From: Acidimicrobiales bacterium
GTDB taxonomy: Bacteria > Actinomycetota > Acidimicrobiia > Acidimicrobiales > Aldehydirespiratoraceae
Assembly (NCBI GenBank): GCA_029263175.1
Contig: JAJCXZ010000099.1
Span: 1-64,000 of the forward strand
DNA length: 64,000 nt
Direction: 5' to 3'
Shown here: positions 1-64,000 of the stretch, one piece after another
Layout: every line of letters starts with the position of its first letter
How positions within the stretch are numbered: the first letter of the stretch is position 1
Made by a program: the position numbers and the translations under genes
Notes under the pieces: model-generated
What the model was told of the DNA's origin: nothing
The model's database searches: none
What the model saw: only the letters and a program-made list of their open reading frames with translations

Positions 1-120
<120 letters not shown>

Positions 121-299
121 GATCTCCAGACCAGCCGAAGCTGATCCTTGAATCGGTTTGCTTGCTCCCCAATCACCACACTGCAAGCAGCGCGACGATC
201 GCGTGAGGAGCTTGCGATTTACGTTGAGCGTGACCATCACTGGCTAGCGATGGTCAACTTGTTGCCGCCCTCGGCCCGAAGGCTTCAGACGACGTTCGC

Positions 300-319
300 C
301 GTCGTACCGAAGTACGACG
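300..319 (-). ncRNA. UUCG tetraloop hairpin in the pre-16S leader
   Basis: On the minus strand an 8-bp perfect stem CGTCGTAC/GTACGACG closes a UUCG loop with the favoured C(UUCG)G closing pair. A second small C(UUCG)G hairpin lies just upstream in the transcript, near 270-286. Such hairpins are very stable and are common in rRNA leaders, where they can take part in folding or in the RNase III processing stem. The structure is seen directly; the role is inferred. Confidence 0.6.
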
Positions 320-426
320 ACTGGCTCGCCGGCCCGTTGGGGACCGGCATTACTATTTGACAGATAACGAATTAAGTCGCGAAACCTAAAACGCTACCCG
401 CACTCGCTTTTGCGTCCGTCTCTTCC

Positions 427-439
427 GTTTTCAAGGAGC
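427..439 (-). promoter_or_regulatory. boxA-like element in the rrn leader
   Basis: The minus strand reads GCTCCTTGAAAAC between the proposed rRNA promoter and 16S. It resembles the TGTTCCTTGAGAAC-type block found in the 16S leader of many actinobacteria, where a NusB/NusE-dependent antitermination site is expected. The resemblance is from memory of such leaders and was not measured. nusB itself is in this window at 56578-56994. Confidence 0.4.
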
Positions 440-505
440 AATCAGCACCGCAGTGCCGGGCACACTGACCGCGAGGCGGAAAGTTGGTGCCTGTTGCAAC
501 TCCTG

Positions 506-525
506 CGGATGCCTATTGGCATCCG
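506..525 (-). ncRNA. hairpin near the start of the rrn transcript
   Basis: A perfect 8-bp stem (CGGATGCC/GGCATCCG) with a four-base loop lies about 10 bases downstream of the start predicted from the promoter at 542-570. It has no U tract, so it is not a normal intrinsic terminator. A role in 5' end stability or leader folding is possible. Confidence 0.35.
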
Positions 526-541
526 ATTGGAGCGAATTGCT

Positions 542-570
542 ACGTTATCGTGACCACCAGGGAAGTTCAA
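542..570 (-). promoter_or_regulatory. probable rRNA operon promoter
   Basis: The minus strand has TTGAAC (570-565), a 17-base spacer and TAACGT (547-542). This is a sigma-70-like pair placed about 420 bases before 16S and downstream of tyrS. The predicted start is near 535. The -35 box is good and the -10 box is moderate. The rest of 121-697 holds only leader RNA structures and the end of the tyrS transcript; no credible gene is seen there. Confidence 0.5.
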
Positions 571-591
571 CCCTGATGCTCGAGATTTTCT

Positions 592-609
592 CCGAACAAG
601 ATTGTTCGG
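592..609 (-). terminator. possible terminator hairpin after tyrS
   Basis: An inverted repeat CCGAACAA/TTGTTCGG with almost no loop lies about 90 bases after the tyrS stop codon and just upstream of the proposed rRNA promoter. On the minus strand it is followed by AGAAAATC rather than a run of T. It could help end tyrS transcription, but the evidence is only the symmetry and the position. Confidence 0.3.
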
Positions 610-697
610 CGGTGCAGCCCCGACGAAGTTAGCGCTCCACCACCCGAGTCCCACCCGATCGGCGGGATATTCTTCGATTTCGGGCAGGTTTCTCGAC

Positions 698-1966
698 TCA
701 GCCGCCGACCACCGCAAGATGACGCTGCTTCTTGCCCCGTTGGACAAGCGCGAATCTCTCGCCGACGAACGCGAATCCATCGGCCGTGGACTCGATTCGA
801 TCTCCGTTGACACGGATTCCACCCTGCTGGATCGTGCGACGGGCGTCTCCTTTGGAGCTACAGACCCCGGTGGCGACCAGGAGGTCCACCACGGCCTCCT
901 CACCCGAGGCCAGCGCGGCGTGCACCGACGTCTCGGCCACCACACCACGAAGGGCCTCGAGGCCGTCGGCGTCGAGAACTCCCCCGCCGAACAACGCCCG
1001 CGCCGCCAGCGTTGCCTTTCGGACCTCGTCGGATCCGTGGATCAGCTCTGTCACCGCATCAGCGAGCGCCGACTGGGCAACTCGTTGCTCCGGTGTCTCG
1101 TTGTGCGCGGCCATGATCGCGGCCACTTCGTCGACCGGGAGCAGCGTGAGCTGGAGCAAGAAGCGCTCGACGTCGCGATCATCAGTGCGCAGGAAGTACT
1201 GATGAAACTCGTACGGCAGGGTCTGGTCACGGTCGAGCCACAACGCCCCGTCCGTCGATTTTCCGAATTTCGTACCGTCGGCCTTGGTGATGAGGGGCCA
1301 TGACAGGCCATGGACATGGGCGCTTTCGCGTCGTCGAATCAAATCGATCCCAGCCGTGATGTTGCCCCACTGGTCCGAACCGCCGATCTGCATGTCGCAG
1401 TTCAGGTGCGTGTGAAGCCACCAGTAGTCGAAGGCCTGGAGGAGTTGATAGCTGAATTCCGTGAACGAGATGCCGTGCTCGCTGTCCATCCGGCTGCGAA
1501 CGGAATCCTTTGCAACCATCTGGTTCACGGTGGCGTGTTTGCCGACATCGCGGAGAAACTCCAGAACGGTGACGCCCTTCGTCCAATCGAAGTTGTTGAC
1601 GAGCTCGACGGAGTTGTCGCCGCCGACGTTGAGCAATCGCTCGACCTGGGCCTGGATTCCTGCCACGTTGTGCGCAAGCGCATCGGCGTCGAGCAGGTTG
1701 CGTTCCTCGGAACGGCCGCCTGGGTCTCCGACCATGCCTGTGGAGCCACCGACGAGGGCGACGGGCCGATGACCGTGATCCTGGAACCGGCGCAGCACCA
1801 GGATACCGATGAGATTTCCGAGATGCAGGCTCGACGCCGACGGATCGATCCCGTGATAGAGCGTGATCGGACCTTCATCGAGACGAGCCCGTAGGGCGAC
1901 CTCGTCGGTGGTGTCGTGAATCAATCCGCGGGCGCGGAGATCGTCGATGATGGCAGCACCGGTCAT
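698..1966 (-). CDS. tyrS: tyrosine--tRNA ligase
   Basis: Charges tRNA-Tyr with tyrosine in the cytoplasm. The 422-residue product is the normal length for bacterial TyrRS. The class I signature appears as HLGN at about residues 48-51, after YHGIDPSASSLHLG. The second signature is KFGKS, in the TKADGTKFGKS block. The last 65 residues form an S4 RNA-binding domain (SSKGDARRTIQQGGIRVNG). I chose the ATG at 1966 because it begins MTGAAIIDDLRARG, the usual TyrRS start; the frame stays open further upstream but would run into the divergent penicillin-binding protein gene. A TATCGT box seven bases before the ATG may give a leaderless mRNA. Confidence 0.96.
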   Translation of the reverse strand: MTGAAIIDDLRARGLIHDTTDEVALRARLDEGPITLYHGIDPSASSLHLGNLIGILVLRRFQDHGHRPVALVGGSTGMVGDPGGRSEERNLLDADALAHNVAGIQAQVERLLNVGGDNSVELVNNFDWTKGVTVLEFLRDVGKHATVNQMVAKDSVRSRMDSEHGISFTEFSYQLLQAFDYWWLHTHLNCDMQIGGSDQWGNITAGIDLIRRRESAHVHGLSWPLITKADGTKFGKSTDGALWLDRDQTLPYEFHQYFLRTDDRDVERFLLQLTLLPVDEVAAIMAAHNETPEQRVAQSALADAVTELIHGSDEVRKATLAARALFGGGVLDADGLEALRGVVAETSVHAALASGEEAVVDLLVATGVCSSKGDARRTIQQGGIRVNGDRIESTADGFAFVGERFALVQRGKKQRHLAVVGG

Positions 1967-2026
1967 GCGCACAACGATATGCGGGGGTGCCGAGGTTCGG
2001 GGCGCAATTCCCGTCAGAATGGCGGC

Positions 2027-4495
2027 ATGCGTCGTTTCCGTCGTCCCCTCGTCGCGCTCCTGGTCGCGCTCCTCGTGGCCACTGCGTGCTCGGTGGAGAC
2101 CAAAGACTTCGACACTTTGTTCGGTGAGGACTTCTCCGTGGGCGAACTCGAGACGGCTCAGTCGTCTCGGGTGTTCGACCGCAATGGTGTGCTCATAACC
2201 GAGCTGCGAGGCGAGCAGAACCGACGTGACATCACGTTCGAGCAGATCCCCGAGCTCGTGTACAACGCGGTGGTCGCCATCGAAGACGAGCGCTTCTGGG
2301 ACCACGCCGGGGTCGACCTCAAGGCCATCCTTCGTGCCGCCCGATCAAACGTGGGCGCCGGCGGCGTGAGCCAGGGTGGCTCCACCATCACCCAACAGTA
2401 CGTGGGCAACGTCTTTCTCGACCGCTCCGAGCAGACCGCCGGCCGAAAGATCGAGGAGATCTTCATGGCCCGCCGCTTCGAGCAGCGCTACACGAAAGAG
2501 TTCATTCTCGAGCGCTATCTCAACTGGGTCTACTTCGGCAACGGCGCATACGGCGTCGAGGCTGCCGCCCGCGAGTACTTCGGGCCGCCGCAATGTGCGC
2601 GCCAGACCTCGGCCGCCGATGAAGACGACCGCGAGTGCCTCAAGGTCGATGAGCTCACTGTCGTGGAGGCTGCCACGATCGCCGGCCTCATCCAGGCACC
2701 CTCGCGGTTCAACCCGCACACCAACTACGACGCCGCTCGCGATCGCCGAGATCTCGTGCTCCTGCGGATGTACGCCAACGAATACATCACTGAGGAGGAG
2801 TACGACGCCGGCCTGCTCGAGCCGATCGACCTCGTCGAGAACGTGAACATCCTCGAAGAGGAGTACCCGGCCGCCCACTTCGTGGAGGACGTGAAGCAGT
2901 GGTTCCTCGGTAACCCGGCGTTCGGAGCGACCCGCGAAGAGCGCACCCGTCTGCTCTTCGAAGGCGGTCTCGACATCTACACCACCATCGATCTCGAACT
3001 CCAAGCCGAGGCTGAAGCGGGGGTCGAACGGATACTGCCCCAATACCGTGAGGACGGCACACCGAACCCTGACGCCGCCGCAGTCATCATGGGCACCACC
3101 GCCGAGGACGACGGCCACATCCTCGCCATGGTCGGTGGGCGGGATTTCTTCGGCGGTGACGACGACGCCAAATTCAACCTCTCGAGTGGCTCGGGCCGAC
3201 AGGCCGGGTCATCGATGAAGCCGATCGCTCTCGCCGCCGCATTGTCGCTCGGCTTACCGATCACCAGGGTGTATGACGCCACCAGCCCGCTCGTGGTGGA
3301 AAAGGTTTGTGGTCCGAAGTGGACCGTTCGCGGTGGCACCGATGGCGACAGCACGATCGCCGCCGGCACCACATACTCCCGCAACACGGTCTATGCCCAG
3401 GTCATGATCGACATCGGCCCGGCTCGCTTTGTGCAGATGGCCGAGGATCTCGGCATCGGCGAGGACCGAATCCAGCCGGTTTGCGCGGCTGTGCTCGGCA
3501 CAGAGAACGTGAACATGGTGGAGATGGCCACGGTCTACTCGACGTTCTCGCGCCAGGGCACTCGCGTCGACCCGGTCTACGTCACCCGCATCATCAACAA
3601 CGACGGCACCCCGCTGTACGAGGACGTGCTCGAGAGCTCCAGCGTCCTGAACGCCACCGTGGCGGCCCAGATCAGTTGGGTGCTCAGCACCGTCGTCAGT
3701 TACGGCACGGGTACACGAGCTGCTCTCGACGACTATCCGGCGGGCGGGAAGACCGGCACCACCCAGAACAACGCCGACGCCACATTCGCGGGCTTCACGG
3801 CGCAGCGCGCCACCGCAGTCTGGGTCGGCTACCCGCAAGAACAGCGACCCATGCTGACCGAGTTCCACGGCGGGAAGGTCCAGGGCGGCACCTTTCCTGC
3901 GCTGATCTGGCACGAGCTCATGACCGCCGCGATGCAGGGCCTACCGGTCGTCGAGTTCCCGACTCCTCCTGGCAGCTCCACCACCACCACGCTGCCCGAG
4001 ATTCCCGAGACTGCCACCGTCCCGGATCTGATCGGACGCCGGCTGGACGAGGAAACCCTGCTGCTCCTCGAAGAAGGCGTGTTCACGATCGAAGGCATCG
4101 ACGTCGAAACCTGGGAGCACGAGCCAGGCACGATCTTCTTCCAGTCGCCCGCACCGAACTCGGTGGTCCCGGGCGGCAGCCCCATCATCGTCGAAGTGGC
4201 GATAGAGCCCGAACTCTTCCCGATCCCCAGCGTCATCGGCCTCACCGAGGCCGAGGCCAAGGGAGTAATCGCGGCAGCCGGCTTCGGTATCGCCGTCGAG
4301 CTCCAAACCAACCCCGACGGCGGGGACAGTCCGGTGATCGGTGCGGTTTGGTCGCAGAGTCCGGCCGCAGACAGCGAGGGTGACCAGCTCACCATCGTGA
4401 CGATCTTCGTAGAGCCCGAGCCGCCGCCGCCGACAACAACCACGTCCACCACGACAACGACAACGACGACAACCGAGGCCCCGCCGGATGAGTAG
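2027..4495 (+). CDS. bifunctional penicillin-binding protein with PASTA domains
   Basis: Class A PBP that polymerises and cross-links peptidoglycan on the outer face of the membrane. A hydrophobic N-terminal segment (residues 6-20) ends in ATAC, so it may be a signal anchor or a lipobox. The glycosyltransferase 51 domain carries EDERFW at about residue 87 and QGGSTITQQ. The transpeptidase domain has SSMK at about 395, SRN as the SxN motif and KTGTT at about 574. Two PASTA domains follow (about 660-725 and 728-800), then a Thr-rich tail. The ATG at 2027 is chosen because it gives the positively charged signal start MRRFRRP; an upstream ATG in frame lies inside tyrS. Divergent from tyrS and overlapping the next gene by 8 bases. 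Confidence 0.93.
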   Translation: MRRFRRPLVALLVALLVATACSVETKDFDTLFGEDFSVGELETAQSSRVFDRNGVLITELRGEQNRRDITFEQIPELVYNAVVAIEDERFWDHAGVDLKAILRAARSNVGAGGVSQGGSTITQQYVGNVFLDRSEQTAGRKIEEIFMARRFEQRYTKEFILERYLNWVYFGNGAYGVEAAAREYFGPPQCARQTSAADEDDRECLKVDELTVVEAATIAGLIQAPSRFNPHTNYDAARDRRDLVLLRMYANEYITEEEYDAGLLEPIDLVENVNILEEEYPAAHFVEDVKQWFLGNPAFGATREERTRLLFEGGLDIYTTIDLELQAEAEAGVERILPQYREDGTPNPDAAAVIMGTTAEDDGHILAMVGGRDFFGGDDDAKFNLSSGSGRQAGSSMKPIALAAALSLGLPITRVYDATSPLVVEKVCGPKWTVRGGTDGDSTIAAGTTYSRNTVYAQVMIDIGPARFVQMAEDLGIGEDRIQPVCAAVLGTENVNMVEMATVYSTFSRQGTRVDPVYVTRIINNDGTPLYEDVLESSSVLNATVAAQISWVLSTVVSYGTGTRAALDDYPAGGKTGTTQNNADATFAGFTAQRATAVWVGYPQEQRPMLTEFHGGKVQGGTFPALIWHELMTAAMQGLPVVEFPTPPGSSTTTTLPEIPETATVPDLIGRRLDEETLLLLEEGVFTIEGIDVETWEHEPGTIFFQSPAPNSVVPGGSPIIVEVAIEPELFPIPSVIGLTEAEAKGVIAAAGFGIAVELQTNPDGGDSPVIGAVWSQSPAADSEGDQLTIVTIFVEPEPPPPTTTTSTTTTTTTTTEAPPDE

Positions 4496-5018
4496 GCCCT
4501 ACTGGTCAGTGGGCCGACTCTCGCTCGGTCTCCTCGTCATCATCATGGTGGTGTTCTGGGGGTGGATCTATCTGTTCGCATCGCGTGAAAATGTCGATCG
4601 CTTCTCGGATCGTGCTTTCTCTGAGGCGGCCGAGCCCATGTGCGCGGCCATCCAGGCCGAGATTGACGGTCTGCCCGGTGGACATACCGCCACATCGCCT
4701 CAGGAGCGTGCGGTCCATGTGCGCACGGCGACGGACTTGACCATCACCATGGTGGCCGAACTGCGAGCCCTGATGCCGCTGGTGGCCGAAGAGGAAGACC
4801 GAGCCCGACTCGAGAGATGGTTCGAGGACTGGGATGCATACATCGTCGACCGCGAAGCCCACGTCGTGCGGCTGACCGAGGCCACCGACGAGACGCCACG
4901 CAACGAACTGGCGTTCCTCGTCTCCGAGCGCGTTTCGGGAGGGTTCTACACACTCCGGATGGATGGACTCGCCAACGTCAACGACATGGCGTCGTGCCAT
5001 GTCCCGGGCGATATCTAG
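4488..5018 (+). CDS. small single-pass membrane protein, unknown function
   Basis: Product of 176 residues. Residues 10-31 form one strongly hydrophobic segment preceded by few charges, so the protein is likely anchored with its C-terminal 145 residues outside. That part is acidic and helical, with MCAAIQAEIDGLP and EEEDRARLERWFEDWD stretches, and has only two cysteines. The ATG overlaps the end of the PBP gene by 8 bases, so the two are translationally coupled and it may be an accessory of the PBP; that is inference from position only. I do not recognise the family. Its stop codon touches the stop codon of the convergent NUDIX gene. Confidence 0.75.
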   Translation: MSRPYWSVGRLSLGLLVIIMVVFWGWIYLFASRENVDRFSDRAFSEAAEPMCAAIQAEIDGLPGGHTATSPQERAVHVRTATDLTITMVAELRALMPLVAEEEDRARLERWFEDWDAYIVDREAHVVRLTEATDETPRNELAFLVSERVSGGFYTLRMDGLANVNDMASCHVPGDI

Positions 5019-5615
5019 TCAGCCGACCAACCGGCTGGCGAGGCGCAAGCCGTTCGCCGCAAGCCGCTGGAGTCCGACGTCGGCGCCCAGATCGGCCAGC
5101 TCGCTCGGCCGGACCCAGCGCTGGGCCTCCGACTCGTGGTTGGCGTCGATCTCCGCGCCATCAGGAGCGAGCACGACAAATCGCACGTCGTGATGGAAGT
5201 GTGCGTCCTCCTTGGGTGGGTGCACCTCGTGGATATCGAGATCGACGGCCACCGGCCAGACTCGCAGCCCGATGATGCCCGTTTCCTCAGTGGCTTCGCG
5301 CAGCGCCACGGCCGGAAGGTTGGCGTCGCCATCGGCGTGCCCACCGGGCTGCACCCAGATCTGCAGCTTCGAGTGGAAGAGCACGAGCGTGCGCTCCAGA
5401 TCAGCGTGCACGACCAACGAGCTGCCGGTGAGATGACCAGGGCGTTCCGTCCGATCGAGCGGGAATGGCCGCGCCGCGATGAGCGCCCGCATGCGTTCGC
5501 GCTCCCCGCGAAGCTCGGGGTTGTCGACCGGAGCGATCACCGCCCAGGCGTCGCCGACGCGCCTCGACGCCGCAAGGCGTGGAGAATCCGCGGTAAGGAG
5601 CTCGGGGGCAAGCAT
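5019..5615 (-). CDS. NUDIX hydrolase
   Basis: Likely cleaves a nucleoside diphosphate linked to another group; the substrate cannot be read from sequence. The NUDIX box is at residues 91-114 (GGHADGDANLPAVALREATEETGI would exceed the family pattern only at the first Glu). The REATEETGI half is intact and supplies the metal-binding glutamates, while the Glu expected seven residues before REx is Ala, as in the GGHADGD subfamily. The N-terminal 60 residues contain ERERMRALIAA, a helical lead seen in many actinobacterial members. It follows the glycosylase gene with a 37-base gap and ends directly against the convergent gene. It may be the last gene of the arginine operon transcript. Confidence 0.88.
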   Translation of the reverse strand: MLAPELLTADSPRLAASRRVGDAWAVIAPVDNPELRGERERMRALIAARPFPLDRTERPGHLTGSSLVVHADLERTLVLFHSKLQIWVQPGGHADGDANLPAVALREATEETGIIGLRVWPVAVDLDIHEVHPPKEDAHFHHDVRFVVLAPDGAEIDANHESEAQRWVRPSELADLGADVGLQRLAANGLRLASRLVG

Positions 5616-5652
5616 GGGGCGACCGTAGGCCGTTCAGAACACCAGCGAGAAC

Positions 5653-6237
5653 TTAGAGACGAGGGCGGCTGACGTCCTTGACGCCCGGGACCGCCCACCG
5701 CCACGGCAGATCAACGCCTCGCGACAACCCGACCCTTGCTCCCTGTGCGGGCCGACTCGGGGGCGGGGTTCCGTCATCTCGGATAGAGACGCCGAAGGCA
5801 GACGCCGCCAGGTCGAGGCCGTTGTATTCGCCATCGATCCCGAGGGCCTGGCAGAGCTTGGCGGGACCCGAGCACAAGTCGTGGGGTCGGTTGGCCTTCA
5901 CCCTGCGCTCGTACATGCCATCGATGCCGGTCAGCGGCGTTGCGGCCCTGAGAAGGACCGCTCCGGCCGTTCCCTGGTGCTCAGCGACCACATTCGCGCA
6001 CCAATGCATGCCGTAGGTGAAATACACGTAGAGGTGGCCGGCCCGGCCGAACATCACTTCCGTACGCGGAGTCGGCCCGCGATACGCGTGGCTGCCCGGG
6101 TCATCGGTGCCGCAATACGCCTCGACTTCCACGAGGCGCGCCGAACCGACCGGCGTGACGATCACCTTGTTGAGCAGATCCGGCGCAAGCTCGATCGGGG
6201 AACGAGCAAAGAATCGGCGCCCGAGCCGGCGACTCAT
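5653..6237 (-). CDS. mpg: DNA-3-methyladenine glycosylase (AAG/MPG family)
   Basis: Base-excision repair enzyme that removes alkylated purines. The 194-residue protein has the family layout: FFARSPIELAPDLLNK at the N-terminus, catalytic Glu in LVEVEAYCGTDDPGSHAYRG (about residue 38), then YFTYGMHWCANVV and CSGPAKLCQALGI. Length matches bacterial members. Its ATG overlaps the argH stop codon (ATGA), so a repair gene is coupled to the end of the arginine operon; this argH-mpg order is also seen in other actinobacteria. The C-terminal VDLPWRWAVPG block is the normal family ending, so the gene is complete. Confidence 0.94.
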   Translation of the reverse strand: MSRRLGRRFFARSPIELAPDLLNKVIVTPVGSARLVEVEAYCGTDDPGSHAYRGPTPRTEVMFGRAGHLYVYFTYGMHWCANVVAEHQGTAGAVLLRAATPLTGIDGMYERRVKANRPHDLCSGPAKLCQALGIDGEYNGLDLAASAFGVSIRDDGTPPPSRPAQGARVGLSRGVDLPWRWAVPGVKDVSRPRL

Positions 6238-7595
6238 CCGTCGAGGCGAGCGCGGAACCGTTCGATCTGATCAACAACGGCAGCTGGCGATCCGCCGCCA
6301 CGTGTGGTCCGGCGAGTGACCGAAACGCCGGGCTCGAGAAGGGCTGCGGCCTCAGGGCCCAGCTGGGTGTCAGCGGCCACGAGGTCGCTCAGCGAGCCTT
6401 CGCCGGCCAACGCCCTGCGGACCTTCTCCCCCACCACGGCGTGTGCGTCGCGGAACGGCATACCCTGCGCCACCAGCCATTCGGCGAGGTCCGTGGCCGC
6501 CGCATACGGCGACGACGCCGCCTCGGCCATGCGGTCGGTTCGGTAGGTGATCGTCGAGATCATGCCGTCGAGAGCGAGCAGCGTGAGACGCACCGTGTCG
6601 ACAGCATCGAACAGCGGCTCCTTGTCCTCCTGCATGTCCTTGTTGTACGTGAGGGGCAGACCCTTCAACGTCGTGAGGAAGCCGGTGAGATGACCGATCA
6701 AGCGGCCGGCTTTGCCCCGGGCGAGTTCGGCGATATCGGGGTTCTTCTTCTGCGGCATCATCGAGGAGCCGGTGGAGAAGGCATCATCGAGTTCGACGAA
6801 CGCGAACTCCGACGATGCCCACAGGATCAGCTCTTCACCGATGCGGCTGAGATGTACGCCGAGCAATGCGAGCGAGAAGAGCGTTTCGGCGACGAAGTCG
6901 CGGTCGCTGACACCATCGAGACTGTTCTCGAAGACCCCGGCGAATCCCAAGTACTCGGCTGTCTTCTCCGGGTCGAGCGGCAGCGACGACCCGGCGAGAG
7001 CACCGGCGCCGAGCGCCGACACATCGACACGGCGTCGAGCGTCGGCCAAACGATCCACGTCACGAGCGAGCGCCCAGCCGTGGGCGAGCAGGTGATGCGA
7101 CAACGCAACCGGCTGCGCCTGTTGCAGATGCGTATAGCCCGGCAGGTAGGCATCGCCGGCGGCCTCCGCTGACGCCAACAGAGTGCGCTGGACGCGAACG
7201 ATCAGCTCCACGACCTCGTCGATGGCTCCTCGAGTCCAGAGGCGCACGTCGGTTGCGACCTGATCGTTGCGGCTACGGCCGGTGTGCATCTTCGCCCCGG
7301 CCGGTTCGAGCTCGGTGACCCGACGCTCGACCGCGGTGTGAATGTCCTCGTCGTTGACCGCGTACTCGAAGGTCTCGTTCGCGATTTCGTGCTCCACTGC
7401 GCCGAGTGCCGCGACGATGCTGTCACGCTCTGCCTCGGTGAGCAGGCCGACATCGCACAACATGCGGACGTGAGCGCGGGATCCGTCGATGTCCTCGCGG
7501 AACATGCGGCGGTCGAAGGGGAGCGAGTCGTTGAGGGCTTGGAGAGCCTCCGACGGCCCACCCTCGAACCGACCGTGCCAAAGCGTGGAGCTCAT
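6234..7595 (-). CDS. argH: argininosuccinate lyase
   Basis: Last step of arginine synthesis: argininosuccinate to arginine plus fumarate. The 453-residue product starts LWHGRFEGGPSE and carries the fumarase/lyase superfamily signature GSSMMPQKKNPDIAE at about residue 275, including the catalytic Ser. HTGRSRNDQVATD and GYTHLQQAQPV are also present. Length is standard. It follows argG by two bases and overlaps mpg by four, so it is part of the same long transcript as argC-argG. Confidence 0.97.
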   Translation of the reverse strand: MSSTLWHGRFEGGPSEALQALNDSLPFDRRMFREDIDGSRAHVRMLCDVGLLTEAERDSIVAALGAVEHEIANETFEYAVNDEDIHTAVERRVTELEPAGAKMHTGRSRNDQVATDVRLWTRGAIDEVVELIVRVQRTLLASAEAAGDAYLPGYTHLQQAQPVALSHHLLAHGWALARDVDRLADARRRVDVSALGAGALAGSSLPLDPEKTAEYLGFAGVFENSLDGVSDRDFVAETLFSLALLGVHLSRIGEELILWASSEFAFVELDDAFSTGSSMMPQKKNPDIAELARGKAGRLIGHLTGFLTTLKGLPLTYNKDMQEDKEPLFDAVDTVRLTLLALDGMISTITYRTDRMAEAASSPYAAATDLAEWLVAQGMPFRDAHAVVGEKVRRALAGEGSLSDLVAADTQLGPEAAALLEPGVSVTRRTTRGGGSPAAVVDQIERFRARLDG

Positions 7596-7597
7596 GG

Positions 7598-8800
7598 TCA
7601 GCCCCGCTTGCGAGCGAGGTTGCGCAGCCGCAGCGCGTTGAGCTTGATGAAGCCCTCGGCATCAGCCTGGTTGTAGGCGCCGTGGTCCTCTTCGAAGGTG
7701 GCGATCTTCTCGTCGAACAGCGAGTCGTCGCTCTTGCGGCCGGCGATGTCGACATTGCCCTTGTAGAGGCGCACCCGCACGACACCGTTCACGAACTGCT
7801 GGCTGTGATCGATGGCGACCTGGAGCATTTCGCGCTCCGGGCTCCACCAGAAACCGTTGTAGATCAGCTCGGCGTACTTCGGCATCAGCGAGTCCTTGAG
7901 ATGCGCCACCTCGCGATCAAGAGTGATCGACTCGATGGCACGGTGACCACGGAGCATGATCGTGCCGCCGGGCGTCTCGTACGCGCCGCGGCTCTTCATC
8001 CCGACGAACCGGTTCTCGACGATGTCGAGACGACCGATACCGTTGGCGCCACCGACTCGGTTGAGTTCGGTGAGCACCTCGGCCGGTGACATCGGCTTGC
8101 CGTCGATGGCGACGATGTCGCCGCATTCATAGGTGAGATCGAGGTAGGTGGCCTCGTTGGGTGCCATCTCCGGGCTCACCGACCAGCGCCACATTTCCGA
8201 CGGCGGCTCGGTGAACGGGTCCTCGAGCGGCCCACCTTCGAACGAGATGTGCAACAGGTTGGCATCCATCGAGAACGGCGACTTCTTGCCTCGCTTCATC
8301 TCGATCGGGATGTCGTGCTCGGCGGCGTACGCCATCAGTGACTCGCGCGAGCCGAGGTCCCACTCACGCCATGGAGCGATCACCCTGATGTCGGGCGCCA
8401 GGGCGTAGGCGCCGAGTTCGAAGCGCACCTGATCGTTGCCCTTGCCGGTGGCGCCGTGGCTGATGGCATCGGCGCCGTGTTCTTCAGCGATCTCGACGAG
8501 GCGCTTGGCGATCAGGGGACGGGCGATCGAGGTGCCGAGCAGGTACTCGCCCTCATAGATCGTGTTGGCGCGAAACATCGGGTAGACGAAGTCGCGGACG
8601 AACTCCTCGCGCACATCCTCGATGTGGATGTCGCGTTCGGGCACTCCCATCTGCAGCGCCTTGGCGCGCGCCGGTTCGACCTCTTCGCCCTGGCCGAGAT
8701 CGGCGGTGAACGTGATGACCTCGGCGTCGTACGTCTTCTGCAACCATCGAAGAATGATGGAGGTATCGAGACCGCCCGAGTACGCGAGTACGACCTTCAT
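7598..8800 (-). CDS. argG: argininosuccinate synthase
   Basis: Joins citrulline and aspartate using ATP. The PP-loop AYSGGLDTS is at residues 6-14, [13 protein letters not shown] follows at about 35, and [10 protein letters not shown] lies at about 120. The 400-residue length is normal for the short bacterial form. The ATG overlaps the stop codon of a 16-codon upstream ORF (ATGA), and a Shine-Dalgarno-like AAGGGA lies nine bases before it, inside that leader ORF. It sits between argR and argH, as in other actinobacterial arg operons. Confidence 0.97.
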
Positions 8801-8847
8801 TTCAGCTTTTCCCTTCGGGGCATTTTCAGAACTTCGCTTCGGGGCAT
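8797..8847 (-). CDS. argG leader ORF (16 codons, tandem duplicate)
   Basis: A short frame between argR and argG reads [16 protein letters not shown] and stops at TGA, which overlaps the argG ATG as ATGA. A GAAGGA ribosome-binding site lies nine bases before its ATG. The sequence is an imperfect 24-base tandem duplication of the argG start region: CTTCGGGGCATTT occurs at 8813-8825 and 8837-8849 on the plus strand. Three of the sixteen codons are Arg. It could be a coupling mini-gene or an arginine-sensing leader peptide, or only a neutral duplication. No terminator hairpin is visible beside it. Translation is inferred. Confidence 0.45.
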
Positions 8848-8849
8848 TT
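8813..8849. repeat. two 13-base direct repeats before argG
   Basis: CTTCGGGGCATTT occurs twice on the plus strand with a 24-base period (8813-8825, 8837-8849). On the minus strand each copy holds an ATG and the CCCCGAAG sequence, and the flanking bases (GAAGGGAAAAGCTG and GAAGCGAAGTTCTG) are also similar. The repeat unit therefore covers a ribosome-binding site plus start codon. Confidence 0.85.
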
Positions 8850-8860
8850 CACGTGTTCCT

Positions 8861-9328
8861 TCACGAATCCATGCCGGCGAGTTCACGAAGACGGGCTGCC
8901 AGCAACTTGCCGCCGACTTCCTCGGCAGCAACGACGATCATCGTGTCGTCGCCGGCGACGGTACCCAGGATTTCGTTCATCCCGGCCCGATCCAGCGCAG
9001 AAGCAACGACATGGGCAGAGCCCGGTGGTGTACGCAAGACCACGAGGTTTCCGGAGTGGACGACGTCGGCCATCCAGTCGCCCAGCACGCGGCGCAGATG
9101 GTCTTCGGGAGCCACCCTGTCGACGGGTAGTTCAGGAATGGCGTAGATGGTCTCGCCGCCCGAGATCCGCACCTTGATGGCACCGAGTTCGTCGAGATCA
9201 CGCGAGACGGTTGCCTGGGTGGCGGTGATGCCCTCAGCCTCGAGCAACTCGACGACCTGAGCCTGGCTGGTGACGGTGTGCTCCTCGAGAATGCCCGAGA
9301 CACGGTGCTGGCGGTGTGCCTTGGTCAT
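8861..9328 (-). CDS. argR: arginine repressor ArgR
   Basis: Hexameric transcription regulator that binds operators when arginine is bound. Residues 1-65 form the winged helix (AQVVELLEAEGITATQATVSRDLDELGA, with the SR recognition pair). The C-terminal oligomerisation and arginine-binding part contains GTVAGDDTMIVVA near residue 125, including the Asp-Asp pair that holds arginine. I chose the ATG at 9328, which overlaps the argF stop (ATGA) and gives a 155-residue protein. It likely acts on the palindrome in front of argC and so represses its own operon. Confidence 0.94.
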   Translation of the reverse strand: MTKAHRQHRVSGILEEHTVTSQAQVVELLEAEGITATQATVSRDLDELGAIKVRISGGETIYAIPELPVDRVAPEDHLRRVLGDWMADVVHSGNLVVLRTPPGSAHVVASALDRAGMNEILGTVAGDDTMIVVAAEEVGGKLLAARLRELAGMDS

Positions 9329-10221
9329 TGCTGAGCCTCGTTGATCAGCCACGAGAGCAAGCCCCGAGCGGCGTGCATCCGGTTTGCGGCCTGGATCCAG
9401 ATCCGGCTGCGGGGTCCATCAAGCACGTCGTTGGTTGCCTCTTCACCGCGATGAGCCGGGAGGCAGTGCATGAAGACGGCACCGACCTGAGCGAACCCCA
9501 TGAGACGCTCGTCGACGGTGAACCCTTCGAAGGCCCGGCGGCGCTGCTCTGATTCCTCTTCCTGGCCCATGGAGGTCCAGGTGTCGGTGTACACGGCGTC
9601 AGCGCCGCCGACAGCTTCCTCGGGCCGATCGAAGACTTCTGGCTCGATTCCGGTTGATCGGATGTGGTCCAGATCCGCGTCGGCGAAGGCGAAGCCGGGT
9701 GGCGTCGACATGCGGAAGTTCATCCCGGCCAGCCCTGCGCCGAGAGCGAGGCTCCGGGCGACATTGTTCGCGTCGCCGACGTAGGCGACGGTACGGCCGG
9801 CAAGCTCGCCGAACTCGCGACGCATGGTGAGCAGATCAGCCAGCGCCTGCATCGGGTGGCTCTGCTCACTCAGCAGGTTGACAACGGGCACCCGGTCCAG
9901 CGCCGCCATGCGTTCAACAGTGGAATGTTCAAAGACGCGAGCGCCTATGGCCGCATGAAACCCGGCCATCGCGTTGGTGACATCCTCCACCGACTCACGC
10001 GTGTCGAGCCCGAGTTCGTTGGCGGCGATATAGATCGGATGGCCGCCCAACTGCACAACCGCCATCTCCATGGAGTTGCGGGTGCGGAGTGACGGCTTCT
10101 CGAAGATGAGCGCCATGCCCTTGCCGGTGAGAACCCGGGCGGGATCGGGCGCCGCGGCGAGGTCGAGCACACGAGCGAGTTCGCTCGACGACAGGTCATC
10201 GATCTCGAGGATGTGACGCAT
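9325..10221 (-). CDS. argF: ornithine carbamoyltransferase
   Basis: Makes citrulline from ornithine and carbamoyl phosphate. The ornithine-binding HCLP motif is present (FMHCLPAHRG, about residue 255), as is SHPMQALADLLT for carbamoyl phosphate. The usual STRTR phosphate-binding loop reads SLRTRNS at about residue 45, a Thr-to-Leu change at its second position that other carbamoyltransferases also show. The 298-residue length is a little short of the usual 305-335. Coupled to argD (TGATG) upstream and to argR (ATGA) downstream. Confidence 0.95.
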   Translation of the reverse strand: MRHILEIDDLSSSELARVLDLAAAPDPARVLTGKGMALIFEKPSLRTRNSMEMAVVQLGGHPIYIAANELGLDTRESVEDVTNAMAGFHAAIGARVFEHSTVERMAALDRVPVVNLLSEQSHPMQALADLLTMRREFGELAGRTVAYVGDANNVARSLALGAGLAGMNFRMSTPPGFAFADADLDHIRSTGIEPEVFDRPEEAVGGADAVYTDTWTSMGQEEESEQRRRAFEGFTVDERLMGFAQVGAVFMHCLPAHRGEEATNDVLDGPRSRIWIQAANRMHAARGLLSWLINEAQQ

Positions 10222-11426
10222 CAGGCCCCTTCCGCAATGACATCAGCGATGATGCCGATGCCTTCGGCCAGTTCGTCGTTGGTGATGATGAACGGAGGGG
10301 CGATCCGCAGGGCAGTCGCGGTGACCCCGTTGAGGATGATTCCCCGGTCCAGGCAGGTGCGGGCAATCTCTCCGGCCGTGCGGCCATTGAGCGCCTCCGC
10401 CTCGATCTCGATGCCGAGCAGGAGGCCACGACCACGAACGTGATCGATGCCTTTCACGTTCAACAGCAGCTCGCGCACCACCGCCTCTTTTTGGCGGGCT
10501 ACCAGTGGAGCATCCATTGCTTCGAGCTCGGCGAGTGTCGCCCGGGCGGCGGACAGTGCGAGCGGTTGGCCGGCGTAGGTCGAGCCGTGGTCGCCGGGCC
10601 GGAACGCTGCCGCAACCTCATCGCGCGCCCACATTGCCCCCACTGGCATACCGTTGGCGACACCCTTGGCGATGGTGACGATGTCGGGGTGGATGCCGGC
10701 GTGCTGGAATCCGAACCAGTCGCCGGTGCGGCCAAGCCCGGCCTGAATCTCGTCGAATACCACCAGGATCCCGCGTTCCTGGCACATCTCGGCGACGGCC
10801 TCAAGATAGGAAGCGTCGGCGGGGTTGACCCCACCCTCCCCCTGCACCGACTCCAGGATCACGCCGCCGACGTCTTCGGTCAGCAACTTCTCGAGTTCAC
10901 CGGGATCGTTCCAGACCACATGCCGGAAGCCCTCGGGCATCGGCTGGAACGGCTCGTGCTTCTCGGGCTGGCCCGTGGCGGCGAGCGCCATCAGGGTGCG
11001 GCCGTGGAACGAACGCATCGCGCTGACGATCACGTACTTGCCCCGACCCTGGTACCTGCGCACGAGCTTGAGCGCGGCTTCGTTCGCCTCCGCGCCGGAA
11101 TTCTGGAACAGCACCTGACCCTGGGGGCCGCCGATCAGTCGATCGAGCGTCTCGGCCACAGGGGCCTGGTGTTCGGTGGCGAAAAGGTTCGACGTGTGCG
11201 TGAGCGTTGCCGCCTGGGCCGCGATTGCTTCCGTGACCGCCGGGTGGGCATGGCCTAGACCGGTGACGGCCAGGCCGCACAACAGGTCGAGATGACGGTT
11301 GCCGTCCCTGTCCCACAACTCCGCGCCGCTTCCCTTCACGAAGAGACGCGGCGGCGAGCCGTAGTTGTTCATGAGCGGGCTGTGGTCGCCGGTGGCTCCC
11401 CAGGCCGCGGCTTGCTCTGCGGTCAT
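10221..11426 (-). CDS. argD: acetylornithine aminotransferase
   Basis: PLP enzyme that forms N-acetylornithine from the semialdehyde and glutamate. It is a class III aminotransferase of 401 residues with MNNYGSPPRLFVKGSGAELWD at the start, the QNSGAEANEAALKL phosphate-binding region, VVFDEIQAGLGRTG at about residue 220 and the PLP lysine in TIAKGVANGMP at about residue 250. The ATG at 11426 overlaps the argB stop codon (ATGA); the frame is open further upstream inside argB but that part is not argD-like. Confidence 0.95.
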   Translation of the reverse strand: MTAEQAAAWGATGDHSPLMNNYGSPPRLFVKGSGAELWDRDGNRHLDLLCGLAVTGLGHAHPAVTEAIAAQAATLTHTSNLFATEHQAPVAETLDRLIGGPQGQVLFQNSGAEANEAALKLVRRYQGRGKYVIVSAMRSFHGRTLMALAATGQPEKHEPFQPMPEGFRHVVWNDPGELEKLLTEDVGGVILESVQGEGGVNPADASYLEAVAEMCQERGILVVFDEIQAGLGRTGDWFGFQHAGIHPDIVTIAKGVANGMPVGAMWARDEVAAAFRPGDHGSTYAGQPLALSAARATLAELEAMDAPLVARQKEAVVRELLLNVKGIDHVRGRGLLLGIEIEAEALNGRTAGEIARTCLDRGIILNGVTATALRIAPPFIITNDELAEGIGIIADVIAEGA

Positions 11427-12307
11427 GTGGACTCCTTGGAAATCATGGTGCCGATTCCGGCGTCGGTGAAGAGCTCCAGCAGAAGCACGTGCGGGATGCG
11501 GCCGTCGAGCATGTGGGCGGAGGATGCTCCGGACTCCACCGCGTTGATGCATGCCTCGACCTTCGGGATCATTCCCCCGGAGATCGTGCCGTCTTCGACC
11601 ATTGCCCGGATCTCGGCGACTGTCGCTCGGGCGACGAGTGAACCGACATCATCGATGTCAGTGAGTAGCCCTGGCACGTCGGTGAGATAGATGGCTTTCT
11701 CGGCGCCGAGGGCGCCGGCGAGCGCGCCGGCGACCGTGTCGGCGTTGATGTTGTACGCCTGTCCACTGGCATCGGCGCCGATCGTGGAGATCACCGGAAT
11801 CATGTTCTCGGCCAGGAGCCGTTCGACTATGCCGGGTTGCACGCTGGCGACGTCGCCCACGAACCCGAGCGCCGCGGCGCGTGGCGTGGCTGTGATGAGG
11901 CCACCATCCTCGCCGGAAAGGCCGACCGCATACGCGCCGTGCACATTGATCGCGCCGACGATTTCGCGGCCAACCTTGCCGACGAGCACCATCCGGGCGA
12001 CGTCGAGCGTCTCCGCATCGGTGACCCGCAGGCCATCGATGAATTCGGTCTGCTTGCCGAGTCGGCCCAGAAGTTCACCGATCTGCGGACCGCCGCCGTG
12101 CACGACCACCGGTCTGAGGCCGATCGAGCGGAGCAGGACGACGTCCTCGGCGAAGGTGGCGGCGAGACCCGCGTCGATCATGGCGTTGCCGCCGAACTTC
12201 ACGACGACGATCGCATCATGGAAGCGCTGGATGTACGGCAGCGCTTCGACCAGTGCGCCGGCGCGCTGGGTTGGCGAAAAGCCCCGGTCGGGAAGAATGT
12301 CGGTCAT
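11423..12307 (-). CDS. argB: acetylglutamate kinase
   Basis: Phosphorylates N-acetylglutamate, usually the arginine-feedback-controlled step. The 294-residue protein has the amino acid kinase fold with VVKFGGNAM at about residue 35, VVVHGGGPQIGELLGRLG at about residue 70 and NINADTVAGALAGAL at about residue 190. The N-terminal extension of about 25 residues before the first strand is the feature of arginine-sensitive hexameric forms. It overlaps argJ (ATGA) and argD (ATGA). Confidence 0.96.
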   Translation of the reverse strand: MTDILPDRGFSPTQRAGALVEALPYIQRFHDAIVVVKFGGNAMIDAGLAATFAEDVVLLRSIGLRPVVVHGGGPQIGELLGRLGKQTEFIDGLRVTDAETLDVARMVLVGKVGREIVGAINVHGAYAVGLSGEDGGLITATPRAAALGFVGDVASVQPGIVERLLAENMIPVISTIGADASGQAYNINADTVAGALAGALGAEKAIYLTDVPGLLTDIDDVGSLVARATVAEIRAMVEDGTISGGMIPKVEACINAVESGASSAHMLDGRIPHVLLLELFTDAGIGTMISKEST

Positions 12308-13545
12308 GAGCGGTACCCGGCGTTGATGTCGATGTAGCCGTGGGTGAGATCGCAGGTCCAGACCGTTGAGGAACCCTCACCAATGCCCACATCGACTTTG
12401 ATGACGACCTCGGCACCTTTCAAATGGACCGTGGCCCGCTCTTCTGAGTAGGAGTCGAGCACCATGCCGTTGGCCGCCACTTGCTCGGGACCGATCCAAA
12501 TGGCGAGCCTGTCGCGCTCTGCAGCCTCGCCCGCCTTACCGACTGCCATGACAATCCGGCCCCAGTTGGCGTCCTCGGCGGCGAGGGCTGTCTTGACCAA
12601 CGGCGAATCTCCGATTGCTTTGGCGATCACGGTGGCCGCGCCGTCAGAGGCCGCGCCGGTGACCGTGACCTCGACGAACTTTGACGCCCCTTCGCCGTCG
12701 CGCACGACTTGATGCGCGAGTTCCATGCACACACCGTCGAGCGCGGCTTGAAACGCGGGGAGGCGGGCATCCTCGCGATCGTGCAGGTCGTCGTCGATCT
12801 GCTCGCCGGTGGCGAAGAGCAGCACTGTGTCGCTCGTGGATGTGTCGGAGTCGACCGTGATCCGGTTGAAGCTCTTACGCACCGCGCTCGACAGGCACTC
12901 CTGAAGCAGATCCGGTTCCACAGGAAGGTCCGTGAAGATGAAGCCGAGCATCGTCGCCATATCGGGGGCGATCATGCCGCTGCCCTTGGCGATGCCAACG
13001 ACATGGGCGGCCGCTCCGTCGATTGCCGACCACGCTCCTTTCGCAAACGTGTCGGTCGTGCGGATCGCGTTGGCCGCGTCTTCCCACGTGTCCGGACCGG
13101 ACACGTCGATGCCGTCGACGAGTTTGGGGAGTTCGTCCCGCAGCGGTTGCTCCGCCAACGGCTCGCCGATGACCCCGGTGGACGCCAGGTAGATGCGCTG
13201 CGGATCGATCCCAAGCTGATCGCCCACGATCTCGGCGGTCAATGCCGCGGCGTCAGCCCCGGCCTGCCCGGTGAAAGCGTTGGCGTTACCGCTGTTGCAG
13301 ACGACCGCCCGAGCGGTGCCGTCGCCGTCGTTCAGAATCGAGCGACACCAGTCAACGGGGGCCGACGGGCACAGTGTCTGGGTGAACACTCCCGCGACGG
13401 ATGTGCCTTCGGCCAGGGTGGCGAGGAAGAGATCCTTGCGGCCCTTGTAGCGGAGGCCACCCGCACGGGTCGAGATCGCCACTCCGGCGAGCGGAGGCAT
13501 GGCGGGGAACGATTCAGGGGCGAGAGGTGAAACAGAGTCAGCCAT
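12304..13545 (-). CDS. argJ: glutamate N-acetyltransferase / amino-acid N-acetyltransferase
   Basis: Bifunctional enzyme that recycles the acetyl group from acetylornithine to glutamate, and can also acetylate glutamate with acetyl-CoA. It cuts itself into two chains before the Thr of the MATMLG motif; here it is KGSGMIAPDMATMLGFIFTD, at about residue 190 of 413. VCNSGNANAFTG near residue 95 is also typical. I chose the ATG at 13545, eight bases after the argC stop. The presence of argJ means that argA and argE are not needed for the cycle. Confidence 0.95.
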   Translation of the reverse strand: MADSVSPLAPESFPAMPPLAGVAISTRAGGLRYKGRKDLFLATLAEGTSVAGVFTQTLCPSAPVDWCRSILNDGDGTARAVVCNSGNANAFTGQAGADAAALTAEIVGDQLGIDPQRIYLASTGVIGEPLAEQPLRDELPKLVDGIDVSGPDTWEDAANAIRTTDTFAKGAWSAIDGAAAHVVGIAKGSGMIAPDMATMLGFIFTDLPVEPDLLQECLSSAVRKSFNRITVDSDTSTSDTVLLFATGEQIDDDLHDREDARLPAFQAALDGVCMELAHQVVRDGEGASKFVEVTVTGAASDGAATVIAKAIGDSPLVKTALAAEDANWGRIVMAVGKAGEAAERDRLAIWIGPEQVAANGMVLDSYSEERATVHLKGAEVVIKVDVGIGEGSSTVWTCDLTHGYIDINAGYRS

Positions 13546-13553
13546 CGGGATAC

Positions 13554-14588
13554 CTACGGGTAGAGGCCGGAGACAGCCAGGCCAGTGGATTCGGGGAGAC
13601 CGAGCGCAAGGTTGGCGCACTGAACGGCCTGGCCGGATGCGCCCTTCCCGAGGTTGTCAATGGCAGCGATCATCAGCACCCAGCCGGTCCGGTCGTCCAC
13701 CCGAGCGGTGACATGGCAACTGTTGGAGCCGAGTGTGGCCTTGGTCGACGGCGAACGTTCACTCACCACAATGAACGGTTCATCGGCGTACGCGTCCTGC
13801 ATCGCGTTGAGCACATCGTCGGTGCCCGGGCTCCCGACCGCTCGGGCGTAGCAGGTGGCCAGAATGCCTCGGTTCATGGGCGCCAGGTGCGGGGTGAAGA
13901 TCACCTCAACTTCCGTGTCCGCATAGCGGCCGACCGCCATCTCGATCTCGGGTGTGTGCCGGTGGGTGAGTAGCCCGTAGGCGGTGAAGTCTTCGTCAAC
14001 GGTGCAGAAGGTGGTGTGAGGCTTCGGTGGCCGTCCGGCGCCCGACACACCGCTGGCCACATTGACCACCATGCCGTTCGGGTCGGCGAGGCCCGCCTTG
14101 ACGACCGGGCCCAGGGCCAACGCCGCCGTAGTGACGTTGCAGCCTGGCGCGGCAACGAGCTCGGCACCAACGATGTCGTCTCGGAAGAACTCCGGCATCC
14201 CGTAGACGAAATCGCCCAACAATTCAGGAGCCGCGTGGGGTTCGCCGTACCAGGTCGGGTACAGCCCCGGATCGTCGAGCCGGAAGTCTGCGGCGAGGTC
14301 GACGATGTGCTTCGCCCGACCCCGCAGCTGGGGCACGATCGACTGTGAGGCACCGTGGGGGAGACCCAGAAAGACGAGGTCGGCCTCGTCCACCAGATCG
14401 TCGGCATACGGCGCGTAGACCATCTCGGGATACGCGCCGGCCAGGCTCGGATAGAGGTCCGCTACTGCCGTGCCCGCTTGCGAGTCACCCGTGGCAGAGG
14501 TGACCTCCAACTCGGGATGAACGGCACAAATTCGCAGGAGCTCAGCCCCGGTGAACCCGGACGCACCAATGATCGCAACCTTTTGCAT
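13554..14588 (-). CDS. argC: N-acetyl-gamma-glutamyl-phosphate reductase
   Basis: NADPH-dependent reduction of acetylglutamyl phosphate. The N-terminal Rossmann motif is GASGFTGAELLRI (residues 8-20), the catalytic Cys is in APGCNVTTAALAL at about residue 150, and THRHTPEIE carries the catalytic His. Length 344 is standard. It is the first gene of the arg operon. A TATAGT box ends six bases before the ATG, so the mRNA probably starts at or next to the start codon (leaderless). Confidence 0.96.
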   Translation of the reverse strand: MQKVAIIGASGFTGAELLRICAVHPELEVTSATGDSQAGTAVADLYPSLAGAYPEMVYAPYADDLVDEADLVFLGLPHGASQSIVPQLRGRAKHIVDLAADFRLDDPGLYPTWYGEPHAAPELLGDFVYGMPEFFRDDIVGAELVAAPGCNVTTAALALGPVVKAGLADPNGMVVNVASGVSGAGRPPKPHTTFCTVDEDFTAYGLLTHRHTPEIEMAVGRYADTEVEVIFTPHLAPMNRGILATCYARAVGSPGTDDVLNAMQDAYADEPFIVVSERSPSTKATLGSNSCHVTARVDDRTGWVLMIAAIDNLGKGASGQAVQCANLALGLPESTGLAVSGLYP

Positions 14589-14594
14589 GGCAGA

Positions 14595-14623
14595 ACTATA
14601 CAGTCCTCTGCATAATCATGCAA
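14595..14623 (-). promoter_or_regulatory. argC promoter with ARG-box-like operator
   Basis: The minus strand has TTGCAT (14623-14618), a 17-base spacer and TATAGT (14600-14595), then six bases and the argC ATG. A perfect palindrome TGCAT-GATT-ATGCA (14622-14609) overlaps the -35 box. ARG boxes in other bacteria are short AT-rich palindromes with similar half-sites, and the repressor gene argR is in this operon, so ArgR binding is a reasonable inference. The promoter lies in the last codons and 3' end of the preceding aldehyde dehydrogenase gene. Confidence 0.65.
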
Positions 14624-16079
14624 CATCTGACCGGCTGGAGGAAGGAGCGGGCGAGAGGGCGATACCGGCGAGTTTGGTTTCCTGGTACTCGGCGATGCCT
14701 TCGGTGCCGCCCTCACGGCCGAGGCCCGAATCCCCCATCCCCCCGAAGGGGGCACCGGCGGAGGTGGGGTTCACGTCGTTGATGCCGATGATTCCGAAGC
14801 GGAGGCCTTCCATGGCGCGGATCGCGGTGGAGAGGTCGCGGGTGTAGACGTAGGCGGCGAGGCCGTAGTTGGTGTCGTTGGCCATGGCGATGACCTGATC
14901 GACGTCGTCGTAGGTGATGATCGGGGCGACCGGGCCGAAGGTCTCTTCGCGGTAGATCACCATGTCGTCGGTGACGCCGGTGACCACCGTTGGCGCATAG
15001 AAGTAGCCGCGATCGAGGCCGTCGTCGAGCAGCCGCTGACCCCCGACGGGTACCTCAGCGCCCTTGGCCCGAGCATCGTCGACCTGTGCCTCGACCTTGG
15101 CCACGGCGGCGTCGTTGACGAGTGGGCCCACGCCGACTCCCTCGAGCGTCCCGTCCCCTGCCTTCACTTTCGCGACGCGAGGAACGATCGTGTCGATGAA
15201 CGCCTCGGCGTGATCGATGTGGACGAACAAGCGGTTGGGGCTGATGCACGCCTGGCCGGAGTTGAGGAACTTCAGCGCGGCGGCGCCCTTGGCGGCGTGC
15301 ACGGGGTCAGCGTCGGGGTAGACGATGAACGGCGCGTGGCCGCCGAGCTCGACCGATACACGCTGGAGGCTGTGGCCGGCCTTGGATGCCAGGGTGCGGC
15401 CGACAGCGGTCGAACCGGTGAACGTGAGCTTCTTGACCCGGGGATCGGACGTGAATACATCGCCGATGGGCTCGGGATCAGACGCGGTGACCAGATTGAT
15501 CACACCGTCAGGGACACCGGCATCGATCAGGCACTCGAACACGGCCCTGGCACAGAGCGGCGTGGCTTCGGCCGGCTTGAGAACGATCGTGCACCCGGCG
15601 GCGAGCGCCGGTGCCATCTTGCGGGTGAGCATCGAGATCGGATAGTTCCAAGGGGTCACCGCCGCGACCACACCAACGGGTGTCTTCACCGACAAGAAGC
15701 GCTGGTCCTTGCGGGCCGACGGCAACCACTCCCCCGTTATGCGACGGGCTTCTTCGCCGAACCACCGGAGGAAATCAGCGGCGTACTTCACCTCGGCGGA
15801 CGATGCCTTGAGTGGCTTGCCCTGTTCCTTGGTCATGAGCGCTGCGAGCTCGCCTGACCGTTCGGTCATGACCCGCCAGGCCCCCATGAGCACGTCGGCC
15901 CGCTCGTACGAAGTCGTCGCTCCCCACCCGGCTTGAGCAGCATCGGCGGCGGCGACGGCCGCGTCGGCGTCCTCTGCTCCACCGTCGGGCATCATGCCGA
16001 TGACCTCGCCGTTCGCCGGATTCGTGATCTCGAACGTTGCGCCTGAACGCGCCTCGACCCATTCGCCGTTGATGAACAT
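14616..16079 (-). CDS. aldehyde dehydrogenase, succinate-semialdehyde type
   Basis: NAD(P)-dependent oxidation of an aldehyde to an acid. The 487-residue product has the family blocks TPWNYPISMLTRKMAPALAAG, FTGSTAVGR, the general base Glu in VELGGHAPFIV (about 250; His replaces the usual Asn) and the catalytic Cys in GQACISPNR (about 283). Overall it looks most like succinate-semialdehyde dehydrogenase (GabD). It lies 23 bases after the cobT-like gene in the xsc block, so sulfoacetaldehyde is an alternative substrate; sequence alone does not decide. The stop codon overlaps the argC operator region. Confidence 0.85.
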   Translation of the reverse strand: MFINGEWVEARSGATFEITNPANGEVIGMMPDGGAEDADAAVAAADAAQAGWGATTSYERADVLMGAWRVMTERSGELAALMTKEQGKPLKASSAEVKYAADFLRWFGEEARRITGEWLPSARKDQRFLSVKTPVGVVAAVTPWNYPISMLTRKMAPALAAGCTIVLKPAEATPLCARAVFECLIDAGVPDGVINLVTASDPEPIGDVFTSDPRVKKLTFTGSTAVGRTLASKAGHSLQRVSVELGGHAPFIVYPDADPVHAAKGAAALKFLNSGQACISPNRLFVHIDHAEAFIDTIVPRVAKVKAGDGTLEGVGVGPLVNDAAVAKVEAQVDDARAKGAEVPVGGQRLLDDGLDRGYFYAPTVVTGVTDDMVIYREETFGPVAPIITYDDVDQVIAMANDTNYGLAAYVYTRDLSTAIRAMEGLRFGIIGINDVNPTSAGAPFGGMGDSGLGREGGTEGIAEYQETKLAGIALSPAPSSSRSDVA

Positions 16080-16102
16080 GGACGAAACGCTACCGGGCAG
16101 GC

Positions 16103-17812
16103 TCAGCTGAACAGGGCGTCGAGAACGTCATAGGTCCCGAAGCTGAGAGTGGCGGAAAGATCGAGCGCCACTGACCGGCGGAACACGCTGGCCACGTCAC
16201 CCTCGAGGCCAATGGCGCCGAGTTCCACGTCGCCACGCTGCTCGATGGCGGCAGCGACGGCATGAACATGATCGTCGAGGAACCCGTCTCGGTTGTTGTT
16301 CGCCGTGGCTGCGTCCATCGGCGATCCATCGCTGATCACAATCAGGAGCTTGCGCGCCTCGGTCCGAACCTGGAGCCGTTCATACGCCCAGATCAACGCC
16401 TCTCCGTCGACCCCTTCTCGATAGTGGTAGGTCGAGAGCATGGCGGCCAGCGACCGGCGAGACCGCCGCCAGGTCGTGTCCGCATCGGTGTAGACGATGT
16501 GCTGCACATCGTTGAGACGACCGGGCTCGAGCGGCGCTCCACTCCTGCGCCACGCCTTCATGGCCTTGCCGCCGTTCCATGCGGCGGTGGTGAATCCGAG
16601 CACTTCACATGATGCACCCGCGAGGTCGAGCGCCTGGGCGAAGGTGTCGAGCATCACCGCCATCTCCTCGTAGCGCTGCACCTTCATCGAGCCCGACGTG
16701 TCGACAAGGAACGTGACACAGACGTCGGCGGTTGGTCGCATGCGTTCGCGCCTGAAGACGCGGTGATTGGTCGGGTCGGTCACCAGTTGGCTGAGGCGGC
16801 TGCCGTCGAGCTGGCCGTCCTCTTCAGCGAACGTCCAACCGTCGACGGTGGGGCGCGCGAGCTGACGGCGAAGTCGTTGCGCAAGGCGAGGCGCGCTCAC
16901 CGACTGGGCCCGACGGTGATCGTCGAGCGTCTCGCGCAATGCGATTCGCCGAACGAGAGGAACGAGATCCCCTCCCCCGACCTCTCGATCGAACTCCCGG
17001 GTGAACACGTGATAGTCGCCGAGTTCTCGCAGCAACACCTCTGCATCGCCGCGGCCGACACCCCCGCCGACCATCGCATCACCGATGTCGTGGACCTCGG
17101 GATCCTGAACATCCCAGCCGGCGAGGAGGACCTTTGCTCGTTCGATGGCGGAGGCCGACTCCGGAGCGACCGTTGAGTCACCCGCCACCAGTGCCACGGC
17201 CTCGGCAATCTCTCTGGCGTGGAAAGCGAACGCCTCCTGATCGTCGAGCACAGCGCGAAGCTCGGCAAGCGCCGCACCGATGAGCGGAGCCAGGTTCCCT
17301 CGAGTCGTTTCGATGAGATCATCGACGATCGGGTCGTTGATCGAGCGCATCAAGCGAGTTCGCAGCATGTGGGCAACCGTGAGGATCAGCATTCCCACGC
17401 CAGTATCTGTGACGCGACTGGCCTGCATTCGGCCCACCCAGTCGTCGAATCCGGCGGCGAGGTTTCGCCGCAATCCGGCGAGTTCGGGCGGAGCGAGTGC
17501 CTCACATCGCACCTGTTCGGCCAGATCGAAAATCACTCGCTCAAGCGGTGTAGAGGGCGCCAGCTGACGATGGAGCTGCGGATCGCTGTGACGCAGCATG
17601 AGTCCCAGCCCGTCGCTCACCCCTCGGGCCACCGCCCGGTCGGCCCCCGCCAGATCGACAGCGAGATGGGGTGAGGCTGTGGCGACGAACTCGCCGTTGA
17701 CGCGCAACCGCCGCGCCCGAAGCTCTGCGGTGGGCTCGCCGCTGATCGCTCGTACGACGGCCGCCGCATGGCGCTCGCGGCGGCGCCGACGGACAGCGTC
17801 AGTCGAACTCAC
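16103..17812 (-). CDS. CobT-like protein with VWA domain
   Basis: Homologue of the CobT subunit of aerobic cobaltochelatase. The C-terminal 210 residues are a von Willebrand A domain whose MIDAS motif reads FLVDTSGSM (about residue 360). CobT-specific blocks follow: EVLGFTTAAWNGG, GRLNDVQHIVYTDAD, WRRSRRSLAAML and GEALIWAYERL, then LLIVISDGSPMD. The N-terminal half is helical with a VIFDLAEQVRCEAL block also found in CobT. It is shorter than typical CobT (569 against about 630) and lacks a long acidic linker. It begins with GTG and overlaps the AAA+ gene by 14 bases. No cobN or other corrin gene is in the window, so its client may be something else. Confidence 0.85.
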   Translation of the reverse strand: MSSTDAVRRRRRERHAAAVVRAISGEPTAELRARRLRVNGEFVATASPHLAVDLAGADRAVARGVSDGLGLMLRHSDPQLHRQLAPSTPLERVIFDLAEQVRCEALAPPELAGLRRNLAAGFDDWVGRMQASRVTDTGVGMLILTVAHMLRTRLMRSINDPIVDDLIETTRGNLAPLIGAALAELRAVLDDQEAFAFHAREIAEAVALVAGDSTVAPESASAIERAKVLLAGWDVQDPEVHDIGDAMVGGGVGRGDAEVLLRELGDYHVFTREFDREVGGGDLVPLVRRIALRETLDDHRRAQSVSAPRLAQRLRRQLARPTVDGWTFAEEDGQLDGSRLSQLVTDPTNHRVFRRERMRPTADVCVTFLVDTSGSMKVQRYEEMAVMLDTFAQALDLAGASCEVLGFTTAAWNGGKAMKAWRRSGAPLEPGRLNDVQHIVYTDADTTWRRSRRSLAAMLSTYHYREGVDGEALIWAYERLQVRTEARKLLIVISDGSPMDAATANNNRDGFLDDHVHAVAAAIEQRGDVELGAIGLEGDVASVFRRSVALDLSATLSFGTYDVLDALFS

Positions 17813-18767
17813 CGTTCGGGTCCTGTTCGATCAGTTCTCGCTCAAAGGCCCGCTGGAAGTACTCGCCGACAATGGAGTGTTCGGCGGGGTCACACGTGTT
17901 GAGAAACGAGAGACGGAATGCATCGGCCACGTCGCCGAAGATCTCGACGTTCTCTGCCCACGAGATGACGGTGCGAGGCGACATTACCGTTGACAGGTCG
18001 CCTGCTTGGAAGCCAATCCTCGTCATCCCCGCGACAGCAACCATTCCGGCGATGAGCTGCTCACCCCCGGGCGCTGCCATCAGCGACGGAACTCGAGCGG
18101 CGACGATGCCGACCTCGTCGGTGACGTCGAGATAGTCGAGCTTGGCGATGATGTCCCAACGGTCGACCTGGGCCTGGTTGAGCGGCTGCGTCCCGTGGTA
18201 GAGCCCAGTCAGATTCCCCAGTCCAACCGTGTTGGCGGTGGCGAACATCCGAAAGCTCGGGTGTGCGGTCAGAACACGATTCTGGTCAAGCAGCGTGAAC
18301 CGTCCCCCTCGCTCGAGGACCCGCTGGATGACGAACATGACATCTGGTCGGCCGGCGTCGAACTCGTCGAAGACCAGGGCGACAGGCCGTTGGAGCGACC
18401 AGGGGAGGATGCCCTCCTGGAACTCGGTGACCTGCACGCCATCGCGGACGACAATGGCATCGCGGCCCACGAGGTCGAGTCGGGTGATGTGACCATCGAG
18501 GTTGACGCGAACACACGGCCAGTTGAGACGAGCCGCGACCTGCTCGATGTGGGTGGACTTCCCTGTGCCGTGGCTGCCCTGGAGCAACACACGGCGGTTG
18601 TGGCCGAACCCGGCGAGAATCGCCGTCGTGACCTGGACGTCGAATCGGTAGGCCGGATCCACTTCCGGGACGTGCTCATCGGGCTCGCCGAACGCCAGGA
18701 CCTCCAGGTCGCACTTGAAGCCGAAGACGGCTTCAACGTCGACCGCGACGTCGGGGACGTCAACCAC
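17799..18767 (-). CDS. CobS-like AAA+ ATPase
   Basis: Partner ATPase of the CobT-like protein; such AAA+/VWA pairs drive metal insertion or remodel enzymes. Walker A is GSHGTGKST (about residue 63), Walker B is ALVFDEFD (about 130) and sensor 1 is FATANT. The segment GLYHGTQPLNQAQVDRWDII is diagnostic of CobS. Length 322 is normal for CobS. A GTG start codon follows the xsc stop codon directly, with no gap, so its translation is tied to xsc. This placement is unusual for a cobalamin gene and is treated as a finding. Confidence 0.88.
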   Translation of the reverse strand: MVDVPDVAVDVEAVFGFKCDLEVLAFGEPDEHVPEVDPAYRFDVQVTTAILAGFGHNRRVLLQGSHGTGKSTHIEQVAARLNWPCVRVNLDGHITRLDLVGRDAIVVRDGVQVTEFQEGILPWSLQRPVALVFDEFDAGRPDVMFVIQRVLERGGRFTLLDQNRVLTAHPSFRMFATANTVGLGNLTGLYHGTQPLNQAQVDRWDIIAKLDYLDVTDEVGIVAARVPSLMAAPGGEQLIAGMVAVAGMTRIGFQAGDLSTVMSPRTVISWAENVEIFGDVADAFRLSFLNTCDPAEHSIVGEYFQRAFERELIEQDPNGEFD

Positions 18768-20534
18768 TCAGACGTAGTCCTTGTACTTGTCGAGGTGACG
18801 CACGGGCTTGCTCAACGCATCCTTGCGGAACGGGTCGCCGAGCTCCTTGGTGCACATGATCTCGATGACGGTGGTCTGGCCGTCATTCATCTGCGCGTCG
18901 ATAGCCGCCTTGAACGCGGGACCGACCTCGTCGATGTCGTCGACGCGTCGACCGTTGGCGCCCATCGCCTGGGCGATCTCGGAGTAGTTCTCGCCGCCAT
19001 CGAGCTCGCCGGCAACGAACCGGCGGCCGTAGAAATCGACCTGGTTCTTCTTCTCGGCTCCCCAATGTCGGTTGTGGAAGACGATCGAGGTGACGGGGAT
19101 GTCATGACGAACGGCGGTCATGAGTTCGCTCATGCTCATCGCCCATGCGCCGTCGCCGGCGTAGGAGATGGCCGGACGATCGGGTGCGGCAGCCTTGGCG
19201 CCGATCATCGTCGGCAGTGCGTAGCCACAGTTGCCGAAGCTCATCGGGGCGAGAAACGAACGGGGCTCTTCGAAGCGCAGGTAGCTGTTGGCCACAGAAT
19301 TGATGTTGCCGATGTCGGTCGACACCATCGCCCGAGCCGGCATGGCCTTCTCGAGCTCGCGCAGGACCTGGCGGGGATGAAGCCATTTGCCCTCTTCGTG
19401 GTCGGCTTCCTCGATCATCTCGAGGCTGAAATCGTCGCGCTCGTGCGTCCACCCGTCGAGCTCGGCTTCCCAAGCCGCCTTCTCCTCGGCGGTCTTTGCT
19501 TCACGCTCGACGCGGTTGGTGTCGCAGGCAAGCGTCCTGCCGTCGAGACGGCCGAGAATGGCCGTCGCCGCCGCGCCGGCGTCGCCGACGATGCCAACGG
19601 TGACCTTCTTGACGAGGCCGATCATCTTCTGGTCGGCATCGACCTGGATGATCTTGGCGTCCTTGGGCCAGTAGTCCATGTCGTGCTGGGGCAGAGTCCC
19701 GAACGGGCCAAGGCGAGTACCGAGGGCGAGGACGACATCGGCCTGGCTGATCAGCTTCATCGCAGCCTTGGAACCCTGGTAGCCGAGCGGGCCCGTCCAC
19801 TGCGGATGACTGGCCGGGAAGGAGTCGTTGTGCAGGTAGCTGTTGACCACTGGGCAGCCGAGGCGCTCGGCGAGGGCGATGGCCTCGGCCATCGCGTCAC
19901 CCATGACCACGCCGCCACCACTGACCATGACCGGGAACTCGGCTTGGGCGAGCAGTTCGGCGGCTTCATTGAGTGTGCGCTCGCCGCCAGGGCCGCGATC
20001 GATGCGCATCGGCTCGGGGATCTCGACGTCGATGTCGCCATAAAAGCGATCACGGGGGATGTTGAGCTGGGTCGGGCCGATCTCCGACATGGCACGATCG
20101 AAGCACCGCGCCGTGATTTCGGCCATACGGTTCTCGTTGTTGATGTGGCCCTGGTACTTCACGAACTCCTGGAACATCGGGAGTTGGTTGGCCTCCTGGA
20201 AGCCGCCGAGGCCAATGCCCATCGTGCCGGTCTCAGGGGTGACTATCACGACCGGGCTGTGCGCCCAGAACGCGGCCGCTATGGCGGTGACACAGTTGGA
20301 GATACCTGGGCCGTTCTGGCCGATCACGACACCGTGGTCGCCGCTGACCCGGGCATAACCGTCGGCCATGTGGGCGGCACCCTGCTCATGAACCACCGGA
20401 ACGAGGCGAATGCCCGCCGGAGCGAAGATGTCCATGGCGTCCATGAACGCACTGCCCATGATGCCGAAGATGGTAGTGACGCCGTTGGCCACCATGGTCT
20501 CGACGAAAGCCTCGCTGGGCGTCATACGGGTCAT
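18768..20534 (-). CDS. xsc: sulfoacetaldehyde acetyltransferase
   Basis: ThDP-dependent enzyme that converts sulfoacetaldehyde and phosphate to acetyl phosphate and sulfite, the key C-S bond cleavage in taurine breakdown. The 588-residue product has the ThDP glutamate in VVHEQGAAHMADGYAR (about residue 50) and the cofactor motif GDGAWAMSMSELM ending in HNR (about 450-480). Features typical of Xsc over acetolactate synthase include FGIMGSAFMDAMDIF, QNGPGISN, GIGLGGFQEANQLPMF and WGAEKKNQVDFYG. The ATG at 20534 has GGGGGAG 11 bases upstream. It heads an xsc-cobS-cobT-aldehyde dehydrogenase block. The acetyl phosphate product is the substrate of the nearby Pta. Confidence 0.93.
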   Translation of the reverse strand: MTRMTPSEAFVETMVANGVTTIFGIMGSAFMDAMDIFAPAGIRLVPVVHEQGAAHMADGYARVSGDHGVVIGQNGPGISNCVTAIAAAFWAHSPVVIVTPETGTMGIGLGGFQEANQLPMFQEFVKYQGHINNENRMAEITARCFDRAMSEIGPTQLNIPRDRFYGDIDVEIPEPMRIDRGPGGERTLNEAAELLAQAEFPVMVSGGGVVMGDAMAEAIALAERLGCPVVNSYLHNDSFPASHPQWTGPLGYQGSKAAMKLISQADVVLALGTRLGPFGTLPQHDMDYWPKDAKIIQVDADQKMIGLVKKVTVGIVGDAGAAATAILGRLDGRTLACDTNRVEREAKTAEEKAAWEAELDGWTHERDDFSLEMIEEADHEEGKWLHPRQVLRELEKAMPARAMVSTDIGNINSVANSYLRFEEPRSFLAPMSFGNCGYALPTMIGAKAAAPDRPAISYAGDGAWAMSMSELMTAVRHDIPVTSIVFHNRHWGAEKKNQVDFYGRRFVAGELDGGENYSEIAQAMGANGRRVDDIDEVGPAFKAAIDAQMNDGQTTVIEIMCTKELGDPFRKDALSKPVRHLDKYKDYV

Positions 20535-20574
20535 GAGATATGTCTCCCCCTCGACTCAGGTCCTCCGTGAGACC

Positions 20575-20590
20575 TTCTAACAGAATTGCT
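20575..20590. promoter_or_regulatory. possible TetR operator before xsc
   Basis: The plus strand reads TTCTAACAGAATTGCT about 41-56 bases before the xsc ATG. TTCT-AAC-AGAA is a small inverted repeat. CTAACAG recurs in front of the aminotransferase gene (24265-24271), and CTAACA/CTAACG recurs twice in front of tetR. The shared motif suggests one regulator for all three promoters. Binding is inferred. Confidence 0.45.
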
Positions 20591-20618
20591 ATATGGTATC
20601 ACTCGGTGGTTGGACGTG

Positions 20619-21188
20619 TCATCCGTCGGTTTCCAGGTTTCGAATCCCTGCGATCAGCAGATCGACCAGATGGTCGAACGTGTCGTCGGGGTCATGCGGC
20701 AGCGGATGACCATCACCGGATTCGAGATGGGCCAAGCCGTGAAAGGCGCTCCGGAGCCCTCGCGCAACGTGCATCCGCTCGTCGTCCGTCAGGTCGAAAG
20801 ACGCAAGCGATTGAGCGATGATCGCCACGACGTTCTCGACGGCAGCCTCGAGCTCCGGGTCCCCGGCGCACGGGTAGCGATCGGTGGCGGCATACAGGCC
20901 GGGATTGATGCGGACGACTTCGCGCCAGGCTCGGCCGACGGCTCGGACAGCCTCATCACCGGCCACCCCGATCGCCGCCGCGCTGAGCGCTTCGGCCAGG
21001 AGTTCTCGACCTCGGAGCCCCAGGCTTCGCAGCAGATCGTCGAACCCCTCGACATGGCGGTAGAGAGCAGGCTGTCGAACGCCAAGACGCTCGGCAACTT
21101 TGGTGAGAGTGACTGCGTCGAGTCCTTCGGAATCAGCGAGAACCGCCGCTTCATCGATCACGCGTTGGGAATCGAGGGATCCGGCCAT
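20619..21188 (-). CDS. TetR family transcriptional regulator
   Basis: DNA-binding repressor with an N-terminal helix-turn-helix (VTLTKVAERLGVRQPALYRHVEG, residues 26-48 or so, of the classic TetR type) and a C-terminal ligand-binding domain ending LRSAFHGLAHLESG and LIAGIRNLE, the WHG-type fold. I chose the ATG at 21188 (MAGSLDSQRV, preceded by GAAAG); an in-frame ATG at 21221 is possible but would put the GTTAGA repeats inside the gene. It lies between the two halves of the taurine locus and is divergent from the DUF4389 gene. Control of tpa, pta and xsc is inferred from position and shared motifs; the ligand could be taurine, sulfoacetaldehyde or a CoA ester. Confidence 0.9.
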   Translation of the reverse strand: MAGSLDSQRVIDEAAVLADSEGLDAVTLTKVAERLGVRQPALYRHVEGFDDLLRSLGLRGRELLAEALSAAAIGVAGDEAVRAVGRAWREVVRINPGLYAATDRYPCAGDPELEAAVENVVAIIAQSLASFDLTDDERMHVARGLRSAFHGLAHLESGDGHPLPHDPDDTFDHLVDLLIAGIRNLETDG

Positions 21189-21209
21189 GTCTTTCGAGGG
21201 TAGTCCGCC

Positions 21210-21236
21210 GTTAGAAGCCATTGCACATTTGTTAGA
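21210..21236. promoter_or_regulatory. paired GTTAGA repeats before tetR
   Basis: GTTAGA occurs at 21210-21215 and 21231-21236 on the plus strand, exactly 21 bases (two helical turns) apart. Read on the minus strand they are CTAAC motifs like those before xsc and tpa. They lie 22-48 bases upstream of the tetR start and between tetR and the divergent DUF4389 gene, as expected for an autoregulated TetR. Confidence 0.5.
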
Positions 21237-21314
21237 GGTGAGTGACGGTCAGGGATGTGCGCGACCCGAGCGATTACTGTCGCAGTCGGGACAATCAACA
21301 GGGAGGGCCGTCAC

Positions 21315-21896
21315 ATGACGTACCCCGCAACATTCACGTTCGATCCACCCGAAAAGGTGGAGAACTGGCGACCGCTTGTGCAGTGGATCATGGCGGTCCC
21401 GCACTTCATCGTCCTCTACTTCATCCAAATCGTGGCCGGGGTCTGCCTCCTGATTTCGTGGCTCGCCATCGTGATCACCGGCAAGCTCCCGCAGGGACTG
21501 GCTGACTTCATTTGCATGGCCAACCGCTACGAGATGCGGGTCATGGCGTACGCCGGCTTTCTGCACGGCGAGTATCCACCATTCGACTTCACGATGACGG
21601 CCGCTGACCCTGGCGGGCAACCGGTGCGCGTCGACTTCGAGCCCGCGCTCGAGGGGCGAAACCGGCTGACGGTTCTCCTCCGCATCATCTGGGCGATCCC
21701 CGCGATGTTGTTCGTGTTCGTGATCGTTCTCGTTGCTGAGATCCTCTGGTTCATCGCGTTCTTTGCCGTGCTCTTCACCGGCAAATGGCCGACCGGCCTG
21801 CTCGACTTCGTGCAAGGGGCCCTTCGCGTCGCCACCCGAGGGAACGCGTACTTCACGCTCCTGACCGACGAGTACCCACCGTTCGAGACGGCCTGA
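21315..21896 (+). CDS. DUF4389 membrane protein
   Basis: Integral membrane protein of 193 residues with an internal repeat. Each half has a hydrophobic pair of helices (about residues 28-60 and 108-148) followed by the tag TGKLPQGLADF / TGKWPTGLLDF and then a YPPF motif (EYPPFDF and EYPPFET), the mark of DUF4389. Function is not known; some members occur next to stress or fatty acid genes. The ATG at 21315 has GGGAGGG seven bases upstream, which decides the start. Divergent from tetR and convergent with pta; a link to taurine handling is possible but only by position. Confidence 0.88.
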   Translation: MTYPATFTFDPPEKVENWRPLVQWIMAVPHFIVLYFIQIVAGVCLLISWLAIVITGKLPQGLADFICMANRYEMRVMAYAGFLHGEYPPFDFTMTAADPGGQPVRVDFEPALEGRNRLTVLLRIIWAIPAMLFVFVIVLVAEILWFIAFFAVLFTGKWPTGLLDFVQGALRVATRGNAYFTLLTDEYPPFETA

Positions 21897-21927
21897 GAGC
21901 CACAGCTGAGCGGCCGACAGATCCACG

Positions 21928-22848
21928 TCAGGCAGAAGCTTGAAGGGCCGAGATCACCGCGACGTTGACGATGTCGTCAGTACTACAACCACGGGAGAGA
22001 TCGTGGAGCACGCCGTCGAGGCCCTGGAGCAGCGGCCCGAAGGCCTGCGCCCCACCGAGCCGTTCGGTGATCTTGTAGGCGATGTTGCCGGAGTCGAGAT
22101 CAGGGAACACGAACACGTTGGCCTGGCCGGCCACCGCTGATTCCGGCGCCTTTGCCTCGGCGATCGCGGGCACCCATGCCGCGTCGAACTGGAGCTCGCC
22201 ATCGAGGGCCAGGTCGGGAGCCAGATCGTGGGCGAGGGCCGTCGCCTCCAGAACCTTGTCGACTCGGGAGTGCGCAGCACTCCCCTTTGTCGAGAAGGAC
22301 AGCATCGCAACCCGAGGAACAACCCCGCTGAGCTGGGCAAACGTGGCGGCACTGGAAACCGCCACGCTCGCCAGCTGCTCAGCAGTCGGGTCCGGAAGGA
22401 CACCGCAGTCGCCATAGACGATCGGTTGGCCCGTGGGCAGAACGAAGAAGAAGCAGCTGCTCACCGCGCCGACATCCGGCGCCACCCCCAGCACACGAAG
22501 CCCGGCTCGAATCACATCACCGGTCGGTCGGGTGGCGCCCGCGACGGCACCCGCCGCCCACCCCGTCTTCACGAGAGCCGTGGCGATTGTGAGCGGATCC
22601 CCGATATCGAATGGGCGACCGGCCCACGGCTCTTCTGTGGCGCTGGCCAGGTCAGCGACGAGCTCGTCTGCCTCCGGATGAGCAGCCTCGGCCAAAGAGC
22701 CGATATCGCGACCGATCACGAGAGCTTCGGCGAGTCCCTCCGCGTTGAGGCGGTCGGCCGCGCCGTAGGCCCGTGGGTCGTCGTCAGCAAGCAGGATGCG
22801 GCGCGGTGCCGACGCTGCCCGTTCGTACCAATCGTCGAGAACGCTCAT
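21928..22848 (-). CDS. pta: phosphate acetyltransferase
   Basis: Transfers acetyl from acetyl phosphate to CoA. The 306-residue product corresponds to the catalytic PTA/PTB domain alone, without the long N-terminal part of E. coli Pta. Motifs include [17 protein letters not shown] at the start, [20 protein letters not shown] at about 103, [17 protein letters not shown] at about 143, [11 protein letters not shown] at about 180 and the [19 protein letters not shown] block at about 245. It lies 15 bases after the aminotransferase gene. In this context it would use the acetyl phosphate made by Xsc. Confidence 0.92.
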
Positions 22849-22863
22849 GGCGATGAGAGCCGC

Positions 22864-24216
22864 TCAGCGATCCCCGGCAAGCCATGCCGTGGCTCTGGTG
22901 AGAACCTGATCGGACCGGTCGATGATGTCGTCGATGACGGCTCGGTCAGCCACCAGTGGCGGCGAGTACGTGAGCATCGTGGCCCCACGGTCATCGGGCC
23001 GGATGAGGAGGCCGGCGTCGCGGACCATGCGGGCGAGAGCGCCGCTTTGCAGGCCGACGGTCTCTTCGTCATTCAGATCGCGGCTTTCAGCGCGGCTGCC
23101 CATGAGTTCAAGGGCGTAGAAGTAACCAATGCCACGCTTCTCGCGGAGCACGTCGTACTTCTCGACGAGCGATTCCATGCCCGCCGCGAAGTAGCCCTCG
23201 TTGGCGCGGACATGTTTCATGATGCCCTCGTCCTGCATCGCCTGGATGTTGGCGACCGCTACCGCAGTGGAGACCGGGTGGCCGCCGAACGTGGAGCCGT
23301 GATTGAAGAGCGCAACATCGCTCTCCCAGATCGTCTCGAGCAATGGGCGGCGAACGATCACACCGCCGAGAGGGAGGTACGCGCTGGTCACACCCTTGGC
23401 GAACGTGATCATGTCGGGGACAACACCGAAGCGCTCGCTTCCGAAGAAGTGCCCGAGGCGACCGAAGGAGCAGATGACCTCGTCGGCACAGAGCAGGACG
23501 CCGTACTTGTCACAGATGCGACGGAGCTCTTGCCAATAGCCGTCGGGGGGCACGAGGCATCCCCGACCGTTCTGGACTGGTTCCGCGATCACCATCGCCA
23601 CGGTCTCAGGACCTTCAGCGAGGATCGTCTCTTCGACCGCGGCAGCCGACGCCAGCGAGTCGGCCGTGTCGCGGTGGGTGTTCGGAACGTTGCGGACACC
23701 GTCCCACAGCATCGGTAGGAAGGTCTGGCGGAACTTCGGCACGCCGGTGACGGCAAGTGCCGCCAGTGTGGTGCCGTGGTACGACCAGTTGCGGGAGATG
23801 ATCTTGTAGCGGGTGTCCTCGCCGCTGGCGACGTGGAAGTTTCGGGCGAACTTCATCGCTGACTCCACCGCCTCGGATCCAGAGCTGACAAAGAACGTGT
23901 CACTGAGGTCGCCGGGGGCAACTTCGGCAATCATCGTGGCGGCCCGGGTTACGGGCTCATGGGTAGTGCCCCAGTTGGGGTAGAAGGCCAGCTTCTCCAT
24001 CTGCTTCGATGCCACCGCGGCAAGATCGGCGCGGCCATGGCCGAGGTTGGTGCAGAACAGTCCGGCAAGGCCGTCGAGGTACTTGTTGCCGTCGGTGTCC
24101 CAGACGTAGCAACCCTCACCATGGTCCATGACGAGCATGTCGTCCGCGTTCCACGCAGGACCCTTCGTGAAGTGCGGAACAACGTGGGCCTGGGCATCAG
24201 CGCGCAGATCAGACAT
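22864..24216 (-). CDS. tpa: class III aminotransferase, probable taurine--pyruvate aminotransferase
   Basis: PLP enzyme of 450 residues. Family blocks are GCYVWDTDGNKYLDGLAGLFCTNLGHG near 35-60, VSSGSEAVESAMKFAR near 108, YHGTTLAALAVTG near 145, LCADEVICSFGRLG near 240, and the PLP lysine in ITFAKGVTSAYLPLGG near 272. This is the omega-amino acid:pyruvate group. Assignment to taurine (giving sulfoacetaldehyde and alanine) rests on the neighbouring pta and xsc and the shared upstream motif, not on a residue signature; beta-alanine, GABA or putrescine are alternatives. AAGGGA lies six bases before the ATG at 24216. Confidence 0.75.
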   Translation of the reverse strand: MSDLRADAQAHVVPHFTKGPAWNADDMLVMDHGEGCYVWDTDGNKYLDGLAGLFCTNLGHGRADLAAVASKQMEKLAFYPNWGTTHEPVTRAATMIAEVAPGDLSDTFFVSSGSEAVESAMKFARNFHVASGEDTRYKIISRNWSYHGTTLAALAVTGVPKFRQTFLPMLWDGVRNVPNTHRDTADSLASAAAVEETILAEGPETVAMVIAEPVQNGRGCLVPPDGYWQELRRICDKYGVLLCADEVICSFGRLGHFFGSERFGVVPDMITFAKGVTSAYLPLGGVIVRRPLLETIWESDVALFNHGSTFGGHPVSTAVAVANIQAMQDEGIMKHVRANEGYFAAGMESLVEKYDVLREKRGIGYFYALELMGSRAESRDLNDEETVGLQSGALARMVRDAGLLIRPDDRGATMLTYSPPLVADRAVIDDIIDRSDQVLTRATAWLAGDR

Positions 24217-24231
24217 GGTGGTCCCTTCTCG

Positions 24232-24254
24232 GATGGGTCGCCCCGCGACCCATC
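24232..24254 (-). promoter_or_regulatory. hairpin in the tpa 5' leader
   Basis: A perfect 9-bp stem (GATGGGTCG/CGACCCATC) with a five-base loop sits directly before the tpa ribosome-binding site and after the proposed operator. It has no U tract. It may affect translation or mRNA stability; the symmetry is seen, the role is not known. Confidence 0.45.
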
Positions 24255-24264
24255 TTGGGCAACG

Positions 24265-24282
24265 CTAACAGGATCGAGTTAG
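24265..24282. promoter_or_regulatory. possible TetR operator before tpa
   Basis: CTAAC-AGGATCGA-GTTAG is a perfect 5-bp inverted repeat with eight bases between the arms, 49-66 bases before the tpa ATG. Its CTAACAG half matches the motif before xsc, and CTAAC also occurs twice before tetR. It is the most symmetrical of the set. Confidence 0.5.
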
Positions 24283-24320
24283 AGCGTCTAGCGCTTACGC
24301 GAACATGCCTAACCATCCCT

Positions 24321-24347
24321 CAGAACGCCCCGTGGCCCCCCGTTCTG
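24321..24347. repeat. 7-bp stem hairpin abutting palindrome copy 1
   Basis: CAGAACG and CGTTCTG flank a 13-base C-rich loop. The structure shares its last base with the 49-bp palindrome that begins at 24347. It may be a separate terminator or a remnant of a further palindromic unit. Confidence 0.4.
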
Positions 24348-24395
24348 AACTCGTGCAACGTCGTTGTGCTTCTCGTGATGGCGTTGCACGAGTTC
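24347..24395 (-). repeat. 49-bp palindrome, copy 1
   Basis: Arms of 14 bases (GAACTCGTGCAACG and its complement) flank a 21-base centre. Read on the minus strand it matches copy 3 (56046-56094) at 45 of 49 positions, including the asymmetric centre with CACGAGAAG. It starts eight bases after the stop codon of the AbiEi/DUF559 gene and lies upstream of the tpa regulatory region. It could be a REP-like element, a nuclease target or a bidirectional terminator. Confidence 0.9.
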
Positions 24396-24403
24396 GGAGG
24401 TCG

Positions 24404-25354
24404 TCAGGCCGTGCGACGGTGTGCGAGCAACAGGGCGAGGGCGTTTAGCTGCGCCACGACATCGGACGGACGGCTGAAGACGTCTGCATCGGTAAACGTT
24501 GCGACGGTGAACCCCTCAGCCTCGAGAGCCAAGTGTCGCTGCTCATCGCGCCTGAGATCTGTCAACGAGCCATGGTGCAGCAGCGTTCCGACCTCGACGA
24601 CAAGCCGATGGGACCGATCAAGGAAGTCCACGCGCCCAAGCCATGTCTCACCAGCTCCGACGTCGACCTGGCAGGTGAATCTCAGAGACGCGATCTGACC
24701 GGCCAGCTGGAAGAACCGTCGCTCAAGCCCGGATTCGAACGGCACCGGACTGGCGCGTCGCTCCTGCGCAATCTCGCGCATGATCGCACTGCCCGTTCGC
24801 CCTCGAATCGCAAGACGATCGACTGTCACGCCGAGACGTTCCACCGTCACGAGACGCCGAGCCAGGCAGGTGTCCACCAGCTGGGCGATCCGGTCATTTC
24901 TCCGGATTCGACCGGCGAGGTCGAAAAGGGTCCGCTCGGGGGTAGTGACCGGCAGGTCGAGAACGCTGGTCGTGTGCATCGGCGACAGGTCGAGTGGCTG
25001 AGCAACATTGCCGAGTTGCGCCGATGATCGGCGGGGGCGACACCGCCGCCCCGTGACCATTGCGGGCAGGAGCTCGAAGCCGGGCAGGTCCCAGAGTGCC
25101 GCGGCCGACTCGTGGGACACGACCGCCCCCCGGCCGGCGTCGAGAACCGCCGCCATCAGCTCGGCGTGCGGTGTCTCAGGGGCACCCGCAATCCGCAGCA
25201 CCGAGGGGCTCAGGCGAATCAGTCGACCGTTGTTGACGCGCCAGTTGACCTGGCTGCTCGAGAGGCCGTCGGCCCGCAGCTGCTGGTGGGTTACCAGTCC
25301 GTGCTGTGCGGCCGCCAGGCGCTCAATGACTTCGTTCGATGGACGTTCTCTCAT
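24404..25354 (-). CDS. AbiEi-type N-terminal domain fused to a DUF559 (Vsr-like) nuclease domain
   Basis: Product of 316 residues. The first 60 residues (AAAQHGLVTHQQLRADGLSSSQVNWRVNNGRLIRL) form the winged-helix AbiEi antitoxin-type domain. The middle (TPHAELMAAVLDAGRGAVVSHESAAALWDLPGF) is normal for these proteins. The C-terminal 110 residues resemble DUF559, with ESGLERRFFQL, a GRVDFLDRSHRLVVEV core that could supply the D...ExE/ExV metal site, and a final Val-Val-Asn-like helix. The ATG at 25354 gives MRERPSNEVIERL. No AbiEii toxin gene is next to it. It lies between two copies of a 49-bp palindrome, so it may be a mobile cassette rather than a toxin-antitoxin system. Activity is not established. 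Confidence 0.82.
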   Translation of the reverse strand: MRERPSNEVIERLAAAQHGLVTHQQLRADGLSSSQVNWRVNNGRLIRLSPSVLRIAGAPETPHAELMAAVLDAGRGAVVSHESAAALWDLPGFELLPAMVTGRRCRPRRSSAQLGNVAQPLDLSPMHTTSVLDLPVTTPERTLFDLAGRIRRNDRIAQLVDTCLARRLVTVERLGVTVDRLAIRGRTGSAIMREIAQERRASPVPFESGLERRFFQLAGQIASLRFTCQVDVGAGETWLGRVDFLDRSHRLVVEVGTLLHHGSLTDLRRDEQRHLALEAEGFTVATFTDADVFSRPSDVVAQLNALALLLAHRRTA

Positions 25355-25396
25355 CCATCGATCGTTCCACCCGGGTGTGACAGACAGAGGTCCGTT

Positions 25397-25445
25397 GTAC
25401 TCGTGCACTCTCGTCACGAGAGGGAGGACGAGGTTGCACGAGTTG
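25397..25445 (+). repeat. 49-bp palindrome, copy 2 (degenerate)
   Basis: Aligns without gaps to copy 3 on the plus strand with 38 of 49 identical positions. Its outer arms are reduced to 9 bases (ACTCGTGCA/TGCACGAGT), and an inner CTCTCGT-C-ACGAGAG palindrome is present. It begins one base after the pheT stop codon (minus strand) and lies upstream of the AbiEi/DUF559 gene. Confidence 0.85.
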
Positions 25446-25446
25446 C

Positions 25447-27819
25447 TTAGGCTCGGAGGACGGCGCCGGTTTTTTTCGCGACTTGGTTGATGCAGGATTC
25501 GCGCGCGGCGGCGACCTCGGCGTCGGTCAGGGTGCGGTCGGCAGCCTGGAAGCGGAGTCGATAGGCCAGCGAACGCGAACCCTCCTCGACACCCTGGCCT
25601 CGGTAGACATCGAACAGTTCGAGATCCACCAGCAACGGGTTCCCGCCCTTGCGGAGCGAGCCTTCGATCGCGGACGCTGCGACCGAGTCCTCGGCCACGA
25701 ACGCCAGGTCGATATCTGACGATGGGAACTTGCTGACCGGTGTGTACTTCCGATTGCCATGCGGACCTTCGAGGACCGCGCCCAAGTCGAGTTCGAGCCA
25801 GGCCACGCGCCCTTCGACGCCATAGGCCTCGAGAACGGTCGGGTCGACCTCGCCGACATGACCACGGGTGCGCCCCGCGATCACGATCTCGGCCGACCGG
25901 GTCGGATGCAAGCCTGCGGGCGACGCCGGCTTGAGTTGCACGTTGGGAAGCGCCAGGGCCCGGTCCAGCACGTCGAGGACCTCAACTGCCGCCGTTGCCT
26001 CGGAACCCGCCAACGCGACGGCGAGGTACTCACGCTCATCAGGCAGGAGTTGGCCGTCAGGCGCCGGCAGGAAGACGTGGTCGATCTCGAAGAATCGAAC
26101 GCCGGCAGCACGGTGTGACTGGTTGTAGGCGATCGCCTTCAACTGACCGGGCAACAGGGAGGTCCGGAGCACGGACTCCTCCGCATGCAGCGGATTGGAG
26201 AGCGTGATGCCATTCTCGGGCAAGCCGGCTCGCACCAGATCGCCAGGAGCGAGGAACGGCATCGGCAGGGTCTCATCGCAGCCGACCCCGACCAGCACAT
26301 CGCGAACGAGGCGGCGGTCCTTCTGATAGTCGCTCAGGCCGCCGGCGACAGTGCCCTTGGGCACGGTGCGCTCGATATTGGCATAGCCGAACATACGGCC
26401 GACTTCCTCGGCCACATCGGTCTCGGTCACCGTGTCCCAGCGCCACGTGGGAACCGTGACCAGGAGGTCCCCTCGGTCGAGTTCCGCGCCGAAGCCGATG
26501 GAGGCCAGGTGACCAGCCATCTCGTCGGGCCTCAGCGTCGTCCCGAGCAGGCTGTTGACCTTGGCGGTGCGTACGGGAAGGGCGCCACGGTCCGGCGTTT
26601 CGCCTGCGACGTCGATAAACCCCTCGACGGCGGTGACACCGGACTCTGCCGCCAGCTGGATGAACCGGCGCATGGCGCGGTCGATGTTGTCGCCCCAATC
26701 AGCACCGCGGCGAAACCGGGTGGATGCCTCAGAAGGCAGATTCAGCCGCTTGACGGTGCGAGAGATGGACGGCGGATCCCACCAGGCCATTTCGAGAAGC
26801 ACATCGGTTGTCGAGTCGGAGATCTCCGTCGTCGCCCCACCCATGACACCCGCAAGCGAAATGACCTCATCGCCCTCGTTGGTGATGACACCATCGTTGG
26901 GCACAAGCGACCGCTCGACGTCGTCGAGGGTCACCAGGGTCTCGCCATCGTGAGCCCGGCGCACATTGAGCCTGCCGTTGGGGATCGTGGCGAGGTCGAA
27001 GGTGTGGTTCGGCTGGCCGAGTTCGAGCATGACATAGTTCGAGATGTCGACGACCGAATTGATCGGGCGCATTCCGAGCTGCGAAAGGCGGCTCTGCATC
27101 CACGCAGGCGAAGTTCCGACGCTGATGCCCCGAAGCACGGTGGCGACGAAGCGGCCGCAGAGGGTCGGATCCTCGATCGTGACGTCGATCAGATCATCGA
27201 CGTCCTCCCTGGTCGTTGTGATCGGGTAGTCGGGGAACGAGAACGGCACACCGAGCGCTGCCGCGAGGTCACGAGCCACACCGGCGACCGACATGGCGTC
27301 GGGACGGTTGGCGTTGACCTCGAGATCCCAGAGGATGTCGGCCTCCATACCGAGGGCCTCGCCGATCGGCATGCCCAACACGGCACCCTCGACAACGCGG
27401 TCGTTGAGAATGAGGATGCCGTCGTGGTCGTCGCCCATGGCGATTTCTGCGCCCGAACAGCACATGCCGTTGGAAGTCTGACCGCGCAGCTCACGCTGGG
27501 CGATCTCCATGCCGTTGGGCATGACGGTGCCGACAGTGGCGAACGGGATGAGGTCGCCGACCTGCATGTTGAACGCCCCGCAGCAGACCTGAAGGGCCTG
27601 GCCGTCGCCGCGGTCGACGTCGACGAGCTGGATCTTGTCGGCATCGGGATGCGGACGAAGATCCAGCACCTTCGCCAATACGACGCCGTCGACCATCTCG
27701 CCGACGACGTCCATCTCCTCGACCGCAAGACCGAGCGAAGAGAGAACCTCACCGAGCTCGACTGGATCACCGTCGATACCGGGCGCAAATTCGCGGAGCC
27801 AAGAAAGTGTGACCTTCAT
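25447..27819 (-). CDS. pheT: phenylalanine--tRNA ligase beta subunit
   Basis: Large subunit of the heterotetrameric PheRS. The 790-residue product has the usual order: N-terminal domain with an EMAP/OB-like tRNA-binding region (GVVLAKVLDLRPHPDADKIQLVDVD), the B3/B4 editing domain, two B5 domains (including RRGADWGDNIDRAMRRFIQLA), and the C-terminal anticodon-binding FDX-ACB domain ending YRLRFQAADRTLTDAEVAAARE. Length is typical. Its ATG overlaps the pheS stop codon (TGATG). It ends one base from palindrome copy 2. Confidence 0.97.
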   Translation of the reverse strand: MKVTLSWLREFAPGIDGDPVELGEVLSSLGLAVEEMDVVGEMVDGVVLAKVLDLRPHPDADKIQLVDVDRGDGQALQVCCGAFNMQVGDLIPFATVGTVMPNGMEIAQRELRGQTSNGMCCSGAEIAMGDDHDGILILNDRVVEGAVLGMPIGEALGMEADILWDLEVNANRPDAMSVAGVARDLAAALGVPFSFPDYPITTTREDVDDLIDVTIEDPTLCGRFVATVLRGISVGTSPAWMQSRLSQLGMRPINSVVDISNYVMLELGQPNHTFDLATIPNGRLNVRRAHDGETLVTLDDVERSLVPNDGVITNEGDEVISLAGVMGGATTEISDSTTDVLLEMAWWDPPSISRTVKRLNLPSEASTRFRRGADWGDNIDRAMRRFIQLAAESGVTAVEGFIDVAGETPDRGALPVRTAKVNSLLGTTLRPDEMAGHLASIGFGAELDRGDLLVTVPTWRWDTVTETDVAEEVGRMFGYANIERTVPKGTVAGGLSDYQKDRRLVRDVLVGVGCDETLPMPFLAPGDLVRAGLPENGITLSNPLHAEESVLRTSLLPGQLKAIAYNQSHRAAGVRFFEIDHVFLPAPDGQLLPDEREYLAVALAGSEATAAVEVLDVLDRALALPNVQLKPASPAGLHPTRSAEIVIAGRTRGHVGEVDPTVLEAYGVEGRVAWLELDLGAVLEGPHGNRKYTPVSKFPSSDIDLAFVAEDSVAASAIEGSLRKGGNPLLVDLELFDVYRGQGVEEGSRSLAYRLRFQAADRTLTDAEVAAARESCINQVAKKTGAVLRA

Positions 27820-28835
27820 CAGAATTGCCTCAGGAAGCGCACGTCGCTGTTGACGAGTTCACGGATGTCGTCGAGCTGGTAACGCATCGCAGCCAGGCGG
27901 TCGATGCCGAAGCCGAAGGCAAAGCCCTGCCACTCCTCGGGATCGATCCCGCAGTTGACCAGGACATTGGGGTGGACGACACCACATCCCCCGAGTTCGA
28001 GCCACGATCCGTCCGGCCGCGAGATGTCGAACTCCGCCGATGGCTCGGTGAACGGGAAGTAGGACGGACGGAGGCGGGTCTTGACGTCGCCACCGAAGAA
28101 CGCGCGTACGAATTCGTCGATCGTGCCGGCGAGATCACCGAGGCCGATACCGCGGTCGATCACAAGCCCCTCGATCTGGTTGAAAGCCGGTAGGTGTATT
28201 GCGTCGGCCGTATCGGTGCGGAACGTGCGTCCGGGAGCCACGATGTAGATCGGCGGCTCCGTGTTCTCCATGGTGCGGATCTGCACGGGAGATGTGTGCG
28301 AGCGCAGCATGACCTCCTCCGGCTCACCGAGGTCGACGAAGATCGTGTCGAAGCTGCCGCGAGCTGGATGCCACTCGGGGATGTTGAGGGCTTCGAAGTT
28401 GTACCAGGCCGTCTCGACCTCCGGACCTTCGGCGATGGTGAATCCCATGCCGACGAAGACGTCTTCGAGCCGATCACGGGCCTGGGTGGTCAGGTGGAGC
28501 GAGCCACGCCGGATCTCGGACAGTCGCTCGGACAGATCGAGGCGCTCAGCGTCGTACTGGGCGGCCCGCGCACCGACAGCGATGCGTTCGTTGGCGGCGG
28601 CAACGGCCGCTTCAAGGCGCGTACGGATCGCATTGATGGCCATGCCGGCAGCCTTGCGGTCGCCGGGGTCGAGCCGGCCGAGCTGCTTCTTGGCCGCCGT
28701 CAGGGCCGATCTCTTGCCGAGAGCTTCGGCGTCGATGGCGCGGACCTCGTCCAGATCAGCAGCGGCTTCCAACCGCTTCTCGGCTTCCGCCGCGCCTGCT
28801 TCGAGTTCTGCGCTCATTCCATCAACAGAGATCAT
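27819..28835 (-). CDS. pheS: phenylalanine--tRNA ligase alpha subunit
   Basis: Catalytic class II subunit. The N-terminal coiled coil (ELEAGAAEAEKRLEAAADLDEVRAID) binds tRNA. Motif 2 and motif 3 regions are HTSPVQIRTM (about residue 187) and FGFGIDRLAAMRYQLDDIRE near the C-terminus. FTEPSAEFDI and GGCGVVHPNVL are also diagnostic. Length 338 is normal. Either ATG at 28835 or the one six codons later could be used. It heads a two-gene unit with pheT and is divergent from a small acetyltransferase gene. Confidence 0.97.
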   Translation of the reverse strand: MISVDGMSAELEAGAAEAEKRLEAAADLDEVRAIDAEALGKRSALTAAKKQLGRLDPGDRKAAGMAINAIRTRLEAAVAAANERIAVGARAAQYDAERLDLSERLSEIRRGSLHLTTQARDRLEDVFVGMGFTIAEGPEVETAWYNFEALNIPEWHPARGSFDTIFVDLGEPEEVMLRSHTSPVQIRTMENTEPPIYIVAPGRTFRTDTADAIHLPAFNQIEGLVIDRGIGLGDLAGTIDEFVRAFFGGDVKTRLRPSYFPFTEPSAEFDISRPDGSWLELGGCGVVHPNVLVNCGIDPEEWQGFAFGFGIDRLAAMRYQLDDIRELVNSDVRFLRQF

Positions 28836-28899
28836 TGAGGCAACAGGGTACGGCCTGGCAGCCCTGGAGGCGCGGCCATTTCATGGCACACTCGGGCAC

Positions 28900-29181
28900 G
28901 TGGATCACATCGTTCGAGACAACCCGGACCGTTGCCGCTATGAGCTCGTCATCGACGACCGCATCATCTCCGTGGCCGACTACGTGCTCGATGGGACAAT
29001 GTTGACGGTGCCCCACGTCGAGACCGAACCGGCGATGCGCGGACAAGGCATGGCTGATCGCCTCATGCGCGGAATGCTTGACGACCTGCGCGCCGGCGGA
29101 CGAACCATCCGACCGCTCTGTTCCTTTGCGGCCGACTTCATCCATCAGCACCCCGACGACCATGAGCTACTCGCCGGCTGA
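28900..29181 (+). CDS. small GNAT-like N-acetyltransferase (Acetyltransf_CG type)
   Basis: Product of 93 residues: RYELVIDDRIISVADYVL then MLTVPHVETEPAMRGQGMADRLMRGML, where the RGQGMA segment is the acetyl-CoA-binding loop of the minimal YidJ/NATD1-like family, ending ICSFAADFIHQHP-like (PLCSFAADFIHQHPDD). These proteins are half-size GNATs of unknown substrate. I chose the GTG at 28900; the longer reading frame upstream lies inside pheS on the other strand and is not credible. It is convergent with the next rRNA methyltransferase gene, with a 20-base gap. Confidence 0.85.
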   Translation: MDHIVRDNPDRCRYELVIDDRIISVADYVLDGTMLTVPHVETEPAMRGQGMADRLMRGMLDDLRAGGRTIRPLCSFAADFIHQHPDDHELLAG

Positions 29182-29201
29182 CCAGTCCCGAGTTGTCCGA
29201 A

Positions 29202-29972
29202 CTAGCGGGTGGCTTGGTAGAGCAGCAGGGTGCCGGCCATGGCCACGTTGAGAGACTCGGTGCGGCCGGGCATGTCGATGCGACACCAGGCGTCGACGCC
29301 GGTTTCATTGTCGAGGCCATGCGGCTCTGAACCCAACACGATGGCGCAGGGCCGAGCCAACACTCCCTCGTCGTGAGGTTCACCCGAATGGACGTTGGTG
29401 CCGACAACATTCACGCCGACCGCCCGGAGGGCGTCGAGTGCGTCGGCTGCATCGATGCCGGAGATGACCGGCACACGTAGCACCGAGCCGGCCGATGAAC
29501 GCACGGCCTTCGTGCCCCACGGGTCGGCGCCACCGGCGACGATCACTGCAGTGGCAGCAACAGCATCGGCGGCCCGAATCAGGGTGCCGACGTTGCCGGG
29601 ATCGGATACATCGATGAGAACGAGGAAGACATCGTCTTCGTCGGCTGCCACGGGCAACTCGGCCTGGGGCCTCGGCACTATGGCCAACATCGGCTGCGGC
29701 GTCACCGACGGCGCCAGCTTCTCGAAGAGATGGTCGCGCAGCACCAGATACTCGACGTCGAAGCCGAGTCGAGACTGCACGCTGCGGATCTCGCCGTGAT
29801 CGACCTTGGACTCCGGCACGAGCACCGTCGTCGGCATATGGCCGGCGTCGAGGGCTTCGCCAACAGTGCGGGGACCCTCGAGAATGATTTCCGGAGAACG
29901 CGAGCTGCGCCGCCCGAAGAGGCGACGCAGTTCAGCGATTCTCGGATGTTTTGGCCCCAAGACAGGAGTCAT
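29202..29972 (-). CDS. TrmH/SpoU family RNA 2'-O-methyltransferase
   Basis: Likely methylates a ribose in 23S rRNA or tRNA. Residues 1-90 are the substrate-binding domain (RIAELRRLFGRRSSRSPEIILEGPRTVGEAL). The SPOUT domain carries motif 1 DVSDPGNVGTLIRAADA (about 122), motif 2 AIVLGSEPHGL (about 215) and motif 3 RIDMPGRTESLNVAMAGTLLLY, which form the trefoil knot. I chose the ATG at 29972, 19 bases after rplT. This position, after rplT and before pheS, is conserved in many actinobacteria and Firmicutes. Confidence 0.92.
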   Translation of the reverse strand: MTPVLGPKHPRIAELRRLFGRRSSRSPEIILEGPRTVGEALDAGHMPTTVLVPESKVDHGEIRSVQSRLGFDVEYLVLRDHLFEKLAPSVTPQPMLAIVPRPQAELPVAADEDDVFLVLIDVSDPGNVGTLIRAADAVAATAVIVAGGADPWGTKAVRSSAGSVLRVPVISGIDAADALDALRAVGVNVVGTNVHSGEPHDEGVLARPCAIVLGSEPHGLDNETGVDAWCRIDMPGRTESLNVAMAGTLLLYQATR

Positions 29973-29991
29973 GAAACCGGGAGTACGCCGC

Positions 29992-30363
29992 TCAGGAAGC
30001 AGCCGACTCCGAAACAGCATTCATGGCGACCTCGACGAGGCCGGCGAATGCTGCCGGATCTTCGATGGCGATCTCCGCGAGGTTCTTGCGGTCGACCTCG
30101 ATGCCGGCCGCCTTCAGCCCGGCGATGAACCGGCTGTAGCTGGTGCCGTTCTCACGGCATGCAGCATTGATGCGCTGAATCCAGAGCTTGCGGAAGTCGC
30201 CCTTACGAGCGCGACGGTCGCGGAACGCGTAGTTCCCCGCGTGCATGACGGACTCGTTGGCTGACTTGAACGACCGTGACCGGTTGCCGTAGTGACCCTT
30301 CGCACGTTCGAGTACTACCCGACGGCGCTTCTTTGAGTGCACAGAGCGCTTGACGCGTGCCAT
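29992..30363 (-). CDS. rplT: 50S ribosomal protein L20
   Basis: Early assembly protein of the large subunit. Starts [34 protein letters not shown] and contains [26 protein letters not shown], both signature blocks. The 123-residue length is normal. In other bacteria L20 represses its own operon by binding the infC leader or the rpmI region; a terminator-like hairpin in the infC leader here (31313-31348) could serve such control. Confidence 0.98.
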
Positions 30364-30405
30364 CTCAACTCTCCTTCTTTCGTACTTGCGTGATTGTCGG
30401 TCGGC

Positions 30406-30597
30406 TCAGACGCCGAGGTCGCGAAGATTGCGCTCGTCGGCCTTGGCCACGGGTGCGTCCCCACGAAGCTGCCGAATGCGCTTCGGCGACTTCTTCTCGA
30501 GGATGTGGTTCTTGTTGGCCTGACGGCGCCGGAGTTTGCCGGTGCCAGTGCGCTTGAATCGCTTGGCCGCACCTTTGTGCGTCTTCATCTTGGGCAT
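30406..30597 (-). CDS. rpmI: 50S ribosomal protein L35
   Basis: Small basic ribosomal protein of 63 residues: [20 protein letters not shown] at the start and [16 protein letters not shown] in the second half, the L35 pattern. It lies six bases after infC and 42 bases before rplT, the usual infC-rpmI-rplT order. Confidence 0.98.
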
Positions 30598-30603
30598 TGG
30601 TAT

Positions 30604-31242
30604 CTACTCTTCTTCGTCGGAGCTGCTCTGCACAGCTTCTTCGGCACTGCTTTGCACAGCTGCCTCGTTCTCGGCCGCCTCTGCCGCGGCCTTCTTCTGT
30701 TCCTTCTGATAACGGGCCTGCGCCTGCTTGTCAGGAGCGAGCACCATGATCATGTTGCGGCCGTCCTGGCGGGGGTGGAACTCCACCTTGCCGACATGAC
30801 CAACCGCTACCGCGACCTTGTCGAGAATCTTTCGACCAAGTTCCGGATGCTGCATCTCGCGGCCTCGGAACATGATGGTTACTTTGACCTTGTGGCCTTC
30901 ACCCAAGAACGATTCGACCTTGCGAGTCTTGGTGTCAAAGTCGCCGATCCCGATCTTCGGGCGGTACTTCATCTCCTTGACCGTCAGGTTCGATGCCTTC
31001 TTGCGGGACTCTTTGGCCCGCTGGTCGGCCTCGTACTTGAACTTCCCGTAGTCCATGATTCGACAAACGGGTGGTTTGGCCTGATCGGCAACCTCGACGA
31101 GGTCGAGACCTGCTGCCCGAGCGATGTTGAGCGCCTCGGACAAAGGCTTGATGCCGATCTGTTCGCCGTCCGATCCGACAAGTCGGACCTCTCGGGCGCG
31201 GATCCGGTCATTGATCCTTGGCTCATTGGTTGGCGGTGCTAT
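30604..31242 (-). CDS. infC: translation initiation factor IF-3 (ATA start)
   Basis: Binds the 30S subunit and checks the start codon. The N-domain runs from NEPRINDRIRAREVRLVG to PPVCRIMDYGKFKYEADQRAK and the C-domain carries KVKVTIMFRGREMQHPELG and QDGRNMIMVLAP. No ATG, GTG or TTG lies in the frame near the conserved N-terminus. An ATA codon at 31242 is preceded by GAGGAG with nine bases between, and gives a 212-residue protein of normal layout. infC genes commonly use rare starts such as ATT, ATC or ATA, because IF-3 then limits its own translation. The C-terminal 35 residues form an Ala/Glu/Ser tail not found in short IF-3s. The start is inferred. Confidence 0.93.
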   Translation of the reverse strand: MAPPTNEPRINDRIRAREVRLVGSDGEQIGIKPLSEALNIARAAGLDLVEVADQAKPPVCRIMDYGKFKYEADQRAKESRKKASNLTVKEMKYRPKIGIGDFDTKTRKVESFLGEGHKVKVTIMFRGREMQHPELGRKILDKVAVAVGHVGKVEFHPRQDGRNMIMVLAPDKQAQARYQKEQKKAAAEAAENEAAVQSSAEEAVQSSSDEEE

Positions 31243-31312
31243 CGCCCTGAACTCCTCGTGAGCACGGAACCTCCGTCGTTTGGTGGAAACGCCTGCCTGC
31301 AGGATTCTGGCG

Positions 31313-31348
31313 AAAAATGCAAAACGGACGCCGGGTTGTCGACGTCCG
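31313..31348 (-). terminator. terminator-like attenuator in the infC leader
   Basis: On the minus strand a 6-bp CGGACG/CGTCCG stem (31348-31325, loop 12) is followed by TTTTGCATTTTT, ending about 70 bases before the infC start. It is the only hairpin in the window with a clear U-rich tail. A second hairpin (CACGGTGC/GCACCCGTG, 31372-31354) lies just upstream and could pair competitively. This arrangement suits L20- or IF-3-linked attenuation, but no antiterminator was proved. Confidence 0.6.
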
Positions 31349-31476
31349 CGAAACACGGGTGCAAGCACCGTGTGTTGCCGTGTAGGCCGACCCGACGCAT
31401 CTGAAACGATGGCCGGGTGGAGATCTGGCAAGCCAGACCCCACTTCCCTATGAATTGTGCTCTGTATGGTACCAGC

Positions 31477-31950
31477 ATGAGTTCTCTCTGGACACCTGGC
31501 GGCGAACACGAGGTCCCTCGTGAGCCCGCATCCTCCCCTGACCCCACCGCCGACGATGAGCCGATCGCGGCTGAGACCGGCCTGACGCCCGACATGGAGG
31601 ACGCGATCGCCGCCGCCCTCCCCGAGGGTGTCCGACTCGATGACCTGACGCCTGAACAGCTTGCCCAGGCCGAGCAGATGGTGTTGGAGATGGCCGAAGC
31701 CCGTGAACGACTGACGTCCACTCCTGCGTCCACCGTTGTCGCCAACCACGCAATGGGACTCTACGAGCTCGCCGCACTGCACCTCTCGCAGCAGACACCG
31801 AACTTCACCGAAGCCACCGTGGCCATTGATGGCCTCACCGCGCTCGTCGATTCGCTCGCTGGTCGCCTCGGCGACGCTGAGCCCACCCTGCGCGAGGGGC
31901 TCGACCAGCTACGTCTGGTCTACGTGCAGCTGAAGAACACCGGCGACTGA
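31477..31950 (+). CDS. DUF1844 protein
   Basis: Product of 157 residues. The N-terminal 35 residues are acidic and proline-rich (likely disordered), followed by PDMEDAIAAALPEG and a helical DLTPEQLAQAEQMVLEMAEARERL. The C-terminal 75 residues match DUF1844: MGLYELAALHLSQQTPNFTEATVAIDGLTALVDSLAGRLGD ending with LRLVYVQLK. Function unknown. It is divergent from infC, a pairing seen in other actinobacteria. I chose the ATG at 31477, six bases after a TATGGT box, so this mRNA may also be leaderless. Confidence 0.88.
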   Translation: MSSLWTPGGEHEVPREPASSPDPTADDEPIAAETGLTPDMEDAIAAALPEGVRLDDLTPEQLAQAEQMVLEMAEARERLTSTPASTVVANHAMGLYELAALHLSQQTPNFTEATVAIDGLTALVDSLAGRLGDAEPTLREGLDQLRLVYVQLKNTGD

Positions 31951-31951
31951 T

Positions 31952-31992
31952 CTCTAACGCACGCTGGGGTCTGTCCCCAGCGTGCGTTAGAG
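31952..31992. terminator. 18-bp perfect hairpin between convergent genes
   Basis: CTCTAACGCACGCTGGGG, a five-base loop and its exact complement lie between the DUF1844 gene (ends 31950) and azlD (ends 31987). The right arm contains the azlD stop codon. The symmetry and the position suggest a bidirectional terminator, though no U tract follows on either strand. Palindromes of this length could also be repeated elsewhere in the genome. Confidence 0.65.
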
Positions 31993-32289
31993 CAATCGGA
32001 TCGCGGCAGTGGCGGCTGCGGCGGCGAGCACGACGGCGATGAACGGCGCTCGGCGCCAGACGAGGATGCCGGCGGCGGCCATCCCCGCGAGCCGAGCATC
32101 GAAAACCAGCGACTTCCCTTCGGCGACGGTGAGCTGGATGATCACCGCCATCACCACGGCCGCCGGCAGCAGGCCCATCGCTCGGGCCACGATCGGCCGA
32201 CGGCTGAGGACCGGACCGATCACGAATGCGCCCAACAGACGCTGACCCCAGACTGCGACCACGAGGGCGATGATCGAGAGGGTGGTCAT
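31987..32289 (-). CDS. azlD: AzlD family branched-chain amino acid export subunit
   Basis: Small inner membrane protein (100 residues) with about four hydrophobic segments: IIALVVAVWGQRLL, ARAMGLLPAAVVMAVIIQL, LAGMAAAGILVWRRAPFIAVVLAAAAATAAIRLL. This matches AzlD (about 100 residues), the partner of AzlC. I chose the ATG at 32289, which overlaps the azlC stop codon (ATGA). Together they would export branched-chain amino acids such as azaleucine. Confidence 0.85.
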   Translation of the reverse strand: MTTLSIIALVVAVWGQRLLGAFVIGPVLSRRPIVARAMGLLPAAVVMAVIIQLTVAEGKSLVFDARLAGMAAAGILVWRRAPFIAVVLAAAAATAAIRLL

Positions 32290-32981
32290 CGAGTCGCCTC
32301 CGCTCGACGGACCGATATCGCCACTGCCACACCGAGCACGCTGAGAATGATCGGCACGCCGGCCGGAGCCACCGGAATCAGCAGCAAACAGATAATCCCT
32401 CCGGCGATACCGGCGATCCGTCCTTCCCCTGTACGGATGAGGTTGCCGATGATGGCGAGCAGCGCTGCCGGAAAGACGGCATCGAGACCAAGGCGATCGA
32501 TGTCGCCCACCACATTCCCGATGAACGTGCCGATCAGGATTCCGCTGAACCACCCGACCATCATGGCCGCCGTGGTGCGCCAGAATTCCCTCTCAACGGC
32601 TTCGGGAGTTTCCTGCTGAACGGCAACCGCCACATTGGGATCGAAGGCGTTGACTGCCGCACCGACCCGCCGCCAGACCACGCGAGGAAGACGCGGGTCC
32701 AACGTCATCGCCATGATCCCGAACCGCGTGGCGACCACCGCTCCGGCAGCGATGGCGGCCCACTCCCCGCCCCCGGCGTCGCGAACCGCGAGGTACGCGA
32801 ACTGCGAGGTGGCAGAGAAGATCACTGCCGAGGCAAGCAGAGCTCGCCCGACCGAGGTCCCCCGGTCGATGAGCAAGACCTGGAGGGTCACTCCGAGAGC
32901 GAAGAACGTGATCGCCATGGCGAGCACGTCGGCAGTTCCCAGCCTTGGGGCCTTCGGCGCTGGCGCATCGGCATCGGGCAC
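32286..32981 (-). CDS. azlC: AzlC family branched-chain amino acid permease
   Basis: Membrane protein of 231 residues with the AzlC core: AMAITFFALGVTLQVLLID, a conserved SAVIFSATSQFAYLAV segment (residues about 52-68), FGIMAMTLDPRLPRV and further helices up to IILSVLGVAVAIS. I chose the GTG at 32981; the frame is open to 33062 but that part overlaps eamA. A good ribosome-binding site is not visible, so the exact start is uncertain. Coupled to azlD. Confidence 0.85.
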   Translation of the reverse strand: MPDADAPAPKAPRLGTADVLAMAITFFALGVTLQVLLIDRGTSVGRALLASAVIFSATSQFAYLAVRDAGGGEWAAIAAGAVVATRFGIMAMTLDPRLPRVVWRRVGAAVNAFDPNVAVAVQQETPEAVEREFWRTTAAMMVGWFSGILIGTFIGNVVGDIDRLGLDAVFPAALLAIIGNLIRTGEGRIAGIAGGIICLLLIPVAPAGVPIILSVLGVAVAISVRRAEATR

Positions 32982-33027
32982 CTCGGCAGTTTGCCGGTTG
33001 GAAACACCAAGCGTGAAACCGAGGGGC

Positions 33028-33825
33028 CTAGATGCTGACGAGTACCGCACCCGCGACCACAAGCGTTGCCCCGATGATCAGTCGTCGGGTGACGGTGCGC
33101 CGAACGAGCGCGAGGCCAAAGAGAATCGACGTTGCGCGCAGCGTCGAGATGTTGGCAGCATCGCCCCGCGTGTAGGCGAGCAGGACGAGGCCGTAGGCCG
33201 TTGTCGAGGCGATCCCGACCTTGACTCCGTCACCGATCGAGGCGCGAGCCCGAGCGGGCCGGAGACCAGTCATGAGCGTGAGCAGGACGACTCCCATGAG
33301 TGACGAGACCGAGTAAAAGCCAAGAGCGCCGGTCTGCGACACGCCTTTCGCATCGACGAGGGTGTAGGTGGCGATGAATCCGCCGGTCGTCAACGCCATG
33401 GCCACCGCGGTTCGTTCGCCGATGCCGAATGCCACGCCGCCGACAAGCACAAGGCCGAAGGCAACGAGTAGCGCCCCGCTCACGACCAGGATGGTCGGAG
33501 TCTGATCAAGGAACCAGATTCCGGCAACGGCTACCAGCAGTGGGGCCGCACCTCGAGCCAACGGATACGTTGTTGCCAACCCACCCCGGTCATAGGCGGC
33601 TGACAGAAACCAGATGTAGCCCGAGTGAGCGACCGCGCTACCGATCAGGAGGGGCCAGGCGTTAAACGGCGGATCGATGATCGCGAATGGCAGCAGCAGG
33701 GTTCCTCCGACCAGGTAGGAGACCGTGAGCGCGGCCTGGTGATCCTCGCCGGCGTGCATCCGTGCGTTCCACCAGGCGTGGACGAAGGCGGAGCCAAGGA
33801 CGAGCGCCAGAGCGACGGCGCTCAT
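33028..33825 (-). CDS. EamA/DMT family transporter
   Basis: About ten hydrophobic segments in 265 residues, in two repeats, as in the drug/metabolite transporter superfamily. SAVAHSGYIWFLSAAYDRGGLATTYPLARGAAPLLVA is the EamA-type end of the first repeat, and the second repeat ends YTRGDAANISTLRATSILFGLAL. The substrate is not clear; a metabolite exporter is likely. It is seven bases after the small cold-shock-like gene. Confidence 0.88.
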   Translation of the reverse strand: MSAVALALVLGSAFVHAWWNARMHAGEDHQAALTVSYLVGGTLLLPFAIIDPPFNAWPLLIGSAVAHSGYIWFLSAAYDRGGLATTYPLARGAAPLLVAVAGIWFLDQTPTILVVSGALLVAFGLVLVGGVAFGIGERTAVAMALTTGGFIATYTLVDAKGVSQTGALGFYSVSSLMGVVLLTLMTGLRPARARASIGDGVKVGIASTTAYGLVLLAYTRGDAANISTLRATSILFGLALVRRTVTRRLIIGATLVVAGAVLVSI

Positions 33826-33831
33826 GTGGGT

Positions 33832-34053
33832 TCAGTCCGCCCAGCGGACGTCGGCAGCCTCCCAGCGGCCATGATGGGCTGCGTGAAGCACGAAATCGAC
33901 CGGCGTGTCCACCGCGACCGTGCGGCTGCCGTCGGCGAGCGCGGTGCAATGAAACAGCCAAGTGTCATCGCCGGATTCAAGCACGCCCAAGCCGGTGGCA
34001 TCGTCGAACGCCTGCACGAATCCCCGGCGGCGGTTCGACGGAGCGGTGATCAC
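33832..34053 (-). CDS. cold-shock-domain-like small protein
   Basis: Product of 73 residues with RRGFVQAFDDATGLGVLES, then DTWLFHCTALADGSRTVAVDTPVDFVL and a GRWEAADVR end. This is the CspA-like OB fold variant found in actinobacteria with FHCTAIADGSR. The aromatic RNP1-type KGFGFI motif is changed to GLGVLES, so nucleic acid binding is not certain. Its ATG overlaps the hisG stop codon (ATGA), which ties it to hisG. Confidence 0.82.
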   Translation of the reverse strand: MITAPSNRRRGFVQAFDDATGLGVLESGDDTWLFHCTALADGSRTVAVDTPVDFVLHAAHHGRWEAADVRWAD

Positions 34054-34925
34054 GGGATGATCTTGGTGATCGGCATCTCGACGATGCCGCTTGCGCCCTT
34101 GTCCCGAAGCTTCGGAATGAGAATGTTGATCTCACTCTTCTGCACGACGGTCTCGACGGCGTAGCCGGCGGCCCGGAACAACTCGTTGACCGTCGGCGCC
34201 TTCAGGGACGGCAGTACGCCGATCACGGCGTCGAGACAATCGGTTGGCACGTTCATCTTCACCAGGACCTTGCCGCGGGCATCGAGCACACCCTGGAGCA
34301 GAGTGTGTATCTGACGCATGGCGTGCGCCTTGTCGGGATCCGCAGCGGTCGTCGGGTTGGCGATGAGCTCGGTGTAGCTCGTGACCAACGTCTCGATGAT
34401 GCGGAGGCCGGCGGCGTTGAGGGCACGGCCGGTCTCGGTGATGTCGACCACCACGTCGACGATGTCGGGGACCTTGGCTTCGGTGGCGCCGTAACTGAGA
34501 CGAACATCGGCGTCGATACCGGCAGCCGCGAGGTGGCGGGCCGTGATCTCGGGGTACTCCGTACTCACCCGCACGCCGGTGGGCAGGTCCTTGATCGACT
34601 GCCAGGGCGAATCCTCGGGCACGGCCATCACGATGCGGACGGGCTTCGACGTTGCCTTCGAGTACTTCATCTCACCGAGCGAGATGACGTCGCTGGAGGT
34701 CTCCTCGATCCAGTCGCGGCCGGTGATACCGATGTCGAAGAGGCCGTCGGCGACATAGGTCGGGATCTCCTGCGGGCGAAGGATGCGAACCGACTCGATC
34801 CGAGGGTCGTTGATCGTTGCCTTGTAGTTGACAGACGACGATCGCTCAACCGGCAGATCGGCCGCTTCGAACAGCTCGAGGGTTGCCTTCTCGAGGGAGC
34901 CCTTGGGGAGGACGAGCTTGAGCAC
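34050..34925 (-). CDS. hisG: ATP phosphoribosyltransferase (long form)
   Basis: First and feedback-regulated step of histidine synthesis. The 291 residues include the catalytic part (LVLPKGSLEKATLELFEAADL, VRILRPQEIPTYVADGLFDIGITGRDW, DIVDVVVDITETGRALNAAGL) and a C-terminal ACT-like histidine-binding domain from about residue 210 (MNVPTDCLDAVIGVLPSLKAPTV ... EINILIPKLRDKGASGIVEMPITKIIP). Thus it is the long, HisZ-independent form. No hisE lies next to it, although hisE-hisG pairs are frequent in actinobacteria; ribD precedes it with a 51-base gap. Confidence 0.95.
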   Translation of the reverse strand: MLKLVLPKGSLEKATLELFEAADLPVERSSSVNYKATINDPRIESVRILRPQEIPTYVADGLFDIGITGRDWIEETSSDVISLGEMKYSKATSKPVRIVMAVPEDSPWQSIKDLPTGVRVSTEYPEITARHLAAAGIDADVRLSYGATEAKVPDIVDVVVDITETGRALNAAGLRIIETLVTSYTELIANPTTAADPDKAHAMRQIHTLLQGVLDARGKVLVKMNVPTDCLDAVIGVLPSLKAPTVNELFRAAGYAVETVVQKSEINILIPKLRDKGASGIVEMPITKIIP

Positions 34926-34976
34926 GATGGATTCCTAACCGGCGGTCGTTCTTGGGGGAGGGAGACCGGGATGAGG

Positions 34977-35996
34977 CTATCCGGCGGTGGGGTCCCCGGC
35001 TCCGGGTTTCATGGCGACCCGCACGTCGTTTCCCAGCTGAGTCACGTCGATGATCCGACCGCGGTCCATGTCGGCGATAGTCGCCGCACCCGCCCCTGCA
35101 AACAGCCCTCGCGCATCGTCACCGCCGAACAGTGCGGGAGCGAGATACAGCACGTACTCATCAACCAGACCAGCCCGTTGAAAGTCTCCGAGCACACCGG
35201 CACCGCCCTCGACCATGAGCTGAACGACGCCGTCACTTCCAAGGGCTGAAAGCAGCTCCTCAAGTGAACTGGACCATTCGGTGCAGGGATGGATGCGTGC
35301 ACCGGCCGGGACGCTGCCGAGAACGATTCGACGGGGGTCGCTCGCCGGCGGGGTCCCGTCGGGAGCAGTCCAGTCCCGAACGGTGAGCGAAGGGTTGTCG
35401 GCGCGGACCGTACCGGCACCAACAAGAATCGCGTCCGACTCGGCGCGGATCCGGTGCCCGTCGGCGCGCGCCTGCGGTCCGGTGATCCACTGCGATGTCC
35501 CGTCGGGGGCGGCGGTGCGGCCGTCGAGTGTTGCAGCGAGCTTCACCACGACATACGGGCGACCTGTGCGACGGTGGTGGAGGTATGGGGCGAGTTGGCG
35601 TTCGACCGCTTCCGCTCCGACGCCGACATCCACTTCGATGCCGGCGTCTCGAAGCCGGCTGATTCCGGTACCGGCAACCTGGGGATCGGGATCCTCGATG
35701 CCAATCACGACATGAGCGACACCGGCGTCGATCAGTGCCTCGGTGCACGGGCGGGTGCGGCCATGGTGGCTGCAGGGCTCGAGGGTTGTGTAGATGCTGG
35801 CACCGGTGGCGTCACCAGCGGCGTCAAGCGCCACGCGTTCGGCGTGCCGTCCGCCGGGGGGCTCGGTGGCGCCGTCGAAGATCTCGCCGTCCACGCGTAC
35901 GACGACGGCGCCGACCCATGGATTGGGGGACGTCGAGTGCCGAATTCGAGCCGCATTGGCGATTGCCCGCTGCATCAGTTCGACTCCGTTTGTCAT
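34977..35996 (-). CDS. ribD: bifunctional riboflavin biosynthesis deaminase/reductase
   Basis: Deaminates the pyrimidine precursor and reduces its ribose side chain in riboflavin synthesis. The N-terminal deaminase has the zinc ligands in HAERVAL (about residue 51) and PCSHHGRTRPC (about 74-84). The C-terminal reductase starts at about 145 with VVKLAATLDGRTAAPDG and contains LMVEGGAGVLGDF. Length 339 is normal. I chose the ATG at 35996, which overlaps the mog stop codon (TGATG). No other rib gene is in the window. Confidence 0.94.
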   Translation of the reverse strand: MTNGVELMQRAIANAARIRHSTSPNPWVGAVVVRVDGEIFDGATEPPGGRHAERVALDAAGDATGASIYTTLEPCSHHGRTRPCTEALIDAGVAHVVIGIEDPDPQVAGTGISRLRDAGIEVDVGVGAEAVERQLAPYLHHRRTGRPYVVVKLAATLDGRTAAPDGTSQWITGPQARADGHRIRAESDAILVGAGTVRADNPSLTVRDWTAPDGTPPASDPRRIVLGSVPAGARIHPCTEWSSSLEELLSALGSDGVVQLMVEGGAGVLGDFQRAGLVDEYVLYLAPALFGGDDARGLFAGAGAATIADMDRGRIIDVTQLGNDVRVAMKPGAGDPTAG

Positions 35997-36514
35997 CAGT
36001 GTCGGTGACCGCTGCCCTGCCCCTCGCCTGAGGGGTGCGGGTCGTAGTTGTCGACGAGCAGCTTCACGGCGTGGGGCAGCACATCGAGCACGGCGTCGAC
36101 CGTCTCCACGCAGCCCTTCGCCGATCCGGGTGTATTGATGATCAGGGCGGTATCGAGTGTGCCGCAGACGGCTCGGCTCAGACGACCGAGCGGATTGACC
36201 AGCCTCATCGCTTCGGCCAGCCCGGGCGCCTCTCGGTCGATCACCCTTCGAGTGCCCTCGGGGGTTCGATCCCGGGGACCAAACCCGGTGCCACCGGTGG
36301 TGACGATCAGGCCGTGGAAGCCTGCAGCCAGGCCGGTTAGTGCTGCCGCGACAGGGTCGGCACCATCCTCGGTGACGGCTCGCTCGACGACGTTCCATCC
36401 GGCTTCGACGAAGTGGGCCTCGAGGATCGCGCCGGACTTGTCCTCACGCGTTCGGTGAATCACCCCATCGGACACGGTGAGGATCTTCACGGGCAGGGGG
36501 CGCTTCTCAGGCAT
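35996..36514 (-). CDS. mog: MogA/MoaB family molybdenum cofactor protein
   Basis: Adenylylates molybdopterin before molybdenum insertion. The 172-residue protein has the fold blocks ILTVSDGVIHRTREDKSG (residues 11-28), LIVTTGGTGFGPRDRTPEGT (about 70-90) and the C-terminal ALIINTPGSAKG, which bind MPT. The last residues are His/Gly-rich (SGEGQGSGHRH). No other moa or moe gene is near. Coupled to ribD by TGATG and 13 bases after rsmB. Confidence 0.9.
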   Translation of the reverse strand: MPEKRPLPVKILTVSDGVIHRTREDKSGAILEAHFVEAGWNVVERAVTEDGADPVAAALTGLAAGFHGLIVTTGGTGFGPRDRTPEGTRRVIDREAPGLAEAMRLVNPLGRLSRAVCGTLDTALIINTPGSAKGCVETVDAVLDVLPHAVKLLVDNYDPHPSGEGQGSGHRH

Positions 36515-36527
36515 TTGCCGAGGCTAG

Positions 36528-37664
36528 CTAGTCCGCTCGACGCCAGCGCGCGATGGCCATTCCGTCGTGATCAGCGTCGGGCATGAGGATGTGCACGGGT
36601 CCACCGAATGGCGACCAGCCATCCCCCGGAGTATCCAGCGGCTCGTAGCCCAGGTCGGCGAGGCACGGAGCAACGCTCGTCACCACGTCGACCGATTCGG
36701 CGGTCGTCAGAGTGCACACGCTGTACACGAGGTGACCGCCGGGGCGCGCCAGATCGGCGGCCGCAGTGAGGATTTGGCGCTGCAGCATGGCGAGCTCAGC
36801 GACGTCTTTGGCCGTGATGCGCCAGCGCGCGTCAGCCCGCCGCCTCAAGGCGCCGATGCCCGAGCACGGCGCATCGACAAGCACGGCATCGAAACTGCCT
36901 GGCGCGAACGGCGGTGCCGTTCCGTCGGACTGCACCACGTGGAGATCGTCGATCTCGAGTCGATCTCGGTTGCCGACAACGAGGCCGGCGCGGGAAAGAC
37001 GCTGGTCGGCGGCAATGACACGCAGCCCCCGCTGGGCGAGGGCAGTTGACTTCCCGCCAGGGGCAGCACACAAGTCGAGCACCACGCCGCCGGGGTCGCC
37101 GGGAACCGAAGCCGCGACGAGCTGAGAGCTCGGATCCTGCACATAGCCATCATCACGGTGATGCACGGTGGCCGGCTCGTTCATCTGCCGGAGGGCGGCG
37201 ACGGCACGTTCTGCCCCGAGATCGGCGATGAGTCGCTCCACCATCCAGTCGGGGTAACTCAGCTCGATCGCTTGGGTCGGGAAGGTCACGCCGTCCTCGG
37301 CTGCGGCTGCGACCTTGCGGAGGATGGCATTGACGAGACCACGGAAGCGCTTGGAAGAAGCATCGACCGTGGCCGACACCGCGGCGTGGGGCGGAGTGCC
37401 GAGGTTGACCAACTGGTGAGCGCCGATGCGCAACGCCGCTCGGGCCGCGGGTGGCGGGTCCTGGACCAAGAACCGATCGACCAGGTGATCGAGCGCACGC
37501 TTCTGGCGTGTGGATCCGTAGACGAGCTCCGTGGCGAAGCCCTTGTCTCGCTGCTCCATGTCGGTCTCGACGAGCATTTTGGGCAGGAGGACGTTGGCGT
37601 ATGCGCCGTCCTCGTCGATTCGTTGGATGGCCGCTATCGCAATACGGCGGGGGTCGTCGGTCAT
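36528..37664 (-). CDS. rsmB: 16S rRNA (cytosine-C5)-methyltransferase RsmB
   Basis: SAM-dependent methylation of a cytosine in 16S rRNA (C967 in E. coli). The first 130 residues are a NusB-like RNA-binding domain (ATELVYGSTRQKRALDHLVDRFL). The methyltransferase domain has the SAM motif LDLCAAPGGKSTALAQ (about residue 197), the two catalytic Cys blocks DAPCSGIGALRRR (about 265) and YSVCTLTTAES (about 315). Length 378 is shorter than E. coli RsmB. It overlaps fmt by four bases. Confidence 0.93.
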   Translation of the reverse strand: MTDDPRRIAIAAIQRIDEDGAYANVLLPKMLVETDMEQRDKGFATELVYGSTRQKRALDHLVDRFLVQDPPPAARAALRIGAHQLVNLGTPPHAAVSATVDASSKRFRGLVNAILRKVAAAAEDGVTFPTQAIELSYPDWMVERLIADLGAERAVAALRQMNEPATVHHRDDGYVQDPSSQLVAASVPGDPGGVVLDLCAAPGGKSTALAQRGLRVIAADQRLSRAGLVVGNRDRLEIDDLHVVQSDGTAPPFAPGSFDAVLVDAPCSGIGALRRRADARWRITAKDVAELAMLQRQILTAAADLARPGGHLVYSVCTLTTAESVDVVTSVAPCLADLGYEPLDTPGDGWSPFGGPVHILMPDADHDGMAIARWRRAD

Positions 37665-38551
37665 CGGCCGAGCCTCTCGTCAGAGGTGGGATGCGCGCCG
37701 TTCCGCCAAGCGGCTGCTTCTTGACGAGGCTTGCCCTCGGCTTGGACCTCAACCAGCTGGAGGGCGCCCTGGCCGGCGCCGACCAGCAAGCCATCGAACG
37801 CCCCTGGCTCGAGGCCGTTCGGAGCGTCGGACCGAGATGTGCGGTGAATCTTGAATCGTTTGCCGCGGAAGCTCGTGAACGCACCACCGACCCGGACCCG
37901 GCGATGAATCTCCTCGGCGTCGTCGGTCCAGTCGATCTCTCGTTCTGCGCTGGTCATCTTCTTGGCGTACACCGGCTCGCCGACTTGGGCGACGGGCTCG
38001 CCCAAACCCTCGGCGAGCGCATCCACGAGTTGGCGGGTGCCGATCTCGACCAGCCGATCGCGGAGCTCTTCGAGGTCCTCGTCAGGGTCGATGGCGACGG
38101 TAGAGCGGCGATAGACGGCCCCGGTGTCGAGCTCCTCTTCGAGGGCCATCAGGCAAACGCCGGTGTGGGTGTCTCCCGCGAGGATTGCCCTCTCGACCGG
38201 CGCGGCGCCGCGCCAGCGCGGCAGCAGCGAGAAATGGATGTTGACGAACGCGAGCTGGTCAAGCAGCTCGGTCGGGATGATTCGGCCGTAGGCCACCACT
38301 ACCGCGAGGTCAGTATCGATCTCGTCGAGGGCGGCTAGATCATCGGTGACCGGCAGTCCGAGTTCGAGGGCCGCGGCCTTGACCGGCGACGAGGTGAGCT
38401 CGTTGCCCCGTCCGCGTCGAGCGTCCGGGCGGGAAATCACGAGAGGAATGTCGTACCCCGCCTCATGTAGTGCAACGAGAGGTGGGACAGCAAGCGCGGG
38501 AGTGCCGAGATAGACGACCCGAGAGATGTCCGCCGGGGGCGGCACAGTCAC
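37661..38551 (-). CDS. fmt: methionyl-tRNA formyltransferase
   Basis: Formylates initiator Met-tRNA. Contains the formyl-folate motif HFSLLPRWRGAAPVERAIL (about residue 106-124), with catalytic Asn in FVNIHFS and His, and DTHTGVCLMALEEELDTGAV after it. Length 296 is slightly short of the usual 310, the C-terminal OB domain being compact. The def-fmt-rsmB order is widespread. It overlaps def by four bases at its start and rsmB by four at its end. Confidence 0.95.
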   Translation of the reverse strand: MTVPPPADISRVVYLGTPALAVPPLVALHEAGYDIPLVISRPDARRGRGNELTSSPVKAAALELGLPVTDDLAALDEIDTDLAVVVAYGRIIPTELLDQLAFVNIHFSLLPRWRGAAPVERAILAGDTHTGVCLMALEEELDTGAVYRRSTVAIDPDEDLEELRDRLVEIGTRQLVDALAEGLGEPVAQVGEPVYAKKMTSAEREIDWTDDAEEIHRRVRVGGAFTSFRGKRFKIHRTSRSDAPNGLEPGAFDGLLVGAGQGALQLVEVQAEGKPRQEAAAWRNGAHPTSDERLGR

Positions 38552-39075
38552 GGCAGCCGCAGCTCGTTCTTCACCGGCGGAACGGTCAGACCCAGCTGGA
38601 GGTCTCGGATCGTCTTCAGGGCCACCTTGCGGGTCTCGTCGTCGAGGCGCTCGATCAGCAGCGTGCCCTCGAGGTGATCGAGTTCGTGCTGAAAGAGGCG
38701 GGCCTCGAGTTCATCGGCTTCGAACGACATCTCGTTTCCGTCCATGTCACGTCCCACGATGTGCACGATCTTTGGACGGGTGATCTCCCACGACAGGCCG
38801 GGGACGGACAGGCATCCCTCCTCGAAGGTCCACTCGCCGTCGGACTCCACGATCTCCGGGTTCACGATCGCCTGGGGACCCATACCGACGTCCCACACGA
38901 ACAGCCGCTTCGCGACGCCAACCTGGGGCGCCGCCAGGCCTATGCCCGGTGCTTCATACATGGTTTCGAGCATGTCGTCGACGAGACGGACGAGTTTCCC
39001 GTCGATGTCGGTGATCAGCTTCGCCTCCTGGCGCAGCACCGGATCCCCGATAACACGAATGTCATAAGCGGCCAT
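38548..39075 (-). CDS. def: peptide deformylase
   Basis: Removes the formyl group from nascent proteins. The three family motifs are GIGLAAPQVG (about residue 42), EGCLSVPG (about 87) and the zinc/iron ligands in QHELDHLEG (about 129). Length 175 is standard. I chose the ATG at 39075 (MAAYDIRVIGDPVLRQ). It is the first gene of def-fmt-rsmB and is divergent from the methyltransferase gene with 39 bases between, which must hold both promoters. Confidence 0.96.
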   Translation of the reverse strand: MAAYDIRVIGDPVLRQEAKLITDIDGKLVRLVDDMLETMYEAPGIGLAAPQVGVAKRLFVWDVGMGPQAIVNPEIVESDGEWTFEEGCLSVPGLSWEITRPKIVHIVGRDMDGNEMSFEADELEARLFQHELDHLEGTLLIERLDDETRKVALKTIRDLQLGLTVPPVKNELRLP

Positions 39076-39114
39076 GGGCACCAGGCTATCGACCAGCCGG
39101 GTACCGTCGTCGAC

Positions 39115-39720
39115 GTGTCCGGCACTCACTACTTCGACGACGATCCCTCGGTGGCGAGCTCACCCGTATCCGTCGAGGTCAGTCTGCCCGACCTCTCGAT
39201 CATGCTCGGCTCGGATCGCGGTGTCTTCTCGGCCGACAAACTCGATGTCGGCACCAATCTTCTGCTGCTCGAAGCACCACCGCTGACCGCTGACGATGCT
39301 GTCATTCTCGATATCGGCTGTGGCTGGGGCCCGATCGCCTGCGTCGCCGCCAGGCGAGCACCTCACGCCGAGGTCTGGGCGATAGATGTGAACGAGCGGG
39401 CACGGGCTCTCACCATGCAGAACGCAGAATTGGTCGGCGCCGCCGACCGGGTTCATGTCGTGGGCCCCGACGACGTCCCTGACGATCTCGTCGTCAACCG
39501 GATTCTCAGCAACCCACCGATCCGGGTGGGCAAGAAGACCCTCCACGAGATCCTGTTGCGCTGGCTGCCCCACCTGGCCCCGGATGGGGTGGCCCATCTG
39601 GTGGTCCAACGCCATCTCGGCGCCGACTCACTGGCCCGGTGGCTGAGCGAACACGGCTACCCCACCGAGCGGCTCACAGTCCGAGCCGGTTTTCGCATTC
39701 TGGAGGTCCGACAATCATGA
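39115..39720 (+). CDS. class I SAM-dependent methyltransferase, RsmC-like (MTS domain)
   Basis: Product of 201 residues. SVEVSLPDLSIMLGSDRGVFSADKLDVGTNLLL is the lead of the methyltransferase-small (RsmC/RlmG-type) domain, followed by SAM motif I ILDIGCGWGPIA (about residue 60) and the NPP(I/Y/F) catalytic motif ILSNPPIRVGKK (about 125). A 16S or 23S guanine N2-methyltransferase role is likely. GTG at 39115 is the best start (MSGTHYFDDDP). Its stop codon overlaps the next start (ATGA), so two RNA methyltransferases are made together. Confidence 0.88.
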   Translation: MSGTHYFDDDPSVASSPVSVEVSLPDLSIMLGSDRGVFSADKLDVGTNLLLLEAPPLTADDAVILDIGCGWGPIACVAARRAPHAEVWAIDVNERARALTMQNAELVGAADRVHVVGPDDVPDDLVVNRILSNPPIRVGKKTLHEILLRWLPHLAPDGVAHLVVQRHLGADSLARWLSEHGYPTERLTVRAGFRILEVRQS

Positions 39721-40244
39721 GCCAACTCGACGGCACAGGCATGAAACGACTGCACCGCGAGTGGCGACGCCGCACAACCGGACGGCTCGCTCTCGTGCTC
39801 GACAACGTGCAGAATCCGTTCAACATCGGGTCCATTGTCCGCACTGCCGCCGCGGAACGAGTCGATCACATCTTCATCGGAGGCGGCACCGAGCCCTCCC
39901 ACGACAAGGTCAACAAGACAGCACTCGGCACCGCCCGCTATCTGACGTGGGACGTATTCCCCGATGGCCGGGCTGCGGTCGCCGCCGCCAAGGCTGCCGG
40001 GTACCGCGCCGTCGCCGTGGAGCTCACCTCCGAAGCGGTACCGCTCCATCAGGTGGAGATGGGCACCGATGTCGCCCTCGTCATCGGTCACGAGGATCGA
40101 GGCGTCACCGCCGCCACGCTCTCGGTCTGTGATGCCGTCGGTTTCATCCCCCAGCTCGGCAAGGTCGGCTCACTCAATGTCGCCACCGCGACATCGATCG
40201 CCATCTACGAGGCCCGGCGCCGCAACTGGACAGGCCAGACGTAG
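39717..40244 (+). CDS. TrmH family RNA methyltransferase
   Basis: Small SPOUT enzyme of 175 residues that likely methylates a ribose 2'-O in tRNA. Motif 1 is LVLDNVQNPFNIGSIVRTAAA (about residue 26), motif 2 is ALVIGHEDRGV (about 118) and motif 3 is GSLNVATATSIAIYEARR at the end. KRLHREWRRRTTGRLAL at the N-terminus is basic. It lacks the extra N-terminal domain found in the other SpoU protein of this window (29202-29972). Coupled to the preceding methyltransferase gene. Confidence 0.9.
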   Translation: MSQLDGTGMKRLHREWRRRTTGRLALVLDNVQNPFNIGSIVRTAAAERVDHIFIGGGTEPSHDKVNKTALGTARYLTWDVFPDGRAAVAAAKAAGYRAVAVELTSEAVPLHQVEMGTDVALVIGHEDRGVTAATLSVCDAVGFIPQLGKVGSLNVATATSIAIYEARRRNWTGQT

Positions 40245-40262
40245 CGCGGAGATCTGGCGCGG

Positions 40263-40895
40263 CTACGTGCGAAGCGCCGCCGCTCGGCCGCAGAAGTACA
40301 GCCAGGTGGCGGCTCCGAGGAACTTGCAGCCTTCCTCGATCGATTCGACCGTGCCGATCCTGACCGGCAGATCACTTCCTGCCGCTTCCGCCGCTACGGA
40401 TCCCGCCAAGAGCGCCATGGCCAGCAGGAAGGCGAAGCCGTCGGTGGCCACGATCTCGGCGTGCTGACGAAGGACCAACGCTGCTGCGAGCGCGGCGTAG
40501 CCACCGAAAACGAACGCCGCCGGAACGTGATCCACGTGGAGCTGGAAGAAGTCGTCGAGCGCCAGGAGCATCGAGAACCCGGCCAGCAACGCAAGGAATT
40601 CCTGGCGCCGGGTCGAGAAGCTCGCTCGCTCGGTCAAGAGCACGAAGATCGGAATGGCGACGGCCATGATCCAGAGCCAGAGCCCGGCACTCGAGAGGAA
40701 CCCGAGGAAGCTCGATCCTCCCCGCTGCTGGACAGGGTCGCGGAGGATTTGTGCGGTCGAGAAGCCCCGGTCACGAAGCACCAGGAGCGAAACGCCGAAG
40801 AAGATCCCGGCGGGGAGGACAGCGAAGCCGAGACACTGCACGATGCGTCGCGGAGCGAACGTCGCCGAGGCGTACTGCGAGGGGGAGGACATCAT
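40263..40895 (-). CDS. multi-pass membrane protein, unknown function
   Basis: Product of about 210 residues with at least five hydrophobic segments: QCLGFAVLPAGIFFGVSLLVL, AGLWLWIMAVAIPIFVLL, EFLALLAGFSMLLALDDFF, AAFVFGGYAALAAALVL and FAFLLAMALLAGSVAAEAA. The segment VESIEEGCKFLGAATWLYFCGRAA closes the protein. LDDFFQLHVDHVP contains charged and His residues in a membrane context. No family recognised. The two possible ATGs at 40895 and 40892 overlap the upstream stop codon (ATGATG). Confidence 0.75.
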   Translation of the reverse strand: MMSSPSQYASATFAPRRIVQCLGFAVLPAGIFFGVSLLVLRDRGFSTAQILRDPVQQRGGSSFLGFLSSAGLWLWIMAVAIPIFVLLTERASFSTRRQEFLALLAGFSMLLALDDFFQLHVDHVPAAFVFGGYAALAAALVLRQHAEIVATDGFAFLLAMALLAGSVAAEAAGSDLPVRIGTVESIEEGCKFLGAATWLYFCGRAAALRT

Positions 40896-41437
40896 CGGGC
40901 TGCTTCTGTGGAGCGACAAACATCGAGGATCGCGTCGAGCAACCGTAGATCCCCGTCGAGGCCGAGCGTGACACCGCACTCCACATAGAACTCGGCGCCC
41001 TCGATGAACGAGGCCACGAAGACGACGGGGGCATCGGCGGCGGTGCGAGCCTCAAGGACGCGGTAGTCGTCGCCGAACTCGACGCGAACGACCTCGAGCT
41101 CTGCGCTCGGATCGAGTGCCTGCAGGAACGTGGGCAGCGACGCACCGACGGTGAGCCATTCGTCGAGGGACCGTTGCTCGCAGCCATCGGGGCCGCATGC
41201 TCGAGCGACGGTCCACCGGTCGAGAATCTGGGAAACCCCTGACTCGGGGGCGAACTCGAATGCGAACTGCTCGCTGCGCCCCCACCCTGCGGGAATCTTG
41301 GTTTCGAGGCCCTCGCCGGTTGTGACCGATTCGAGCGCTGGGCCGTCAGCCGGCGCGGTCATGACGAGGACAAAGCCACCGATGCCGAGCAACAAGAGGA
41401 CGAGAAGAGGGATCTGGCGGCGACGCACGACGGTCAT
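40892..41437 (-). CDS. membrane-anchored or secreted protein, unknown function
   Basis: 181 residues. Residues 9-26 (IPLLVLLLLGIGGFVLVM) are a signal anchor after an RRR start. The outer part contains TKIPAGWGRSEQFAFEF, three or four Cys (ARACGPDGCEQRS and YVECGV, DVCRST) that could form disulfides, and a beta-rich EVVRVEFGDDYRVLEARTA. It looks like a small extracytoplasmic domain; the family is not recognised. It overlaps priA by four bases at its start and the membrane gene at its end, so the three are coupled. Confidence 0.72.
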   Translation of the reverse strand: MTVVRRRQIPLLVLLLLGIGGFVLVMTAPADGPALESVTTGEGLETKIPAGWGRSEQFAFEFAPESGVSQILDRWTVARACGPDGCEQRSLDEWLTVGASLPTFLQALDPSAELEVVRVEFGDDYRVLEARTAADAPVVFVASFIEGAEFYVECGVTLGLDGDLRLLDAILDVCRSTEAAR

Positions 41438-43266
41438 ACTCGCAGCGGATCGACCTCGACCCTCACGCGGGCCGCCGGTCTCGGCGTTTCGGCCAGCGCA
41501 TCGAGGATCGGCGGCAGCGTCTCGGCCCGGAGCAACCAGTGCCCGTCGAGCGGGCCGCGGACCTGCACCCCTTCGACGGCACCAAACGACTCGATGAACG
41601 CCTCGCCCCCGGCGCCTGACACCGCGACCTGGGCGCCATAGGGCGGCAGCTTCAAGGATTGGCGACGATCGCGCTCAGCGACGGCCACGAGGGCAGGGTC
41701 GCCTCGCAACACGGCTCGGACGACCTCGTGGTCGGGTTGGCGGGTTTGGATCACCAGCCGGGCACCGGGCCGCCGCATACCCAGAATTCGGGCGGCCCGG
41801 GCCACCATGGTCATCGCCTGCTCCGCCGCCCGCTGGCGCAGAGCGAGAAGCTCCTGGTCGAGGTCGAGAAACACGATCACGTCGGCCTCTTCAACGCGAT
41901 GAAGGACGGCTTCTGTGCCGATCACCACACGACTGGTGGGAAGGTCGTCGGACTCGCCGGTGACCTCGTCTACGCGTTCACCCACGAACGCCGCCAGCTC
42001 CTCGCGTGCCCGCTCGACGCCGACCCTCAAGTTCTTCAACGTGGTCGAGCCGCAATGGGCACACACCACCGGACGGTGTTCGGAGCCATCGGGGCTCTCG
42101 AGGCGATCGCCCAGCAGCACCATAGGCCGGCCGCCGTCCTCGGTACGGACCAATTCCCCGCATTGGGCGCAGGCCAGGAGCCGAGCTCTCCCCTTCCGGT
42201 TCAGGACGCACAGCACCCGCCCTTCACCGATGAACGAATTGAGCCGCTCGGCGAAAGGACCGGCCTTCGCCGGGTCATCGTCACGCCGGTCGAGGACTTC
42301 GACGATCGGCCAGGCCTCGCGCTCGACAGAGCGCTCGAGCCGCAGGAGTTTCCCCTCTCGCAGCGCTTCAAGCGACGGCGTGGGTGTGGCCATGACCACT
42401 GGGACACCACGCCGTTTGGCCCGTTCGATCGCGAGGTCACGTGCGTGCCACGCCGGTGTGCGTTCGTCCTTGAAACGCTCATCATGTTCATCGATCACCA
42501 CGACTGCGGCGAGTTCGGGCATGGGCATCCATGCCGCGGAACGAGTGCCGATCACCGTGGCGCCGCCGGCGGCAATCGCCCAATCATCGGGCGCCAGGGC
42601 TGTGCGGATTCCCGCTCGCCTCAAAGCGAGCGCAAGTCGCCGGGCGCGGGACGCGTCGGGCACGAGAATCAGCGCGTCGCCGAGCCGGCATGCGGCGAGC
42701 GCCACCGCCACACCGTCATCGGAAGGCGGAACCCGGACGACGGCGGAATCGAGCTCGAAGGCCTGGTCGAAGACATCGCGTGGCCCGCTCGGGACCGGAC
42801 GCCGCGGGGGTGCCGTCACGGGTGCGGCGACCATTCGGCTTGGTGATGCCGCCCGCAGGAATGGGACTCGACGACCGGCCCACCGCCAGGCGGCCCAGTC
42901 CGCCAGGTGGATCATCTCCAGCGATGGCCCGATCCCGCTGAGCTTGGCGAGCGGCACCAGCGAAACCCCCGGCTCTGGGTCGATATCGACCGCTGTGACC
43001 CAACCGGCGACGCGGCGGCCGGCCAGCGGCACACGGACCATGGAACCGACTGCGATCCGTTCTCCGCGACCGTCGTCGTCCCACGCAGTAGGGATCAGAT
43101 AGTCGAATTCCTTGTCGATCGCCGGGACATCAGGCAGCACGCGCACGACCCGCCCTCGGGGCCGAGCCGATGCATCGCTGAAGACGGGATCTTGCGCGGC
43201 AGGGGTTGCGGCCGCGGCGAGGGTGGCCCCGCCGAGGTCGAACGAGCCCTGACCGGAGTCGCTCAG
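41434..43266 (-). CDS. priA: primosomal protein N' (PriA), ATPase motifs degenerate
   Basis: Replication-restart protein homologue. The N-terminal 3' DNA-binding domain is [20 protein letters not shown] ... [17 protein letters not shown]. Zn-binding Cys are in [10 protein letters not shown] and [11 protein letters not shown] (four only). At the helicase core, no GxGK(T/S) Walker A is present and motif II reads VVVIDEHDE, so ATP hydrolysis is unlikely, as in mycobacterial PriA. The start is uncertain: a CTG at 43266 overlaps the metK stop codon as CTGA; a GTG at 43314 lies inside metK; a GTG at 43146 would remove about 40 low-complexity residues. It follows metK, as in other actinobacteria. 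Confidence 0.88.
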
Positions 43267-44465
43267 AGCCCGAGCGCCGACTTCAGATCGTCGACTCGGT
43301 CGGTGCGCTCCCACGGGAACAGGCCGTCCTTCGGTTCGCGACCGAAGTGTCCGTAAGCCGCCGTCGGACGATAGATCGGCCGCCGCAGATCAAGGTCACG
43401 CATGATGGCACCCGGGCGGAGGTCAAAGATCTCATCGGCGGCCTTCTCGATCGCCGCGTGATCCACGCGTTCAGTGCCAAAGGTCTCGATCAGGATGGAC
43501 ATCGGATGAGCCATGCCGATGGCATACGCCACCTGGATTTCGCAACGCGACGCGGCGCCGGAGGCAACGATGTTCTTTGCAACCCAACGGGTGGCGTATG
43601 CGGCCGAGCGGTCGACCTTCGATGGATCCTTGCCCGAAAAGGCACCACCACCATGCCGGGCCATGCCGCCATAGGTGTCAACGATGATCTTGCGACCGGT
43701 CAGACCGGCATCGCCCACCGGGCCGCCGATCACGAATCGACCGGTCGGGTTGACGTGAACCTCGTAGTCATCGTCGGCGAATTGCTCGGGGATCACCGGG
43801 CGGATCACGTGCTCGATCAGGTCGGGCCGAATCATCGTGTCGCGGTCGATGCCGTCGTTGTGCTGAGTCGAGACCAGCACGGTCTTGAGTCGGACGGGGC
43901 GGTTGTCCTCGTACTCGAACGTGACCTGGGTCTTGGCGTCCGGACGGAGGTATGGAATGCGGCCGGACTTGCGAACCTCGGCATGCTTTTCGGCCATACG
44001 GTGCGCAAGGTGGATCGGCAGCGGCATGAGGACATCGGTCTCCTCACAGGCGTAGCCGAACATCATTCCCTGGTCGCCGGCTCCCTGCTTGTCGAGCTCG
44101 TCCTCCTCGCCGGCCGAACCGGAGCGGACCTCTTCAGAGGCGGTGACGCCCTGTGAGATGTCAGGCGACTGTTCGTCGATGGTCACCATGACGCCGCAGG
44201 TGTTGCCGTCGAAACCGAACGACTCGCGGTCGTACCCGATCTCGTTGATCGTCTGTCGGACGGTGCCGGGGATATCGACATAGGCCTGGGTGGTGATCTC
44301 CCCGGCCACGACCGCCAGGCCGGTTGTGACGAGGGTTTCGCACGCCACTCGGCTGAGCGGATCCTGGGCCAACATCGCGTCGAGGATGGCATCGGAAATC
44401 TGGTCAGCCATCTTGTCGGGATGACCCTCGGAGACGCTCTCAGAGGTAAAGGTCCAAGTGGTCAC
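43263..44465 (-). CDS. metK: S-adenosylmethionine synthetase
   Basis: Makes SAM from methionine and ATP. Starts [25 protein letters not shown], with the catalytic His in [16 protein letters not shown] (about residue 120), [19 protein letters not shown] (about 275) and [16 protein letters not shown] at the end are all diagnostic. Length 400 is standard. A GTG start at 44465 has AGGAG six bases upstream. No SAM riboswitch is visible in the 27-base gap to coaBC. Confidence 0.98.
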
Positions 44466-44492
44466 TGGAACTCCTGGTATCGGAAGAAAGAG

Positions 44493-45686
44493 TTAGGAAA
44501 GGTGGCCGAGAGCAGCATCGAGCACTGCACGCGCGATCTCGCGCTTGTCCGACAGGGGAACATCATGCCGTGTCCCATCAGCAAGGAGAAGCACTACTTC
44601 GTTGGTTGAGTGCTCGAACCCGACGTGGGCCTTGCTGACATCGTTGGCAACGATCAGATCGAGGTTCTTGCGCGCGAGCTTCTGGGCAGCGTTGGCAACG
44701 AGATCATCCGTCTCCGCCGCGAAACCGACGAGGGTTTGACCCGCAGGTTTTGCCGCACCGAGCGCGGCCAGAATGTCGGTCGTGGGGACCAGAACGACCT
44801 CCGGGGTTCCGTCCGCCTTCTTGAGCTTTGATTCAGCTGCGTCAGCGGGCCTGAAATCGGCGACCGCCGCGGCCATTACGACCAGCGCTGCGTCTGGCGC
44901 TTCTCGTTCACACACCGTTGCCATCTCCGCCGCGGTCTCCACGCTGACGACGCGAACCCCAACGGGTGCCGACGCAGGCCGTGTCGTGACGAGGACCACG
45001 TCGGCGCCGCGTGACGCAGCCTCGGCTGCAACAGCATTCCCCTGCCTGCCCGATGATCGATTCCCGATGTAGCGCACGGCGTCGATCGGCTCGCGGGTGC
45101 CGCCGGCGGTCACCAGGACCTTCTGGCCGGCAAGCTCGCCGCCTCCGAGCGCGGCCTCCACGGCCGCAACCACCGTGGACGGTTCCGCCAAACGACCGTG
45201 GCCCATGTCGCCGCCCGCAAGACGGCCGCTCTCCGGCGCCACGACCAGCACACCCCGCGCCGCGAGGACGGCGAGGTTGTCCTGCACCGAGGGCTGTTCC
45301 CACATCTCTGTGTGCATCGCCGGACAGACCATCACCGGCGCTCGGCTGGCGAGAATGGTGGCGGTCAGCAGATCGGCGCTGCGACCGGTCCGCATGTCGC
45401 TCAGCACGCGAGCGGTAGCGGGGCACACGAGGATGAGGTCTGCCGATTGTCCCATCTTCGTATGTGGAATCGGTGTCTCGGGATCGTCGAACAGCGATGT
45501 GCGCACCGGCTCGCTGGCCAACGCCGAGAAGGTGGTCTTCCCCACCATGCGTGCGCCGCCCTCCGTGAGGATCGGCACGACGTGCGCGCCGGCGTCGACG
45601 AGCCTGCGGCATACCTCTACAGCCTTGTAGGCGGCGATACCGCCGGTGACCCCGAGAACGATTCGGCGACCGGCGAGCGAGCTCAC
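44493..45686 (-). CDS. coaBC: bifunctional phosphopantothenoylcysteine decarboxylase/synthetase
   Basis: Two steps of coenzyme A synthesis. CoaC half (1-180): LGVTGGIAAYKAVEVCRRL, the FMN-binding DLILVCPATA and catalytic-region VCPAMHTEMWEQP. CoaB half (190-397): VTAGGTREPIDAVRYIGNRSSGRQG, then AAAVADFRP and the catalytic KKADGTPEVVLVPTTDIL lysine region. I chose the GTG at 45686 (MSSLAGRRIVLG), 13 bases after rpoZ; the open frame extends upstream through rpoZ but is not CoaC-like. Confidence 0.95.
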   Translation of the reverse strand: MSSLAGRRIVLGVTGGIAAYKAVEVCRRLVDAGAHVVPILTEGGARMVGKTTFSALASEPVRTSLFDDPETPIPHTKMGQSADLILVCPATARVLSDMRTGRSADLLTATILASRAPVMVCPAMHTEMWEQPSVQDNLAVLAARGVLVVAPESGRLAGGDMGHGRLAEPSTVVAAVEAALGGGELAGQKVLVTAGGTREPIDAVRYIGNRSSGRQGNAVAAEAASRGADVVLVTTRPASAPVGVRVVSVETAAEMATVCEREAPDAALVVMAAAVADFRPADAAESKLKKADGTPEVVLVPTTDILAALGAAKPAGQTLVGFAAETDDLVANAAQKLARKNLDLIVANDVSKAHVGFEHSTNEVVLLLADGTRHDVPLSDKREIARAVLDAALGHLS

Positions 45687-45699
45687 GTGCTGACCAGAC

Positions 45700-46029
45700 T
45701 CAGGCGCTGTCGTCGCTGCCGAGTGCCTTGGCAGCGATTGCCTCGGCCTCAGCAAGCGCAGCGGCTTCAGCCTCAGCGTCGGGGTCGTATTCTTCGGCGA
45801 CGATCTTGTCGACGGCGATCTCTTCGAAGGCAATCGAGAGGGGCTTCGCCGCGGTCGAGGTGACCTGGGGCGGCACGGATGCGCCGATGCCCTGACCGAG
45901 TTGGCCGACATAGTTGGTGATCTCGCGGCTCCGCATGGCGGAAAGAGAGACAAGACGGAACTTGGACCCGGTCTTTTCGAGGAGTTCCTCGATCGCGGGG
46001 TTCATCATCGTGTCGTAGCCGTGCGCCAT
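45700..46029 (-). CDS. rpoZ: RNA polymerase omega subunit
   Basis: Promotes assembly of RNA polymerase. MNPAIEELLEKTGSKFRLVSLSAMRSREITNYVGQLG is the omega core with the RSREI motif, followed by KPLSIAFEEIAVDKI. The C-terminus is an acidic Ala/Glu tail. Length 109 is normal for actinobacteria. It lies in the conserved gmk-rpoZ-coaBC order. Confidence 0.95.
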   Translation of the reverse strand: MAHGYDTMMNPAIEELLEKTGSKFRLVSLSAMRSREITNYVGQLGQGIGASVPPQVTSTAAKPLSIAFEEIAVDKIVAEEYDPDAEAEAAALAEAEAIAAKALGSDDSA

Positions 46030-46076
46030 TGCGGTTCTCCGAGATCGTGGACGGGCTGGAAGTCCAGCGGTTCAGG

Positions 46077-46646
46077 CTAGCAGCGGTCGAGCTGCGATCG
46101 GCGCTGCGCGATCAGCGTCTGGATCTCGTCTATCGCGGATTCGAGCAGGTCATTGACGACCACGTTCGCACTGAGCCCCGTCGCCACCTCGGCCTCTTCG
46201 TTCGCCTTGGCGAGGCGCTTGGCCACTTTCTCATCAGCGTCGCCCCGATGGCGAAGGCGCTGCTCCTGGTGTTCGCGAGACGGAGCGTCGACGAAGACCA
46301 GCAAGGCGTCGGGGAAACGCTCCTTGATCTGCGCGGCGCCGTGCACATCGATTTCGAACACCACATCATGACCGGGGGGCGGGTCCGGCATCGGTGTGCC
46401 CTGGAGATAGTCGAGGAACTCGACCCACTCGAGGAACCCACCATTGTCGACGTGACTGAGGAACAGCTCACGGGTGGTGAAGTGGTACGCCTCCATCGGT
46501 TCCCCGGGTCGGCGGGCCCGCGTGGTCCAGCTTCGTGACAGCCAGAGCCGAGGATCGCGATCGAGCAGATGGGCGACGATCGTGCCCTTGCCAACGCCCC
46601 CGGGGCCGGAAACAACGATGACCAGGCGGTCATTGAGGGAACTCAT
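46077..46646 (-). CDS. gmk: guanylate kinase
   Basis: Phosphorylates GMP to GDP. P-loop VVSGPGGVGKGTI (residues 11-23), GMP-binding SWTTRARRPGEPMEAYHFTT (about 39-58), VVFEIDVHGAAQIKERFPDALLVFVDAPS (about 94-122) and a basic lid RLRHRGDADEKVAKRL. Length 189 is normal. It is 18 bases after mihF. Confidence 0.96.
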   Translation of the reverse strand: MSSLNDRLVIVVSGPGGVGKGTIVAHLLDRDPRLWLSRSWTTRARRPGEPMEAYHFTTRELFLSHVDNGGFLEWVEFLDYLQGTPMPDPPPGHDVVFEIDVHGAAQIKERFPDALLVFVDAPSREHQEQRLRHRGDADEKVAKRLAKANEEAEVATGLSANVVVNDLLESAIDEIQTLIAQRRSQLDRC

Positions 46647-46664
46647 CGCCGCGGCCCGCGCTCC

Positions 46665-46982
46665 TCAACCAAAGGCGAGCAACAGCTCTTCGCGCTGCTT
46701 CTCACCGAGGCCACGGAGCCGTCGGTTCTCGGCAATGCCGATCGACTCCATCGTGCGACGGGCCTTCACCTTGCCAACGCCGGGAAGTGACTCGAGGACA
46801 GCCAAGACCTTCGTCTTGGCGACCGTCTCATCGAGATCGGCGCGAACCAACAATTCGGAGAACGAGATCGATCCCATCTTGAGCAGCTGCTTCAGTTCGG
46901 CACGAACCCGGCGAGCTTCAGCCGCTTTCTTCAGCGCAGCAGCGCGGGCCTCGTCGGTGAGCAGCGGGGGCTGGGAAGACAT
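46665..46982 (-). CDS. mihF: actinobacterial integration host factor (mIHF)
   Basis: Nucleoid-associated DNA-binding protein of actinobacteria, not related to proteobacterial IHF. The 105-residue product contains RRVRAELKQLLKMGSISFSELL, the central helix pair, and VLESLPGVGKVKARRTMESIGI, a helix-turn/H2TH-like DNA-contact region. The mihF-gmk-rpoZ-coaBC-metK-priA order is the same as in mycobacteria and supports the phylum assignment. Confidence 0.95.
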   Translation of the reverse strand: MSSQPPLLTDEARAAALKKAAEARRVRAELKQLLKMGSISFSELLVRADLDETVAKTKVLAVLESLPGVGKVKARRTMESIGIAENRRLRGLGEKQREELLLAFG

Positions 46983-47028
46983 TGTCTGGACTGTATCGGT
47001 TCGATCCGGACCAGCGAGGGAGCCGCTC

Positions 47029-47742
47029 TCAGTTGGCAGCTGCGGCGGCGGCGTGGACTGCTTGGGCGGCGGCGACGGGGTCAGATGCGTTGGTCACGGT
47101 GCGACCGATGACGAGCAGGTCAGCGCCGTCGTTGAGCGCAGAATCCGGTGATGCCGGCTTGGCCTGATCATCGACTTTGTCGCCGGGGAGGCGGATGCCG
47201 GGGGTGACGCGCAGCAGGCGGGGCGCATAGTGGTGGGCTTCCGACAGTTCGCCCGCCGAGCACACGATGCCGCTGCATCCGGCTTCGGCGGCCAGCATGA
47301 CGCGCTTTGGCATGATGTGTGGCGGCGCATCGCCGTCGCTGGTCAGGACCGTGATGGCGAGCGAGTGCGGCTGCTCGAGGCCGGCGTTGTGCGCACCCTG
47401 TTTGAGCCCATCGACTCCGGCGCTGAGCATGTCAATTCCGCCATGGGCGTGCATGGTGAGGTATTGCACCCCGAGCGCTCCGAGAACGCGTGTGGCCTTG
47501 CCGACCGTGGTCGGAATGTCGTGCAGCTTCAGGTCGAGGAAGACCTTGTAGCCCAGGTCGGCGATCGCCCCGATGGCTTCAGGACCGGCGGCCGAGTAGA
47601 GCTCGAGTCCGATCTTGGCCACGCCGAAGTACGGCTTTAGTTCGCGCCCGAGACGAATCGCAGCCACGAGATCATCGACATCAAGCGCGAGCGCAAGCTT
47701 GTCGCTCACGGCCGAATCGATGGTCGTTGCAGTATCAGCCAT
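47029..47742 (-). CDS. pyrF: orotidine 5'-phosphate decarboxylase
   Basis: Last step of UMP synthesis. The 237-residue product is the short type I enzyme: ALALDVDD at the start, catalytic block FLDLKLHDIPTTVGKA (about residue 67-83, DxKxxD), HAHGG (about 98) and the phosphate-binding end PGIRLPGD and ADLLVIGRTVTNASDPV. Mycobacterial PyrF is a different, longer type, so this gene differs from that group. Its ATG overlaps the pyrD stop region by eight bases. Confidence 0.95.
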   Translation of the reverse strand: MADTATTIDSAVSDKLALALDVDDLVAAIRLGRELKPYFGVAKIGLELYSAAGPEAIGAIADLGYKVFLDLKLHDIPTTVGKATRVLGALGVQYLTMHAHGGIDMLSAGVDGLKQGAHNAGLEQPHSLAITVLTSDGDAPPHIMPKRVMLAAEAGCSGIVCSAGELSEAHHYAPRLLRVTPGIRLPGDKVDDQAKPASPDSALNDGADLLVIGRTVTNASDPVAAAQAVHAAAAAAN

Positions 47743-48645
47743 GGGCAGCTCCGATCAGTTCGGCGACAGTGGACACTCCCCGCCGCTCACACCATTGTTC
47801 GAATTCTTTGAGGATCCGCCGCGGTGCACGCGGATCTGCGAACGTCGCAGTCCCGACCTCCACCGCCGAGGCTCCAGCAAGCAGAAACTCTACGACATCG
47901 GCGCCGCTCGTCGTGCCACCCACCCCGATGATGGGGAGGTCAGGCAGTGCTTCATGCACGTCGTACACGGCTCGCACAGCGACGGGATGCATCGCCGCGC
48001 CGGAGAGTCCACCCCGACCGGCGCCGAGCACCGGTTTGCGTGTGTTGACGTCGATCACCATGCCGAGGAGCGTGTTGGTCAGGACCACCGCCTCCGCTCC
48101 GGCCCTGTTGGCGGCATCGGCGATCTCGGGGAGATCCGCAGCATTCGGGCTCAGTTTGGCCCAGCAAGGCCGACCACAGGCCGCGGCGGCCTCGACCGCT
48201 TCAGCGGTTGCCGCGGCGGAGTGAGCGAACATTCGGCGACGGTCTTCGAGATTCGGGCAGGAAACATTGACCTCGACAGCCACCACGCCATGGGGCGCGT
48301 CGGCCAACGCGAGAGCAGCCGCCTCATAGTCGGCGATCGATCCACCCCAGATACTCGCGACAACCGTGGCACCGGTTTCCAGCAACGGCGGAAGATCGTG
48401 CTCGAGCCAATGGGGAATCCCCTCTCCTTGCAGACCAACGCTGTTGATCATTCCGGCCGCGGTGGGATGAACGCGGGGTGACGGATTACCCGCCCACGCT
48501 TCGGCTCGCATCGACTTCACCACCACGGCACCGAGCTCGGCGGGCTTCAAGTAACGAGCAAGCTCCGCTCCGTGGCCCGCGGTGCCAGACGCGGTGAGTA
48601 CAGGCGCGCTGAGACCGACAGAGCCGATCTGGGTGATGGTGTCGA

Positions 48646-48649
<4 letters not shown>
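47735..48649 (-). CDS. pyrD: dihydroorotate dehydrogenase, class IB-like (CTG start)
   Basis: FMN enzyme that oxidises dihydroorotate. [12 protein letters not shown] has the catalytic Cys of class IB at about residue 130; VVVKSM, WAKLSPN and [27 protein letters not shown] (FMN phosphate site) are present. The conserved N-terminus ([29 protein letters not shown]) continues upstream of the last TTG codon to a CTG at 48649 that overlaps the carB stop codon as CTGA; no ATG, GTG or TTG exists before an in-frame stop. This gives 304 residues, the normal size. Class IB enzymes need PyrK to pass electrons to NAD, but no pyrK is next to it. Confidence 0.92.
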
Positions 48650-51944
<3,295 letters not shown>

Positions 51945-51945
<1 letters not shown>

Positions 51946-53102
51946 TACTGGTTGCTCGGTCCGGAAGCCGAGACCCCTTTCTCAGCACTCCCGCTCGCCG
52001 CGGCGGGCGAGTCCCGCCCTGACCCATGGTCATCCATCAGTTTGGCGAACTCGTCGAAGAGGTAACGACTGTCGTGCGGGCCGGGCCCCGCCTCGGGGTG
52101 GTACTGGACGCTGAACACGGGCAAGTCGTTGTGCACCAGGCCCTCCAAGGCGCCGTCGTTGAGACAGACATGGGTTTCGGTCACGTTCGGCACAGAACCG
52201 ATCTCCACCGCGAAGTTGTGGTTCTGAGCGGTGATCTCGACCTTGCCGGTTCGAACGTCCTGCACTGGCACGTTGCCCCCGTGGTGGCCGAACTTCATCT
52301 TGAAGGTTCGTCCGCCCAGCGCGAGTGAGAGCAACTGGTGGCCAAGACAGATCCCGAAGATCGGCACCTCGCCGATGAGCTTGGGGAGCTCTTCGTTGAT
52401 CATCCCCGCAACCTCGGGATCACCGGGGCCGTTGGAGAGAAAGACACCATCGGGATCCATCGCCAACACGTCGGCGGCGGAGGTGTCCGCCGGTACGACC
52501 GTGACGGTGGCGAGTTCGCCGAGATGGCGGAGCATCGTGGCCTTCACACCGAAGTCGTAGGCCACCACCTTGCGAGGACCGCGGCCGACGACGTAGGGCC
52601 CTTTGGTGCTGACGACGCCGACGAGATCGATACCGTCGGTGCCGGGTTCTGCCTTCGCCGCGGCGAGCAGGGTGGCTTCATCAGCGGAACCAAAAGCGCC
52701 CGGCATCGCGCCGGAGTCGCGAATGTGACGGGTGAGGCGCCGCGTGTCGATTCCGGCGATTCCGGCCAGGTTGTGACGACGCAGGAATGCTTCGAGATCT
52801 TCCTCACTGCGCCAGTTGCTGTGGCGGCGTGCGAGGTCACGAATGATCACACCACGGCAGAACGGCCGAGCGGCTTCGTCGTCGGTGGCATTGACGCCGT
52901 AGTTCCCGATGTGGGGGTAGGTGAACGTGATGATCTGGCCGGCGTAGGACGGGTCGGTGATGACCTCCTGGTAGCCGGACAGCACAGTGTTGAAGACCAC
53001 CTCGCCGGTGGCCACTCCGTCGGTGGGGTCGGCGCCGATCCCTTCCCCTTCGAAGACTTCGCCGTCGGCCAGCACGAGCTGGTACTCGCGAATGTCGCTC
53101 AT
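51945..53102 (-). CDS. carA: carbamoyl-phosphate synthase small subunit
   Basis: Glutamine amidotransferase subunit that feeds ammonia to CarB. The class I amidotransferase nucleophile is in [16 protein letters not shown] (about residue 250) and the His/Glu pair in [12 protein letters not shown] (about 335). The N-terminal CPSase_sm_chain domain has [33 protein letters not shown]. After the domain a 30-residue Ser/Ala/Gly-rich tail is added. I chose the ATG at 53102, which overlaps the pyrC stop codon (ATGA); 385 residues. Confidence 0.97.
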
Positions 53103-54400
53103 CGTGTAGCGGTTCCTTCCTGCACGACGAGTTCGCCGTTGTAGATCGTGTGGCGTACGGCGCCGCGGAGTTCGCGGCCTTCGTACGGAGTATTGGCGCT
53201 GCGGCTGGCCATCGCCGAACCGCGGACGGTCCACGTGGCCTCCGGATCGAGGACAACCAGGTTGGCCGGCTCCCCGGCGGCAATCGGACGACCGTGGCGA
53301 GTGTCGATTCCAGCTATCCGTGCCGGGCGCCAGGACATCAGCGCGACGATCTCCTCGAGGGGGAGATCGAGTTCGGTGTTGGCCAGAGCGAATGCAGTCT
53401 CGAGACCGAGCATGCCCGGCGGAGCGTCGGCGAACGTGGCGTCCTTCGCGTGGGACGTGTGGGGTGCGTGATCGGTGGCGATGGCATCGATCGTGCCGTC
53501 GGCCAGGCCGTCCTTGATCGCCACGATGTCGACAGCCGTACGCAACGGAGGATGGACCTTGAACACCGAATCGAAGCTTGCGCACACGCTGTGATCGAGG
53601 GTGAAGTGATGGGTCGTGGCCTCTGCGCTGACCGGGAGGCCGGCTTCCTTGGCCGCCCGCACCATCGCAACTCCTCCGGCCGTGGACACGTGCTGGAAAT
53701 GCACGCGGCCACCGGTGAGCCGAGCGAGCGCGATGTCGCGCATGATCATCAACTCTTCGGCCTCGGCGGGCTGACCGGGCATGCCCAGACGACTCGACCA
53801 GGCTCCTTCATGCATCAACCCACCCCGGCTCAGCGATTCGATCTCGCAATGCTGGGCGAGCACGATCGGCGCGCCGTCGGCGAGGTGCGACAAGGAGCCG
53901 GCGTACTCCAACGCCGAGCGCATGATTCGTTCGTTTTGCACTCCTGCGCCATCGTCGGTGAATATCCGGACCCCGAGACGCACCAGTTCAGCCATGGGAG
54001 CGAGCTGCTCCCCGGCCCGGCCGATCGTGATGGCGGCCGAGGGATGGACGTCGCAGAGGTTTGCAGCGGCGGCGAGCTCGATCACCTGGGCAACGACAGC
54101 CGCGGAATCGATGGCGGGAGACGTGTTCGGCATCGCCACGACGGCGGTGTAGCCACCGAGGGCAGCGCCGCGTGCGCCCGTCTCGATGGTTTCCGCTTCT
54201 TCGTCCCCCGGCTCGCGAAGGTGGGCGTGGAGGTCGACGAACCCCGGGGCCACGACCTGGCCGTTTGCCGCAACGTTGATGTCGCCGGCCAGGCCGGAAC
54301 CCACGTCGACGATCCGACCGTCCGCGATCAGGACGTCGGCTTCGCGAGTGCCGGACTCGTCAACGAGTTGAGCGCCGGTGATTGCGATGGTCGGACTCAT
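53099..54400 (-). CDS. pyrC: dihydroorotase
   Basis: Cyclises carbamoyl aspartate. Class I amidohydrolase with metal ligands in VDLHAHLREPGDEEAETIETG (about residue 57-77), IFTDDGAGVQNE (Asp region), QHCEIESLSRGG, FQHVSTAGG and the catalytic Asp in IATDHAPHT (about 305). Length 433 is normal. It sits in pyrR-pyrB-pyrC-carA order and overlaps both neighbours by four bases (ATGA). Confidence 0.96.
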   Translation of the reverse strand: MSPTIAITGAQLVDESGTREADVLIADGRIVDVGSGLAGDINVAANGQVVAPGFVDLHAHLREPGDEEAETIETGARGAALGGYTAVVAMPNTSPAIDSAAVVAQVIELAAAANLCDVHPSAAITIGRAGEQLAPMAELVRLGVRIFTDDGAGVQNERIMRSALEYAGSLSHLADGAPIVLAQHCEIESLSRGGLMHEGAWSSRLGMPGQPAEAEELMIMRDIALARLTGGRVHFQHVSTAGGVAMVRAAKEAGLPVSAEATTHHFTLDHSVCASFDSVFKVHPPLRTAVDIVAIKDGLADGTIDAIATDHAPHTSHAKDATFADAPPGMLGLETAFALANTELDLPLEEIVALMSWRPARIAGIDTRHGRPIAAGEPANLVVLDPEATWTVRGSAMASRSANTPYEGRELRGAVRHTIYNGELVVQEGTATR

Positions 54401-55347
54401 GCTGCCGCCCGCCGTCCGTCGACGAGGTCGAGCCCGCTGCCGAGCAGCAGGAAGAGCACGGCCATACGGACCGAGACGCCGTTGGCGACCTGCTCGGTGA
54501 TGACGGCGTTGGGGCGATCAGCGACTTCGCCCGCAATCTCGACGCCCCGGTTCATCGGGCCGGGATGCATGATCAGCGCATCGCCAAGCCGGTCGGCGCG
54601 CCGCACGTCGAGGCCGAACTCGGTGTGGAACTCCCGTAGAGACGGAACGACAGCGTCGGCCTGGCGTTCCAGCTGCATTCGCAGCAGGTAGCAGATGTCG
54701 AGGTCGTCGATGACCTCGTCCAGATTGTGCGTGACGTTGACCGGCCAGCCCTCGAAATGCGTGGGCAGCAGCGTCTTCGGCGCCACCAGGGTGACCTGCG
54801 CTCCCATGGTGGCGAACGCCAGTGCGTTGGACCGGGCTACCCGGCTGTGCTTGATGTCGCCAACGATGGCGACATGCTTGCCATCGAGGTCACCCAGATG
54901 CTCGCGCGCGGTGTAGAGATCGAGTAGCGACTGCGTGGGGTGCTGATGCCATCCGTCGCCGGCGTTGATGACCGATGCATCGACCCACTCGGCAACCCGG
55001 CTTGGCGCACCGGCCGCTCGATGACGCACCACGATGCCGTCGACGCCCATGGCGGTGATCGTTTCGACGGTGTCTCGCAGCGACTCGCCCTTGTTCACCG
55101 AGGACGAGCTGACGCTGAAGTTCATCGTGTCGGCCGACAGCCGCTTGGCTGCCGTCTCGAACGAGAGCCGAGTGCGGGTCGAGTCTTCGTAGAAGAGCCA
55201 GGCGATCGTCTTGCCGCGTAGCGCGGGAACCTTCGGGATCGACCGCTCCCCCACCTCGGCGAAACTCGCCGTGAGGGACATGAGCTGTTCGATGTCGTCT
55301 CGGTCAAGGTCAGCCATCGAGAGCAGGTGACGTTCGCCGCCGATCAT
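54397..55347 (-). CDS. pyrB: aspartate carbamoyltransferase catalytic subunit
   Basis: First committed pyrimidine step. Carbamoyl-phosphate loop YEDSTRTRLSFETAAKRL (about residue 52-69), HPTQSLLDLYTAREHLGDL (about 136) and the aspartate loop LLRMQLERQ with PGPMNRGVEI. Length 316 is typical for the PyrR-regulated, non-PyrI type. Coupled to pyrR and pyrC by ATGA. Confidence 0.97.
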   Translation of the reverse strand: MIGGERHLLSMADLDRDDIEQLMSLTASFAEVGERSIPKVPALRGKTIAWLFYEDSTRTRLSFETAAKRLSADTMNFSVSSSSVNKGESLRDTVETITAMGVDGIVVRHRAAGAPSRVAEWVDASVINAGDGWHQHPTQSLLDLYTAREHLGDLDGKHVAIVGDIKHSRVARSNALAFATMGAQVTLVAPKTLLPTHFEGWPVNVTHNLDEVIDDLDICYLLRMQLERQADAVVPSLREFHTEFGLDVRRADRLGDALIMHPGPMNRGVEIAGEVADRPNAVITEQVANGVSVRMAVLFLLLGSGLDLVDGRRAAA

Positions 55348-55934
55348 GTGATGTCACCCTCTCCGAGGAGATCACCGAGATCGACGCCCTCGTCGTTCAC
55401 GTCGACGATCTCGTCCTTGCGGGTCGGGAGGTTCTTGCCCACATAGTCGGGGCGAATGGGAAGCTCCCGATGGCCGCGGTCGACCATTACGGCGAGCTGG
55501 ATCGCCCGTGGCCGGCCGTAGCTGTGAATTGCGTCGAGCGCCGCTCGCACGGTACGTCCGGTGTAGAGAACGTCATCGGCGAGCACGATCACCTTTCCGG
55601 TCGGATCGACGGGAATCTCGGTGAGTGCCTCGGGCATGACCGGGCGGAGTCCGAAGTCGTCTCGGTGCATGGTGGCATCGAGCGTCCCGACAGGAACTGA
55701 GCCGGCTTCAGCTTCCTCGATGGTACTGATGTCGGCGGCCAACCGCTGGGCGAGATCCACCCCACCGGTCTGCATACCGATGATCACGACATCGTCGGCA
55801 CCATGGTTGCGCTCGAGTATCTCATGGGCCATTCGACGAATCGCTCGGGAAACGTCGTCGGCCGACATCACCCTGGTCCGTGCCTGAAACCGGCCGCTCT
55901 GCGGCGCAGCCAAGCCACGTTCTCGCTCTGCCAC
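55344..55934 (-). CDS. pyrR: bifunctional PyrR, pyr operon regulator and uracil phosphoribosyltransferase
   Basis: Binds UMP/UTP and then a hairpin in pyr mRNA to lower expression; also makes UMP from uracil. The PRPP loop VIVLADDVLYTGRTVRAALDAIHSYGRP is at about residue 115-142, and VVIIGMQTGGVDLAQRLA at about 48. The GTG start at 55934 has GAAGGA five bases upstream. A PyrR-box hairpin lies in its leader at 55955-55974. As no terminator is seen between box and start, control is likely at translation, as described for mycobacterial PyrR. Confidence 0.96.
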   Translation of the reverse strand: MAERERGLAAPQSGRFQARTRVMSADDVSRAIRRMAHEILERNHGADDVVIIGMQTGGVDLAQRLAADISTIEEAEAGSVPVGTLDATMHRDDFGLRPVMPEALTEIPVDPTGKVIVLADDVLYTGRTVRAALDAIHSYGRPRAIQLAVMVDRGHRELPIRPDYVGKNLPTRKDEIVDVNDEGVDLGDLLGEGDIT

Positions 55935-55954
55935 GTTTTCCTTCTCTCGTCCGT

Positions 55955-55974
55955 ATGAGCCTCTCTGGACTCAT
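55955..55974 (-). promoter_or_regulatory. PyrR-binding RNA hairpin
   Basis: On the minus strand ATGAG and CTCAT close a ten-base loop, and the inner 14 bases AGTCCAGAGAGGCT fit the PyrR loop consensus ARUCCNGNGAGGYU at every position. The hairpin ends about 10 bases before the GAAGGA ribosome-binding site of pyrR, so PyrR binding could block translation of the whole coupled operon. Confidence 0.88.
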
Positions 55975-55991
55975 TTCACGGTCGAGATCTG

Positions 55992-56000
55992 AACATAACA
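55992..56000 (-). promoter_or_regulatory. possible pyr operon -10 element
   Basis: The minus strand reads TGTTATGTT, an extended -10 pattern (TG-n-TATGTT), with a predicted start near 55985, about ten bases before the PyrR hairpin. No -35 hexamer is visible in the GC-rich palindromic stretch upstream (56006-56026). Confidence 0.4.
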
Positions 56001-56045
56001 GTCCCGCGCCGCCGCGCGGCGCGCGCTCGCTGTGGAAATGTCTTC

Positions 56046-56094
56046 GAACTCGTGCAACGTCGTCACGAGAAGAGCAACGACGTTGCACGAGTTC
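56046..56094 (+). repeat. 49-bp palindrome, copy 3 (solitary, most perfect)
   Basis: Two exact 18-base arms (GAACTCGTGCAACGTCGT and its complement) flank a 13-base centre. It starts one base after the stop codon of the GNAT gene on the minus strand, the same one-base offset as copy 2 has to pheT. No nuclease gene is adjacent. It also separates the efp-nusB-GNAT unit from the pyr promoter and could act as a terminator, but no U tract follows. Confidence 0.92.
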
Positions 56095-56095
56095 A

Positions 56096-56581
56096 TCAAC
56101 GTTTTCTTACCCAGGCGTTCGGGCCGAGGGGTTGGAAGCCGCAATTCTCGGCGACACGGAGGGATGCGACGTTGTCGGGCGAGATCTCGGCCACGAGGGC
56201 GACGAGACCGCCGTCGGCAAGGGCCCAGGCAGCGAACGCATCGATCGCCTCGGTGGCGACTCCCTTGCCACGCGCGTCAGCGGCGACCCACCACCCGATC
56301 AGCGCGGCGCCTCGTCGCTGGTCGATGGATGACAGGCCCACTTCGCCGACCACCTCATCGTCCTCGAGGTTGGCCACGGCGAGATCGACGGCGAGTCCCC
56401 GCTCGCAACGATCCTCAGCTGATGCAATCCAACGCATCGCGGCAGCGACGGACCGATCCTCCGGAGGCGATGACCCCTGAAGGATCTCGGGGTCGGCCCA
56501 CGCCGCGACCAGTGCGTCAGCGTCGGCCGCGCGCCACGGTCGGAGACGACACTTCGCCAGCTCGACCGTCGGCAGGCTCAC
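56096..56581 (-). CDS. GNAT family N-acetyltransferase, RimJ/RimL-like
   Basis: 161 residues. CRLRPWRAADADALVAAWADPEI is the usual N-terminus; GWWVAADARGKGVATEAIDAFAAWAL carries the acetyl-CoA loop (R-G-K-G-V-A, about residue 104); VALVAEISPDNVASLRVAENCGFQPLG is the RimJ-like C-terminal motif. It likely acetylates a small molecule or a protein N-terminus. It overlaps nusB by four bases (ATGA) and ends one base from palindrome copy 3. Confidence 0.9.
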   Translation of the reverse strand: MSLPTVELAKCRLRPWRAADADALVAAWADPEILQGSSPPEDRSVAAAMRWIASAEDRCERGLAVDLAVANLEDDEVVGEVGLSSIDQRRGAALIGWWVAADARGKGVATEAIDAFAAWALADGGLVALVAEISPDNVASLRVAENCGFQPLGPNAWVRKR

Positions 56582-56994
56582 TCGCCGACTCGAACCTCGT
56601 CAGCGATGCTCCGCAGCACGCCGTTGAGGAACCGCGGCGATTGCTCGGCGCAGTATTGCGTGGCGATCTCCACGGCTTCGCTCAACACCACACCAGTGGG
56701 GATCTCCGGCCGCTGGCCGAGTTCCCACGCGGCGATGCGGGCGATGACCCGGTCGACCACGGGCATGCGCGACACGGTCCATCCGGTCAGATGCGCGCCG
56801 ATCAAGGTGTCGAGGTCGGCGACGGTGGCCTCCACACCCGACGCGAGTTCTATCGCATAGTCGGCGGGCGCGATCGGCCGGCGAGCCAGCGAGTCGGCGA
56901 TCGGCTCGCCGGTCTGTTCGGCTTCGTAGAGGAGCCCCAAGGCTTCTTCACGGGCTTCGCGGCGGCTGCCGAAGCCGGGGATGGATTCACTCAC
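56578..56994 (-). CDS. nusB: transcription antitermination factor NusB
   Basis: Binds boxA RNA with ribosomal protein S10 to favour rRNA transcription. All-helical protein of 138 residues with SRREAREEALGLLYEAEQTG at the start, then DYAIELASGVEATVADLDTLIGAHLTGWTVSRMPVVDRVIARIAAWEL and ILNEA-like LSEAVEIATQYCAEQSPRFLNGVLRSI. Length is normal. It follows efp by a four-base overlap. Confidence 0.95.
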   Translation of the reverse strand: MSESIPGFGSRREAREEALGLLYEAEQTGEPIADSLARRPIAPADYAIELASGVEATVADLDTLIGAHLTGWTVSRMPVVDRVIARIAAWELGQRPEIPTGVVLSEAVEIATQYCAEQSPRFLNGVLRSIADEVRVGE

Positions 56995-57554
56995 GCGCGA
57001 CTGAGGTAGTCGCCGGAACGGGTATCGACCTTGACCCGCTCGCCGGGGCTGATGAACAACGGGACCTGAATGACCAGGCCTGTCTCCAGCGTGGCGGGCT
57101 TGGTACCACCAGACGAACGATCGCCCTGCAGTCCGGGCTCGGTCTCAGCGATGTTCAGCTCGACCGATGCGGGGAGATCTGTGCCGACTATCTCGGTGCC
57201 GTACATCTCGAGCACAACCGCCGAGCCGTCGACGATGTAGTTGCCGGCGTCGCCGAGCGTCGTGGGGGTGACGTTGATCTGGTCGTACGTCTCGTTGTCC
57301 ATGAAGACGTAGTCGTCGCCATCGCGGTAGAGAAAGTTCATCTCGCGCTTGTCGATCGTGGCTCGCTCAACCTTCTCGCCAGAGCGAAAGGTTCGCTCGA
57401 CAGTGCCGCCGGCACGGACATTGCGCAGGCTGGTGCGCACAAACGCGTGGCCCTTGCCGGGCTTCACGTGCTGGAAGTCGACAACCTGGAACAACCCGTC
57501 GTCGAGGTCGAGCGTCATCCCGTTCTTCAGATCGTTGGTGGTGATGGTGGACAT
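56991..57554 (-). CDS. efp: translation elongation factor P
   Basis: Relieves ribosome stalling at polyproline. Three OB-like domains in 187 residues: MTLDLDDGLFQVVDFQHVKPGKGHAFVRTSLRNVRAG, where the Lys of PGKG is at the tip of domain I, then EMNFLYRDGDDYVFMDNETYDQINV and a C-terminal LVIQVPLFISPGERVKVDTRSGDYLSRA. The pepQ-efp-nusB order is widely conserved. Confidence 0.97.
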   Translation of the reverse strand: MSTITTNDLKNGMTLDLDDGLFQVVDFQHVKPGKGHAFVRTSLRNVRAGGTVERTFRSGEKVERATIDKREMNFLYRDGDDYVFMDNETYDQINVTPTTLGDAGNYIVDGSAVVLEMYGTEIVGTDLPASVELNIAETEPGLQGDRSSGGTKPATLETGLVIQVPLFISPGERVKVDTRSGDYLSRA

Positions 57555-57564
57555 GCGACTCCGG

Positions 57565-58674
57565 TCAACGCGAGGGCTTTGGGGATTGGGTCAGTTTTGG
57601 CGAGTTGGTCAGGGGGCGACAGCCCGACTCGGTGACCACGAGCAGGTCTTCGACCCGACATCCGCCGAGAGCGGGGATGTAGATACCGGGCTCGACCGTG
57701 ATCACGTGACCGGGCTGGAGGATAGCGGTGCTTCGGGCGTGCACGGCCGGGAGCTCGTGGATGTCGAGGCCGACGCCATGGCCGGTGCCGTGACTGAAAG
57801 CGTCTCCGTAGCCGGCGTCAGCGATCACCGATCGGCACACCTGGTCGATCTCCCTTGCCTCGACCCCAGGGCCGACCGCGGCGACGCCGGCGGCCTGGGC
57901 CTCGGTGACGATCTCGCGGATTCGACACGCCTCATCCCCTGCCGCGCCGATGACAAACGTGCGCGTCATGTCGCTTCGATAGCCCTCGACGACCGATCCG
58001 GCATCGATGACCACCAGTTCACCGTCGGAGAAGGGCCGGTCGGTCGGTCGGGCGTGGGGCAACGCCCCGTTGGGACCGCCGGCCACGATGGTCTCGTAGG
58101 CCGGACCGGTGGCACCCCGAGCTCGCATCGACTGCTCCAAGGCATGGGCCATCTCGCGTTCGGTCGTTCCCACGACGAGGAGGTCTTCCCGGTCAGCGAG
58201 CGCGGCGTCGACGATTGCGGCGGCTCGCTCGATTCGGGCCAGCTCGGCGTCGTCCTTGACCGCTCGAAGTTCGCGGACCAGTCCTTGCGTCGGTACCAAC
58301 TCGACATCGGTCTCTTTCATCCACGACCGTTGCTCAGACCACGTCAGGACGTCGGCTTCCAAAGCTACGATCTCGACCGACCCGAGCGCCCGGGCGGCCG
58401 CCTCGATCGGCTGAATGGCGATCTCGACCATCGTGTTGGATCGGGCCGCGGCGAGCTCATCGGGGGCCTGCACCCGATAGCGACCGTCAGTGATCAGCGT
58501 CGAATCCTCGTTGGTGATCACGAGGAGTGCGTTGGATCCGGTGAACCCGGTGCACCAACGGATCGACATCAGATCCGAGATGACGATCGCATCGGCATGG
58601 CCAGCAACAGCGACACGCAGTCGGTCAAGACGGCCGGCGACCTCGAGCGGCGGAAGACCCTCGTCCATTTTCAA
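57565..58674 (-). CDS. pepQ: Xaa-Pro peptidase (M24B family)
   Basis: Cleaves X-Pro dipeptides or the N-terminal residue before Pro. The creatinase-like N-domain spans 1-145. The pita-bread catalytic domain has metal ligands in VVIDAGSVVEGYRSDMTRTF (about residue 220-240), SHGTGHGVGLDIHELP (about 297), TVEPGIYIP and GGCRVEDLLVVTESG (about 345). Length 369 fits the PepQ-like proteins encoded next to efp. Its ATG overlaps the aroB stop codon (ATGA). Confidence 0.92.
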   Translation of the reverse strand: MKMDEGLPPLEVAGRLDRLRVAVAGHADAIVISDLMSIRWCTGFTGSNALLVITNEDSTLITDGRYRVQAPDELAAARSNTMVEIAIQPIEAAARALGSVEIVALEADVLTWSEQRSWMKETDVELVPTQGLVRELRAVKDDAELARIERAAAIVDAALADREDLLVVGTTEREMAHALEQSMRARGATGPAYETIVAGGPNGALPHARPTDRPFSDGELVVIDAGSVVEGYRSDMTRTFVIGAAGDEACRIREIVTEAQAAGVAAVGPGVEAREIDQVCRSVIADAGYGDAFSHGTGHGVGLDIHELPAVHARSTAILQPGHVITVEPGIYIPALGGCRVEDLLVVTESGCRPLTNSPKLTQSPKPSR

Positions 58675-59675
58675 CGAACCGCCGAAAAGGATGCCCGCAG
58701 AATGTCGCTGTCGACGCCAACCACGGTTTCGACGCCGGCGTCTCCATCGAGGACGAAGGTCACCCCATCGATGGCCTTCTTGTCGCGGGAGAACAGCGAC
58801 AAGAGTTCATCGTCGGAGAGTCCGGGGGGCAGCGTGCTCGGGAGGTCGTACGCCGCCAGGACTCGGTGGTGCTCGGCGACCCGCCCTTCGTCGATGCGGC
58901 CGAGGTTGTGGGCCACCGCGGCGGCATACACGATTCCGACCGCAACGGCCTCACCATGACGAAGGTCGTAGTCGCCCGCGGTCTCTATCGCGTGTGCGAG
59001 CGTGTGGCCGTAGTTCAGGACCGCCCGCCGGCCCCCTTCGCGTTCGTCAGCTGCGACCACGTCGGCTTTGATCTGCACGCAGGCCGCCACCCGCTCGTCG
59101 AGTGCGAGGGTGTCGAGCCCATCGCCACCGAGGAAGTGATACTTGGCAACCTCCCCCAGTCCACACTGCATCTCACGATGCGGCAGGCTCGAGAGCGTCT
59201 CGGTGTCGCACAGCACTGCGGTCGGCTGCCAGAACGCGCCGACCAGGTTCTTGCCCTCGGGCAGGTTGACACCGGTCTTGCCGCCGACCGAAGCATCGAC
59301 CTGACCGAGCAGGGTCGTCGACACGCTCACGAAACGAATCCCCCGGTGATACACCGCGGCGACGAACCCGGCCACGTCGGTGACGACCCCACCACCGATC
59401 GCCACCACGGCGTCAGCACGAGTGATCCCGGCGACTGCCATTTGGCGACAGATGTCCTCGACGACGGAAAGCGACTTCGCCGCCTCACCGTCGGGGATCT
59501 CGACACGGATCTGTTCGCGACCCGGGTCGGCGTCCCACGGGATGCCGGCTTGCGTGATGATCACGACACGATGCACATCGTCAGGCAGCACGGCCGCGAG
59601 TTCGGAACGTATGCCGGCGCCCACGAGCACCGGGTAGCTCCGGTCGGCCAGTTCGACATTCACCACCTGATGCAC
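58671..59675 (-). CDS. aroB: 3-dehydroquinate synthase
   Basis: Second step of the shikimate path, NAD- and metal-dependent. AIGGGVVTDVAGFVAAVYHRGI (about 92-113) binds NAD; metal ligands are in GLGEVAKYHFLGGD (about 172), VLNYGHTLAHAIE (about 226) and LRHGEAVAVGI (about 243). Length 334 is slightly short. Usually aroB and aroK are adjacent; here no aroK is seen and a prepilin peptidase gene lies 41 bases upstream. Confidence 0.95.
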   Translation of the reverse strand: MHQVVNVELADRSYPVLVGAGIRSELAAVLPDDVHRVVIITQAGIPWDADPGREQIRVEIPDGEAAKSLSVVEDICRQMAVAGITRADAVVAIGGGVVTDVAGFVAAVYHRGIRFVSVSTTLLGQVDASVGGKTGVNLPEGKNLVGAFWQPTAVLCDTETLSSLPHREMQCGLGEVAKYHFLGGDGLDTLALDERVAACVQIKADVVAADEREGGRRAVLNYGHTLAHAIETAGDYDLRHGEAVAVGIVYAAAVAHNLGRIDEGRVAEHHRVLAAYDLPSTLPPGLSDDELLSLFSRDKKAIDGVTFVLDGDAGVETVVGVDSDILRASFSAVR

Positions 59676-59716
59676 GTACGCAGGCTACCCGCGTCCACCG
59701 GGTGCGCCGGAGGGAT

Positions 59717-60553
59717 TCAGACGCCGATGACCGTGTCGCTGAAGAACATGACGACCAGCGAGCCCGCTGCCAACGCCGGACCGAATGGGACGCTGTGACC
59801 GAGCAGGCGATTCGGTTGTCCGTCCTCGGCTTCAGGATCGGCAACCACGTTCTTTCCGCCCCTGCGGAGCAATGCCACGCTGAGACCACCGATGACGCCG
59901 AGGAGGCAGCCGAACAGCAGCGCCCACACAACAAGACGGAAGACCGGTGACCAGCCCACGTAGCGCGATCCAGCCGTCCAACCGAGGTGAACCCCGAGGA
60001 GCAGAGCGAGCTTCACGTCTCCGAAGCCCATGCCGCGAGGCGAGATCAGGTGAGCGACGAGGAGAATCAGGAAGTACACAGCCATGCCGACCGCAGCGCG
60101 CCCGATGGCAGACGGTCGATCGATTCCTAGCGCGGCCACCACGATCGCCAAGGCCGACAGTCCCAAGCTCGGGAAGACGAGCCGGTCCGGCAATCGGTAG
60201 ACGTACATGTCGATCATCGAGAGCGACACCAGAGCGACGATGAGCACCAGCGGAGGCAGTAGTTCCCACTCCACGCCGTACCGGGCAGCGGCGGCGACAA
60301 AGAGGCCTGCCGTCGCAAGCTCCACCAGTGGGTAGGCGGCGGTGACCGAGGCGCCACAGTGGCGACAGGATCGCCGGCGGAGCCACGACAGCACCGGAAC
60401 GGTGTCGGCGATACTCAGCGGATGTTCACACTGTGGGCATCGCGACCGCAGTGACAGCGGCGTCTTGTCCGGGATCCGGTCAATCAGCATGGTGGCGAAG
60501 CCACCGGCCACAAGACCGGCAAGCCCTAGCAGAATCAAACTCACCGAATCCAC
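59717..60553 (-). CDS. pilD: prepilin peptidase (type IV leader peptidase)
   Basis: Membrane aspartic protease that cuts and often methylates type IV prepilins. The N-terminal cytoplasmic loop has two Cys pairs (RCPQCEHPL and SCRHCGASV, about residues 38-67). The two catalytic Asp are in SMIDMYVYRLPD (about 115) and GMGFGDVKLALLLG (about 180). Eight or so hydrophobic segments. Length 278 is typical. A pilin system is implied, but no pilin or pilB gene is in the window. Confidence 0.93.
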   Translation of the reverse strand: MDSVSLILLGLAGLVAGGFATMLIDRIPDKTPLSLRSRCPQCEHPLSIADTVPVLSWLRRRSCRHCGASVTAAYPLVELATAGLFVAAAARYGVEWELLPPLVLIVALVSLSMIDMYVYRLPDRLVFPSLGLSALAIVVAALGIDRPSAIGRAAVGMAVYFLILLVAHLISPRGMGFGDVKLALLLGVHLGWTAGSRYVGWSPVFRLVVWALLFGCLLGVIGGLSVALLRRGGKNVVADPEAEDGQPNRLLGHSVPFGPALAAGSLVVMFFSDTVIGV

Positions 60554-60587
60554 GTCACCATTCCCGTGGCTCGCGACGGTGGATGGC

Positions 60588-61730
60588 TCAGGAGTCGACC
60601 GAGCCGAGGAACTTCAGCAGAAGCCCACGGTTGACGGTGTCGTCCTCTGCCTCGACAGCGGCGAGGGCGGCATCACGTTCCGCATCCGTGGATGCTTTGG
60701 CGGCCGCCGCAACGGCCTTGGCGGCCTTCGGGCTCAGGTTGGCGAGCTGGCGAGCCATCTCGGCCGGGTTGAGATCATCGGCATCCGTGTCACCGGGCGA
60801 CAGCAACGAATCGCTCGAACCGTCCGAGGGCTCGAGCGACGCAAGGCTCGGCACGGTGTTGGGATCGTGACTGTGATCGTCTTCGAGGGGAGCGAAGATG
60901 TTGTCGTCGGTCCCCGTGGACGTCAATGAATCCATCTCGGCGAGCACGGGCTCAGCCCTCGGCTCGGAATCCTCGGAAGCCGTCGGATCACCGTCGTCGG
61001 GGGACGAGTCGAATGCAGGAGCATCCACGCCGCCGATGGGCTGATCGTCGAAGGCACCGGAGAGCATCTCGTCCACCATGGACGGCTCCTCTTCGGTGTC
61101 GTCGTCGATGGTTGGGAGGGGCTCGGTCAGTACCGGAGCCGAAGCGCCGGCGGGCTCGTCGATGAGCTCGACGAGGCCGAGCTCGATCAGCTCCTTCACG
61201 GTGCGGCATGCTTCGATCTCGTTCAGCTCGAGCGTCTCGGCAACCGCGCCGACCTGGGCGCCGCTACCGACGGCAACGATGCAACACCAGCGATCCGCGT
61301 CGATCATCACATCGGGACCGTTGAGCTTGCCGACAAGACCCACCCAGACCTCCAGCGACGGCACGACCTCTTCGATCGAGCGCCACTCGGCGAGCATGCT
61401 CTCGGCCTCAGCGAGAATCGGCTCCATCGAGTTGGGGTGATCCGCGTGAGCGGCTCGCGCACCGGATTCGAAAGTGAACGACCCGGCGTCAAATCGGAGC
61501 AGACCGAAGATGACCTCGGAGGCGTTCGGCGCGAAGCCGTTGGATGCAGTCAGTTCGGTGGCGACCACGTCGCCATCCTCCACCCAGACACTTCCCGAAC
61601 CCCGGTCACCGGTGATACGTAGACGTCCGCTCTTCGCGGTTGTTGCGAGGAGTCGAAGAACATCAGGGAGTGCAAAGGTGTCAAGTGTGCCCGAGAGCGC
61701 CACGGGGGGACCTCCGTCGTCGAAGAACAC
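60588..61730 (-). CDS. DUF4388 (PATAN) domain protein
   Basis: 380 residues. Residues 10-120 form the DUF4388/PATAN domain (ALSGTLDTFALPDVLRLLATTAKSGRLRITGDRGSGSVWVEDGDVVATE, then FGLLRFDAGSFTFE), found in signalling and surface-motility proteins. A wHTH-like segment follows (CCIVAVGSGAQVGAVAETL ... CRTVKELIELGLVEL, 148-190). The last half is acidic, Asp/Ser/Pro-rich and probably disordered, ending with an Ala-rich helix and NRGLLLKFLGSVDS. It lies next to the prepilin peptidase, so a role in type IV pilus control is possible but unproved. Confidence 0.85.
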   Translation of the reverse strand: MFFDDGGPPVALSGTLDTFALPDVLRLLATTAKSGRLRITGDRGSGSVWVEDGDVVATELTASNGFAPNASEVIFGLLRFDAGSFTFESGARAAHADHPNSMEPILAEAESMLAEWRSIEEVVPSLEVWVGLVGKLNGPDVMIDADRWCCIVAVGSGAQVGAVAETLELNEIEACRTVKELIELGLVELIDEPAGASAPVLTEPLPTIDDDTEEEPSMVDEMLSGAFDDQPIGGVDAPAFDSSPDDGDPTASEDSEPRAEPVLAEMDSLTSTGTDDNIFAPLEDDHSHDPNTVPSLASLEPSDGSSDSLLSPGDTDADDLNPAEMARQLANLSPKAAKAVAAAAKASTDAERDAALAAVEAEDDTVNRGLLLKFLGSVDS

Positions 61731-61765
61731 CTGACCATCGGCACATTACGGCTGGGAAGTGAGGA

Positions 61766-62602
61766 CTACTGGGCCTTTTCCGCGTAAGCAGTGGTCATGG
61801 CCTCGATCGGAGCCTCGACGCCGGTCCAGAGCGTGAATTGGATCGCAGCCTGGTGCAACAGCATCATCAGCCCGCTTTCGGTACGGAGACCGCGAAGACG
61901 ACAAGCCGCCAGCCATGACGTTTCGAGGGGGTGGTAGATCAAATCGATCGCCATCTGGGCGCTTGAGAGCACGCCCGGATCGATGGGCATTCCGCTCAAC
62001 TCTCCCATACCGAGCGGAGTGGCGTTCACCACGACATCGGCATCTGAGGCGGCCTCTGGGCCGACCACCGAGCCGACGTCACCGGCCAGCGCGGCCGCAG
62101 ATTCGGCCCGTCCAAGGCTCCGGTTGATCACCATGACCGACCTGGCCCCCGCGCGCCCACAGGCTTCGATCACTGATCGGGCTGCACCCCCGGCACCGAT
62201 GACGGCGATCGATTTGCCCGTGATGGAGTCGCCCTCTCGTTCGAAACTCTTGACGAAACCATCGCCGTCCGTGTTGTGGGCGACGACACGGCCCTCGGAA
62301 TCGAGCTCGAGGCAGTTTGCCGCCCCGAGTGCACGCACCGCAGGAGTCACCACGTCAGCGGCCACGGCGACTGCGTCCTTGTGAGGCATTGTGACGGACA
62401 ACCCCCGGATCCCCAGGGTGCGCATCGCGTCGACTGCCTCCGCCGCACGGCCCCGCGGCACATGAAAGGCGACGTAGGTCCAGTCCAGGCCCGCAGCCTC
62501 GTAGGCCGCGTTGTGTAGAGCCGGCGACAATGAGTGCGCCACCGGGTCACCAATGACGCCGGCGACATGGGTGTTTCCGTTGGGCGTGGCCCGCAGGATC
62601 AT
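61766..62602 (-). CDS. aroE: shikimate dehydrogenase
   Basis: NADPH-dependent reduction of dehydroshikimate. GDPVAHSLSPALHNAAYEAAGLDW (residues 18-41) binds substrate; LSVTMPHKDAV (about 68) carries the catalytic Lys; the NADP Rossmann motif is VIGAGGAARSVIEACGRAGA (about 134). The C-terminal MLLHQAAIQFTLWTG is standard. Length 278 is normal. It overlaps mltG by four bases (ATGA). Confidence 0.95.
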   Translation of the reverse strand: MILRATPNGNTHVAGVIGDPVAHSLSPALHNAAYEAAGLDWTYVAFHVPRGRAAEAVDAMRTLGIRGLSVTMPHKDAVAVAADVVTPAVRALGAANCLELDSEGRVVAHNTDGDGFVKSFEREGDSITGKSIAVIGAGGAARSVIEACGRAGARSVMVINRSLGRAESAAALAGDVGSVVGPEAASDADVVVNATPLGMGELSGMPIDPGVLSSAQMAIDLIYHPLETSWLAACRLRGLRTESGLMMLLHQAAIQFTLWTGVEAPIEAMTTAYAEKAQ

Positions 62603-63942
62603 CCGCAGTAGCCGAGCTCGCGGCAGACCACCACGGCCTCATTGTGTTCGGCGTTGGTCACCGAGAATGTGTGAGCGCCGAACACGCCATTGGCATCGGT
62701 TCGGGCCCAGAAGATGAAGTCGCCTTCGGCCGGGTTGAGTGCGGCACGAAGAGCCGCCTCCCCGGGAGCAGCGATCGGTGACGGCGGGATTCCGGTCGAG
62801 ACGTAGGTGTTCCACGGCGACTCGAAGTCGAGGTCGGATTGCAGGAGTGTGTCGGTGAAAGCCTTGTCGACCGCGTAGTAGACGGTGGCGTCGATCTGCA
62901 GCGGCATACCGGCCAGGAGCCGGTTGTAGATGGCACGGGCCATGAGCGGGCGGTCGACGTCGACACGCGCCTCTTCCTCGATGAGCGACGCGATGACGAT
63001 GATGTCCCAGTCGGTGAGTCCGAGCTCCACCGCCGCCGGGTCGTAGCCGAGCTCGTTGAGCAGGGAGCCATAACGGTTGTCGAATTCGTCCGCCATCCGC
63101 CGCAGGAAGCGGGCTTCGTCCGCCAGGTCATCCTCGTTGATGTCGTAGGTGGCCGGGAACAGCGTGCCCTCGAGTCGGAATTCCGCGGGCACTGAAGGGT
63201 CGACGTATTGCGAGACGAGGTTGGGGTTCTCGAGCGCATCGAGGATCTGCTGGCGCTCGAAGCGATCGTTGACCACGACCAGGCGCTGCACGATCTCGTC
63301 GAGACGGAGACCTTCGGGAATGTTGAAGCTGAAGAACACCTCGGGGATCGGGCCTTCGTCCAGTATCGCAACGGCATCCTCGAACGCCATGTTCTCGTAG
63401 AGCTCGTAGTCCCCCGCCTGGAAGGTCTTCTCGGCGTCGCAGCCCATGAACCCCGTGATCGAGAGCTCACCTTCGCAGCGCAGCCAATAGCGAAACACCG
63501 TTGCGTTGCTGATGATGCCTTCGTTGGCGAGCTGGGTCGCCACATTGTTCGTCGACGCGCCGTCAGGGATGGTGAGCGCGATTGCATCGCCCAGTTGTCC
63601 GCCCGGTTCGATCTGGTTGTCGACCCAGGAGTAGATCCGGCCTCGAATGTTGGTGACCAGGAAGATCACCAGGATCACGAAGGCGACGATACGGAGGAAG
63701 CCTCCCCAGCTGGTGCGATAGCGCACCCAGTTCTTGTCTTCGTAGTCGTAGCGAGGGTCGACCAGGGGTTCGGCTTCCGGGTCATCCTCGAGCACATACT
63801 CGGTGCCATCGGCATCGATACCGGCGACGATCACCGCACCGGGGGGTGCCATGTGGTCGGGTAAGGCCGTAGGGATGCTCGGCGTGCCGTCGGGCTGCAC
63901 CAGGACCGGTTGCGCCGGCGCCTGCGGCGGCGCAGAACTCAC
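62599..63942 (-). CDS. mltG: endolytic transglycosylase MltG (YceG family)
   Basis: Cuts nascent glycan strands at the membrane. A cytoplasmic, Pro/Asp-rich N-terminal tail of about 80 residues is followed by one membrane helix (FLRIVAFVILVIFLVTNI, about 84-101), a LysM-like region (ALTIPDGASTNNVATQLANEGII) and the YceG domain with the catalytic Glu in VIASLIEEEARVDVDRPLMARAIYNRL (about 315-340) and YFVAN-like end (FWARTDANGVFGAHTFSVTNAEHN). The GTG at 63942 overlaps an upstream stop codon (GTGA). The frame stays open to the right edge, so a start outside the window cannot be excluded. Confidence 0.92.
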   Translation of the reverse strand: MSSAPPQAPAQPVLVQPDGTPSIPTALPDHMAPPGAVIVAGIDADGTEYVLEDDPEAEPLVDPRYDYEDKNWVRYRTSWGGFLRIVAFVILVIFLVTNIRGRIYSWVDNQIEPGGQLGDAIALTIPDGASTNNVATQLANEGIISNATVFRYWLRCEGELSITGFMGCDAEKTFQAGDYELYENMAFEDAVAILDEGPIPEVFFSFNIPEGLRLDEIVQRLVVVNDRFERQQILDALENPNLVSQYVDPSVPAEFRLEGTLFPATYDINEDDLADEARFLRRMADEFDNRYGSLLNELGYDPAAVELGLTDWDIIVIASLIEEEARVDVDRPLMARAIYNRLLAGMPLQIDATVYYAVDKAFTDTLLQSDLDFESPWNTYVSTGIPPSPIAAPGEAALRAALNPAEGDFIFWARTDANGVFGAHTFSVTNAEHNEAVVVCRELGYCG

Positions 63943-64000
63943 CGGCCGAGCGACTCGAGTGACGGGACGACGGGTGCCGGCCTCCGGGAACCGGGGCGCA
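63939..64000 (-). CDS. C-terminal fragment of an upstream gene (partial)
   Basis: A minus-strand frame entering from the right edge ends with TGA at 63941-63939, overlapping the mltG GTG as GTGA. Its last residues read RPAPVVPSLESLGR. In other actinobacteria mltG follows the Holliday-junction resolvase gene ruvX, so this could be the end of RuvX, but 20 residues are not enough to say. The same DNA is also open in the mltG frame. Confidence 0.4.
   Translation of the reverse strand, partial: RPGSRRPAPVVPSLESLGR

Follow-up and report, generated by a model that had tools for sequence, protein, structure and literature searches.

A nuclease-like gene enclosed by palindromes

The window analysed here, a 64,000-nucleotide stretch of an Acidimicrobiales genome, contains a gene whose product combines an AbiEi domain with a DUF559 domain. 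Its neighbors are pheT and a class-III aminotransferase gene, and each of its ends is bordered by a copy of the same 49-bp palindrome:

24404-25354, minus strand: AbiEi/DUF559 gene, 316-aa protein, ATG at 25354
24347-24395: palindrome copy, 49 bp, 8 bases past the stop codon of the AbiEi/DUF559 gene
25397-25445: palindrome copy, 49 bp (45-bp core 25399-25443), 42 bases before the ATG and 1 base past the pheT stop
25374-25382, minus strand: promoter box TGTCACACC, with exactly 19 bases between it and the ATG of the window gene
56046-56094: solo palindrome copy of the same 49-bp family, intergenic

A preliminary description had reported this gene-flanking layout, with coordinates that proved exact on re-check, and a third copy 31 kb away, which is indeed present at 56046-56094. 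All three window palindromes fold far better than their shuffles (z -4.8 to -7.4). The copies at 24347 and 56046 are 91% alike when aligned in inverted register, and the two that flank the gene are ~71% alike to each other. The window also holds a perfect hairpin with an 18-bp stem, CTCTAACGCACGCTGGGG-TCTGT-CCCCAGCGTGCGTTAGAG (31952-31992), which sits beside a stop codon and lies outside the 49-bp family.

The only families that match the window protein are AbiEi and DUF559 (AbiEi_4 and DUF559 domain matches), in keeping with the AbiEi and Vsr/DUF559 domains first assigned to it, and the predicted folds agree. A confident AlphaFold2 model (pLDDT 90) presents residues 1-200 as an AbiEi-type winged helix with the AbiEi C-terminal fold; the S. 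agalactiae AbiEi structure (6y8q) aligns with residues 2-200 of the model at Z 12.6 (175 residues, rmsd 3.8). Residues 206-312 are predicted to adopt the fold of Vsr-like nucleases (3hrl, Z 14.1; Vsr, Z 12.2), including that of the homing endonuclease I-Bth0305I (3r3p; Z 13.7, 96 residues, rmsd 2.1), an assignment also reached by a profile search against solved structures. Within the putative nuclease domain, D243, H261 and D270 are invariant among 32 diverse members, and E254 and R273 are nearly so. The Y1 HUH tyrosine transposase domain is absent from the window protein, whose fold is AbiEi plus Vsr-like.

PADLOC and Pfam label the window protein AbiEi, and members of the family are usually annotated as orphan antitoxins or as unknown. 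These labels favor a lone antitoxin, or a remnant of type IV AbiE defense, beside which the repeats are incidental. Against this stand the adjacent genes, which are pheT and the class-III aminotransferase only and include no AbiEii nucleotidyltransferase toxin, just as the preliminary description had claimed, as well as the additional conserved nuclease domain and the repeat pairing itself. We regard this reading as highly improbable.

Matched palindromes at the ends of homologous genes

Homologues of the window gene occur in 85 of 149 sampled Actinomycetota genomes, with up to 17 per genome. Contigs were scanned with a profile from an 8-row alignment, a 32-row alignment being too diverse for scanning; the window protein as a single query retrieved no relative from the contigs. 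At 57% of 105 homologous loci, the repeat at one end of the gene matches that at the other (score at least 20), a count that includes related loci, is uncorrected for kinship and used wider flank windows than the hairpin count below. When ends from different loci are paired, 0 of 1249 reach a score of 20. About 40% of the homologous loci are without a matching pair at the sensitivity used. Strong hairpins are found in 57% of the 5′ flanks and 26% of the 3′ flanks, versus 1.5% of 788 other windows. A gene-level control over 355 genes from the window and sampled DNA of the finished relative G010 replaced a neighbor-gene control within small loci, which had yielded just 9 genes. Two of the 355 score at least 25, and both are AbiEi/DUF559 genes; one further gene reaches 20.5. 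The window gene itself scored 14.5 in this control because the gene caller had chosen an earlier start. The same pattern is seen elsewhere in the phylum and on named Acidimicrobiales contigs, at 32 of 49 further loci, a number that includes some loci already counted. Chance does not account for the association of the gene with palindromes, which is found again at the majority of homologous loci, each lineage having palindromes of its own.

Most of the flanking repeats are 35-60-bp palindromes; some repeats run into the gene end, and several loci bear tandem doublets at both ends. Stems are wholly different between lineages; a foot such as GTTCTGG..CCAGAAC is common to many. The conserved foot is GAACTCGTGC in the window family and GTTCTGG-like in others. 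The preliminary description had looked to paralogues repeatedly flanked by one palindrome: the flanking holds at most homologous loci, but the palindrome differs, each paralogue having its own. Similarity between proteins is correlated with similarity between their palindromes (Mantel r 0.34, 0 of 2000 permutations), a correlation that comes from pairs whose proteins are more than about 75-80% identical; in less similar pairs the palindromes show no similarity.

Dispersed copies and their genomic placement

The repeat unit of the window family is GAACTCGTGCA-N27-TGCACGAGTTC. The pattern ACTCGTGCA..TGCACGAGT has 22 matches in the 4.4-Mb genome, all of 45 bp with exact 9-base ends, while the reversed control pattern has none. 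With mismatches allowed, the genome holds about 25 copies, and not the hundreds of unlinked sites that would have spoken against the preliminary description. Elsewhere, one copy is present in the congener G002, and an exact-end pattern search found none in the congeners G001 and G003 or in 57 further relatives; G003 retains two degenerate relics. A solo palindrome (L148:1572-1620 and L159:1607-1655) is retained in G002 with what are apparently the same neighbor genes. G002 is without a homologue of the gene, as expected of a remnant but equally of an independent element.

Approximate gene calls place 22 of the 25 copies in intergenic DNA, often a few bases from a stop codon, and the others within called ORFs (two) or at a contig end (one). 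Ten sit between convergent genes, and solo copies are found mainly at the 3′ ends of genes, not at promoters. Ordinary metabolic genes lie between two 49-bp copies in the window genome (L142, L143). The idea that genes between palindromes are cargo was rejected, the genes at C87 and C102 being ordinary (a short-chain dehydrogenase, an acetyl-CoA hydrolase domain protein and a formate/nitrite transporter); the palindromes around them seem simply to occupy intergenic positions. Strict base-pair covariation among the 25 copies was likewise set aside: the copies show mixed left and right halves, because of which pairs 12-14 are often broken, and no conservation of structure is claimed.

A position past stop codons for many solo copies, and between convergent genes for 10 of 25, is what ordinary bidirectional terminators, or generic intergenic hairpins that adjoin the gene by chance, would also show. 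However, the flanks of the 25 copies hold no T run, the feature of intrinsic terminators, and no known RNA family matches. Moreover, ends match within a locus and not across loci, and other genes called in the sampled DNA are without such pairs. We assign only a slight probability to terminators or chance hairpins.

Dispersal is not peculiar to the window family. In G010, four of five AbiEi/DUF559 genes have their own scattered palindrome family, the fourth family being assigned via the 3′ flank of L241. The palindrome that flanks one of these genes (L082) has 18 copies in G010, 13 in G036, which holds the orthologous gene, 2 in G027 and none in the congeners G017, G022 and G032; genome copy numbers were taken for two palindrome families only. 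In 400 kb of G010 surveyed for hairpins, 12 of the 21 strong ones belong to families that flank AbiEi/DUF559 genes, a share biased upward because part of the sample was picked for its proximity to known genes or copies. In the first 100 kb, which was taken without selection, there are two strong hairpins, both in the family that flanks another of its AbiEi/DUF559 genes. A further strong palindrome family, GTATTGCGACATGCGACAG-like, is common to congeners (L184, G010:2370806-2370856; L324:161-216 in G027), and no AbiEi/DUF559 partner was identified for it.

Orthologous positions afford a glimpse of turnover. At one point between convergent genes, and at this one site, G010 has an L082-family palindrome, G032 has its own L046-family palindrome and G017 has none. 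A second orthologous site is simply empty, with no palindrome in G032, G017 or G022. At two orthologous points, the copies of G036 and G010 need one partner reversed to align well. The family swap, the reversed copies and the mixed halves hint that palindromes may be broken and repaired.

Fixed sites with fast-diverging genes

Three sites (S1-S3) recur in four to seven species each, and two of the three span genera; flank identity is 75-96%. The genes there keep their place from species to species, but the protein and its palindromes diverge quickly; no protein domain clearly stands out as the fastest changing. At S1 in G010 and G036, the flanks are 96% and 87% identical, the proteins 53% identical and the palindromes different; other orthologous pairs of the family in these genomes have DNA identities of 83-87%, two of them 83-86%. 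Either block replacement or very fast change would give this pattern. Matches of the protein family to plasmids number three, all partial, and there are none to phages.

In its location the window copy is an exception to the rule of fixed sites. In G033, the same aminotransferase gene comes immediately after pheT, and no AbiEi/DUF559 gene or palindrome lies between them, in a sequence too diverged to define a site; in five other relatives, pheT is followed by different genes. The gene is not conserved here in relatives; such conservation would have spoken against the preliminary description. Because the pheT site differs in relatives, the window copy is lineage-specific, and the gene either entered or was lost there. 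The single palindrome that an empty pheT-aminotransferase site had been expected to retain is missing from G033. Target-site duplications and clean insertion junctions are unreadable, the nearest genomes being only 75-95% identical. The proposed mobile cassette is supported in part, by the non-random link of gene and palindrome, the dispersal of the palindromes and the absence of the gene at pheT in relatives; frequent hopping is not supported, the genes being fixed at S1-S3.

The S1 pattern also brings in the main rival to the mechanism proposed below. A homing-type selfish gene would cut the matching site, bearing a different palindrome, in incoming or partner DNA, and repair would swap the whole palindrome-gene-palindrome block, with solo palindromes as by-products. 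The Vsr-like fold in common with I-Bth0305I and the drop in identity from the flanks of S1 to its proteins and palindromes, set beside the other orthologous pairs, are both congenial to this. Nevertheless, homing alone leaves about 20 solo palindromes per genome unexplained, the sole recognizable gene-free site (G033, at pheT) holds no palindrome, and rapid divergence without exchange could also produce the S1 pattern. Homing-type replacement as the principal explanation is therefore unlikely in our estimate, although it could operate alongside a nuclease that acts on its own palindromes.

A shared promoter box

The exact box TGTCACACC is found upstream of 29 of 107 homologues, against 0.3 expected, and the ATG mostly follows 19 or 20 bases on. 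In G010, the arrangement TGTCACACC-N19-ATG is likewise found ahead of uvrB and of a gene of DUF222/HNH type (L176:9333 and L182:7741). The presence of the box before both AbiEi/DUF559 genes and uvrB suggests DNA-damage control, and it may be this order's damage box. In mycobacteria, PafBC activates most damage-induced genes through the RecA-NDp promoter motif (PMC6789036). We infer that TGTCACACC is the equivalent of that motif.

The box also bears on the possibility that the palindromes are dispersed operators, bound by an AbiEi-like regulator that controls itself and other genes, with the nuclease domain secondary. AbiEi is a DNA-binding autoregulator, the N-terminal half of the protein has the predicted AbiEi antitoxin fold, and a palindrome lies upstream of most of these genes, all of which suit such a role. 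Less easily accommodated are the palindrome after the gene, the preference of solo copies for 3′ gene ends, the conserved nuclease core and the occupation of the promoter position by a different box, TGTCACACC. Dispersed operators are, on this balance, quite improbable, if less so than terminators or a lone antitoxin.

A nuclease that may act on its own palindromes

The explanation that we favor, and consider probable to a modest degree, is a REPtron-like, two-part repeat system with an unrelated enzyme, a nuclease that would work on palindromes of its own family. One part would be the resident gene, encoding the DNA-binding AbiEi winged helix and the Vsr-like nuclease, and probably switched on by DNA damage. 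The other would be a private family of 35-60-bp palindromes, with one or two at each gene end and about 20 solo copies, mostly just past stop codons. The protein would recognize its own palindrome as a duplex, a cruciform or a single-strand hairpin, and would then nick or cut there, mainly after DNA damage. Repair of the break would copy, flip or overwrite palindromes, such that the family spreads slowly, changing jointly with the protein, and solo copies persist where they are tolerated.

If palindrome upkeep is indeed its role, a large orphan family would gain a function, and many actinobacterial palindromic repeats a source. The system would likewise offer a second, enzymatically unrelated REP-like example in which to study the joint change of a nuclease and its dispersed sites. 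The palindromes would also be a concrete substrate to test for DUF559 proteins.

Comparison with known systems

A literature search, largely outside subscription journals, found nothing that joins DUF559 or AbiEi to palindromic repeats. The protein resembles the Vsr mismatch endonuclease and DUF559 proteins in its nuclease fold and conserved D/E/H/D/R core, and differs from them in domain architecture and in the link to palindromes. I-Bth0305I, of the Vsr-like EDxHD homing endonucleases, has the same catalytic-domain fold, but the window gene lies outside any intron or intein, is fused to an AbiEi winged helix, and is bounded by palindromes that also occur as solo copies. With type IV AbiE systems it has in common the N-terminal 200 residues, which match AbiEi of S. 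agalactiae, whereas it is without an adjacent AbiEii toxin and carries a nuclease domain.

The closest parallel in layout, as the preliminary description had noted, is with REP-RAYT systems, which have been described with HUH transposases (PMC3733652, PMC8049555). In both, a resident gene has palindromes at its ends and single copies of them scattered elsewhere, copies often lie by stop codons or between convergent genes and sometimes form doublets, and the gene occupies fixed sites and is rarely on plasmids (PMC3733652, PMC8049555). Here, however, an AbiEi/Vsr-like nuclease takes the place of the HUH tyrosine transposase of RAYT, the palindromes are longer, and the GTAG tag is absent (neither GTAG nor CGTC appears in the aligned copies). 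Copies number about 20 here versus tens to hundreds, and the stems here change between related species. The layout is REPtron-like, but membership among REPtrons fails on enzyme and tag. More tentatively, and with somewhat less than even confidence, these elements may constitute a separate palindrome-propagating class of Actinomycetota, independent of HUH transposases, in which a damage-induced AbiEi/Vsr-like nuclease would spread and overwrite its own palindromes through break repair and so co-diversify with them.
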